Part shown: positions 1 to 37,060 of the stretch, one piece after another | How positions within the stretch are numbered: position 1 is the stretch's first letter | Layout of the letters: the number at the start of each line of letters is the position of its first letter | Source: a virus | IMG/VR virus record: IMGVR_UViG_3300025132_000012 | Location: 1 to 37,060 of that record | DNA: 37,060 bases | Reading direction: 5' to 3' (one strand) | Program-made: the position numbers and the translations under genes | Notes under the pieces: model-generated | What the model was told of the DNA's origin: nothing | Seen by the model: only the letters and a program-made list of their open reading frames with translations | The model's database searches: none

Positions 1-99
1 GCATTATTAGCTTTTAATTTTGCTATTTCTTCCTGTAAAGAATTTAATTGTTCTTGAGAAGGATTTGGTTTTTGTAGTTCTTCGGTCATAAAAAAACTT
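1..99. repeat. Left copy of 99-bp terminal direct repeat
   Basis: Bases 1-99 are identical to 36962-37060. Bases 1-89 are the beginning of the scaffold gene on the minus strand (ATG complement at 87-89), whose full copy lies at 36373-37050. The overlap means the contig closes into a 36,961-bp circle or circular permutation. A round 99 bp is what an assembler overlap of fixed word size would leave, so a physical 99-bp terminal repeat is less likely. Confidence 0.95.
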
Positions 100-126
100 A
101 TTATTTATTAATAATATACCTATAAT

Positions 127-420
127 TTACCATTTGACCTTATGAGACCAATATAAAGCTGAAAAAATATTAGGATTTGGGTTTTGAGCATTATGTCTTG
201 CATAATAAGATTTTCTTCTATTTTTATCTTTTTTTGATGTAGGATTTTTGCCTGCTCCAGTAACTCCTTGCTGTCCAAATCTAATTAATTTTGTTTCAGA
301 ACCTCTTTTTGCAAGTACAACATGAGAACTTCTAGGGTGATTTGGTGTTTTTTTTGCTTTATTAACAGCAGTAAGCCCATATTTATTTAGTTTTCTTTTA
401 ATTTTTTCTTTTTCAGTCAT
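127..420 (-). CDS. Small basic phage protein, unknown function
   Basis: This 97-residue protein is rich in Lys and Arg. It has a core SETKLIRFGQQG at residues 41-52, a basic stretch at 64-70, an ARH motif at 74-76 and the C-terminal end YWSHKVKW. The pattern of a KLIRFG core, an ARH motif and a closing YW..KVKW resembles small proteins I remember from marine phages, where the function is not known. It is the last of a run of tiny overlapping genes on this strand; its ATG (418-420) overlaps the TGA of the gene before it. The scaffold gene lies 37 bp downstream. A DNA- or capsid-associated role is only a guess from charge and position. Confidence 0.75.
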   Translation of the reverse strand: MTEKEKIKRKLNKYGLTAVNKAKKTPNHPRSSHVVLAKRGSETKLIRFGQQGVTGAGKNPTSKKDKNRRKSYYARHNAQNPNPNIFSALYWSHKVKW

Positions 421-587
421 TTTCCTTTTTTCCTCATTGCTATTCTATGTGCTTCTGTAAAAGTTTTACCAGCTAACATTAATTTTGTCATTTCTTTCAT
501 ATGCGCTTTTGTATGACCATGAGCTTTTTGATGTCTTTTTAAAGCATCTTTTTGTGGTTTTTTTAGTCGTTGTCTACGTTCAGTCAT
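417..587 (-). CDS. Small basic His/Lys-rich protein (56 aa)
   Basis: The ATG at 585-587 opens a 56-codon frame ending in TGA at 417-419. The product begins MTERRQRLKKPQKDALKRHQ and ends TFTEAHRIAMRKKGK. It is very basic with several His residues (HGHTKAHMK in the middle) and looks all-helical. Both ends use four-base ATGA overlaps with neighbouring genes (584-587 and 417-420), a strong sign of a real, translationally coupled gene. The ending with a Gly-Lys-[ST]-Phe, a few residues, then AH..A..K.GK recalls small proteins of marine phages. Function unknown. Confidence 0.7.
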   Translation of the reverse strand: MTERRQRLKKPQKDALKRHQKAHGHTKAHMKEMTKLMLAGKTFTEAHRIAMRKKGK

Positions 588-850
588 CTTTTTTTAGGTG
601 ATTTTTTTCTAGCTGCGTGTATATCATTATCAGCTTTTCTTGCTCCTCCTTTACCAGAAACAAAACTATTAACTCTACCCATTGCCCAAGCACCACTAGA
701 AACATTACGAGAACCAGAACTAATATAAGCAGCAATTCCTCTTTTATGAACTTTACGCAAATCTCCTACTGTATAAATAGATTTTTTTGCTTTTTCAGTT
801 AACGTCTTTGTTAAAGAGTCAGCGCTTTTTTTTCTTTTTGGCTTTGGCAT
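584..850 (-). CDS. Small basic phage protein, DUF6321-like
   Basis: This 88-residue protein has very basic N- and C-termini and a conserved-looking core: YISSGSRNVSSGAWAMGRVN (about residues 42-61) followed by SFVSGKGGARKADNDI. The SGSRNVS..AWA.GRVNSF..GKGGARKAD pattern matches, from memory, a family of uncharacterised phage proteins (DUF6321-like). Its start lies inside the gene before it (819-850 overlap) and its TGA overlaps the ATG of the 56-aa gene after it. It belongs to the basic micro-gene run upstream of the scaffold gene. Biochemical role unknown. Confidence 0.75.
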   Translation of the reverse strand: MPKPKRKKSADSLTKTLTEKAKKSIYTVGDLRKVHKRGIAAYISSGSRNVSSGAWAMGRVNSFVSGKGGARKADNDIHAARKKSPKKR

Positions 851-1028
851 TTTGTGAAGCTCTAAATTTTGAAATTGCTTTTAAATCTATTTTTTCTCCG
901 CGTTTATAAGCAGCTGCTGTACGTTTTATTTCTGCTGCTTTTGCAGATTTATTTTTAGCACCTTCAAGATATTTTTTAGGTAAACCTGTTTTTTTATCTT
1001 TAGGTACTTTTTTTCTTTTTTTAGTCAC
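819..1028 (-). CDS. Small Lys-rich protein (69 aa)
   Basis: The product starts MTKKRKKVPKDKKTGLPKKY and ends in a run of lysines; about a third of its residues are Lys. The VPKDKKTGLPKKYL segment is a pattern I recall from short marine-phage proteins of unknown function. It overlaps its downstream neighbour by 32 nt in another frame, and its start (1026-1028) overlaps the end of the 36-aa gene before it. The extreme charge and lack of hydrophobic core suggest a disordered nucleic-acid-binding protein, but nothing proves it. Confidence 0.7.
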   Translation of the reverse strand: MTKKRKKVPKDKKTGLPKKYLEGAKNKSAKAAEIKRTAAAYKRGEKIDLKAISKFRASQNAKAKKKKKR

Positions 1029-1131
1029 CTTTTACTTTTTTTGATTTTTTAGTAGTTTTAGGCTTTACTTCGCAGTTTTCAATCTTTGGCTTTGATTCAT
1101 TATAAGTCTGGACTTTAAATGTATATCCCAT
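1021..1131 (-). CDS. Tiny basic protein (36 aa) with strong Shine-Dalgarno
   Basis: The ATG at 1129-1131 opens 36 codons ending TAA at 1021-1023. The N-terminal half is mixed (MGYTFKVQTYNE, one Cys at residue 20); the C-terminal half is Lys/Thr-rich. On the minus strand an AAAGGAGGG box sits about 8 nt before the ATG (around 1140-1146). This is one of the best ribosome binding sites in the window and the main reason to believe such a short gene. It overlaps both neighbours by a few bases. Confidence 0.6.
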   Translation of the reverse strand: MGYTFKVQTYNESKPKIENCEVKPKTTKKSKKVKGD

Positions 1132-1184
1132 TATTTTTTCCCTCCTTTTTTTACTTTCTTTGTTTTCTTAGGTTTACCGTACAT
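1131..1184 (-). CDS. Micropeptide ORF (17 aa), Lys/Gly-rich
   Basis: The ATG at 1182-1184 is followed by 17 codons (MYGKPKKTKKVKKGGKK) and a TAA whose last A is the first base of the next ATG (TAATG at 1129-1133). No clear ribosome binding site is seen before it. It is kept because it fills the space between two supported genes, uses the same coupling style as its neighbours and shares their composition. Its coding sequence also carries the GGAGG box of the next gene, so it could instead be untranslated leader. Confidence 0.35.
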   Translation of the reverse strand: MYGKPKKTKKVKKGGKK

Positions 1185-1209
1185 AGAAAAAAAAATAGCT
1201 GTCTTTATA

Positions 1210-1359
1210 TTACTTCTTTTTACGTTTTTTAGCAGTTTTCTTTTTACCTGCCTGAGATAATGCAATTGCTATAGCTTGTTTTTCTGTTTTTCCTTCACGT
1301 TTTAACATTTTTATATTACTTGCTATTGAATTTTTAGACTTACCTTTTTTTAATGGCAT
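1210..1359 (-). CDS. Small phage protein of the MPLKKGKSK type (49 aa)
   Basis: The ATG at 1357-1359 opens 49 codons. The product starts [20 protein letters not shown] and continues with [20 protein letters not shown] and a Lys/Arg-rich tail. The MPLxKGKS...[17 protein letters not shown] pattern is very common, from memory, among small marine-phage proteins and is recognisable despite the short length. Function unknown. It lies between the 95-aa gene and the micropeptide, in the direction of the operon. Confidence 0.75.
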
Positions 1360-1361
1360 GG

Positions 1362-1649
1362 CTATTCATATTTCTTTTTATATTCTAATACTTCTTTATC
1401 AGTAAAATCTTTTATTAATAACTTAGAAATTTTATCAACTTCATAATTAAATTTTAAAATTGCTGTTCTGATATGTTCTGCAACCCATCTTCCTTCTTCA
1501 AAAACAACCTGAGCTTTACCATTTTCTTTAATAAAAACATAATGATCTTGACCTTTTAATTGAATATCTAAAAAGTTTCGTTCTAAATTTTTTTGTCTAA
1601 TTTCTTTTAATTTCTGTAATTTTACAGTTGAATGTAGCTTTTTTTTCAT
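1362..1649 (-). CDS. Hypothetical protein (95 aa)
   Basis: I do not recognise this 95-residue protein. It has a basic helical N-terminus ([20 protein letters not shown]), a likely beta segment [20 protein letters not shown] at about 35-54, and a helical C-terminus ending in KKKYE. No membrane segment or metal-binding motif is visible. Its ATG (1647-1649) overlaps the TGA of the 53-aa gene before it, so the two are probably translated together. Confidence 0.7.
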
Positions 1650-1807
1650 AATAATTCTTTTGAAATATCAATCCAGCAAGGTTTAGGTTCTGCTCCTGGA
1701 ATATTTGTATAGAAAGGGTTGTTTATAAATTCATAAGTTTTTTCAGTATAAGGATTATAAAAGATCATTCCTAAATAAGGATTATGAGGAAATTGTGATT
1801 TGTCCAT
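1646..1807 (-). CDS. Hypothetical protein (53 aa), Pro/aromatic-rich
   Basis: The ATG at 1805-1807 opens 53 codons ending TGA at 1646-1648 (ATGA overlap with the next gene). The product begins MDKSQFPHNPYLGMIFYNPY and contains NNPFYTNIPGAEPKPCWIDI. It is rich in Pro, Asn, Tyr and Phe and unlike its basic neighbours. No family recognised. It starts just 4 bp after the end of the 84-aa gene, which fits one transcript. Confidence 0.6.
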   Translation of the reverse strand: MDKSQFPHNPYLGMIFYNPYTEKTYEFINNPFYTNIPGAEPKPCWIDISKELL

Positions 1808-1811
1808 TATT

Positions 1812-2066
1812 TTAAATTGCTACGTTAATTTTATTTCCTAATTCATTCATAATTACTTTTATATCATCTTTATTAAGATTCCTAAAAACTTCATATTTTA
1901 AAACTCTATTATCTTTAAACATTTTATGAAGCTTTCTTTCAAGTGTTTTAAATTTACTTGTAATAGGACTAACAGTAGGAAAAGTAGATAATGTACCGCT
2001 TCCAGTAGTGGAAACGGTCATATCATGTGTATTAAAAGTAATATTAGGAATAGTTACTCTGTCCAT
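1812..2066 (-). CDS. Hypothetical protein (84 aa)
   Basis: This 84-residue protein is not recognised. Residues 1-35 are Thr/Ser-rich and probably extended (VTIPNITFNTHDMTVSTTGS); residues 36-84 look helical and charged. The start at 2064-2066 lies inside the end of the preceding 53-aa gene (2044-2205), in a different frame. It sits between the recombination genes and the micro-gene run; nothing in the sequence tells its role. Confidence 0.65.
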   Translation of the reverse strand: MDRVTIPNITFNTHDMTVSTTGSGTLSTFPTVSPITSKFKTLERKLHKMFKDNRVLKYEVFRNLNKDDIKVIMNELGNKINVAI

Positions 2067-2205
2067 TTGAATTAAATTTAGTTTTTAAGTATTCAATTTC
2101 TATAGCTTTTTTATCTTGTAAATAATCTTGATTAGTCATGGTTGATTCCATTAAATAACGATCATTTAAACGAGACATAGCAGCGTCATATTCTTTTTGA
2201 TTCAA
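2044..2205 (-). CDS. Hypothetical helical protein (53 aa), probable TTG start
   Basis: This frame starts at TTG (2203-2205), which overlaps the TGA of the upstream gene as TTGA, and runs 53 codons to TAA at 2044-2046. The product begins with NQKEYDAAMSRLNDRYLMES after the start and is charged and helical. A GAGGAA box lies about 9 nt before the TTG, inside the end of the upstream gene. The alternative ATG at 2176-2178 gives 44 residues but has no ribosome binding site. The overlap geometry matches the genome's habit, so the gene is likely real; function unknown. Confidence 0.5.
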   Translation of the reverse strand: MNQKEYDAAMSRLNDRYLMESTMTNQDYLQDKKAIEIEYLKTKFNSNGQSNYS

Positions 2206-2555
2206 AATGGAATTTCCTCTGATTCTTCTTCTGTTTGTATTCTTCTAGGATTTATAGTTCCAAAACAAGAATCTTCATCATCTTCAAATTTACTTTTTTT
2301 ACCGTTACCGTTTAAATAAATACCTAATACTTCTTCATATTGTTCGGTTCGCATATCATAAACTTTTCCAGTTTTATGTAAATCAACAACTTTAGCTGCA
2401 GCTTTTAAATGTGCGCAAAATTCATCAATTGAGCTTAAAGGTACAAAAACTCTAAGCTGTTTAGGATATTTTTCTTTACTGTTTTCGTAAGGATTATTTC
2501 TAACCCCAAAATTAACAGGTAATGAAAGTGCTGGATTAAATTCTTGAAAAGCCAT
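2202..2555 (-). CDS. Putative ssDNA-binding protein with SSB-like acidic tail
   Basis: This 117-residue protein has a mixed alpha/beta centre (KQLRVFVPLSSIDEFCAHLK, about 32-51) followed by an acidic, probably disordered C-terminus ending ESEEIPF. Bacterial SSB proteins end in a similar acidic tip (DDDIPF) that docks partner proteins. Here the gene follows an exonuclease and a Rad52-like annealing protein in one operon, where phage SSBs are often found. The central part does not obviously show an OB-fold signature, so it may be an unrelated protein that borrows the SSB docking tail. The assignment rests on the tail plus context. Confidence 0.6.
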   Translation of the reverse strand: MAFQEFNPALSLPVNFGVRNNPYENSKEKYPKQLRVFVPLSSIDEFCAHLKAAAKVVDLHKTGKVYDMRTEQYEEVLGIYLNGNGKKSKFEDDEDSCFGTINPRRIQTEEESEEIPF

Positions 2556-2559
2556 GATT

Positions 2560-2790
2560 TTAAAATGAATTGATTGGAGTAATGTTGTTTGTTTCTTCCC
2601 AAGCTAAAACTTGATGAAGTTCGTAGCGTACTCGAGGAGAGCCAATAGCTATTGCGGTTTTTGATAGTACATACCAGGACGGACCTGTCTGTTTACCAGC
2701 TTTAGTTTTATCTCGCCAACTTTTAATGGTATTAGGTTTTAAACCATACCTATGAGCAAGATCTTTTGTAGTTAAATACTGTTTATCCAT
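2560..2790 (-). CDS. Small helix-turn-helix protein (AlpA/excisionase-like)
   Basis: This 76-residue protein carries an N-terminal helix-turn-helix of the HTH_17/AlpA/excisionase kind: YLTTKDLAHRYGLKPNTIKS at residues 5-24, followed by WRDKTKAGKQTGPSWY and a short wing region. Such proteins bind DNA as regulators or recombination directionality factors. No integrase is present in this genome, so a transcription-regulator role in the early operon is more likely than excision. The first base of its ATG is the last base of the Rad52-like gene's stop codon (TAATG). Confidence 0.7.
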   Translation of the reverse strand: MDKQYLTTKDLAHRYGLKPNTIKSWRDKTKAGKQTGPSWYVLSKTAIAIGSPRVRYELHQVLAWEETNNITPINSF

Positions 2791-3434
2791 TAGCTATGTA
2801 TTGCTTCAGTTAGATTTACATATTTATGTTCTAGTAAATCAGTTAGTTTTTTATATTCTTCTTGAGTTAATTTACCTTCATTTAATCTTTCATTAAATGT
2901 ATCAGTATAACCATCAAGTTTTTTTAAATCAGTACATTTTTCAATAGCTTGTTTAGCTAAAACAAAAGTAGTTGACTTAGAATTTACTGTATTTACTAAA
3001 GGTTTTTTATCAGAAGAATTAGAAGTTTTCCATGCTTTTTTACCATCATAAAGACTTAAACCAAATTGATAGCCAAATTGTCTTAAAGCTCGTTTTTGAG
3101 CATCACTTTCTGCTTCTTTAATTGCTGATTCATGTTTATCACCAATTCCACCTTTTCGACCATGACCAGCGCCATAACCTTCTTTTACTGTATTACCTAT
3201 AGTAATTCTTACTTTAGCAATATAAGAAACGCATTTAGCATCTTCTGAAACAAGATTAGCTTCTAACGTTTCTGAGTTCCAACCATCAAAACCAAAAATA
3301 CGATTGGCCGCGTCAATAGCTTTCCAGCTTTCAACATATGGAACTTTATCGCCCCAACCACTTTCTCTTTCAGCTACATTTTCTAGCTTAATAGGTTGAT
3401 TTAGTAATTCAATTTGTTCTTTAGTTAGTGTCAT
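2790..3434 (-). CDS. Rad52-like single-strand annealing protein
   Basis: This 214-residue protein matches the Rad52/Rad22 family N-terminal core. LLNQPIKLENVAERESGWGD (10-29) is followed by YVESWKAIDAANRIFGFDGW (33-52), then VRITIGNTVKEGYGAGHGRK (75-94) and ESAIKEAESDAQKRALRQFG (102-121). In eukaryotic Rad52 the same blocks form the ring that anneals complementary strands; phage members work with a partner exonuclease. About 90 C-terminal residues after the core are not conserved-looking. The gene starts inside the last bases of the exonuclease gene (ATGA overlap), so the two are very likely a recombination pair. Confidence 0.9.
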   Translation of the reverse strand: MTLTKEQIELLNQPIKLENVAERESGWGDKVPYVESWKAIDAANRIFGFDGWNSETLEANLVSEDAKCVSYIAKVRITIGNTVKEGYGAGHGRKGGIGDKHESAIKEAESDAQKRALRQFGYQFGLSLYDGKKAWKTSNSSDKKPLVNTVNSKSTTFVLAKQAIEKCTDLKKLDGYTDTFNERLNEGKLTQEEYKKLTDLLEHKYVNLTEAIHS

Positions 3435-4246
3435 TTTTTAAATGCCCAGTAAGGTATGCTAATAGTTTTAATTCCTTCTTCAGAAGTGTTATATCCAGTC
3501 CACTTATTTGTTTTTACATAATTAGCTATTCTTCTTAATGATTCTTTTTGTAATCGTAAACCTTCTTCTATTGATTCAGAATCTAATTCATAGATACCAA
3601 TATTAAAAGGATAAACTTTTTCTACAGCTACAAATACAAATCTTTTACAGCCAATTACACTTGTTCCTTCTAAATAATGAGCAGCTTGAAGATGATATAA
3701 AAATTGAGCCATTGATCTTGAAAAAACATCTTCATGCGCTCCACCTTCTGCAGTAGTTTTTAAATCAATAACAGTATCGCCATTAATCCAATCTGCTCTG
3801 CATTTAAGAGATAAATCTGTTTCTTCATGGTCCCACCAAAAACTTTGCTCTGGTGCACCTTTAGAAAATAAATCAGAAGCAATCGAATGATTAGCAACTG
3901 CATCTCTTATGTCATTAGCTAAAACTCTTTCTTCAAAAGAAATAGCTTCTATTCCTTTTTCTTCAAGTTCTATAATTTTAGCTTTGCCTTCTTTAGTTCT
4001 TTTATTTTCAATTACTTGATAAAAAGAAGTAAATTCATTAGGTTCTAAAACTGCTTTATGAATCATACGACCAATTTTTAAAGCTGGCGTATCAACTTTT
4101 TTTCTAGTATTAGGATTAAATTTTGAATCCCATAAAGTAAAACCATTAGTTTTAGTTTCTAATTTAAGATCAGATGCTGAATAACTTGATTCAGATCGAT
4201 AATCAGATTCTTCTACAAAATCTGTTTTTAATAAAGCATTTATCAT
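3431..4246 (-). CDS. PD-(D/E)XK exonuclease, RecE/Cas4-like
   Basis: This 271-residue protein shows the phage PD-(D/E)XK exonuclease layout. IGRMIHKAVLEP at 58-69 supplies the N-terminal His of RecB-type nucleases (H63). RADW with D152 and IDLKT with D161 and K163 form the metal-binding core. QFLYHLQAAHYLEG (181-194) is the QxxxY-type motif that contacts DNA. RecE and similar enzymes chew one strand of a duplex end to give a single strand for an annealing protein. The next gene encodes that partner (Rad52-like), with an ATGA overlap between them. Confidence 0.88.
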   Translation of the reverse strand: MINALLKTDFVEESDYRSESSYSASDLKLETKTNGFTLWDSKFNPNTRKKVDTPALKIGRMIHKAVLEPNEFTSFYQVIENKRTKEGKAKIIELEEKGIEAISFEERVLANDIRDAVANHSIASDLFSKGAPEQSFWWDHEETDLSLKCRADWINGDTVIDLKTTAEGGAHEDVFSRSMAQFLYHLQAAHYLEGTSVIGCKRFVFVAVEKVYPFNIGIYELDSESIEEGLRLQKESLRRIANYVKTNKWTGYNTSEEGIKTISIPYWAFKK

Positions 4247-4533
4247 GCGTAAACCTCAATTTTTTTTGTACGTAAACCTTGAACATAAACTTTAGTAAGT
4301 TCATCACAAGGAAAATCTAAACTAAATAATTTTCTATAAATAGAAAACATTTCAATTAGTGCTTCTTGTGATAAATCTTCTAAAGCAGCCCATTCTTCAA
4401 TAACAGAATCATTTAATGAATCTGCTTCTCCATTTTCAAATGTGGGAACTGCCATTAAAAAATTATTACTTAAATAAAAATAATAGTCACAAAGTTCGTC
4501 ACATTCACCTTTAATAGCTTTTACAGTTTTCAT
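4243..4533 (-). CDS. Hypothetical protein (96 aa), acidic
   Basis: Starting at ATG 4531-4533 this is a 96-residue acidic protein with an early CDELCDYYFYLSNN segment and helical remainder (VIEEWAALEDLSQEALIEMF). A TTG start 18 nt upstream would add six residues. The ATG is preferred because it overlaps the TGA of the preceding 43-aa gene in the ATGA style used across the genome. Its stop overlaps the exonuclease start in the same way. No family recognised; position suggests an early or recombination-linked accessory. Confidence 0.7.
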   Translation of the reverse strand: MKTVKAIKGECDELCDYYFYLSNNFLMAVPTFENGEADSLNDSVIEEWAALEDLSQEALIEMFSIYRKLFSLDFPCDELTKVYVQGLRTKKIEVYA

Positions 4534-4661
4534 TTTGCTAATTCCAAACAAGCAGCTTGAATACCATTAGCACAATGGATTTCTGTACTTTTATCTAAAG
4601 AAGAAGAAATAGCAGTGAAGCTTATAAAGCCCACTGCTAAATAGAGAAATAAGTTTTGCAT
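4530..4661 (-). CDS. Small predicted secreted/membrane peptide (43 aa)
   Basis: The ATG at 4659-4661 opens 43 codons ending TGA at 4530-4532. Residues 1-20 (MQNLFLYLAVGFISFTAISS) form a signal-peptide-like or single-pass hydrophobic stretch, followed by a short polar part with two Cys (HCANGIQAAC). It overlaps its neighbours as TAATG upstream and ATGA downstream, which argues for a genuine gene. Two Cys nine residues apart in an exported tail could form a disulphide. Role unknown; it is odd to find an exported peptide directly in front of recombination genes. Confidence 0.6.
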   Translation of the reverse strand: MQNLFLYLAVGFISFTAISSSLDKSTEIHCANGIQAACLELAK

Positions 4662-4954
4662 TAAACTAAAGAATTTAAGTTAACAGGTTCAAAAGACCAA
4701 TCTCTTTCAACTGGTAATTTAAATGGACCTCGTAAAGCTTTAATTTCATTAATGTTGAAATAGCCAAACTCTTTAGCAAATCCGTCAACTAATCCGAAAC
4801 ATTGACCTGTTTTAGGGTCATATTCGGCGACGTACCAAGTAAAGTTAGAATCTGGTGTAAACCATTTAACGATAGCTTGGGGTTCATCTTTAGAGTCAAT
4901 TGAATGACCTAAAGGGGGTAACTTCTTTAGAAGTTCTTGTGTAAGTAAGTTCAT
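4661..4954 (-). CDS. DUF2958-like protein
   Basis: From the ATG at 4952-4954 this is a 97-residue protein. MNLLTQELLKKLPPLG opens it, followed by IVKWFTPDSNFTWYVAEYDP, FGLVDGFAKEFGYFNINEIK and LPVERDWSFEPVNL. This order (N-terminal LLT.E...LPPL, K.FTPDS.WTWY, G.F.GYF...E, LP.ERD..FEP) is the DUF2958 pattern known from plasmids and phages, function unknown. An ATG 30 nt upstream adds ten hydrophobic residues but the family starts at MNLLT. The motif AACCCGCA directly touches the chosen ATG. It is the first gene of the leftward arm. Confidence 0.82.
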   Translation of the reverse strand: MNLLTQELLKKLPPLGHSIDSKDEPQAIVKWFTPDSNFTWYVAEYDPKTGQCFGLVDGFAKEFGYFNINEIKALRGPFKLPVERDWSFEPVNLNSLV

Positions 4955-4962
4955 TGCGGGTT
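4955..4962 (-). promoter_or_regulatory. AACCCGCA motif, copy 1
   Basis: On the minus strand AACCCGCA sits immediately before the DUF2958 ATG, preceded by C. There is no Shine-Dalgarno sequence here. It is one of four copies between 4.95 and 7.83 kb, all pointing toward a start codon. Confidence 0.45.
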
Positions 4963-4984
4963 GAATGAATAAAATAAAGTACAT

Positions 4985-5109
4985 ATTTATTATGCACTGA
5001 CTTTCAATGACTGTAAATAGCTTTATTAAGTATGCAACTATTTAGATGTATTAGAGTCATTCATAGTCATTACACTATATAATATAGATATAACCCGCAA
5101 GTTATTCAA
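4985..5109. promoter_or_regulatory. Divergent promoter/operator region between the two arms
   Basis: This is the largest gap in the genome and separates the leftward and rightward arms. It contains two TGACT boxes ten bases apart (4998-5002, 5008-5012) and two AGTCA boxes ten bases apart (5055-5059, 5065-5069). The pairs are in inverted orientation, so each promoter faces the same array. On the plus strand a TATAAT -10 box is at 5078-5083, with the AGTCATT boxes over its -35 region. For the minus strand, CATAAT just beyond the TGACT pair is a weaker -10 candidate. One-helical-turn spacing suggests a dimeric regulator binding side by side. Confidence 0.6.
5092..5099 (+). promoter_or_regulatory. 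AACCCGCA motif, copy 2
   Basis: AACCCGCA lies about 9 bases after the TATAAT box, so near the expected transcript start, and 10 bases before the ATG at 5110. The gene has no other ribosome binding site. Confidence 0.45.
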
Positions 5110-5340
5110 ATGAAAAAAGCAACTGCTGAGTACCTCAAAAAACTTTTAGCTGAAGATGAATTTCAGCTTAAATGCGAAAGAAGATCTTTCGACATTAACT
5201 GTAAACAATTAGGACGTGTTACTAATCCTACTTATTTAAAAGAATCTAATGAAGAATTAGCTCTTATAAATGATGCTTACAAAGAATTAAATAAAATTCT
5301 TAATAAAAAAAACGAATTAGACAACATTTTTCCACACTAA
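5110..5340 (+). CDS. Hypothetical early protein (76 aa)
   Basis: First gene of the rightward arm. The 76-residue product is charged and almost wholly helical (ATAEYLKKLLAEDEFQLKCE at 4-23; ELALINDAYKELNKILNKKN near the end), consistent with a short coiled coil. No known family recognised. It lacks a Shine-Dalgarno box; the AACCCGCA motif and a TATAAT box lie just upstream. Small helical first genes of this kind in phages often modify host processes, but that is inference from position only. Confidence 0.7.
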   Translation: MKKATAEYLKKLLAEDEFQLKCERRSFDINCKQLGRVTNPTYLKESNEELALINDAYKELNKILNKKNELDNIFPH

Positions 5341-5344
5341 ACAA

Positions 5345-5482
5345 ATGAAAAAACTTTTTTATGCAGAATTAGAGCCCTGGGCTTGTATTACAGCTGAAGC
5401 TGAAAACAAAACAGAATTTCTAAAAAAAATTCAGAAAGAAATTCAATCTAATGAAAAAATTGTATTTATTAAGGAACTTTAA
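5345..5482 (+). CDS. Hypothetical protein (45 aa)
   Basis: The ATG at 5345-5347 opens 45 codons ending TAA at 5480-5482, just 4 bp after the previous gene. The product MKKLFYAELEPWACITAEAE continues with a helix and ends VFIKEL, a beta-alpha-beta-like layout in miniature. The next gene follows after 2 bp, and its AAGGA ribosome binding site is inside this gene's last codons. Unknown function; the tight fit supports it being real. Confidence 0.65.
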   Translation: MKKLFYAELEPWACITAEAENKTEFLKKIQKEIQSNEKIVFIKEL

Positions 5483-5484
5483 AA

Positions 5485-5949
5485 ATGACTCAAACTAAAA
5501 CAAAAACAATTACTGTTTCAAAACTTCAACATAGACAAGGTAGACAAGGTATTTCTTATTACTGTGAACTTAGAGTTGGCAGAACTTGTTATGCTTCTAT
5601 AGATCAAGAAGCTAATGGTGGAGATGAAAGGGTTAATTGGAATAATACTGAACATTATCTATTTATTCATCATTGGATATTAGATACTCAAAAAAAGTTT
5701 TATAGACAATATGATGTTGAATATATTGAACTTATGGTTGAACTTGGATATAAAAAAATCCAAGAATCATATAAAGAAAAACAAGAACTAATCAAAAAAT
5801 ATAATTTATGGGAAAAACTAGCTAAAAAGCAACCTAAAACTTGGAGTGAAGCTAGAAAAATTCAACAACAATTAGGTTTTTTTGATGACATGGTTGGAAC
5901 ATGGACAACTGTTTTTGTAGAAAACAAATTAGCTCATAGGTATAACTAA
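5485..5949 (+). CDS. Hypothetical early protein (154 aa)
   Basis: A 154-residue protein with a beta-rich N-terminal half (KTITVSKLQHRQGRQGISYY, then CELRVGRTCYASIDQEANGG) and a long helical charged C-terminal half with many Tyr and Lys. Two Cys (about residues 27 and 35) are near each other. An AAGGA box lies about 9 nt before the ATG. I know no family for it. It sits in the early operon between two small unknown proteins. Confidence 0.7.
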   Translation: MTQTKTKTITVSKLQHRQGRQGISYYCELRVGRTCYASIDQEANGGDERVNWNNTEHYLFIHHWILDTQKKFYRQYDVEYIELMVELGYKKIQESYKEKQELIKKYNLWEKLAKKQPKTWSEARKIQQQLGFFDDMVGTWTTVFVENKLAHRYN

Positions 5950-6147
5950 ATGTCAAAATTAACTTTTTCGATCAATCTTGATAACGATATGTTTCATGAA
6001 GATGCTGCACCTGAAATTAGCAGAATTTTTCAAGACTTTGCAAATTTTGCTAAAGAAGCAACTTTAACTAATAAAGATTTACCTTTTTCTAAACCATTAA
6101 AAGATCTTAATGGAAACAAAATAGGCTACTTAAAAATTACTAAATAA
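5950..6147 (+). CDS. Hypothetical protein (65 aa)
   Basis: The gene begins at the base after the preceding stop. The 65-residue acidic product has an N-terminal strand (KLTFSINLDN), a helix (APEISRIFQDFANFAKEATL) and ends KDLNGNKIGYLKITK. The ending with D.NGN.IG..KI is seen in many small phage early proteins, without known function. No membrane or metal motif is present. Confidence 0.7.
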   Translation: MSKLTFSINLDNDMFHEDAAPEISRIFQDFANFAKEATLTNKDLPFSKPLKDLNGNKIGYLKITK

Positions 6148-6159
6148 AGTTTATTTATT

Positions 6160-6471
6160 ATGACTTTTTATAATACTATTGAAGAAAATTTTGATGAATT
6201 AGAAAAATCTATTGCTAAAGCTAAAACACAAGAATTAAAAATTATGAACTGTTTTTATTTTTGTAAAAAACCTTTAAGCCCTTCTATGGTTCTTTCTTTA
6301 TCAAAATTAAATTGTCCAATTACTTCAATTAGAAGAGCAATGACTAATTTATCAAATGATGGATTACTTGAAAAAACTAATGATTATGTAGAAGGTTTAT
6401 ATGGAAAACAAGAACATCTTTGGTGTTTGCCTAAAAAACCAGAAGTCTATATTCAATCTACAATTCTATAA
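6160..6471 (+). CDS. Winged helix-turn-helix protein
   Basis: This 103-residue protein has a helix at 6-25, then a winged-helix DNA-binding layout. FYFCKKPLSPSMVLSLSKLN gives the first helices, CPITSIRRAMTNLSNDGLLE the recognition helix and following turn, and VEGLYGKQEHLWCL the wing. The arrangement resembles MarR/DprA-type winged helices and small phage regulators. It may regulate the early region, whose operator array lies 1.1 kb upstream. It lies 12 bp after the preceding gene with no clear ribosome binding site. Confidence 0.7.
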   Translation: MTFYNTIEENFDELEKSIAKAKTQELKIMNCFYFCKKPLSPSMVLSLSKLNCPITSIRRAMTNLSNDGLLEKTNDYVEGLYGKQEHLWCLPKKPEVYIQSTIL

Positions 6472-6590
6472 GATCATTTGCTACATTTAGTTTAGTCGAA
6501 TCCTTACAAGGATAAAATACCTTCTTCATCTGCAAAGTGGTCATAAGAAGGAAAAGACAAACTTTTGCGGGTTGAGGTCTGTTCGACTAA
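6472..6590. other. Convergent intergenic region with nested inverted repeats
   Basis: This 119-bp gap lies between the winged-helix gene and the convergent RusA gene. It holds a 9-bp outer dyad, TTAGTCGAA (6492-6500) and TTCGACTAA (6582-6590). Inside are a hairpin CCTT-AC-AAGG (6502-6511), a 7-bp dyad CCTTCTT/AAGAAGG (6520-6526 and 6545-6551) and one AACCCGCA motif on the minus strand. No T-run typical of an intrinsic terminator follows. A minus-strand frame at 6458-6544 (28 codons) also fits here. A folded RNA, terminator or replication element are all possible. Confidence 0.45.
6566..6573 (-). promoter_or_regulatory. AACCCGCA motif, copy 3
   Basis: On the minus strand AACCCGCA lies downstream of the RusA stop codon and 21 bases before a possible 28-codon frame starting at 6544. 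It is the only copy not directly next to a supported gene start. Confidence 0.35.
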
Positions 6591-7022
6591 TTATTTAACT
6601 GTTAAAACTAAAATTTGTGCTCCTGGTTCTTCGTTTTCTTTGCAGAACCTTTTTTTTGCATTTAACTGCACAATGGTGGCGTCATCTGAAATAGCTGTCA
6701 AAGTTAAAGAATCAAAACATGCACGTACTAATTTATCGAGATCTCCTCTATTCTTAGTTACTACGTGTTTTGGTGCATTACTTTTAAGTATTCCTTTACT
6801 TGTAAAATGCACTTTTGGTCTAGTTAATCGAAAACAAATATGAACTTCGCAAGGTTCTGTTATTAATTCTTTTTTCTGTTCTAATACTTTTTTCTTAATC
6901 AAATCCCGCCATGACTTCAATCTTTTACAACTTTCGATCATTCGACCTTTTCCCAAGTAGACTTTACTTCCTTGCGGAGCTGGATTTAGCCCTTTGACAT
7001 CTATATAAATTTTTTGAACCAT
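6591..7022 (-). CDS. rusA: RusA-type Holliday junction resolvase
   Basis: This 143-residue protein matches RusA in length and motifs. An N-terminal strand is followed by GLNPAPQGSK (11-20), then KNRGDLDKLVRACFDSL (90-106) with D94, D96 and D104, ISDDATIVQLNAKKR with D113/D114, and Lys 123/124. In RusA the Asp cluster binds Mg and cuts four-way DNA junctions as a dimer, resolving replication or recombination branches before packaging. It is alone on the minus strand within a plus-strand block. Its ATG (7020-7022) shares bases with the plus-strand ATG at 7021, so the two genes diverge with no space between them. Confidence 0.92.
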   Translation of the reverse strand: MVQKIYIDVKGLNPAPQGSKVYLGKGRMIESCKRLKSWRDLIKKKVLEQKKELITEPCEVHICFRLTRPKVHFTSKGILKSNAPKHVVTKNRGDLDKLVRACFDSLTLTAISDDATIVQLNAKKRFCKENEEPGAQILVLTVK

Positions 7023-7818
7023 GAGTTTTATACCTGAAAAAACACCTTTTGTTAGTTTACCAACCGCTTTAAAAGGTAGAATTGACCCTTATGAATTAGC
7101 TGTTCTTTGGGTTTTACAAAGTTACTATCCAAATATTTGGCCTTCTTATGCAACCATAGCGAAAGATGCAAAAATAGGTCGCAATAAAGTAGTTAAAGTA
7201 ATTAAATCATTATGTGAAAATGGTTGGCTACAAAAAATTGGAAGAGTTGATGATTCTGGACAGGCAACAAATGCTTATAGAGTTACTGTTTGGCATGAAT
7301 TAAAAGTCGAACCTCCTTCTAGTGAGTCTCTTTCAAATACCACTACCCACCCAGAACTGCAAAATCCTAGTAAACAACCGCAGTCTTTCTCAGATACTAG
7401 TATTCCTCAGATACCAGACCAGTCTCTCACAAATACTGGGGGTGGTATCTCAGAGATACACGAACTAAAACAAATAAAACTAAAACAAATATCTAAAACA
7501 AATAATATATATACTGATGAATTTAATGATTTTTGGGACCAATATCAAAAAATTAAAAAAAGAGCTTCTGGTCAATCTAAAAAATTAACTTATCAGCATT
7601 ACAATAAATTATCTAAAAAAATTCAAACTCAATTAAAACCTGCTTTACTAAAAGCTATAGCTGACCAAAACAAAATTGAAAAAGATGGTGGTTTTGTTAC
7701 TTGTTTTCCAAATGCCTTCAAATGGTTACGTGATGGTTACTATGAAGCATTTCTTTATGTACAACCTCAAAAAAACAAGATACAATTAAAGTCCAGGAAT
7801 AAAAATGTTCCATTTTAA
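7021..7818 (+). CDS. Replication initiator-like protein with HTH_36 domain
   Basis: This 265-residue protein has an N-terminal winged helix of the HTH_36 kind seen in phage replication proteins: FVSLPTALKGRIDPYELAVL, then WPSYATIAKDAKIGRNKVVK and IKSLCENGWLQKIGR (to about residue 82). A Ser/Pro/Gln-rich linker (about 98-155) follows. The C-terminal part (FWDQYQKIKKRASGQSKK onward, ending near PNAFKWLRDGYYE) resembles the tail region of phage O/DnaT-like proteins. It probably binds the phage origin and recruits host replication proteins, because no helicase or polymerase is encoded. Origin repeats inside the gene were not found. Confidence 0.8.
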   Translation: MSFIPEKTPFVSLPTALKGRIDPYELAVLWVLQSYYPNIWPSYATIAKDAKIGRNKVVKVIKSLCENGWLQKIGRVDDSGQATNAYRVTVWHELKVEPPSSESLSNTTTHPELQNPSKQPQSFSDTSIPQIPDQSLTNTGGGISEIHELKQIKLKQISKTNNIYTDEFNDFWDQYQKIKKRASGQSKKLTYQHYNKLSKKIQTQLKPALLKAIADQNKIEKDGGFVTCFPNAFKWLRDGYYEAFLYVQPQKNKIQLKSRNKNVPF

Positions 7819-7820
7819 CT

Positions 7821-7828
7821 AACCCGCA
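7821..7828 (+). promoter_or_regulatory. AACCCGCA motif, copy 4
   Basis: AACCCGCA fills most of the 12-bp gap between the initiator stop codon and the next ATG (7831), leaving only two bases. The following gene has no Shine-Dalgarno box. Confidence 0.45.
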
Positions 7829-7830
7829 CT

Positions 7831-8304
7831 ATGAGTTTTAACTACAAAAGGAAAGAAGTTGACCGTGAAATAACCTTTAAACCACCAAATTATAATTGTT
7901 TTGCTTGTTCTGATACTGGAATAGTTGGTGATTCTGATGGTTATTTAAGAAATTTTCTACCTGATTACGATCAAACACAAGATTTAGCAATTATTTGTTG
8001 GTGTGATGCCGCTTATGCTGAAAAATCTGATGATGGTTCTATTGTAAAAAATGGCTTTAGAGATGATTCTTCTAACATTCGTAATAATGTTGGAGTTGAT
8101 ATTACTAAAGATAAAACTAGAGAAATACATAATTTAAGAAAGGCTAATTGGGATTTAAGTTGTAAAGAATTAAATCAAATTAGACAACAAAATTTAAACG
8201 GAATAAAGACTCAACTTCCTAGTTATATACTTAAAGTTAAACAACAATTAAACAACTCAAAAGGCATACTAAATGACATCAGAAAGACAGAAACCAGTAA
8301 TTAA
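7831..8304 (+). CDS. Hypothetical protein with Zn-finger-like cysteines (157 aa)
   Basis: A 157-residue protein whose N-terminal part has CFAC (C23, C26) and CWC (C56, C58), an arrangement fit to bind one zinc ion as in DnaJ-like or treble-clef fingers. The rest is polar with a helical C-terminus rich in Asn, Gln and Lys. Located right after the replication initiator, it could help load replication factors or bind DNA, but I do not recognise the family. It overlaps the next gene by 32 nt. Confidence 0.7.
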   Translation: MSFNYKRKEVDREITFKPPNYNCFACSDTGIVGDSDGYLRNFLPDYDQTQDLAIICWCDAAYAEKSDDGSIVKNGFRDDSSNIRNNVGVDITKDKTREIHNLRKANWDLSCKELNQIRQQNLNGIKTQLPSYILKVKQQLNNSKGILNDIRKTETSN

Positions 8305-8524
8305 TTCTTTAAAAAAATTATTACTAAAAGCAGAAGTAACTGCAGCTGCTATTCGAGATAATGCTATAGAAGAAAATATGCCAATTGAAAAAGATTTGAT
8401 AAACTCAGTTTATGACCAATTTAATTCAATTAAAAAATCTATAGATTATGCAGGAAAAATCGGAGAACATGATCTCAATTCAAGATCTGAACAAAGATCA
8501 AAAGAATGCTCGATTAAGAACTGA
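8273..8524 (+). CDS. Hypothetical protein (83 aa)
   Basis: An 83-residue, mostly helical protein (PVINSLKKLLLKAEVTAAAI at 8-27; LINSVYDQFNSIKKSIDYAG around 43-62). It overlaps both neighbours: 32 nt at its start and about 56 nt at its end with the ParB-like gene if that begins at 8469. Its C-terminus after residue 65 lies in the overlap and has no obvious fold. Function unknown; the overlaps suggest translational coupling with the ParB-like protein. Confidence 0.65.
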   Translation: MTSERQKPVINSLKKLLLKAEVTAAAIRDNAIEENMPIEKDLINSVYDQFNSIKKSIDYAGKIGEHDLNSRSEQRSKECSIKN

Positions 8525-8972
8525 TAGATCAGCTAAATTAATTTCTGAATCTTTAGAAAAATTTGGCACTGGGCGATCTATTGTAATTGATGAAAACAAT
8601 AGAATTATTGCTGGTAATGGCACTATTGAAGGTGCTAAAGCTGCAGGTTTAAAAAATGTAAAAGTAATTGAAACTAATGGTGATGAAATTATTGCTGTAA
8701 AAAGAACTAATTTAACTGAAGATCAAAAAGTTGGTTTAGCTATTGCTGATAATAGATCTTCTGACTTATCCGATTGGGATAGACAGGTTTTAGAAGAATT
8801 AACTATGGATTATGATTTAAAACCGTTTTTTGAAGATGATGATTTAGAAGAATTATTAGGTTCTGGTGAAATTAAAGATTTTGAAGGTTCTAAAGAACAA
8901 TCTGAATCTGATTTTAATGAATTTGATAATACTTGTCCTAGATGTGGTTTTGAATTTAATAATAAAAAATGA
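8469..8972 (+). CDS. ParB/Srx-like domain protein, methyltransferase-associated
   Basis: The ATG at 8469 (GGAGA just upstream) begins ISIQDLNKDQKNARLRTDRS, a ParB N-terminal-type opening. TGRSIVIDENNRIIAGNGTI, EGAKAAGLKNVKVIE and QKVGLAIADNRSSDLSDWDR follow. Phage ParB-like proteins of this kind commonly sit beside DNA methyltransferases; some have nuclease or CTPase activity. The G.G..EGAK motif replaces the usual GHxR of partition ParBs, so plasmid partition is unlikely. The acidic C-terminus ends with CPRC (about residues 156-159), half of a zinc ribbon. An ATG at 8448 would add seven residues. The stop overlaps the methyltransferase start (ATGA). Confidence 0.8.
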   Translation: MISIQDLNKDQKNARLRTDRSAKLISESLEKFGTGRSIVIDENNRIIAGNGTIEGAKAAGLKNVKVIETNGDEIIAVKRTNLTEDQKVGLAIADNRSSDLSDWDRQVLEELTMDYDLKPFFEDDDLEELLGSGEIKDFEGSKEQSESDFNEFDNTCPRCGFEFNNKK

Positions 8973-10009
8973 ATTTAAAAAAAACTGGTGCCTGGTATCT
9001 TAATGAATTAAAAGATATAAAAAAAAATAATTTGAATGTTTTTAGTTGTTTTCATTGCGGTGGTGGTTCAACTATGGGTTATAAATTAGCAGGGTTTAAT
9101 GTTTTAGGCGGTGTAGAAATTGATAAAGAAATGATGGATATTTATAGAGCTAACCATAATCCTAAATATAGCTATATGATGGGAGTCCAGGAGTTTAATA
9201 AATTAGAAAATATACCAGAAGAATTAAAAAATTTAGACATTTTAGATGGTTCTCCTCCCTGTTCAACATTCAGCATGGCAGGTAAAAGAGAAAAAAAATG
9301 GGGAAAAGAATTTAAATTTAGAGAAGGTCAGAAATTTCAAAGATTAGATGATTTGTTTTTTCATTTTGTAGAAACTGCTAAACTACTTCAGCCAAAAATA
9401 GTAGTAGCAGAAAATGTTAAAGGTCTAATTGCTGGTAATGCTCGGGGTTATGTAAAAGAAATATTTAATGATTTTAGAAAAGCAGGATATGAAACGCAAT
9501 TATTTTTATTTAATTCTGCAAAAATGGGTACACCTCAAGCAAGAGAAAGAACTTTTTTTATAGCAAAAAGAAAAGATTTAAATTTAAAAACTTTTAAACC
9601 TGTTTTTAATGAAAAAATTATTCCGTGTGCATTAGCAATTAAAGATGTAGTAAATCATGGAAAAACTAATTTATTATCGCCTAAAGTAAAAGAATTATGG
9701 TTTAAAACAAAGCCTGGAAATTCACTTTCAAAAGCTCATAGAAAAGGACATTATTTTAATTTCTCAGTTGCTAATCCAAATAATCCAACTTCCACTTTAA
9801 CTGCTAGTCAGCCTGGAATACCAATTAGATGGGATATTCCTCGACATTTTAGTGCTGGAGAAATAAAAAGAATACAAACTTTTCCAGAGGATTTTAATTT
9901 TTTGAATACTGATCCATGCTATGTAATGGGTATGAGTGTTCCCCCTTTTATGACTCAACGTGTAGCATTAGAAATATATAATCACTGGTTCAAAACAGAA
10001 AATAATTAA
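8969..10009 (+). CDS. DNA (cytosine-5-)-methyltransferase
   Basis: A 346-residue C5-cytosine methyltransferase. Motif I is SCFHCGGGSTMGYKLAGF (26-43) with E50 and D52 for AdoMet. Motif IV is DGSPPCSTFS with catalytic C98. Motif VI is ENV (148-150) and motif VIII is QARER (190-194). The target-recognition stretch is about 210-285, and motifs IX-X are at RHFSAGEIKRIQTFP and GMSVPPFMTQR. All catalytic parts are present, so the enzyme is probably active; the site methylated cannot be read from sequence. It likely protects phage DNA from host restriction. Motif I is unusual (FHCGGG in place of the common FaGxGG). Confidence 0.92.
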   Translation: MNLKKTGAWYLNELKDIKKNNLNVFSCFHCGGGSTMGYKLAGFNVLGGVEIDKEMMDIYRANHNPKYSYMMGVQEFNKLENIPEELKNLDILDGSPPCSTFSMAGKREKKWGKEFKFREGQKFQRLDDLFFHFVETAKLLQPKIVVAENVKGLIAGNARGYVKEIFNDFRKAGYETQLFLFNSAKMGTPQARERTFFIAKRKDLNLKTFKPVFNEKIIPCALAIKDVVNHGKTNLLSPKVKELWFKTKPGNSLSKAHRKGHYFNFSVANPNNPTSTLTASQPGIPIRWDIPRHFSAGEIKRIQTFPEDFNFLNTDPCYVMGMSVPPFMTQRVALEIYNHWFKTENN

Positions 10010-10333
10010 ATGGCAGCTTCTGAATCAAGCAAAATTGAAATAGATCTTAGAGTACAAAAGCTTTCTCGGATAATTGCTAGAGGTGGTAGAAGGTCAGATT
10101 GCTTAAGGTATGCTAGAGAAAACTGGGGGGTATCAGAAGCTACTGTAGATAATTATTTAAAGAAAGCTAGAGATGATATTAAAAAAGATTGGGATATTGA
10201 AAGACCTCAAATGATTGCTGATTTATTAGCTCAATGTTCGACTTTACAAATGGAAGCAAGAAACGCTGGACAATTTCATATTGCTTTAGGCGCTATAAAT
10301 ACCGCAGCAAAATTAGCTGATCTTTGTTCATGA
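10010..10333 (+). CDS. Terminase small subunit-like protein
   Basis: This 107-residue protein begins at the base after the methyltransferase stop. It has an N-terminal helix-turn-helix (CLRYARENWGVSEATVDNYL, about 31-50), a linker helix (KKARDDIKKDW) and a C-terminal helical oligomerisation region (about 65-107). Terminase small subunits have this plan: they recognise the packaging site as a ring and hand the DNA to the large subunit. The large-subunit gene overlaps its stop codon (ATGA), which strongly supports the call even without a clear family match. Confidence 0.75.
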   Translation: MAASESSKIEIDLRVQKLSRIIARGGRRSDCLRYARENWGVSEATVDNYLKKARDDIKKDWDIERPQMIADLLAQCSTLQMEARNAGQFHIALGAINTAAKLADLCS

Positions 10334-11676
10334 GTTTTTTAGATACTGTTAAACAAGGTCATGTTTTAGCAGGAGATGGAATGTTTGAACTGCCTACTGC
10401 TAATGAAGTTATAAATAAAATTCAAAGCAAATTACTTCCTCATCAACAAAAATTTTGTGAAGATACAGAACATAGAAAATTAGCTTTAGTTTGTGGTTTT
10501 GGTGCGGGTAAAACTTATGCTTTAGTATCTAAATCTTTTCTTTTAGCTGCTATGAATGTTGGTCATATTTCTGCTGTATTTGAACCTACTGCTCCAATGC
10601 TTCGTGATATTTTAATGCGGACTATGAATGATTTATTAGAAGAATGGGAAATACCATATACTTTTAGAGCTTCGCCACTTCCTGAATATCAATTACAATT
10701 TAAAGAAGGAATACATACAATTTTACTAAGAACTATTCTTACATATCAACGTTTACGCGGGCAAAACCTTTGCGCTGTAGGGTTTGATGAAGCTGATACT
10801 GTAAATAAACGCGACGCGGAGCAAGCAATGAACATGGCTTTAGCAAGATTAAGATCAGGTAATATTCAACAATTTTATGCAACTACAACTCCTGAAGGTC
10901 ATTCGTGGGCGTTTGAAACATTTGAAAAAAATGCAAAAGAAGATACTAGATTAATAAAAGCAAAAACTTCTGATAATCCATATTTACCTGAAGGATTTAT
11001 TGATAGTTTGTTAGAAAATTATCCACCGCAATTAATCCAGGCTTATTTAAACGGAAACTTTACTAACCTTACTACTGGGGCTGTTTATTCAAGATTTGAT
11101 AGAAATAAACATGTAAAACAAAAATTTTCTTTTGATTATCTACATGAAATTTTAAAAGTAGGAATAGATTTTAACGTGATGAATTGTAATGCTGTTATCG
11201 GTGTACAAGTTGGAGATGAATTATATATTGTTGATGAAATATCAAAACAAAAAGATACAGATGCTCTAGCTCAAGAATTAAAAAGACGCTATCCTTCAAA
11301 TAAAATACTAATTTATCCAGATGCAAGTGGTTCTGCAAGATCAACAATCAATGCTTCTAAAACAGATATTGCAATACTCGAAAGCTATGGTTTTACGTCA
11401 ATGGCGCTCAAAAGCAATCCGCCGATCAAAGATAGATGCGCTTCCGTACAAGCAATGTTGGAAAACTCCAAAGGACGGGTGCGTTTGGCGATTCATGCCC
11501 GTTGCAGAAAGTTAATTGAATGTTTGGAATTACAAAGCTATGATGAAAGAACAGGAGATCCTGATAAACAAAATGGGTACGATCACATGAATGATGCTCT
11601 CGGTTATTTAATATATCGTGAATTTAATATGATTTATGGTCGGGCAGGAGCAAGAACTGGTATTAGAATTTATTAG
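10330..11676 (+). CDS. terL: Terminase large subunit
   Basis: From the ATG at 10330 this is a 448-residue TerL. The ATPase half has Walker A GFGAGKT (56-62), Walker B AVGFDEAD (149-156) and the coupling motif ATTTPEG near 185-191. The nuclease half has D280 (GIDFN), D331 (YPDAS) and D422 (HMNDALGY), the RNase H-like metal triad. It pumps DNA through the portal and cuts it. A TTG six bases upstream is a poorer start, because the ATG forms the genome's usual ATGA overlap. All catalytic residues are present. Confidence 0.95.
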   Translation: MSFLDTVKQGHVLAGDGMFELPTANEVINKIQSKLLPHQQKFCEDTEHRKLALVCGFGAGKTYALVSKSFLLAAMNVGHISAVFEPTAPMLRDILMRTMNDLLEEWEIPYTFRASPLPEYQLQFKEGIHTILLRTILTYQRLRGQNLCAVGFDEADTVNKRDAEQAMNMALARLRSGNIQQFYATTTPEGHSWAFETFEKNAKEDTRLIKAKTSDNPYLPEGFIDSLLENYPPQLIQAYLNGNFTNLTTGAVYSRFDRNKHVKQKFSFDYLHEILKVGIDFNVMNCNAVIGVQVGDELYIVDEISKQKDTDALAQELKRRYPSNKILIYPDASGSARSTINASKTDIAILESYGFTSMALKSNPPIKDRCASVQAMLENSKGRVRLAIHARCRKLIECLELQSYDERTGDPDKQNGYDHMNDALGYLIYREFNMIYGRAGARTGIRIY

Positions 11677-11700
11677 TAAGTGGTATTATGAGGAAAAACT

Positions 11701-13089
11701 GTGTATAGCACTCAATCAATTTATAATAATCCTGTTGCTTTAGCAGTTTCAGATGTTAATTCTCCTAACACTGCATACCAACGTATGCTTGCTCACTGGG
11801 GATTAATAGAAGATTTAAACGAAGGTACATTTACAATTAGATCACAACATAGAAAATATTTATTTCAAGAACCGCGTGAAACTGATGATTCCTATGATGC
11901 TCGATTAGCACGTTCTGTTTGTCCTCCATATTACCAAAGATTAGAAAGAATGTTAGCTGGTATGTTAACCAGAAAACCAGTTAGATTAAATGAAGTTAGT
12001 GATTTAGTTAGAGAACAATTATTTGATGTTGATTTAGAAGGAAATGATTTAAATATCTGGTTATATAACACAACTAGAGTGGCAATAAGATATGGTCATG
12101 TAGGAATATTAATAGATGCACCAAAAGAAGGAGATAAAACTAGACCTTACTGGGTTACTTATAGTCCACGAGATATTTTAGGCTGGCGAACTGAAATTAT
12201 AAATGGTTCGAGAGAACTAACACAATTACGTTTATTTGAAAAAGTAACGGAACCAAAAGGTAAATATGGAGAAAAAATTATAGAACAGATAAGAGTATTA
12301 GAACCTGGTCGATATGAAATTCATAGAAAAAATAAAAAAAGTGAATATTCTTTATTTGATGAAGGTTCTATGAGTTTAGATAAAATTCCTTTTTCTATTG
12401 CTTATGCAAATAGGCGCGGATTATTTGAATCAAGACCTCCTTTATCTGATATTGCAGAATTAAATTTAAAAGCATATCAAATTCAATCTGATCTTGATAA
12501 CCAATTACATATAAGTTCTGTTCCTATGCTTGCATTTTTTGGTTTTCCTGCAAGTGCAGAAGAAGTTAGTGCGGGACCTGGAGAAGCTTTAAGTTTACCT
12601 GCAGAATCTGATGCAAAATATATTGAACCTACTGGAAATAGTTACGATAGCCAATTCCAAAGATTAAACCAATTAGAAAAACAAATAAATGAATTAGGTT
12701 TAGCAGCTGTACTTGGACAAAAATTATCAGCAGAAACTGCAGAAAGTAAAAAAATTGATCGAAGTCAAGGCGATAGTACAATGCAGGTTATAGCTCAACA
12801 AATGCAAGATTTAATTGATAATTGTTTAAAATTTCATTCTGAATATTTAAACGAACCTAATGCAGGCAGTAGTTTTGTTAATAGAGATTTCTTAGCAGCT
12901 AGACTAGAACCTCAGGAAATACAGGCATTATTACAACTTTATACTGCAGGAACTATTAGCCAGAAAACTTTACTCGATCAATTATCAGAAAATGAAGTAT
13001 TAGGAGATGATTTTGACGTAGAAGAAGAATTAGAAAGCACTCAAAATGGTGGTTTAATTGATATGGAACCTGTAGAGGAAGCTGCTTAA
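11701..13089 (+). CDS. Portal protein (DUF4055-like)
   Basis: A 462-residue protein between terminase and MuF. YYQRLERMLAGMLTRKPVRL (77-96) is the characteristic segment of DUF4055-type phage portals, and the acidic, Gln-rich C-terminus (QEIQALLQLYTAGTISQKTL) is typical of portal clip/crown ends. The start is GTG at 11701, with a GAGGAAA ribosome binding site a few bases upstream; no in-frame ATG lies near. The dodecameric portal sits at one capsid vertex and is the channel for DNA packaging and exit. Confidence 0.88.
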   Translation: MYSTQSIYNNPVALAVSDVNSPNTAYQRMLAHWGLIEDLNEGTFTIRSQHRKYLFQEPRETDDSYDARLARSVCPPYYQRLERMLAGMLTRKPVRLNEVSDLVREQLFDVDLEGNDLNIWLYNTTRVAIRYGHVGILIDAPKEGDKTRPYWVTYSPRDILGWRTEIINGSRELTQLRLFEKVTEPKGKYGEKIIEQIRVLEPGRYEIHRKNKKSEYSLFDEGSMSLDKIPFSIAYANRRGLFESRPPLSDIAELNLKAYQIQSDLDNQLHISSVPMLAFFGFPASAEEVSAGPGEALSLPAESDAKYIEPTGNSYDSQFQRLNQLEKQINELGLAAVLGQKLSAETAESKKIDRSQGDSTMQVIAQQMQDLIDNCLKFHSEYLNEPNAGSSFVNRDFLAARLEPQEIQALLQLYTAGTISQKTLLDQLSENEVLGDDFDVEEELESTQNGGLIDMEPVEEAA

Positions 13090-13090
13090 T

Positions 13091-15280
13091 GTGTCAATAC
13101 CTGAAGTATTTTTTAGAGAAACAATTGATTTAAATAGATATAGCAATAAAGTTGCTAAAGAATATGCAATTACTTATAACAAAATAATAATTTCAGCTGC
13201 AAAACAATTAAAACAAATAAATATTGTCCAGGCAAAAGCAGGCGAAGCTGTAATAGTAGCTCCGCAAACTAGAAAAAGATTAAGATCAATAATAAAACAG
13301 GCAAAAGATAGTCTTAATAAATGGTCTAGTGCTTCTGCTAAAGATTTTAAAGGTCAATTACAGGGTGTAGCTTTACTTCAGCGTGATTTTATTGTTAATG
13401 AATTAAAAAAAGTAACTGCTTCAGGTAATATTCCAATAAATAGTGTTGCTATAAGTCCAAAATATGCCGAATCTGTTATTTTTACAGACCCTACTCAGGT
13501 TAATATTTTTACCAGTTCTAAATTTACTGAAGATGATTTTATAAATTTTGGTTCTGGTAAATTTGAACTTACTGCAAGACAAGGTGCAGCTATAACTTTA
13601 CCTAATGGAGATACTGTAGAAAAAGCATTTAGAGGAATAGCAGTAGGACAACAACAAAAACTAGCTCTTGCAATAAGATCTGGAGTATTTTCTGGTCAAA
13701 CTACACAACAAATAGCAAGACGTTTAGTAGGAAAACTTGAATTTGATTCAGCTCGAAGCATGGGTAAACAAACAATAAAAAAATTAGCTAATAGAGGAGG
13801 AGAAAGTATTAAATTAGCTAATTATCAAGTACAAACTATTGTTAGAACTTCTATTAATCAAGTAAGAAATGAAGCAAGTCAATCTGTTTATGCGGCTAAT
13901 AAAAAAATAGCACCTAAATATGAATATGTAGCAACATTAGATTCTAGAACAAGCCCTATCTGTCAAAGATTAGATGGAAGAGAATTTGCATATAACAAAG
14001 GACCAACACCTCCTCAACACTTTAATTGCAGATCAACAACAGTTCCAGTAGTAGATTTTGATGGATTACAAAAAGATTATCCTGGACTAGAAAAACCGCC
14101 AGAAACTTTTTTAGATACCCGACCAAGTATTACAGGTAGAGTTCCCCAGAATCAAGCTTATGGTGACTGGCTTTTAAATCAAGATGAAGAATTACAGATA
14201 AAAACACTTGGAAGTTTAGATAGAGTACGTTTTTTTAAGCGATTAGCAAGAAAAAAAGGTAGTTCTGGACAAACAGCTATAAGACAACTAATAAGAAATG
14301 ATGGAACTGAACTATCTTTAGAACAATTAGAAAAAAAATATGGAAAATTACGTAAACCTAGAGTTACAGCTGAATCTTTCATTAAAGATATTCCAGTTAT
14401 AACAAAAGAAAAACCATTTACTTCTATAGCTACTGGAGTTTTTGACACACAAAAAGCTGCTTCTTATACAGCTAAGTTTGGCGGTACTGAAAAAATGATT
14501 TCTGATTCTTTAGAAAGTTTAGAAAGTGTCGGTGGATTAACTGCTGTAAATAGTAAAAAAATGCGTAATTTCTTGAAAAAAAGCAAACAAATTAATAATT
14601 TTGCTATGCGTGATGAAAGATGGAATAAAAGCCAAATTGGAAGATATTCAAAAAAAGCTATTAATGACCAGCTAAAAACAACCGAAAAAGCATTTGATGC
14701 TTTCCAAACAGCTTCAGATAATAGAGAACAAATAGAATATTTTACTGCTGTTAAATCAGCTATAAAGCAAGGCGAAGGTAAAAATTTTGAAAGAATAATG
14801 CGAAATATGCTTAAACCTTGTGGTAAAGGTTACTCTGGATATACAACTACAACCAGTTCAGTTGTTAATACAAAATTATATGAAGTAGCAAAACCTTTAA
14901 ATAAAACAGATATTAAAAACTTTATAAAACAGAAAAAAGCAATATTAAATGAAGATTTACGCGATAAATCTAAATATGTTTTTAGAAATGTAAAAGTTCC
15001 TAGCACTAGCTCTATACATGATCGAGATGTTTCATGGTTTTCTACTATGGTTCACGAAATAGGTCATCAGGTACATTTTAAAGGCTCGGGTGCTGGTGCT
15101 TTTACTGGTGGTAGGCTTGACTTCAGATTTGTGTCTACTTACGCTACTAAAAATAGATTTGAACAATTTGCTGAAGCTTTTACTATGTATATTTTTGATC
15201 CAGAAGGATTGCAGACAAAAGCACCTTCACTGTATAAATGGGTTGATGATAATTTAAATTCTGCATTAAAACTTTTATGA
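13091..15280 (+). CDS. MuF head-morphogenesis protein fused to a zinc metallopeptidase domain
   Basis: A 729-residue protein starting at GTG. Residues about 245-320 are the Mu gpF-like domain: TIVRTSINQVRNEASQSVY, ATLDSRTSPIC with C291, then PPQHFNCRST with H310 and C313. MuF proteins bind the portal and enter the capsid. After a charged linker (330-570) the last 150 residues hold MVHEIGHQVH (H655, E656, H659) and YATKNRFEQFAEAFTMY with E695 as likely third ligand. This is a HExxH zincin of the kind fused to MuF as injected toxins. It could be such a toxin or the prohead protease, since no other protease gene is seen. The next gene overlaps its stop. Confidence 0.88.
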   Translation: MSIPEVFFRETIDLNRYSNKVAKEYAITYNKIIISAAKQLKQINIVQAKAGEAVIVAPQTRKRLRSIIKQAKDSLNKWSSASAKDFKGQLQGVALLQRDFIVNELKKVTASGNIPINSVAISPKYAESVIFTDPTQVNIFTSSKFTEDDFINFGSGKFELTARQGAAITLPNGDTVEKAFRGIAVGQQQKLALAIRSGVFSGQTTQQIARRLVGKLEFDSARSMGKQTIKKLANRGGESIKLANYQVQTIVRTSINQVRNEASQSVYAANKKIAPKYEYVATLDSRTSPICQRLDGREFAYNKGPTPPQHFNCRSTTVPVVDFDGLQKDYPGLEKPPETFLDTRPSITGRVPQNQAYGDWLLNQDEELQIKTLGSLDRVRFFKRLARKKGSSGQTAIRQLIRNDGTELSLEQLEKKYGKLRKPRVTAESFIKDIPVITKEKPFTSIATGVFDTQKAASYTAKFGGTEKMISDSLESLESVGGLTAVNSKKMRNFLKKSKQINNFAMRDERWNKSQIGRYSKKAINDQLKTTEKAFDAFQTASDNREQIEYFTAVKSAIKQGEGKNFERIMRNMLKPCGKGYSGYTTTTSSVVNTKLYEVAKPLNKTDIKNFIKQKKAILNEDLRDKSKYVFRNVKVPSTSSIHDRDVSWFSTMVHEIGHQVHFKGSGAGAFTGGRLDFRFVSTYATKNRFEQFAEAFTMYIFDPEGLQTKAPSLYKWVDDNLNSALKLL

Positions 15281-15468
15281 ATTACGAAGAAGCAGTAAAA
15301 CTAACAAATGAATTTCCTAAAAACAGAACTGTTCCAGGACAATTATTTAAAGCAATAGAAAAAACATCTGGTAAAGAAAAAGAATTATTAGGCGAATTAG
15401 TAGAAGGATTAATTATTAATTGTAAAAGTTTTGAAGATTTTGACCTTGTTTATAAATATTTTGATTGA
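15277..15468 (+). CDS. Small protein coupled to the MuF gene (candidate immunity protein)
   Basis: A 63-residue helical protein (MNYEEAVKLTNEFPKNRTVP; KEKELLGELVEGLIINC; FEDFDLVYKYFD). Its ATG overlaps the MuF stop codon (ATGA), so it is translated from the same message. Polymorphic MuF toxins are often followed by a short immunity gene, which would fit. Nothing in the sequence proves the function, and a head-assembly accessory is equally possible. No family recognised. Confidence 0.65.
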   Translation: MNYEEAVKLTNEFPKNRTVPGQLFKAIEKTSGKEKELLGELVEGLIINCKSFEDFDLVYKYFD

Positions 15469-15482
15469 TAGTTATTTAGCTT

Positions 15483-15773
15483 CTAAGACTTCTTTTTAAA
15501 TATCTTACCAATTCTATAAAATAATAAATCAAAGCCCTTACGACGCTTCCTGATGCTTGCACAGGCTACAATTGCTTCCAGTTCTACTAATCTCCCTAAA
15601 ACAGATGCTAAAAATACATCTTGTTTCATTTGATGTCTAACTAAATGCGTACAATATTTTTTAATATCATCTGTTTCATCACTTTGCATAATATCTCTAC
15701 ATCTCATTTCTACCGATAGTTGTAACTCTGGAGGTGCTTCTTCTATTTCGATATTAAGAAATTTTTTAATCAT
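15483..15773 (-). CDS. Conserved hypothetical protein (96 aa), cyanophage-type cassette
   Basis: A 96-residue protein: acidic start (IEIEEAPPELQLSVEMRCRD at 8-27), a helical middle with YCTHLVRHQMKQDVFLASVL and GRLVELEAIVACASI, and a very basic end. The blocks PPE.QLSVEMRCR..M and L..Q..QD.FLA..LGR.VELE recall small proteins I associate with marine cyanophages. It is the last of three genes in a short minus-strand operon facing the MuF gene; only 14 bp separate the convergent stops. Function unknown. Confidence 0.7.
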   Translation of the reverse strand: MIKKFLNIEIEEAPPELQLSVEMRCRDIMQSDETDDIKKYCTHLVRHQMKQDVFLASVLGRLVELEAIVACASIRKRRKGFDLLFYRIGKIFKKKS

Positions 15774-15931
15774 TTCACTGGAAATAATTTTTCTTCAATC
15801 ATTTTTACTATTGCGTCATCAATATCATTATCTGATTTAGCACTTAAATCTTTTAATAAACTTACTACTGCTTTACGTAAAGATTCACTTTTTCCAAATT
15901 TAATAAATAGTCCAATAATAAATTTTGACAT
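15770..15931 (-). CDS. Small conserved hypothetical protein (53 aa)
   Basis: The ATG at 15929-15931 opens 53 codons ending TGA at 15770-15772, overlapping the next ATG as ATGA. The product MSKFIIGLFIKFGKSESLRK continues AVVSLLKDLSAKSDNDIDDA and ends EEKLFPVK. It has an amphipathic or weakly hydrophobic start and an acidic end; the D.DID/DD...LFP pattern recalls small proteins of marine phages. Might associate with membrane. Same operon as its neighbours. Confidence 0.65.
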   Translation of the reverse strand: MSKFIIGLFIKFGKSESLRKAVVSLLKDLSAKSDNDIDDAIVKMIEEKLFPVK

Positions 15932-15968
15932 GAAAAGTTTTTATGTTCTTTTTTAAACATACCAAACA

Positions 15969-16130
15969 TTAACGATTTTGGCCTTCTAACCTGCTAACTG
16001 CTTGTGATAACTTGTTTAATCTATTATAAATATCTATTATTGTTCGTTCTCTACGGTTACTCATATTAGATAAAACCATAACAAAAGCAGTAACTGCTGC
16101 TCCTAATAAAGCTGCTTGTACTTCTGTCAT
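15969..16130 (-). CDS. Small single-pass membrane protein (53 aa)
   Basis: From ATG 16128-16130, the product MTEVQAALLGAAVTAFVMVL has one transmembrane segment (about 5-22) followed by a charged helix (RRERTIIDIYNRLNKLSQAV, then SRLEGQ). The frame is open far upstream, but that part is antisense to the plus-strand membrane gene and is not believed. One N-terminal membrane pass plus a cytoplasmic coil fits small holins, antiholins or spanin partners. It heads a three-gene minus operon that diverges from the plus gene at 16177. Confidence 0.65.
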   Translation of the reverse strand: MTEVQAALLGAAVTAFVMVLSNMSNRRERTIIDIYNRLNKLSQAVSRLEGQNR

Positions 16131-16176
16131 TTGCTTAAATCGGTAATTATGTATAGTATGACTAATAAAACTAATT
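16131..16176. promoter_or_regulatory. Short divergent spacer with possible promoters
   Basis: These 46 bases separate two small membrane-protein genes facing away from each other. On the minus strand AGTCAT (16158-16163) precedes a TATAC/CATAAT-type AT-rich box. This is similar in order to the AGTCATT-TATAAT arrangement at 5.05 kb, but with one box only. Promoter activity is a guess from the geometry. Confidence 0.3.
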
Positions 16177-16434
16177 ATGGAAGAAGATAAAGAAAGCAGA
16201 GTAGAAACTATTGTTAAAGTTTCTATTCTTCTTTGGTCGGCATCTCTATTAACACTTTCATATTGGGAACCTCCAAATGGTAAAAAAATTGTAGATTTTG
16301 ACCCAACATTTATTGCTAGTATTTTTAGTGCGAGTACTGCAAGTCTAGGATTAAGTATTGGTAAAAAGAATAACAACAATTCAAATAGTAATGCACCTAA
16401 AATTGCTACTAAAGAAACAACTACAAAAAAATGA
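16177..16434 (+). CDS. Two-pass membrane protein, holin-like
   Basis: An 85-residue protein with a charged N-terminus, a first hydrophobic helix (VKVSILLWSASLLTLSYW, about 14-31), a short loop with WEPPNGKK, a second hydrophobic segment (TFIASIFSASTASLGLSIG, about 44-62) and a polar Lys/Asn/Thr-rich tail. Size and two-pass topology fit a class II holin or a related small phage membrane protein. No endolysin gene is next to it, so the lysis call is tentative. The next gene starts inside its last codon (ATGA-type overlap). Confidence 0.6.
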   Translation: MEEDKESRVETIVKVSILLWSASLLTLSYWEPPNGKKIVDFDPTFIASIFSASTASLGLSIGKKNNNNSNSNAPKIATKETTTKK

Positions 16435-16919
16435 AAAAATTTCTACCATTTCTTTTATTATTTTCGGCTCCTGTTTATGCTGATATGATGCATAGTATTT
16501 CTTCCAGTGTAAAGTTTGAATCGCTTTCAGCAGCTACTTCTGCAGATAAAATTGGCTCGTCTTATAGCATAAGCGGAAATAATGTAACGACTACAGATTC
16601 TAATTCAGCTGCAACTATTGGAGGATTTGGAAGTGCAACTAATGGAGTTCCTGCTATTAGTTTTCCTAGCTCTATTGTTCAATCAACTGCGGGAGAAGCA
16701 TTTTCATTTTCTACTAGCTATTTAGAAGGTGATGCTACATCTGGTTCTGCACCAACTGTTGGAACTGTTTCTAACTTTTCTGATCTAACTTCTACAAGTG
16801 CTGGAAGTGTAGGAACTGCAGCTGTAACTTTAGATAATCATACAATGGCACTAACACCTGGAACTGGAACAGGTATTGTATTAACAGGTCAATTTGTAGT
16901 TGATTTAAAAATAGAATGA
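16431..16919 (+). CDS. Secreted beta-rich protein, cyanophage-type (first of three)
   Basis: A 162-residue protein with a clear signal peptide (MKKFLPFLLLFSAPVYA, cut before DMMH). The mature part is very rich in Ser, Thr, Gly and Ala with repeating beta-strand character (KIGSSYSISGNNVTTTDSNS; VLTGQFVVDLKIE at the end). The start ADMMHSISSSVKFES closely recalls exported proteins I remember in marine cyanophage genomes, where they occur as a trio. Role unknown: envelope modification, virion-associated or lysis-linked are all possible. Confidence 0.75.
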   Translation: MKKFLPFLLLFSAPVYADMMHSISSSVKFESLSAATSADKIGSSYSISGNNVTTTDSNSAATIGGFGSATNGVPAISFPSSIVQSTAGEAFSFSTSYLEGDATSGSAPTVGTVSNFSDLTSTSAGSVGTAAVTLDNHTMALTPGTGTGIVLTGQFVVDLKIE

Positions 16920-17341
16920 AGTGGTTATTTTTCTTTGTTTTATTTATATCTAATCCTTGTTTTGCTGTTCCAGTTATTCCAAATTTTACACAAGGAAGTT
17001 CCACAAGTCGAACAGAAACTTCCACAAATATTACAGAATCTATTCGAACAACAGAATATAATTCTGGGTACCTTTATTCAGTTACAGGTTCAGGTGTTCA
17101 GCATGATGGAAGTTCAATATCGCCACCAGTTACTACTACAAATGAAGCAGTAAACGGGACAACTTATACATGGACAAACTTAAATCTTCAACAGAAACCA
17201 AACTGGACCCAAACAAATCAAGGAAATGCTTTTCAATTTACAGAAATATACAAACCCGCTGGTCTCGAATCAGTAACAGATATAACTCGGACAATCCAAA
17301 GTACAAGCGTAACAGACACAACTACAATATTTTCCCAGTAA
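16916..17341 (+). CDS. Secreted beta-rich protein, cyanophage-type (second of three)
   Basis: A 141-residue protein with an N-terminal signal peptide (KWLFFFVLFISNPCFA, cut before VPVIPNF). The mature part is Thr/Ser-rich: FTQGSSTSRTETSTN, then YSVTGSGVQHDGSS, PNWTQTNQGNAFQFTEIY and a Thr-rich end. Mature start VPVIPNF.QG and the TW..L.....W.QT....FQFTE.Y.P.GL blocks match my memory of the partner protein in cyanophage trios. The start overlaps the stop of the first trio gene (ATGA), and its stop TAA is followed at once by the third. Confidence 0.75.
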   Translation: MKWLFFFVLFISNPCFAVPVIPNFTQGSSTSRTETSTNITESIRTTEYNSGYLYSVTGSGVQHDGSSISPPVTTTNEAVNGTTYTWTNLNLQQKPNWTQTNQGNAFQFTEIYKPAGLESVTDITRTIQSTSVTDTTTIFSQ

Positions 17342-17952
17342 TAGCATTATTATTTGGGAGTCCAGTATTTGCTAATACCTCGAATACTGCGGCTCCTTCT
17401 GCTTCTGCTAGTGGTTCAGTTTCTAATTTTGCCACGCAGGTTTTAGGTGGTCCTATGGTTGAAAATTCTTATGGAAATAATATTATTTGTTCTGGTCCTC
17501 AAATGAGTTTAAGTCCTTTTGTTACTACTACTTTTAATCAGAAAAGACCGCAGGATTATATTTATCACACCCCTGTTTATGACAATACAGATGCTAATGA
17601 CGATAATGTTCCAGATAATCCAGGCAATATTCTTTATTATCAAGAAAACTATAGTGGAAATAAAGATTCTTTAGGTTTAAATTTTGGCTTTGCTTTAACT
17701 TTTAATATTCCACTAGATAATAGATTTCAAAATTCTTGTTTAGATGCTGCAAAAACTCAAATTAATATACAAAAACAAAAATTATCTGCAGAGCGCCTTA
17801 ATTATGAACTTGCCCGATTAAAAAATTGTGGGGAATTAAAAATTGCTGGAATCCAATATCACCCAGAAAGTCCATTTCATGCTTTATGTGCTGACGTTAT
17901 AGTAACTGAAAAAAAAGGTCAAGTTATTCCTCATAACCATAAATTAAAATAA
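17341..17952 (+). CDS. Secreted protein, cyanophage-type (third of three), non-standard start
   Basis: The frame is open from an ATG at 17170, but the part before 17341 overlaps the second trio gene and looks random. The believable product starts near 17341, with hydrophobic ALLFGSPVFA then NTSN, an expected signal-peptide end. At 17341 the codon is ATA, overlapping the preceding TAA as TAATA where other genes have TAATG. The mature part has QVLGGPMVENSYGNNIICSG, LNFGFALTFNIPLDNRFQNS, and a Gln/Lys-rich helix before ELARLKNCGELKIAGIQYHP. This matches remembered cyanophage proteins. Either ATA/ATT initiation, an ATG lost by mutation, or a base error explains it. Confidence 0.65.
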   Translation: MALLFGSPVFANTSNTAAPSASASGSVSNFATQVLGGPMVENSYGNNIICSGPQMSLSPFVTTTFNQKRPQDYIYHTPVYDNTDANDDNVPDNPGNILYYQENYSGNKDSLGLNFGFALTFNIPLDNRFQNSCLDAAKTQINIQKQKLSAERLNYELARLKNCGELKIAGIQYHPESPFHALCADVIVTEKKGQVIPHNHKLK

Positions 17953-17953
17953 A

Positions 17954-18586
17954 TTATTTTTTCTTTTTAGTTAATTTTTTAAATAAATTTTTTACTAATG
18001 GTTTGATGATATTAAGAAGTAATGGACTACTGGCAGCAACCAAGCCAATAACAGCAGTAGATATAATGCTAGAAACTTCTGGAATATACTGATCTTTAAA
18101 CGCGACGTTTTCATATTGCGTTATACATTTACTTCCATCTTCGCTTCTTTTATGACCAATAACACGTTCTAATCTTTTTTCGTTACGAAAGTCACCTATT
18201 CTTTGATTTTGAGGACCTGGACAATCTACTAAAAATTTATTATTTTTATCATTATTTTTAGGTTCCCATTTAGGCGGTTCATTAGAAGAGGGAACAAATT
18301 CCTGTTCTTGTGCAGGTGGTTTTTCTGATTGAATATAAGTAAATTTATTAGGATTATATTCTAAAGGTTCATAATGAGGTATTTCAAAATGACCGCACTC
18401 TGAATAAGTTCCATATTCATCTTTTGAATTATCTATTAAACTTGGTAAATTATTTCTATGTGCTCGAACACAACCTGGAATATTTACTATAGGTTTATAT
18501 ATTAAATCTAATGTAGGTTTATAAGTTTCCCAAATACGAATTTTTTGAATATTAATATCATTAATTTCAATTTTTGGTATTTCCAA
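17954..18586 (-). CDS. Conserved cyanophage-type protein with C-terminal membrane segment
   Basis: A 210-residue protein. The N-terminal half has IVNIPGCVRAHRNN (33-46); the middle is Pro/Glu/Asn-rich and probably disordered (EPLEYNPNKF to KWEPKNND). LVDCPGPQNQRIGDFRNEKR and CITQYENVAFKDQYIPEVSS follow, then a hydrophobic segment (TAVIGLVAASSPLLLNIIKP) and a Lys-rich C-terminus. The IPGCV...CPGP...RIGD...YIP..S order recalls a cyanophage protein of unknown role. It is the last gene of the leftward arm; its stop is 1 bp from that of the plus-strand trio. Confidence 0.75.
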   Translation of the reverse strand: MEIPKIEINDINIQKIRIWETYKPTLDLIYKPIVNIPGCVRAHRNNLPSLIDNSKDEYGTYSECGHFEIPHYEPLEYNPNKFTYIQSEKPPAQEQEFVPSSNEPPKWEPKNNDKNNKFLVDCPGPQNQRIGDFRNEKRLERVIGHKRSEDGSKCITQYENVAFKDQYIPEVSSIISTAVIGLVAASSPLLLNIIKPLVKNLFKKLTKKKK

Positions 18587-18589
18587 ATT

Positions 18590-18820
18590 TTAAAATTTAG
18601 GTTTTGTAGGAATATTTATAGAAGGACCTGTCATATCAGGTAAAGCATTATCTAAAACTTTAGGCATCATTCCTTGAACATTACCTAAAACTTCATTCAT
18701 TATTTTTGTTTTAAATTGATCTGAAGTTACATATTTATATCCAAAATATGCTCCTCCACTGATTGATGCTACCATCAGAAAAGAAACAATACTTAGAATA
18801 TTTGCTATTTTTTGAAACAT
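18590..18820 (-). CDS. Single-pass membrane protein (76 aa), cyanophage-type
   Basis: Starting at MFQKIANIL this is a 76-residue protein with one transmembrane helix (about 8-28, ILSIVSFLMVASISGGAYFG) followed by KYVTSDQFKTKIMNEVLGNV and a Pro-rich tail (GPSINIPTKPKF). An upstream ATG at 18862 adds 14 residues, but the internal start looks more like remembered cyanophage relatives beginning MFEKIAN. It precedes the 210-aa gene by 3 bp, so the two probably work together at the host envelope. Confidence 0.7.
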   Translation of the reverse strand: MFQKIANILSIVSFLMVASISGGAYFGYKYVTSDQFKTKIMNEVLGNVQGMMPKVLDNALPDMTGPSINIPTKPKF

Positions 18821-18950
18821 GATTAAAGAAGCATTTTTAAAAGCACTAATGCCTGTCACCATTATAACTTTTTGTGGTTTATGTGCATTGGCTCCTTTAT
18901 ATCTGACCCTTGGAGTTATGACAAGGCAGATGCAAGATAAATCTAATTAA
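18819..18950 (+). CDS. Possible plus-strand membrane micro-gene (43 aa)
   Basis: The ATG shares its bases with the minus-strand ATG of the 76-aa gene (CATG), and the frame runs 43 codons to TAA at 18948-18950, which overlaps the end of the next minus gene. The product begins MIKEAFLKALMPVTIITFCG and goes on LCALAPLYLTLGVMTRQ: one strong hydrophobic helix and a polar tail. It exactly fills a gap on the opposite strand. No ribosome binding site is seen, so this is a candidate only. Confidence 0.4.
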   Translation: MIKEAFLKALMPVTIITFCGLCALAPLYLTLGVMTRQMQDKSN

Positions 18951-19116
18951 CTTTTTCTTCTTTCTCTATTAGTAACATTTCTATTTCTTTTAATCTTTCT
19001 TGACAAGAAAATGCTTTTGCTTTAAACATATTTGCAGCTTGAATTGCTTTTTCATATTCAGAAATGGCTTGTTGATTTTCTTTGATTAATTGTTCTTTTC
19101 TTTCATTTAAATTCAT
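18943..19116 (-). CDS. Coiled-coil small protein (57 aa)
   Basis: The ATG at 19114-19116 opens 57 codons ending TAG at 18943-18945. The product MNLNERKEQLIKENQQAISE, then YEKAIQAANMFKAKAFSCQE and RLKEIEMLLIEKEEKVN, is wholly helical with heptad-like Leu/Ile spacing and one Cys. It lies 6 bp after the 181-aa gene in the same direction. Function unknown; a chaperone or membrane-protein partner would fit the size. Confidence 0.65.
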   Translation of the reverse strand: MNLNERKEQLIKENQQAISEYEKAIQAANMFKAKAFSCQERLKEIEMLLIEKEEKVN

Positions 19117-19122
19117 ACTGTT

Positions 19123-19668
19123 TTAATTAGGGTCCTCTGGGTATTGTGTCATATTAAATTTTACAAACTTTCCATCTGAATCTGTTGTAACACCATAAAG
19201 AGTAACTAAAGCTGCAGTATCTGCACAAGCATCTATTTCTTTTTCTCTTGTATCACAAGCTGTTCTTACAGCATCACGATAAGTTGTTATAGCAGATGGT
19301 ATTGCAGTAGATTTTTCTGCTTTTCTTACAACGTACCAATCATATCTTGCTAAATAATTACCAGCAGTAACTTTTTCCTGTGCTTTTAATACTGATTTAA
19401 CACCTAAAGTAACAACCTGATCTCCGTTAGAGTCTAATACTGGATCTCCATTTTCATCAACTTCATTAGTATCTGTAAGAGTTTTTGCAGTTCCATTACC
19501 CCAATAAAAACGTGAGTCATATGTCGGAGAATCAGCAACCTCAGTAATACCAAGTGCTGTTTTCTCATCTGCTGTTGATAATCTTAACCAGTTAGCAGGG
19601 TAATTTATATCGTTGTGACTAAATGCCACATCGACTGCTAATGGATTTCCGTCTAATTTAAATGCCAT
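19123..19668 (-). CDS. Tail-fibre-associated protein (181 aa)
   Basis: A 181-residue protein just downstream of the large fibre gene. INYPANWLRLSTADEKTALG (21-40) is followed by YDSRFYWGN, LARYDWYVVRKAEKSTAIPS and AITTYRDAVRTACDTREKEI, and it ends near QYPEDPN. The plan (PANWLRL...E...LGI.E, then a D.RFY strand and a DW...R..E......V...Y....R) is one I know from marine-phage proteins next to fibres, likely assembly helpers or fibre tips. Two Cys (about 133 and 142) lie in the helical part. Confidence 0.7.
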   Translation of the reverse strand: MAFKLDGNPLAVDVAFSHNDINYPANWLRLSTADEKTALGITEVADSPTYDSRFYWGNGTAKTLTDTNEVDENGDPVLDSNGDQVVTLGVKSVLKAQEKVTAGNYLARYDWYVVRKAEKSTAIPSAITTYRDAVRTACDTREKEIDACADTAALVTLYGVTTDSDGKFVKFNMTQYPEDPN

Positions 19669-19692
19669 AGTTTTATTTTAGTATATACTCGT

Positions 19693-22506
19693 TTATCTTG
19701 CACGAGCGTATTTAAATGGTGCTTCTGCAAATGCTAAATAAATTATAGTTTGACCTGATTCATTATTTCCAGATACTTGTCTTAATTTAAATCCGTTTGA
19801 AAGAAAATCCATTAAATCAAGATCACCTTCAGCATTATTTTCATTTGCTAATAAATAAGCGTCTGCAACATTAAACGTATCTCTTTTATTATCTAATATT
19901 ACCCAATCTGTACTGGCTTGAGTTGCTGGTTTCCAAAGTATAAAACTTGGTCTAAAACCTGTGTAAACAAATGTACCATCAGTTGATCCGTTGCCTCTAT
20001 ATGACCCAAACTTGCTATACCCTGCTACGGAACTAAACACATAAGCAATCATAGTTGCATTTGTAGCTCCTCCTACAAATGCACCATCTGTACCAAATAC
20101 AGAAGAAGTAGGAGGCACTATACTGTAATCTTGAGCATTTAAAGCAGTCACATTATAATTTAATTGTAAATAATCATTAGTTCCATCTACAACATCATAA
20201 AAAACAAACCAACTTGTTGCTACTGATCTACTTTTAACTATTACAATATCAGGTTTTACACCTAAACCATGCCCAACAGTTTTATATGTGTTAGCACCTG
20301 ATGTCCATTTAACTATTGAAAAACCTGCAGTTGCATTTACTTTAGTAACAGATTGTAAGTTACCATCAAAATTACTTGATCCAAGTGTTGAGTTTGTATT
20401 GACCTGTCCTCCCATTCCACTATGAGAAGAACAATAATAATAAAGAGTAGGAGCAGAAGCAGCTACAATTATTGTTACCTGTGTTGAGCTATTATGTGTA
20501 ACCCCTGTTGTATATTCACTTCCACCACCATGCGTACCATCTGCTGTTGTAGAAAACTTAAATGGGTGTCCTGATGGATAATTAAAAATATAAGTACCAC
20601 CTTCTGCAAGATCAAGAGTTACAGCAGATGTTCCATAACCATCAAATCTATATTTATTACCAGAATCATCAACAACTGTTACTGTATAAGTTTTGCCATC
20701 TGTCTCCCCTGCATTCCAGTTCCATGCGACATAACCATTTCCATTAGCATTCTGTCCTCCTTGGTTAGCATCTTTTGCAATAGAAAATCCATTATTATCA
20801 AAACTTGCTAATGAATATGTTGCATCTTCAACTTGGGCTTCATTAGGATATAAAACACCACCTGATGTTCCTCGAACAGTATCATGTCCTTGATGATGAT
20901 AAGATGCTTCTCTATTTTTCAGCCAAATCCAATCTGGAGCAAAATCAAGTCCAGTTATGGCACGAGCAGAGGTAGCTCCATTACCTGTATAAAGCAAAGT
21001 ATCAAAATGTTTATTAGGTAGCAGTATTGTTGGGTCGGGTAAGTTTGCTGAACATAATGCTTTTGCTCCTGTAGGAACTGCATATTTAAAATCTCCAAAA
21101 CCATTTGCATCTGTGTTTCCACCTGCAGTTGTCTGCCCAGCAAATGTGCTATCTTGTCCAAAGTTTGCATGAATTTGAACACTACTTCCACCACTAGCAG
21201 ATGAAAGTATGAATGTAGCAAATCCATCATTACTACCAGTATCAGTTGTAAGAAAACTATCTCCTAAAGTTACTGCTGATGTCGGACTTGATTCATCAAA
21301 ATTTCCTGACCCGTCAGCCCATTGTCCGTTTTTTGAAAAATAAACTACAGGTGTTCCAGCGTCCATGTTTAAATAAACACCAATGACATCATATTGTGAC
21401 ACTGAAGATCCATGAGTTGTATTAGTTTCAGAACCAGCAGTTCTTTTATATACTTCTCCGTTGAGAGTAAGAAGATAAGCGTATCTTGTATTATTTGCTG
21501 TTGTACTTATATTAACTTGATAGGGACCAACACCAATAAAATTATAGCCATCACTGCCTTTTTGCATAAATTCTGCATACCACTTACCAGAATTTACTAA
21601 CATAGGTGCAAATGCTTGCCTATTTAAATTTCTTGCAGAGCCACTTGAACCTGTAGTTAATTGTAAATTTACATCATAAAAACTAGCACCACTTGAAAAT
21701 GGTGTACCCATCATTTGTAAAGTTGGGAAATTATTTGTGGGTGTATCTTTTAAACGATCTCCAACTACTATAGCTGCATTTGGTGTCCAGTTATTGCCAT
21801 TACCACTTGAATCTGTGCCTAATGCTGAAACTGAAGAATTATCTGCAAATTTTAAATAAAATCCTTGACTACCATAACTTCCTGTATATTCTTTAGGAAC
21901 CCATTGACCTGTTATTGCATTTGTCTCTCCAAAATATGATGGGTCATAAGCATAACCATCAAGAAAATTTACTTCTGCCATTAATCCATTAAATGCTTGT
22001 GAGCTTATGCCATCTCCAATAGTGTGATTTAAAGTAGTGTTTATTGCTGTTTCATAATTTTCTGAAATACTTATATTATTACTTAAATCAGTGAGTCTTT
22101 CTCCATTAGAATATAATATAGCTCTATCATCAGCCGTACTATCTGTAGAATCATATTTAACTACAATATGATACCAAGCACTAGGGTCTCTAAATAATTT
22201 ATTAGCCTGTCTAATGTGATTAGTAGCTTGTGATAATCTAAGTTTATTTCCATAAAGATTAATAGTGGTGTATTCACTATTTCCGCTATAGCCAGAGTTA
22301 ACTACAGAAAAAAGAAAATTCTCGCCTGTATCACCAGTTGTTTTAATCCAAGCACTCCAAGTCCATGTTCGTCTATTACCTGCACTACCAGGAGTTCTAG
22401 TTAATTTATGAGCATCACCTCTAACAAATCTTAAGCTATGATCTATTTGATAAGCACTATCAGCAGCACCAGAGGCTCCTATTCTTATTGCATCATAAAA
22501 ACCCAT
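19693..22506 (-). CDS. Large tail fibre: LamG, SPRY and cupredoxin-like domains
   Basis: A 937-residue fibre. After an attachment segment (1-25), residues 27-200 are a LamG/concanavalin-type lectin domain (TWTWSAWIKTTGD; AEVNFLDGYAYDPS). About 305-450 is a SPRY-like domain (GKWYAEFM; YDVIGVYLNMD; VVYFSKNGQW). Repeats of a LYTGNG....RAITGLDFAPDWIW kind follow. Residues 606-705 form a cupredoxin-like domain with H647, C692, H695 and M698. The C-terminal part (about 725-937, FVYTGFRPSFILWKPA; YLAFAEAPFKYARAR) is the end module common to such fibres. It likely binds the host surface. The gene overlaps the next fibre by one base. Confidence 0.85.
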   Translation of the reverse strand: MGFYDAIRIGASGAADSAYQIDHSLRFVRGDAHKLTRTPGSAGNRRTWTWSAWIKTTGDTGENFLFSVVNSGYSGNSEYTTINLYGNKLRLSQATNHIRQANKLFRDPSAWYHIVVKYDSTDSTADDRAILYSNGERLTDLSNNISISENYETAINTTLNHTIGDGISSQAFNGLMAEVNFLDGYAYDPSYFGETNAITGQWVPKEYTGSYGSQGFYLKFADNSSVSALGTDSSGNGNNWTPNAAIVVGDRLKDTPTNNFPTLQMMGTPFSSGASFYDVNLQLTTGSSGSARNLNRQAFAPMLVNSGKWYAEFMQKGSDGYNFIGVGPYQVNISTTANNTRYAYLLTLNGEVYKRTAGSETNTTHGSSVSQYDVIGVYLNMDAGTPVVYFSKNGQWADGSGNFDESSPTSAVTLGDSFLTTDTGSNDGFATFILSSASGGSSVQIHANFGQDSTFAGQTTAGGNTDANGFGDFKYAVPTGAKALCSANLPDPTILLPNKHFDTLLYTGNGATSARAITGLDFAPDWIWLKNREASYHHQGHDTVRGTSGGVLYPNEAQVEDATYSLASFDNNGFSIAKDANQGGQNANGNGYVAWNWNAGETDGKTYTVTVVDDSGNKYRFDGYGTSAVTLDLAEGGTYIFNYPSGHPFKFSTTADGTHGGGSEYTTGVTHNSSTQVTIIVAASAPTLYYYCSSHSGMGGQVNTNSTLGSSNFDGNLQSVTKVNATAGFSIVKWTSGANTYKTVGHGLGVKPDIVIVKSRSVATSWFVFYDVVDGTNDYLQLNYNVTALNAQDYSIVPPTSSVFGTDGAFVGGATNATMIAYVFSSVAGYSKFGSYRGNGSTDGTFVYTGFRPSFILWKPATQASTDWVILDNKRDTFNVADAYLLANENNAEGDLDLMDFLSNGFKLRQVSGNNESGQTIIYLAFAEAPFKYARAR

Positions 22507-23639
22507 TACTTAACGTCCAATGAAACTGCACAATGGATTACGTTACTAGATAAAATTACATAATCTATTCGATCTACCGCAGCCGCAGTTGTTGTTAGTG
22601 TTGGTGCTGTTCCTCCTACAAATTTAAAAGCTGCGTTAAATGATGCTGTCCTAGACCCTGTACCATCTTGTGTAATAAATATTGACCCTGCCTGACCTAC
22701 GACTTGGTTTGAAGGTGCTGCAAAAGTTCTATTACCTCCTAGCGTTACAGAATGATGACAAGCTGTAGCCATGTCTATTGTTATTGTAGACCCATCAGAA
22801 AGGGCTGTGACATTAGCTGCTGCTCCTCCTGTTAAAGACACACTACCGCTTACAGTTAATCCTGTAAGAGTTCCAAGAGAAGTTATATTTGATTGAGTTG
22901 CACCTGTTACTGTTGCTGCGGTTCCAGAAGCATTACCTGTAACATTTCCTGTCAAAGCTCCAACAAAAGCTGTGGCTGTAACTGTTCCTGTGCTTGGGTT
23001 ATATGTAAAATCGCCATCTGATTCAAGTCCTACATTTCCAGTAGCAGAAGCATCTTCAATGAAAGGAATTAAATTATTTTCATTTGTAGATTCGTTATCT
23101 GCTACAGAAATATGATTTGCATTAGTCGCTGTTGTTACTGTCGTTCCAGCAATAACAGTAGAGAGAGCTACACCTGCGACAGTTATAGCGTCAGCCTCAA
23201 GTGTTCCGTCAAAATCTCCATCTACCGCATCTATATTTCCGACAAAAGTTGTAGCTGTAACATTTCCTGTAACAGTTAAACCTGAAGAAGAAAAACTTCC
23301 TCTTGTTGTTCCACCACAAGTAATATCTAAAGTATCAGCTGCACTTGAAAAAATACCAGTATTTAAATCATCACGAAATCCTAGCGCTGGTGCGGAGTTT
23401 GATCCATCTTCTAAAGTTAAAGTTCCATCTAATTGTAAAAGTGTTATCCAAGCATTATTTGCACTGTTACGGATTTTTAAAACTCCGTCATTTGTATCTG
23501 CCCACCATTGATATGCATATTTTGTAGAAGGCTCAGATGAAGCTGAATTATTACTTACAATTGCAGCTAACACATTGTTTATATCTGCTCGGACATTTGC
23601 TCCTGTTGAGTTATCTATAACATAATCATGCGTTGCCAT
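22506..23639 (-). CDS. Tail fibre-like structural protein (377 aa)
   Basis: A 377-residue protein starting MATHDYVIDNSTGANVRADI. Its N-terminal part (YQWWADTNDGVLKIRNSANN, then ALGFRDDLNTGIFSSAADTL) is a widely seen attachment segment of marine-phage fibres. The centre is Gly/Thr/Val-rich with repeats of the VTGNVTATTFVGN kind (VTGNVTATTFVGNI; TVTATAFVGALTGNVTGN), expected to form a triple beta-helix. The C-terminus (VDRIDYVILSSNVIHCAVSL) looks like a globular cap. It lies between the tail-tip J gene and the LamG fibre, so it probably links or supports the receptor-binding fibre. Confidence 0.82.
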   Translation of the reverse strand: MATHDYVIDNSTGANVRADINNVLAAIVSNNSASSEPSTKYAYQWWADTNDGVLKIRNSANNAWITLLQLDGTLTLEDGSNSAPALGFRDDLNTGIFSSAADTLDITCGGTTRGSFSSSGLTVTGNVTATTFVGNIDAVDGDFDGTLEADAITVAGVALSTVIAGTTVTTATNANHISVADNESTNENNLIPFIEDASATGNVGLESDGDFTYNPSTGTVTATAFVGALTGNVTGNASGTAATVTGATQSNITSLGTLTGLTVSGSVSLTGGAAANVTALSDGSTITIDMATACHHSVTLGGNRTFAAPSNQVVGQAGSIFITQDGTGSRTASFNAAFKFVGGTAPTLTTTAAAVDRIDYVILSSNVIHCAVSLDVK

Positions 23640-23674
23640 TTTAAGTCTATTTTTTATTTAAGGTTATCATAATT

Positions 23675-26600
23675 TTAAGACCCGCGCCCAAAACCAACAG
23701 CAGTATATTTGAAATTTCTATTAACAAAACTAGATCCATTTTTTATATCTATAGAAAAACCACTTCCAGAAATACTTGACAATGCAAAGAAATCTCCTGA
23801 TTGTGCATTTTCAATAACAATTCCTATTGTTGGCAAATATGCTGTTGTCGAACCTCCTAAATCAGAAGTTCCTGTAAAAAATGTATTTGTAAATGTAACA
23901 GCTTTTGTAGAAGTACCGCTTGCAATAACACTATTAACAGTTTCTGTTCTTCTTTCAAGTTCTGCTGTATATCCTAATTGGTCTATTTCTATACTTTGTG
24001 CAGGGTCATTTGTAGTAAGTTCAGCCCTAAATTTAAAACCTCTAGCAACATATGTTCCATTAGCAAAAGGTTGAAAAGATGAAAAAGTTGGGGAACCGCT
24101 TGAAGGGTCATCATCAGTTGTTGCAACAAGTAAACGCGCATTAACATCAAATGCTGTTGCAGCGTCAAAGTTTGTCCATGTGTCAATATTTGCTGTTCTA
24201 CTATCAATCAAATCTGCAGGATAAAAACCTTGTGTAACCATATGTCGCTTTAACTTTAATGGCTGTTTTCCACCTAAATCAAGAACATTTGCAAAATCAT
24301 AAGTTCCTCCTGTTTGATCTACAGCACCCAAAAAGTCCAAGTTTCCAATTAAATCAAAATCGCTGACACTATCAAGAGTTGTTGTTGAACCAAGAACAAG
24401 TCCGTTTACTTCATCACTAAAGAAACAATCAGATTTTGTGCCTGCAAAAGGAGGTGAATCTGTATCTTCCCTATCTTGTAAAACAATTAATTTTGGCAAA
24501 GGATCAGGCGAAGTAACAATAATTGATGCTTCACCATCACTAAGGCGTCCGCCATCATCGCGGAATTTTACAATTACTTCTCCGTCAATTGCGGGAATTA
24601 AACTTTCACTTACAGAACCTGGTAGAGCAGGAATTAAGTCAACAGAATTTGTAAAAGTACCAGTTCCATCTGTTTTACTTGAATGTCTAACAACTACGTT
24701 TCCTCCATGTGTTACATCTACATCTGTTGCTTTATCAAAACGTATTCTTACAAACTGATCATTTACAGGTTCAACAGTTAAATTTGTAACATCTTGCGGG
24801 ACAGCAGTTTTACCAACAGCTTCAAAAGTTAAATCGTTTGAAGTTGCTGAGAGTTGATTATTAACGTTATAACTAAAAACTTGAAATTCATAAGTTCCAA
24901 GTTGACTATTCATAATTTGAAAATCAGGTCTTGAAACCCTTTCTGTAAAATAGTTACTATTTTCAAAACGATAATTTACTTGATATTCAATAACTCCTGT
25001 TATTGGTTGCCAACTTAAAAATATTTTAGAAACAGCTTGATTATTAATTGGAACTATTGTTTCGACTGCAGATAAATTAGAAGGCGGAGGTTGTAATTCG
25101 TTTAATTTAGAAACAGTTCTTACTGGTAAAGAAGCTCCATCTTCTATAAATGCGTATTTTTCATTTATATAGGATAAAGCAGTAATTGTATAATTTATCC
25201 CGTCAATTTCTTCAACAGTAATTACTCTAAATTTTTGAGCCTGAACTGCAGTATTTTGTATTAAATACATTGTACCTACATTAGGTGTTTGTGAAAAAGC
25301 TGAACTTACTGTTATAACTCCATTAGTAATATCAGAAATATCTTTGGTTTCTATAGTTCCATCTGGTAAAACTAAAGTTAAAGTTGGACTATCTGTTGTA
25401 GGTAAATCTGTATGTTGTGTATCATCTACTGTGACTACAGTTGTTGAAGTTACTGAAGAAAGTTTTCCTCCTCTTCTAACTCCTGCACGAACTGGGTCAT
25501 TAATTTCAATTACAGCTCCAGGTCGAACTAATAATCCTGCTTCTAAAGATGTAGTAAATGTACAAAGCTCTGATTCATTACCTTCAGAAAATGAAATTGC
25601 TTTAGCTAATCTTTGAGCTTGACCTCTACTTGTGCAACCAAAACCTTTAACTTGTTTAACAACAGTTCCAATTTTATTAATTAATGAAGTATTTTCAAAA
25701 ATTTCAAAATCTATTTCTTGCGAATCCATATTAAAATATGAAACAGAAACTACTGAATGTCTTTGTTTTAAACTAGAGCCTGTATAGTTAAATCCATCGC
25801 TAGATACATTTGCTAAAGAAAATATATAAGAAGCATCTTTAGGAGAATCTTGAGCTAATAAAACAGTACCTGTAGACCATATAGGCATTGCTCGCATAAC
25901 ACCAGCAAGTTCATTTATTAGATTAAATGCTTCGCTAGAAGATTGAATATTTACATTACAGCTAAATCTTGCTTCTTGGCTTCCAAATCCATCATCTACT
26001 AAAGTATTAGCAAATTTACTAGCAGTTACAAAAGAAAATAAATCAAGAGAACTATCTGTTATATGAGTTCCAAAACCATATCTTTCAGTGGTTAATAAAT
26101 CTAAAAGTATCATTGCAGGACAAGAACACCAAACAGCAGAACCCATTACACCATTAAAAATATAACCATCAGGATAAATAATTCTTCCTGTAGCAGAATC
26201 AATACTTGGAGTTCCTGAACTAGATGCACCTGCACCAGGAATCCTTACTTTTATTCCACGAATGCGAAATTTTCGGCGTGGAATAGAACTAAATTGTTGA
26301 GAATCAAGCCTAATTGCGTTATATGCTGAATTTGCATAAGTACTTGCATCGTCAATTATTTCTGCAAAACTTGCAAATTGAAAAGCATCAATTAAAGAAG
26401 AATCTGTTGAATCTGCTGTTACTCTTGAAACTCTTATATCAACAGGAAAAGAACCTGTAATTTTTACTGAATAATCTTTTGAATACGCATCAGCAGTTCG
26501 GCCTGTAACTGTATCTGTAATAACGTCTGTATACCCACCACTGTTATATTGAACAGAAACTTTTAATTGAACAGTAGAACCTAATAGATCGCCTTCTGTT

Positions 26601-27085
26601 GTTGCTTTTTGTATTTGAGGAAAACTAACAGTAACTTTTATTCGATTAACATTTGTGTTTGTAATCTGTCTTGTTACTGGCGAAGATGCAGTAACGACTA
26701 CTCCAACAGGAGTTATTGAAGAAGAACTTTCAATTCCATCAATTTTAGTTTGGTTTGCAGTTCCAAAACGCGGAGTAAAAGTAACATTTTGAAAATTAAA
26801 ATCAGTATCAGTAGGACTTGCAGAACTAGCAGATGATTTTAAAATTGGCGTATCGTTTAAGAAAACATCTTTTAAATAAGCATTTGTATAAGCTGTTGTA
26901 GTTCTATCTGTTAATCCTTCTTTAGAAGCAGTTGCACTACCTTCTATTTCTCCTTCACTTATAAGATCAAGAAAAGTTGCAAATTGCTTACTATGTAAAG
27001 TATCAGGAGTTCTTGTTGGTTGTCTTGGAGGTGGAGGACTTCCACCACCACCTGAACCTCGAATAATTTTTTTATTTTCTGTCAT
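23675..27085 (-). CDS. Tail-tip attachment protein, lambda J-like
   Basis: A 1136-residue protein. A Gly/Pro-rich start (GSGGGGSPPPPRQPTRTPDT) leads into HSKQFATFLDLISEGEIEG, the hallmark opening of J-like central tail-tip proteins. Residues to about 680 form the baseplate-hub-type core (IYPDGYIFNGVMGSAVWCSC; EAGLLVRPGAVIEINDP). Fibronectin-type-III-like repeats lie at about 680-890 (SKIFLSWQPITGVIEYQVNY), then a variable C-terminus. J sits at the tail end, contacts host receptors and triggers DNA release. The start overlaps the stop of the I gene (ATGA), keeping the lambda order K-I-J. Confidence 0.9.
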   Translation of the reverse strand: MTENKKIIRGSGGGGSPPPPRQPTRTPDTLHSKQFATFLDLISEGEIEGSATASKEGLTDRTTTAYTNAYLKDVFLNDTPILKSSASSASPTDTDFNFQNVTFTPRFGTANQTKIDGIESSSSITPVGVVVTASSPVTRQITNTNVNRIKVTVSFPQIQKATTEGDLLGSTVQLKVSVQYNSGGYTDVITDTVTGRTADAYSKDYSVKITGSFPVDIRVSRVTADSTDSSLIDAFQFASFAEIIDDASTYANSAYNAIRLDSQQFSSIPRRKFRIRGIKVRIPGAGASSSGTPSIDSATGRIIYPDGYIFNGVMGSAVWCSCPAMILLDLLTTERYGFGTHITDSSLDLFSFVTASKFANTLVDDGFGSQEARFSCNVNIQSSSEAFNLINELAGVMRAMPIWSTGTVLLAQDSPKDASYIFSLANVSSDGFNYTGSSLKQRHSVVSVSYFNMDSQEIDFEIFENTSLINKIGTVVKQVKGFGCTSRGQAQRLAKAISFSEGNESELCTFTTSLEAGLLVRPGAVIEINDPVRAGVRRGGKLSSVTSTTVVTVDDTQHTDLPTTDSPTLTLVLPDGTIETKDISDITNGVITVSSAFSQTPNVGTMYLIQNTAVQAQKFRVITVEEIDGINYTITALSYINEKYAFIEDGASLPVRTVSKLNELQPPPSNLSAVETIVPINNQAVSKIFLSWQPITGVIEYQVNYRFENSNYFTERVSRPDFQIMNSQLGTYEFQVFSYNVNNQLSATSNDLTFEAVGKTAVPQDVTNLTVEPVNDQFVRIRFDKATDVDVTHGGNVVVRHSSKTDGTGTFTNSVDLIPALPGSVSESLIPAIDGEVIVKFRDDGGRLSDGEASIIVTSPDPLPKLIVLQDREDTDSPPFAGTKSDCFFSDEVNGLVLGSTTTLDSVSDFDLIGNLDFLGAVDQTGGTYDFANVLDLGGKQPLKLKRHMVTQGFYPADLIDSRTANIDTWTNFDAATAFDVNARLLVATTDDDPSSGSPTFSSFQPFANGTYVARGFKFRAELTTNDPAQSIEIDQLGYTAELERRTETVNSVIASGTSTKAVTFTNTFFTGTSDLGGSTTAYLPTIGIVIENAQSGDFFALSSISGSGFSIDIKNGSSFVNRNFKYTAVGFGRGS

Positions 27086-27729
27086 GCTTGAACTTGCTCC
27101 GTATCAATTCCTCCAGAAATTACTACTGAACCTGTAAAAATTTCCCCATAAACAATAGGAACTGGAGTTCCTGCTCGACTTGTTTGTTGAGTTCCAGAAA
27201 AACTAAATGAAATTCTAGGATCTCCTTCACTAGAAAATTCAGGTTGTTTTGGCATAGGAAATAACATTTCACTTACACCACTTAAAACCAAACTTGCACC
27301 AATTAAACCTAAAGCAGCTGAACCATAAGCTCCTGCAGCGTAAAGACCAGTAGCTCCCATTAAACCCCCTCCACCTGCTAAACCAGCACCAGAACCACCT
27401 GCAAATAAACCTGCTCCCATTGGTGTAAATGATAAACCTATTAAAGCTACACCTAATAAAATTTTTCCAAAATTACCACCAGAACCAGAAATAACAGGTA
27501 CAAAAGAAATATCTGACTTTCCGATAGGGTCATGTAATTCTTCCTGACCAATATCTTCATCATTAACAATAACTTTATAATATTTATCTGCCATATATTT
27601 CTCTAAATGAGGAAAATTATTTATTAAAAAACTAACAGCTTCTGCAACATTACTAACTTTAATATCTTCAAATTCTTTATGGCCTACTTGATTTGCTAAG
27701 TCACCGTAAAGTTTTATTTTACGAAGCAT
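27082..27729 (-). CDS. Tail assembly protein, lambda I-like
   Basis: A 215-residue protein with an N-terminal ubiquitin-like (ThiS-type) segment (KIKLYGDLANQVGHKEFEDI, then AEAVSFLINNFPHLEKY) and a second strand pair. A Gly/Ala/Leu-rich hydrophobic middle spans about 82-150 (LLGVALIGLSFTPMGAGLFA). The C-terminus is GTPVPIVYGEIFTGSVVIS, the block shared by I-family proteins. It helps build the tail tip with K and J. The start overlaps K by 11 nt and its stop overlaps J. Confidence 0.88.
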   Translation of the reverse strand: MLRKIKLYGDLANQVGHKEFEDIKVSNVAEAVSFLINNFPHLEKYMADKYYKVIVNDEDIGQEELHDPIGKSDISFVPVISGSGGNFGKILLGVALIGLSFTPMGAGLFAGGSGAGLAGGGGLMGATGLYAAGAYGSAALGLIGASLVLSGVSEMLFPMPKQPEFSSEGDPRISFSFSGTQQTSRAGTPVPIVYGEIFTGSVVISGGIDTEQVQA

Positions 27730-28417
27730 AACGCAACCTCTTACCAGTACATTTTAAAAGCCATTCTGAATATGGCTCTTTACAAGATAGTCTATCTGCT
27801 AAATGATGTAAAACATCTCCATCTAAAAAAATAGCTACATGATTTAGTCCAGGAGAACCTATAGACATAAATAAAAGATCACCATTTATTAATTTTTCAT
27901 CTGATCTTAATTCTCTGAATCCAGTTCTCCATGCGCATTGTTCAAACATAGGATTTAATAAAAATTCTTCTGGTGTTGTTGGTCTAGTCCAATCTTTAAG
28001 TTCAATATTTTTTTCTTTTTTATACCAATCTCTAACTAAAGAATAACAATCTTGTAAGCCCCAGACCCATTGCCGACCTCTTAAAGATGGTTTAAATCCA
28101 CAAGGTTCACAATAACCCCATTGTTCTGTTTTAGGATTTACTATATACCATTTCAAATTACTATGCTCACACGATACTCTATCAGCTTCAGAAGGCTCTG
28201 GAGGTGTTATTGGGTGTGAATGTACTATTCCTATTATTTCGCCTAAATTATCAGCTTTTACATAATCTTCTGGATCAAGAATAAAACATTGATAATTTGT
28301 CATAGATAAATTACGACAAGGATAATATTTTTCTTTTCCTTTAATATTTAAAAGAACTCCTACAGATTCTTTAGGATCTTCTTTTTGCGCATGTAATAAT
28401 GCTTCTTTTTTCCACAT
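27719..28417 (-). CDS. Tail tip assembly protein with JAB and NlpC/P60 domains, lambda K-like
   Basis: A 232-residue two-domain protein. Residues 1-110 are a JAMM/JAB metallopeptidase with E17, HSHP (H66, H68), S76 and D79, so the zinc site is complete. Residues 111-232 are an NlpC/P60 cysteine peptidase with WGLQDCYSLVRDW (C124) and LNHVAIFLDGD (H193). K-family proteins cut peptidoglycan or process tail parts at the tail tip during infection; this is not a free endolysin. Its first ATG base is the last base of the L stop codon (TAATG). Confidence 0.92.
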   Translation of the reverse strand: MWKKEALLHAQKEDPKESVGVLLNIKGKEKYYPCRNLSMTNYQCFILDPEDYVKADNLGEIIGIVHSHPITPPEPSEADRVSCEHSNLKWYIVNPKTEQWGYCEPCGFKPSLRGRQWVWGLQDCYSLVRDWYKKEKNIELKDWTRPTTPEEFLLNPMFEQCAWRTGFRELRSDEKLINGDLLFMSIGSPGLNHVAIFLDGDVLHHLADRLSCKEPYSEWLLKCTGKRLRYAS

Positions 28418-28995
28418 TAACCTGTAATTAATCCAATACTAGGAAATTCTGTTCGAGTGCATTGTCTTTTTGGCGCTCGCACTCCAGCTAAATCAATTGC
28501 AGCTGCAAGTTCAAATTGAACTACTGTTCTATTTTCTGCTGATTTTCGATCTATAGTAAAAATTTCTTGTTTATATTCAGCTGTATTATCTGGAGTTCCA
28601 AATGGGTTTATATTAGAAGGAAAATTAGCTGCATCAAGAAATTTTGCTTTTGTTCTAATTCTTTTTACAGTTGAACCAGTTAAATCATTTCCTGTAGTTA
28701 CTCCATTTACTGTAAGTAAAATTGCAGAAATAGTTCCTAAAGCATTACTAAAAGTAAGTGTAGGTCTAGGTAGTTGACCTTTTCCATATTTAAAACCTTC
28801 AGCTTCTACTGGAAATTTAGTATATGTATCACCTGCCCATATAATATCTCCATTATCTTTTAAACTTGTTCCTGCATGAAATCTATAAGTAGTTGTTGCT
28901 CCATGTAACGTATTATCTAAAGTTAAAGTAAATAATTCAATAATTGCAGAAGGATTAGTTTTCTGTAATTCACTAACAATTTTATCTGTACTCAT
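28417..28995 (-). CDS. Minor tail protein, lambda L-like, short C-terminus
   Basis: A 192-residue protein. NPSAIIELFTLTLDN opens the conserved part, followed by FHAGTSLKDNGDIIWAGDTY, FKYGKGQLPRPTLTFSN, IRTKAKFLDAANFPSNINPF and EFELAAAIDLAG-like segments near the end. Position between M and K fits L. Lambda L has a Cys-rich C-terminal part that holds an iron-sulphur cluster. Here the protein stops soon after KRQCTR, leaving only one Cys (about residue 179), so that cluster cannot form within this chain. Confidence 0.85.
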   Translation of the reverse strand: MSTDKIVSELQKTNPSAIIELFTLTLDNTLHGATTTYRFHAGTSLKDNGDIIWAGDTYTKFPVEAEGFKYGKGQLPRPTLTFSNALGTISAILLTVNGVTTGNDLTGSTVKRIRTKAKFLDAANFPSNINPFGTPDNTAEYKQEIFTIDRKSAENRTVVQFELAAAIDLAGVRAPKRQCTRTEFPSIGLITG

Positions 28996-29561
28996 GGTTC
29001 AAAAACTTGTCTAAAAGTAGCTGAAATTCTTGCTCGATTATTATATGGTATATCTTTTTTCCAACCTTCACAAACAAATTGTTTTGCTCCAGATAAAGTA
29101 ATAGAAACATTTCCGCTATTTGTAGCACTAGAAGCTGCAGTTACAGTAAAAACATTATCACTAGTTATAGAAGCTACAGCAAAAGAACCATCTGTAGCAG
29201 AACCAGAAGTATAATCTATAGTTAAAACATCATTTAAAGCTACTCCATGATTGGTAATAGTTATAGTAACTGTAGTTCCTGATTGGGAATAAGTTCCAGT
29301 TTTAGATAAACCTTCTCCAGGCGGAGTAAAAGTAAAGCTTGCTTGATCTCTAGCTCTACTTCTTAAAAAAGCATCTACTACATCAGCTTCAGTTTCAGAT
29401 AATTCAAAATTTAAATTATAAGTTTCCATTATTTGATTACTAGGTAATCCAAAAAATATTCTCTGTTCAAATCCATCTGCAAAGCGAACTGTACGTACAG
29501 CAGGCTCTGTTGATTTAGAAAATCCAGTATAAGTAGGTGTTACTGAAGGAAAAGTTGCCAT
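28992..29561 (-). CDS. Minor tail protein, lambda M-like, with inserted domain
   Basis: A 189-residue protein. FPSVTPTYTGFSKSTEPAVR (4-23) and VRFADGFEQRIFFGL open it, and FVCEGWKKDIPYNNRARISA (162-181) closes it; these are the M-family ends. Between them (about 87-156) lies an extra beta-rich domain (TGTYSQSGTTVTITITNHGV; ASITSDNVFTVTAASSA) seen as a module in other phage structural proteins. M sits at the tail tip next to the tape measure. The start is 1 bp from the tape measure stop. Confidence 0.85.
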   Translation of the reverse strand: MATFPSVTPTYTGFSKSTEPAVRTVRFADGFEQRIFFGLPSNQIMETYNLNFELSETEADVVDAFLRSRARDQASFTFTPPGEGLSKTGTYSQSGTTVTITITNHGVALNDVLTIDYTSGSATDGSFAVASITSDNVFTVTAASSATNSGNVSITLSGAKQFVCEGWKKDIPYNNRARISATFRQVFEP

Positions 29562-31655
29562 TTAAGTTGCTAATAAACCTCCAGGTCTTTTTTGTTTAAT
29601 TAATTCAGATTGTATAGCACCAGCTAAAGCTACGCCAAGTTCTTTACCTCTACTAGAATCTGCTGCTGTTTGAGAGCCTCCTCCAGCATCTACTGAAACA
29701 TTTATATTATTTACTACCCCACCACCTCCAATCATATTATTAGGAATTACTGTACCGCTAGATTTAGGAGTAAATATTTCAGGTCCTCGCTCTCCAACTA
29801 AATAGCTACGACCTGCAGAAGCAGGTCCTCCATTTGCTAGTCCAGGAAGATCTGAAAAAATTCCACCAAAACTTCTTTTCAATAAAGTATTTACTCCAAG
29901 TCTTAATAAAGAAGTAGCTAAATCATTAATTATTGATCTAGCTGCATCTGCTAAAGATCTAGTGCCTTGAATAGCATCTACTAAAGCATCAGAAATACCA
30001 GTAGCAATATCATTTCCTATTTCTTTAAATATTCCTTTTATTCTTTCTGCTTCTTCCTGTATTCTTTTTTGCTGTAATTCTTGTTTTTTTAGCTCTAAAT
30101 TTTGATTTTCTAATAATATTAGTTCTTGACCTCTGACTACTCCATGTTTTTCTATTATTTCAGCAATTGCTAATTGGTGTTCTTTTTCTAATTTTTGTAA
30201 TTCTGAAACTTCTGCATTTATTTCTAGATTTTTTGCTAATCCTTTATTTTGTTCTTTTAATGCTTTAGCAGTTGATTGAGCTTGTCTATCTAATTCTTCA
30301 AAACCAGCTTCATTTAATCTATTTTTTAATTTTTCTAATTTTTCTTCTAATATTCCTATTTCATGAGTTGCCATGTGTGTGCTTCCTGCACCATGAGCAA
30401 ATTCAGCAAAGAAATTTGTAATAACATTTTTATTTTTAAGACTTTCTGTTAACTTTGCAATTTTTTCTTCAGTTTCTTCTATTAATGCTTTAGTTTGTGC
30501 AACACTTCCTTCTTCTAATACTCTATTAAATTCTTTCTGTGCATTAATTACTTTTAAAATTTCAGTAGCTAAAGCACCAAATGCAATAACAGCCAAACCT
30601 ATTCCAGTTTTTGCTAAAGCTACTTTAAAAGCAGTTAAAGCTACTGCTGCTTTAGAAATACCTCCTGCAGCTATAAATGAACTTGCAGCCATACCTTTTA
30701 AACCAGTAGAAGCAAGAACTGAAGAAGCTGCTGTTACTTGTGCCTGGACTATAAATGTAGATAAAGTTCCTACTACTGCAGGTATAGCAATTGATAATGC
30801 TTTAACTCCTGCTGCCATACCTACAAAAGCTAAAGTTACTTGTCCTGCTTCTGACTCTAAAAAGCTAGTTAATTCTGTAATTAATTTAGTTAATAACCGA
30901 GTTGCATCTAAAACAACAGGCGCTAATAATCGACCAATAGATATAGATAATGCTTCTACTTCATTTCCTAGAACTTTAAATACCATAGTCGGGTCATTTT
31001 TAATTAGTTCTTTAAGCATTCCTCCGCTTTCTGAAGCTATTAGTTGAAAAGCCTCTATCATTACATCTTTAGTGATTAAACCTTGAGCAGCCATTTTTCT
31101 TAATTCACCTGTCTGCACTCCCATAACTTTTGCTACTGCAGGTAATATTGTATTCATCTGCTCAGAAATACTATTAAATTCATCTCCTCTTAAAACACCA
31201 GAACCTAAAGCTTGAGTTAGCTGAATCATTGCATTTCTTTGTTCATCAGCAGAAGCTCCAGATGTAATAGCAGCAGTATTAAAGCCCATCATTACAGCTG
31301 TTATTTCTTCAAAACTAACTCCTAATGGTGCTAATCTTGCTGTTAATTGAGTTACTGCCTGTAAAGATTCAGCAGTACTTAATCCAAATTTTTGCTGTGC
31401 TTCTCTTGCTAAATCTAAACTAGCTTCAAAATTTCCATTTTCAGCAGTTAATAATTTTAAACGTTGATTTAATTTTTCAAAATTAGCAGCAGCAAATACT
31501 GTTTGTTTAGCTAAAAATCCTATCCCTATTCCTGCTATAGCTGTTCTAAGCCCACCAAAAGCATTTTGTAATTGGTTTGTTTGTCTTTGCACTCCCTGTA
31601 GTGCTCTTGTGGCTCCAGAAGCATCTACTCTTAGTCTTACTATACTTTCAGCCAC
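29562..31655 (-). CDS. Tape measure protein
   Basis: A 697-residue protein. VRLRVDASGATRALQGVQRQ (5-24) and FGGLRTAIAGIGIGF start the tape measure pattern, with a Phage-tail-tape N-domain at about 70-215. Long hydrophobic or Ala-rich helices cover about 265-370 (VTLAFVGMAAGVKALSIAIP), then coiled coil at about 375-560. At the C-terminus GRSYLVGERGPEIFTP is the classic closing motif. It sets tail length and enters the host envelope. Length predicts a moderate siphovirus tail of roughly 100 nm using the usual 0.15 nm per residue. Confidence 0.93.
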   Translation of the reverse strand: MAESIVRLRVDASGATRALQGVQRQTNQLQNAFGGLRTAIAGIGIGFLAKQTVFAAANFEKLNQRLKLLTAENGNFEASLDLAREAQQKFGLSTAESLQAVTQLTARLAPLGVSFEEITAVMMGFNTAAITSGASADEQRNAMIQLTQALGSGVLRGDEFNSISEQMNTILPAVAKVMGVQTGELRKMAAQGLITKDVMIEAFQLIASESGGMLKELIKNDPTMVFKVLGNEVEALSISIGRLLAPVVLDATRLLTKLITELTSFLESEAGQVTLAFVGMAAGVKALSIAIPAVVGTLSTFIVQAQVTAASSVLASTGLKGMAASSFIAAGGISKAAVALTAFKVALAKTGIGLAVIAFGALATEILKVINAQKEFNRVLEEGSVAQTKALIEETEEKIAKLTESLKNKNVITNFFAEFAHGAGSTHMATHEIGILEEKLEKLKNRLNEAGFEELDRQAQSTAKALKEQNKGLAKNLEINAEVSELQKLEKEHQLAIAEIIEKHGVVRGQELILLENQNLELKKQELQQKRIQEEAERIKGIFKEIGNDIATGISDALVDAIQGTRSLADAARSIINDLATSLLRLGVNTLLKRSFGGIFSDLPGLANGGPASAGRSYLVGERGPEIFTPKSSGTVIPNNMIGGGGVVNNINVSVDAGGGSQTAADSSRGKELGVALAGAIQSELIKQKRPGGLLAT

Positions 31656-31679
31656 AATTTAAAAACTATTTATTCTATA

Positions 31680-32212
31680 TTACCTTTTCTTAGCCTTTTG
31701 GCGATCATATTCTTTTTTTTCGTTTTCTCTTTTGTTTTCATAATAAGCAGCCCAATATATTAATTCTTCTTCAGATAAAGAACTTCTTAATTCATTTATA
31801 GTTTTTCCTAATTCTGTTGCGAGAAAAAATTCAAAGTTTAACCAGTGATCTCGCTTTATTCGTTTTTTGCTTGATCTACATTTAATTTTATATCAAACAT
31901 AAAAAGTTCTAATTCATTTAAAACTTTTTCAGGTAATTCTCTTTGTAGGTTAGGTGCATCTGCTTTGTGAAATGCTTTTGTTCCATCTTCTAATTCTGCT
32001 TTCTCACAAAGAAGTTGAGTTGTTATTTTTAAACCAGTAGGATCATCAACTGCAGTTTGTTGTGCTCTAATTCTATCTTCTCTTGTTAAAGGTTTAAAAT
32101 ATAAATCTAATATTTTTTCATCATTCGAATTTTTAAATTCAAATTTTCTTCTATTAGTCATTTGATCGCTATACGAATCCGTAAGCAAATCAATTGTTCT
32201 TTTACTTGCCAT
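31680..32212 (-). CDS. Tail assembly chaperone GT fusion made by -1 frameshift
   Basis: The G frame (118 aa) ends at TAA 31856-31858. Just before it, the codons GCA-AAA-AAC contain the slippery heptamer A-AAA-AAC (31862-31868). A -1 slip there reads on for 60 codons to TAA at 31680-31682, adding RIKRDHWLNFEFFLATELGK and INELRSSLSEEELIYWAAYY plus a basic end; total about 177 aa. The LS.EEL..WAAYY part is typical of the T half of lambda-like GT proteins. GT recruits tail tube protein around the tape measure. The coordinates include the frameshift (533 bases). Confidence 0.88.
31856..32212 (-). CDS. Tail assembly chaperone G
   Basis: The unshifted product of the G/GT gene, 118 residues: basic N-terminus (MASKRTIDLLTDSYSD), a strand pair (KFEFKNSNDEKILDLYFKPL), then helices (TREDRIRAQQTAVDD; EKVLNELELFMFDIKLNVDQ). 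Order between tail tube and tape measure matches G. Most ribosomes should end here; a small share continue into GT at the slippery site seven codon-bases before the stop. G and GT are needed in a fixed ratio for tail assembly and are not in the virion. Confidence 0.85.
   Translation of the reverse strand: MASKRTIDLLTDSYSDQMTNRRKFEFKNSNDEKILDLYFKPLTREDRIRAQQTAVDDPTGLKITTQLLCEKAELEDGTKAFHKADAPNLQRELPEKVLNELELFMFDIKLNVDQAKNE
31862..31868 (-). promoter_or_regulatory. A-AAA-AAC programmed -1 frameshift site
   Basis: The heptamer is in the right phase (GCA AAA AAC) and lies one codon before the TAA stop of G. In the -1 frame translation enters a T-like domain. A downstream stimulatory structure was not identified. 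Confidence 0.88.
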
Positions 32213-32240
32213 AAATTTTTAGTTAGTTTTTTAAACTTAC

Positions 32241-32660
32241 CTAAATTGCTGAAGTAATGGTACCGTTTGTTTCAAATGTAATATTTATAACTTGAATTTC
32301 TCCAAGAGTTGCACCATATTCTGCATTGGTAATAATTCCAGCAAAGCTAATTTTTTTTGCTGAAGTTGCACTATCTGGAAATAATTCAAATAAAGCGTCT
32401 CCGTTATCACCAGTTACTAATACATCATCAATAAAAGTTGTATAACCTGCTCCTGTTTCGCTTGGATTATATAAAAGCTCTGCAGTTCCAGAACCATCTA
32501 TTAAACCACCAATACGAGATTTAAATGTGTCTCCTTGTTTAGTAGTTTCCATTGTGTCTTTAGTAACAGATAAAGACCATGATCTTGTTTGACCTACATC
32601 GGCTTCAGTTCCACCAGCGTTTTCAAACATGATTTTACCAACGTCGCCCTTGATAGCCAT
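32241..32660 (-). CDS. Major tail tube protein
   Basis: A 139-residue beta-rich protein directly upstream of G/GT. GDVGKIMFENAGGTEADVGQ, then RSWSLSVTKDTMETTKQGDT and FKSRIGGLIDGSGTAELLYN fit the tail-tube pattern of siphoviruses (W.L...D..E.T..GD.w....G...gsGt). The C-terminal strands (GIITNAEYGATLGEIQVINI; FETNGTITSAI) complete the fold. It polymerises in hexamer rings to form the tail tube around the tape measure. Confidence 0.9.
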   Translation of the reverse strand: MAIKGDVGKIMFENAGGTEADVGQTRSWSLSVTKDTMETTKQGDTFKSRIGGLIDGSGTAELLYNPSETGAGYTTFIDDVLVTGDNGDALFELFPDSATSAKKISFAGIITNAEYGATLGEIQVINITFETNGTITSAI

Positions 32661-32690
32661 AATTTAAAAAGAGAATTATTTATATTAAGG

Positions 32691-32840
32691 TTAACCTTTT
32701 TCAGGTTTTTTTGCATCTTTTTTAGAATTTTGCATTTTTTCAAAATATCTTTTACATCTTCCGTCCCAATAATTAGCATCTCTTCTACCTTTTACTGCTT
32801 CAATTGCGTCCAGCATTTCTTCTGTAATTTCAATTGCCAT
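32691..32840 (-). CDS. Small charged protein between tail terminator and tube genes (49 aa)
   Basis: The ATG at 32838-32840 opens 49 codons ending TAA at 32691-32693. The product MAIEITEEMLDAIEAVKGRR continues DANYWDGRCKRYFEKMQNSK and ends in Lys-rich residues. It fills the 180-bp space in an otherwise compact tail operon in the right direction, 2 bp after the terminator gene. Plus-strand and longer minus frames over this region are shadows. Function unknown, perhaps a small assembly factor. Confidence 0.6.
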   Translation of the reverse strand: MAIEITEEMLDAIEAVKGRRDANYWDGRCKRYFEKMQNSKKDAKKPEKG

Positions 32841-32842
32841 AA

Positions 32843-33265
32843 TTAAAGTTCCTCAAATGTTTCAAAAGTAAATCTTAGTTGTGTTTGAAATTTCCCTTCT
32901 GGACTTGATTGTAAAATTTCAGGTCCAACTGGTGAATCAAAAATTACATTAGAAACTGTGACTCTATTGTATAAGTCTCTTAATCTTTTGCCAATAGTAA
33001 AATTAGCTCCTGCTCCAATTCCTTCTTCTGTAAAAATATCTAAAGTAAGCAATCCATTTATAAAATTATTTGCACTAGATGAATCGCCCATAGATATATT
33101 TTCTCCAGTACCAAAACTTATTTCACATAAAACAAAACTATCTTCGGTAGTAGAATCAAAAGCCATATTACTAAAAACTACTGGAATAGCAGGACTTGAA
33201 GCTAATTCTGTTGCTAATCTAGCTTCTATTGTTGATCTAACTGTATTTAAATCTGTAGCAGCCAT
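32843..33265 (-). CDS. Tail terminator protein (DUF4128-like)
   Basis: A 140-residue alpha/beta protein: DLNTVRSTIEARLATELASS (5-24), VFSNMAFDSTTEDSFVLCEI, LTLDIFTEEGIGAGANFTIG, then KRLRDLYNRVT. The plan (N-terminal helix, strand with F.NM.FD, G.L.LDIF.E.G.G, helix RLRDL) fits DUF4128-type tail terminators, analogues of lambda U, which cap the tail and join it to the head. Order between HK97 gp10-like and tube genes agrees. Confidence 0.82.
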   Translation of the reverse strand: MAATDLNTVRSTIEARLATELASSPAIPVVFSNMAFDSTTEDSFVLCEISFGTGENISMGDSSSANNFINGLLTLDIFTEEGIGAGANFTIGKRLRDLYNRVTVSNVIFDSPVGPEILQSSPEGKFQTQLRFTFETFEEL

Positions 33266-33616
33266 TTAACTCTTTCTTAGTATTTTTGCATATTGTCTAG
33301 CAACATAAATATTTAATTCTTTTCCTATTAATTCTGGAAAACCTTTAACTGTTTTTTGTCTAGTTCTATAAACTCCTTTCCAACTAGGCGGTAAATTAAC
33401 TCCATAACAAACAGGCTCTGCATAAGGTAAGTTATTTATTATTGTTCCATTAAATGGCTTTATTTGAGTTTGCCAGGCATTTCTTAAATTTCCTGTATCA
33501 ACTGGTGTAGCTTTTTTAACTCTTCGAGTCCATTCTAAAGTTGTTGCTTTTACTAAATCTTCTACAGCTTCTCTCATAACATCATCAATTTGATTTAGTT
33601 TAATTCTTCTAGTCAT
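33266..33616 (-). CDS. HK97 gp10-like tail-completion protein
   Basis: A 116-residue protein with an N-terminal helix (DDVMREAVEDLVKATTLEWT), the signature RVKKATPVDTGNLRNAWQTQ (32-51), a strand with NNLPYAEPVCYGVNLPPSW and a C-terminal helix. TPVDTG.LR.aW and the Y...v.yG motif are the gp10/Z-family marks. These proteins help complete the tail at the head-tail joint. The next gene starts 3 bp later. Confidence 0.85.
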   Translation of the reverse strand: MTRRIKLNQIDDVMREAVEDLVKATTLEWTRRVKKATPVDTGNLRNAWQTQIKPFNGTIINNLPYAEPVCYGVNLPPSWKGVYRTRQKTVKGFPELIGKELNIYVARQYAKILRKS

Positions 33617-33618
33617 GT

Positions 33619-33972
33619 TTACCTCAAAATAAGATCAAAACTTACAGCAGTATTATTTTGTTCGTTTTGAATTACCTGGACTATTTTAAATTCAACATTA
33701 CTTATTAAAACTCTATCTTTAGTTGTTGGTATATAAGTTAAATCTCCTGCAGATATTGTTAGTCTTTTATCTTGTGATTCTATTAAATTATTTACTTCAT
33801 TTCTTGTAACATTACTTAAAACTCCTTTAATAGTTGTATCAGAAGTAGATTCTGTTATAGCTCCAGTAGTTGTATTATATGAACCTGCAGTAACTTGTCT
33901 AATAGTTACATCTCCTCCAAGTTTTTTTAATGCCTTAGAAGCTGCTTTTTTTAATGCTGAAGCAATACTCAT
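33619..33972 (-). CDS. Head-tail joining/head closure protein
   Basis: A 117-residue protein with an amphipathic Lys/Ala N-terminus (IASALKKAASKALKKLGGDV), then beta-rich DVTIRQVTAGSYNTTTGAIT, KGVLSNVTRNEVNNLIESQD, LTISAGDLTYIPTTKDRVLI and a final strand set. This is the head-tail adaptor / head closure layout (SPP1 gp16/lambda FII-like role). It overlaps the following 79-aa gene by the ATGA style. Confidence 0.78.
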   Translation of the reverse strand: MSIASALKKAASKALKKLGGDVTIRQVTAGSYNTTTGAITESTSDTTIKGVLSNVTRNEVNNLIESQDKRLTISAGDLTYIPTTKDRVLISNVEFKIVQVIQNEQNNTAVSFDLILR

Positions 33973-34208
33973 AAATAATATGCTATTACTTGTCCGCTAG
34001 CTAAAGTAATACTTGTTATTACTCCGCATACTTCTGAAGAAGCTTTCATTGTTATTCCGTTAATAGTTGAAGAACCATTTTCTGTTATATTTTCAGCTAC
34101 AAAAGTTGCTTCTGCATCTGTTAAACAATGAACTTTACCAAATCTGCCTGTATGAGCAGCAGTATTTGTGATAATAATTGCAGCGGGATAATCGTAACCG
34201 TAACCCAT
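33969..34208 (-). CDS. Small beta-rich structural protein (79 aa)
   Basis: A 79-residue protein with an aromatic start (MGYGYDYPAAIIITNTAAHT) and beta strands (RFGKVHCLTDAEATFVAENI; TMKASSEVCGVITSITLASG; QVIAYYL). It recalls small marine-phage proteins found among connector genes, possibly a head decoration or connector piece, with no known activity. It sits between the connector and head-closure genes and overlaps the latter. Confidence 0.68.
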   Translation of the reverse strand: MGYGYDYPAAIIITNTAAHTGRFGKVHCLTDAEATFVAENITENGSSTINGITMKASSEVCGVITSITLASGQVIAYYL

Positions 34209-34211
34209 TTT

Positions 34212-34772
34212 TTAAGACCTCCGAATTGAAATGTTGCCAGGTCCACTTATTCTAATGCCTGATAGATAGCGTTCGACAAGTGGTGGTATTCGATCAGCTC
34301 CAACTGCACCATAAAAATTAGGTGTGACGTTCAAACTACCGATTGAAACATTAGAAAAATCTTCTAATCCACTTAATCCTAAACCATCTCTATTGTTATT
34401 CAAGTAAACAGCTAAAACTACTTGTGCATTTTTAACACGTTCTGGAATTTCTGTATCTGTATAATAATCGGCAACTAATCTATTAGGAAATGATAAACCA
34501 TATAAATTTGTATAAGTATCAGGTTTTCTTACTCCGCTTCTAGGCCATTGTAAAGCCTGAGTATCAGATACTCTTGCACCTAAAAAACGTTCTCTATCAA
34601 TTCTTTGAGCAGCAGTATAAAGTGCTCTGTTTTTATTATCAGTAGTGGAACCGTCCCATGCTGAAACATCATCATCAAGAATTAATCCTTCAACTATAGA
34701 ATTTGCATCAGAAAGAGTTATATAACTATTTGCTGACGCGCTTCCGACTGTTGCTGTTATTGTTATTGCCAT
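34212..34772 (-). CDS. Head-tail connector, DnaT-like-domain family
   Basis: A 186-residue helical protein: ASANSYITLSDANSIVEGLI (9-28), NKNRALYTAAQRIDRERFLG (47-66), ALQWPRSGVRKPDTYTNLYG, and ERVKNAQVVLAVYLNNNRDG. The ANSY..l.dAn, AL..AA..ID....GR.......LQWPR blocks are those of proteins often named putative DnaT-like ssDNA-binding but placed as head-tail connectors in siphoviruses. Position after the decoration gene agrees with a connector, not a replication protein. Confidence 0.82.
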   Translation of the reverse strand: MAITITATVGSASANSYITLSDANSIVEGLILDDDVSAWDGSTTDNKNRALYTAAQRIDRERFLGARVSDTQALQWPRSGVRKPDTYTNLYGLSFPNRLVADYYTDTEIPERVKNAQVVLAVYLNNNRDGLGLSGLEDFSNVSIGSLNVTPNFYGAVGADRIPPLVERYLSGIRISGPGNISIRRS

Positions 34773-34887
34773 TTAAATTTTCTTTTTTAGGCTTAATTTT
34801 AAGATTTGGCTTTAATGAAGAAACGGAAGCTGCTTTTGAAGCAGCCTCGTTTTGTTCCCTCATACGCCGAAAAGCGTAAATTGACAT
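34726..34887 (-). CDS. Small basic protein overlapping the connector gene (53 aa)
   Basis: The ATG at 34885-34887 (its A shared with the decoration gene stop, TAATG) opens 53 codons ending TAG at 34726-34728, which lies inside the connector gene in another frame. The product MSIYAFRRMREQNEAASKAA continues SVSSLKPNLKIKPKKENLNG and an Asn/Lys tail. A start of the Y..RR.RE...AA.K.A kind is typical of short proteins after the capsid/decoration gene in marine siphoviruses. Function unknown. Confidence 0.6.
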   Translation of the reverse strand: MSIYAFRRMREQNEAASKAASVSSLKPNLKIKPKKENLNGNNNNSNSRKRVSK

Positions 34888-35252
34888 TAACTGGAAGCAC
34901 CTTTTAGTGCTACAAAATTAATAACAATAGCTTCACTTAATGAACCACCAGAAACGTTAGAAACAGTGATTTTAAATGAACCGCTAGCAATACTATTAGC
35001 GCTTACTATATAAGCTCCAGCAGTACCAGCTGAACCATGACAAGCAACAACTACATCTGTAGCAGCAATTTTAGTGTTAGTAACTGTAAAAGAAACTTCC
35101 GCCGCATCTGCTAAAGCTGCTCCATTCATAGTGATTTGACCTGACTCTGTGCTCAAAGTAACCGCAGTTGCTTTGTTAGTAGCTTGAGTAACAGTTCCGC
35201 CAGAAGTAGGTCCAACCAAACTTCCCGCAGTGACTTCAAATAAAGAAGGCAT
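34887..35252 (-). CDS. Putative head decoration protein (121 aa)
   Basis: A 121-residue Ala/Thr/Ser/Val-rich beta protein directly after the capsid gene. TVTQATNKATAVTLSTESGQ (20-39), ITMNGAALADAAEVSFTVTN, then IAATDVVVACHGSAGTAGAY and SLSEAIVINFVAL make an Ig-like or trimer-forming decoration pattern that is common next to marine capsid genes. It probably binds the outside of the shell or stabilises it after expansion; direct proof would be its presence in virions. Confidence 0.72.
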   Translation of the reverse strand: MPSLFEVTAGSLVGPTSGGTVTQATNKATAVTLSTESGQITMNGAALADAAEVSFTVTNTKIAATDVVVACHGSAGTAGAYIVSANSIASGSFKITVSNVSGGSLSEAIVINFVALKGASS

Positions 35253-35264
35253 AATTAATTACCT

Positions 35265-36302
35265 CTAGTCGTTGTTTGAAACGATAGTTGCGCGAGCAAT
35301 ACCGATATTTTTTGTTTCATACACTTTCGACCAAGATGCTACTGTTTCCAATACAGTTCTGTTTGGGTTGACAGTAGATACAGCGTATTTAAGACCAACT
35401 GGGTGGTAAATATAATGAAGGTCAACAGCCATTGCTTCTTCTAAAGCAAGAATGTCGCGATCAGTTTGGGTTCTCATTGGAGATTGCTCACCAGTTACGA
35501 TAGCTCCGCCAGTAAAGAAGAAACAACTATATTCAGTTGAAGCACCAGAACCAGTTGTTGGAATATCATCAGAAACAATCACGCGTAAACCCATGAAAGT
35601 TGGAATTGATGTTGTTCCAGGAAATGCATTTGCAGTACTACCAGAAGCAGCTGCAGTATCAGGAGCGCCTGTATTATCGTAGATACGATCAATAGCATTT
35701 CTTTCAACCAAGTCATAGTAGCAATTTGAATGCATTGCTATGGTTGTAAGTTTTTCTCCTTGATCTCCAAGAAGTGCTTTAGCTCTTGCAACATGGCGAG
35801 GGCTTAAAACTGTAGGAGAATCACCTGATTCAGAATCAATACAAAGATCAAATAATGCTGAATTACTATCATTTGCATTAATAGAACCAAATGCACCAGT
35901 TAAGCAAGAATATAAATCTTTCTGCTTTTGGTTATTTACATAAGCAGCCATTTTTTGTGCGATAGCAGCCATTGGATCAGGACCACCACCCGCAGCAAGT
36001 GCAGCTAAGTCTCTTGAACTAAATGCACGACCTCTATGTAATACAGCTGCAATTTGATTATCTGCTGTAATTTTGCCTGGAGTTAATGAAGTTGAATCTG
36101 ATAAAACTTCAAAATCGCCAGATAAATTTGCTTTATAAAAAGGTATTTTTACAAAGTCTCCTCCACGATCTGAGGATAGATTTAATTCTGCCAAAGGTGC
36201 CACAACCCCACTCTGCAAAAAAGAATCTCTGTTAGTAGTTTCTTCAATGAGATAGGGTGTAAAAACCTCAGGAATGATTAAATCACTTCTTAATGTAGCC
36301 AT
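35265..36302 (-). CDS. Major capsid protein
   Basis: A 345-residue HK97-fold capsid protein of the gp13-like type. LIIPEVFTPYLIEETTNRDS (9-28), FLQSGVV, GGDFVKIPFYKANLSGDFEV (47-66), LHRGRAFSSRDLAALAAGGG (88-107), DPMAAIAQKMAAYVNNQKQK, IAMHSNCYYDLVER, LRVIVSDDIP and TDRDILALEEAMAVDLHYIY-type segments follow the family in order. It forms the icosahedral shell, with the scaffold gene directly before it. Codon use is slightly less AT-rich than its neighbours, usual for a highly expressed capsid gene. Confidence 0.93.
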   Translation of the reverse strand: MATLRSDLIIPEVFTPYLIEETTNRDSFLQSGVVAPLAELNLSSDRGGDFVKIPFYKANLSGDFEVLSDSTSLTPGKITADNQIAAVLHRGRAFSSRDLAALAAGGGPDPMAAIAQKMAAYVNNQKQKDLYSCLTGAFGSINANDSNSALFDLCIDSESGDSPTVLSPRHVARAKALLGDQGEKLTTIAMHSNCYYDLVERNAIDRIYDNTGAPDTAAASGSTANAFPGTTSIPTFMGLRVIVSDDIPTTGSGASTEYSCFFFTGGAIVTGEQSPMRTQTDRDILALEEAMAVDLHYIYHPVGLKYAVSTVNPNRTVLETVASWSKVYETKNIGIARATIVSNND

Positions 36303-36372
36303 TAAAAAATGTACTAATGATTTTTACTTTTCGGTGACAACACCTGACTTATACAAACAAGTTAATCTTATA
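36303..36372 (-). promoter_or_regulatory. Leader of the major capsid gene
   Basis: These 70 bases are the longest gap in the structural part of the leftward arm. They hold a GGTG-ACAA-CACC hairpin (36333-36344) and an AT-rich TATAAG box on the minus strand upstream of it. This may raise capsid mRNA levels or stability, but no firm promoter can be called. Confidence 0.35.
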
Positions 36373-37050
36373 TTAACCGCTAACTGCGTTTTTTAACATA
36401 TTATATTTATTTATATCTGTTCTATAAAGTCTAGCCTGTTCTGTAAGATTAAAACTTTCAGTGGAAAATGGATTTTTTTCATTTGAAACAAAATCTGCTG
36501 TAGTAGTAGTTCTTGCAGAAGGTGCTCCACCGCCTTGAGGTTTTGGGTGTTTTTGAACCCAATTAGGCATTGTTTGTTGAGCCCATTCTTTAACAGGAGT
36601 TCTATTATATCCATCAACAATTACTACGGTTCCATCTGGTTCGCGACTTAATTGTTCTTTATTTATTCGAGAAAGTGCATATTGTGGGTCATGGACAACA
36701 TCAGCTAAAGCAGTTACAGCAGGCGCTTCTACTTCTAATTCTCTTTGTCTGCGCTCTAAATCTTCTATTTTAGATTTAGCTTGTGCTTCCGCTTCTCGAT
36801 ACTGTTGTGCTTGTTTAGCAATCGCTTCTTCGTACCTGCCTTTTTTTTCTAATTCTTCTTGTTCTTTTTGTTGTTTATATGCAATCAAAGCATTAACATC
36901 AACATCTGAAGGAATAGCTTTTCCTGCTTCTTTAGCTTTTATATTTTGATCTAATAATTTGGCATTATTAGCTTTTAATTTTGCTATTTCTTCCTGTAAA
37001 GAATTTAATTGTTCTTGAGAAGGATTTGGTTTTTGTAGTTCTTCGGTCAT
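36373..37050 (-). CDS. Scaffolding protein
   Basis: A 225-residue, highly charged protein made mainly of coiled coil. Heptads run from LNSLQEEIAKLKANNAKLLD (16-35) to EDLERRQRELEVEAP. A short globular part (DVVHDPQYALSRINKEQLSR; VVIVDGYNRTPVKEWAQQTM) and a C-terminal basic helix that may bind capsid (LYRTDINKYNMLKNAV) follow. Size, composition and position directly before the capsid gene fit a prohead scaffold, removed after assembly. The first 89 bases of the gene are also at the left end of the window because of the terminal repeat. Confidence 0.88.
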   Translation of the reverse strand: MTEELQKPNPSQEQLNSLQEEIAKLKANNAKLLDQNIKAKEAGKAIPSDVDVNALIAYKQQKEQEELEKKGRYEEAIAKQAQQYREAEAQAKSKIEDLERRQRELEVEAPAVTALADVVHDPQYALSRINKEQLSREPDGTVVIVDGYNRTPVKEWAQQTMPNWVQKHPKPQGGGAPSARTTTTADFVSNEKNPFSTESFNLTEQARLYRTDINKYNMLKNAVSG

Positions 37051-37060
37051 AAAAAAACTT
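36962..37060. repeat. Right copy of 99-bp terminal direct repeat
   Basis: Identical to 1-99. It holds the start of the scaffold gene (ATG complement at 37048-37050) and its upstream A/T stretch. Joining the two copies yields one intact scaffold gene preceded by the small basic genes at 127-1359. Confidence 0.95.

Follow-up and report, generated by a model that had tools for sequence, protein, structure and literature searches.

Does the tail fibre of a marine virus carry a copper protein? The question arises from a 37-kb virus record (IMG/VR record IMGVR_UViG_3300025132_000012), all 37,060 nucleotides of which were analyzed and are referred to here as the window. The initial annotation of the window described a plastocyanin-like segment, complete with a type 1 set of copper ligands, inside a 937-aa fibre protein. 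The head and tail genes of this virus share ~77% nucleotide identity with the Prochlorococcus MED4 siphoviruses MED4-117, MED4-184, and P-HS2, and these matches make a Prochlorococcus-type host likely. The gene encoding the 937-aa protein is downstream of a homologue of the tip attachment protein J and of the tape-measure gene. Its product, which has no signal peptide, matches phrog_19943 (virion structural, E 1.5e-169) and phrog_24898 (tail fiber, E 1.7e-65). We infer that it is a tail fibre from these families and from its position beside the tail genes, not from proteomics. A short ORF near the fibre gene (18593-18862, minus strand) matches phrog_568, annotated as plasmid stability, and both MED4-117 and MED4-184 have a gene with the same annotation in the region that matches the window.

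To place the segment within the fibre, we compared it with relatives of the surrounding sequence (Table 1). The region scored 312.9 bits against DUF7483 (PF24299), above the curated cut-off of 27, and the Pfam match was split in two, with profile positions of about 2-100 before the segment and 106-330 after it. In the Pelagibacter phages HTVC201P and HTVC011P and in the Methylophilales phage MEP301 the two DUF7483 stretches are adjacent or nearly so, and the same arrangement was observed in Roseobacter phage CRP-811, cyanophage SS120-1, and Synechococcus phage RN05-S. Since the two halves are contiguous in these other phages, residues 603 to 708 (approximately) form, on sequence comparison, a separate unit inserted at a domain boundary in the DUF7483 region. 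The location first given for the domain, 20392-20691, was therefore right but slightly short, as the relatives lacking the insert put it at 20383-20700. In a wider survey of viral contigs, 66 DUF7483 matches had the insert and 57 did not, and some long proteins (for example, in contigs L022 and L033) contained copies of both kinds.

Table 1. Features of the fibre gene, in window coordinates.
Feature	Position	Strand	Basis
937-aa tail fibre / virion structural protein gene	19693..22506	minus	ORF and PHROG matches
SPRY-like stretch, residues 324-396	21319..21537	minus	PF00622, E 0.0049, under its cut-off
DUF7483 first part, residues about 490-602	20701..21039	minus	PF24299 from profile position 2; matches to insert-less relatives
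Cupredoxin-like insert, residues about 603-708	20383..20700	minus	Boundaries from insert-less DUF7483 relatives; AF2 fold
H647 codon, candidate first copper ligand (SGHPFKFS)	20566..20568	minus	Aligns with the ligand His of pseudoazurin 3tu6; 1 deviation in 339
C692 codon, candidate copper ligand (YYYCSSHSGM)	20431..20433	minus	1 deviation in 339
H695 codon, candidate copper ligand	20422..20424	minus	1 deviation in 339
M698 codon, candidate axial ligand	20413..20415	minus	2 deviations in 339, one of them Gln
DUF7483 second part, residues about 709-930	19715..20382	minus	PF24299 profile positions 106-330

DUF7483 itself (window 19715-21039) resembles about three repeats of roughly 110 residues each. 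Alignment of the third repeat with the first is significant (z 5.9 against shuffles) and that of the second is weak; the insert is placed between repeats one and two.

Structure prediction placed the insert among the cupredoxins. The AF2 model of the domain, made with an 81-row alignment, is a beta-sandwich of nine strands (pLDDT 87, pTM 0.81) that include strands 41-45, 52-55, 91-95, and 102-109 in domain numbering, where the candidate ligands are residues 50, 95, 98, and 101. H647 is in the loop just before strand 52-55, C692 is at the end of strand 91-95, and H695 and M698 are in the loop preceding strand 102-109. The initial annotation had allowed that the predicted ligands might lie far apart; at the level of topology they do not, as the model puts them in the canonical cupredoxin loops. 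A larger model covering residues 487-937 (451 residues, pLDDT 90, pTM 0.91) again had the insert as a cupredoxin unit. All 16 of the Foldseek matches at E <= 0.001 were cupredoxins. With VIA-align, the best matches were nitrite reductase 2dv6 (Z 9.1, 2.4 A over 91 residues) and rusticyanin 2cal (Z 9.0, 2.8 A over 93 residues), and every listed row was a cupredoxin-fold protein, laccases and coagulation factor VIII included. These Z values are moderate, and the case for a predicted cupredoxin is made by the uniformity of the matches listed and the sequence profile taken together.

That profile, built from 81 phage homologues, was searched against PDB sequences, and 31 of the 34 listed matches were cupredoxins or copper enzymes with cupredoxin domains. 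The E-values were modest, from 0.00063 up, and part of this score stems from the motif itself, because the alignment (A2) was filtered for the ligands H, C, and H and so keeps them by construction. In the HMMER alignment with amicyanin the Cys, His, and Met align while the first His is two residues off the amicyanin ligand; with pseudoazurin the His, Cys, and His are in register and its Met is not. A natural homologue (L176:5077-5424) passed the curated cut-off of the Pfam Copper-bind model, which was not built from A2 (PF00127; 22.9 versus 21.2 bits). The window domain scored 13.0 bits against the same cut-off, and PF00127 is weak for remote members. For a second Pfam family, PF25489 (At5g54830-like), 26 of the 81 members matched at E <= 1, and the best phage score of 23.7 bits was below the curated cut-off of 27 bits. 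A single-sequence phmmer search of PDB sequences returned chance matches alone, and a search of NCBIfam returned no match. In BFVD, relatives of the domain are filed as uncharacterized, immunoglobulin domain, YHYH domain, or beta-sandwich. Three further BFVD entries (A0A481Z6J5, A0A481Z7Q7, and A0A481YVH3) matched in fold; these are small beta-sandwich proteins from uncultured relatives of Pithovirus and Marseillevirus.

H647, C692, H695, and M698 were found exactly at the positions in the fibre where they had been reported. The comparison with the plastocyanin spacing, C-x2-H-x4-M, was mistaken: the spacing here is C-x2-H-x2-M, two residues shorter and as in amicyanin, and the candidate site is most likely a short loop of the amicyanin type. 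To assess conservation, we turned to an iterative search, whose 411 aligned rows amount to about 28 effective sequences at 62% identity, and restricted the count to the 339 rows spanning both ligand regions. A2 was left out of this analysis; of the scan patterns, some include C, H, or M, and most do not. The H/C/H/M set was complete in 336 of the 339 rows, the exceptions being HCHQ, HCHS, and NAQM. The four ligand columns were the least variable of the 112 columns in the domain, followed by Y690 with 7 deviations and G668 with 8. These statistics rule out a chance motif. Profile search, fold prediction, and ligand conservation thus support what had been proposed: this structural protein of a marine phage has a cupredoxin-like domain with a set of type 1 copper ligands.

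One possibility is that the insert is a neutral beta-sandwich spacer with a relict site that holds no metal. After all, the fibre is variable and the insert falls on one of its domain boundaries, and the relatives that do without it are isolated, viable phages. This is nevertheless highly improbable, as relict ligands would be expected to go one at a time, whereas the ligands are kept in nearly every copy counted although identity to the window domain drops to 25-40%. The remaining 72 of the 411 rows are mostly the second domain of gp10-like proteins from T4-like cyanophages. The first His is missing from 71 of them and none aligns through the whole ligand loop, and they still keep fold residues such as L633, G636, Y639, F641, and P686. 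In this second domain it looks as if the whole site was lost rather than drifting piecemeal, probably in one or few events given that the loss is mainly in one gene lineage. The large gp10-like proteins (L087 3313-6306 and ORFs in L096-L175) contain two copies of the domain, one with the four ligands and one without.

Our preferred reading is that residues 603-708 are a true cupredoxin-family domain, an extra bead in DUF7483, that most likely binds copper through H647, C692, H695, and M698, and on balance we consider this probable. Judged from sequence and model, it is quite likely that the domain binds a metal of some kind and reasonably probable that the metal is copper; any specific use of the site is less likely than metal or copper binding itself. 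Sites made up of Cys, His, and Met are able to bind several metals. It could be argued, then, that the same fold and site hold a different physiological metal (for example, Zn, Fe, or Ni) that merely stiffens the bead, and fibres with other metals are known, such as iron in T4 gp37 (PMC11705849). However, this is unlikely since the axial Met is conserved and, like the C-x2-H-x2-M loop, is a typical feature of type 1 copper sites, and the relatives found by the PDB profile search are copper proteins.

The expectation that similar segments occur in structural proteins of marine phages was borne out in both viral contigs and annotated phage records. Scanning of viral contigs identified at least 598 confirmed relatives of the domain. 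In an annotated phage collection, matches were found in 189 records when the window domain was the query and in 347 when a divergent member was used. By organism name, nearly all of these were cyanophages, and the few others were Pelagibacter, Methylophilales, and Actinomycetia phages; outside the cyanophages, the domain is carried by some phages of SAR11, OM43, and Actinomycetia. The proteins that carry it are gp9-type baseplate wedge/tail-fibre connectors, large gp10-like proteins, proximal tail fibres, and other structural proteins. Profile searches of whole genomes detected the domain in P-SSM2, S-SM1, P-TIM68, P-SCSP2, Melnitz-3, HTVC028P, Baldr, S-TIM5, RN05-S, and 023Pt_psg01 and did not find it in T4, Syn5, P-SSP7, P-HS2, HTVC201P, HTVC011P, SS120-1, CRP-811, or MEP301. 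S-PM2, a phage with light-dependent adsorption, gave a weak and partial match, and for this reason a link between the domain and light-dependent adsorption was dropped. The gene for the domain-bearing virion protein of cyanophage S-TIM5 (L085 3149-4606) is next to the portal gene, whereas in other phages the setting is a fibre or baseplate.

The recurrence of the domain at fibre-baseplate joints, in gp9-type connectors and gp10-like proteins as well as in fibres, would suit a redox or metal switch. The site would be reduced or empty in the cytoplasm and loaded or oxidised outside, and the resulting change in the fibre/baseplate joint would make the particle competent only after release. On the other hand, many related phages do not have the domain, and loading or reduction usually leaves a cupredoxin fold little changed. 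We regard such a switch as improbable.

Homologues are not confined to viruses. Marine single-cell genomes and MAGs encode the domain as well, in proteins that have a Gly-rich N-terminus and a lipobox-like Cys; the carriers are SAR86, OM182, K189A, Woeseiaceae, and others. A SAR86 lipoprotein of 161 aa (L313 5806-6291) contains little beyond the cupredoxin-like domain, and larger bacterial carriers have cadherin-like repeats. In the Cellvibrionales carriers the N-terminus resembles a signal peptide and the domain is present in two or three tandem copies. One of the Cellvibrionales proteins (L306 3127-6645), with three tandem copies, a signal-peptide-like start, and a hydrophobic C-terminal tail, is encoded directly after a gene for a DsbD-like thiol-disulfide membrane protein (named by eye). 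The one Pelagibacteraceae-labelled match examined (L256) has a T7-type tail-fibre N-terminus and is therefore phage-like. The first His is absent from all of the scan patterns used for bacteria, yet it is present in 86 of 86 aligned bacterial copies. That the cellular proteins are apparently exported is in keeping with a copper protein. No direction of transfer between phages and bacteria was evident in a tree of 79 short sequences.

It could be speculated that in many aquatic phages, above all cyanophages, the fibres and baseplates contain working blue-copper sites that serve to attach the virion to its host or to trigger attachment, and that these would parallel the surface lipoproteins of marine bacteria that have the same domain. 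We consider this possible but doubtful. A more specific proposal is a copper Trojan horse, where copper-loaded beads mimic or engage copper-acquiring surface proteins of the host and these serve as receptors. Marine bacteria do have exported surface proteins with the same domain, and a similar idea has been put forward for iron in the fibres of marine phages (PMC11705849); however, the bacterial copies are mainly from SAR86 and other Gammaproteobacteria, which are not the usual hosts of these phages, and no receptor is known. This makes the proposal very improbable.

If, as we prefer, the insert is a copper-binding cupredoxin domain, the following sequence of events can be envisaged. Assembly of the fibre, which lacks a signal peptide, takes place in the cytoplasm, and there the site would be empty or hold Cu(I). 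Copper might then be acquired on lysis or from sea water, outside the reducing cytoplasm. Within the virion, the domain would serve as a bead stabilised by its metal, and its exposed His edge may contribute to the contact surface for the host envelope or for a neighboring tail protein. A docking role in the receptor-facing part of the fibre is suggested by position in the protein alone. The predicted plastocyanin-like fold and the near-invariant ligand set together suggest that the virus particles carry copper.

In the open-access literature searched, the occurrence of this domain in virions was undescribed, and no paper on DUF7483 was found. The fold family is known; what is new, as far as the literature was searched, is a widespread virion module with a complete putative copper site. 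If the site is loaded, very abundant phage particles of the ocean would be copper proteins, with a bearing on attachment, particle stability, and copper speciation in sea water. The cupredoxin assignment, if true, would also name a domain that is now under unspecific labels in viral databases.

Among known systems, amicyanin, pseudoazurin, and plastocyanin (PF00127) are like the fibre domain in having a predicted or known place for His, Cys-x2-His, and Met in the same loops of a beta-sandwich, which for the fibre domain is predicted, and the amicyanin loop CTPHPFM is the same length as that of the fibre. The fibre domain has a Pro after the first His, where Asn is usual in small cupredoxins. 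In contrast to these small type 1 copper proteins, it belongs to a virion protein without a signal peptide, is inserted in another domain, and has no known redox partner. Rusticyanin and the N-terminal cupredoxin domain of a three-domain nitrite reductase, which match the fibre domain best in structure (Z about 9), belong to electron carriers or enzymes of respiratory chains and share 20-26% identity with it in structural alignments. The HxH iron-binding tail fibres of T4 (gp37) and Alteromonas phage R22Y are proposed metal sites in phage fibres (PMC11705849) and are unlike the cupredoxin-like domain in fold and ligands. Assignment of the window fibre to that class was rejected, as no His-x-His motif occurs in all 937 residues. 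The lipoproteins of SAR86, OM182, K189A, and Woeseiaceae and the Cellvibrionales proteins are direct homologues with all four ligands but differ in being cellular, membrane-anchored or secreted, and often joined to cadherin-like repeats. The gp9-type connectors of T4-like cyanophages likewise have a homologous domain with all four ligands; it is C-terminal, in a different carrier protein and position, and shares about 35% identity with the window domain.
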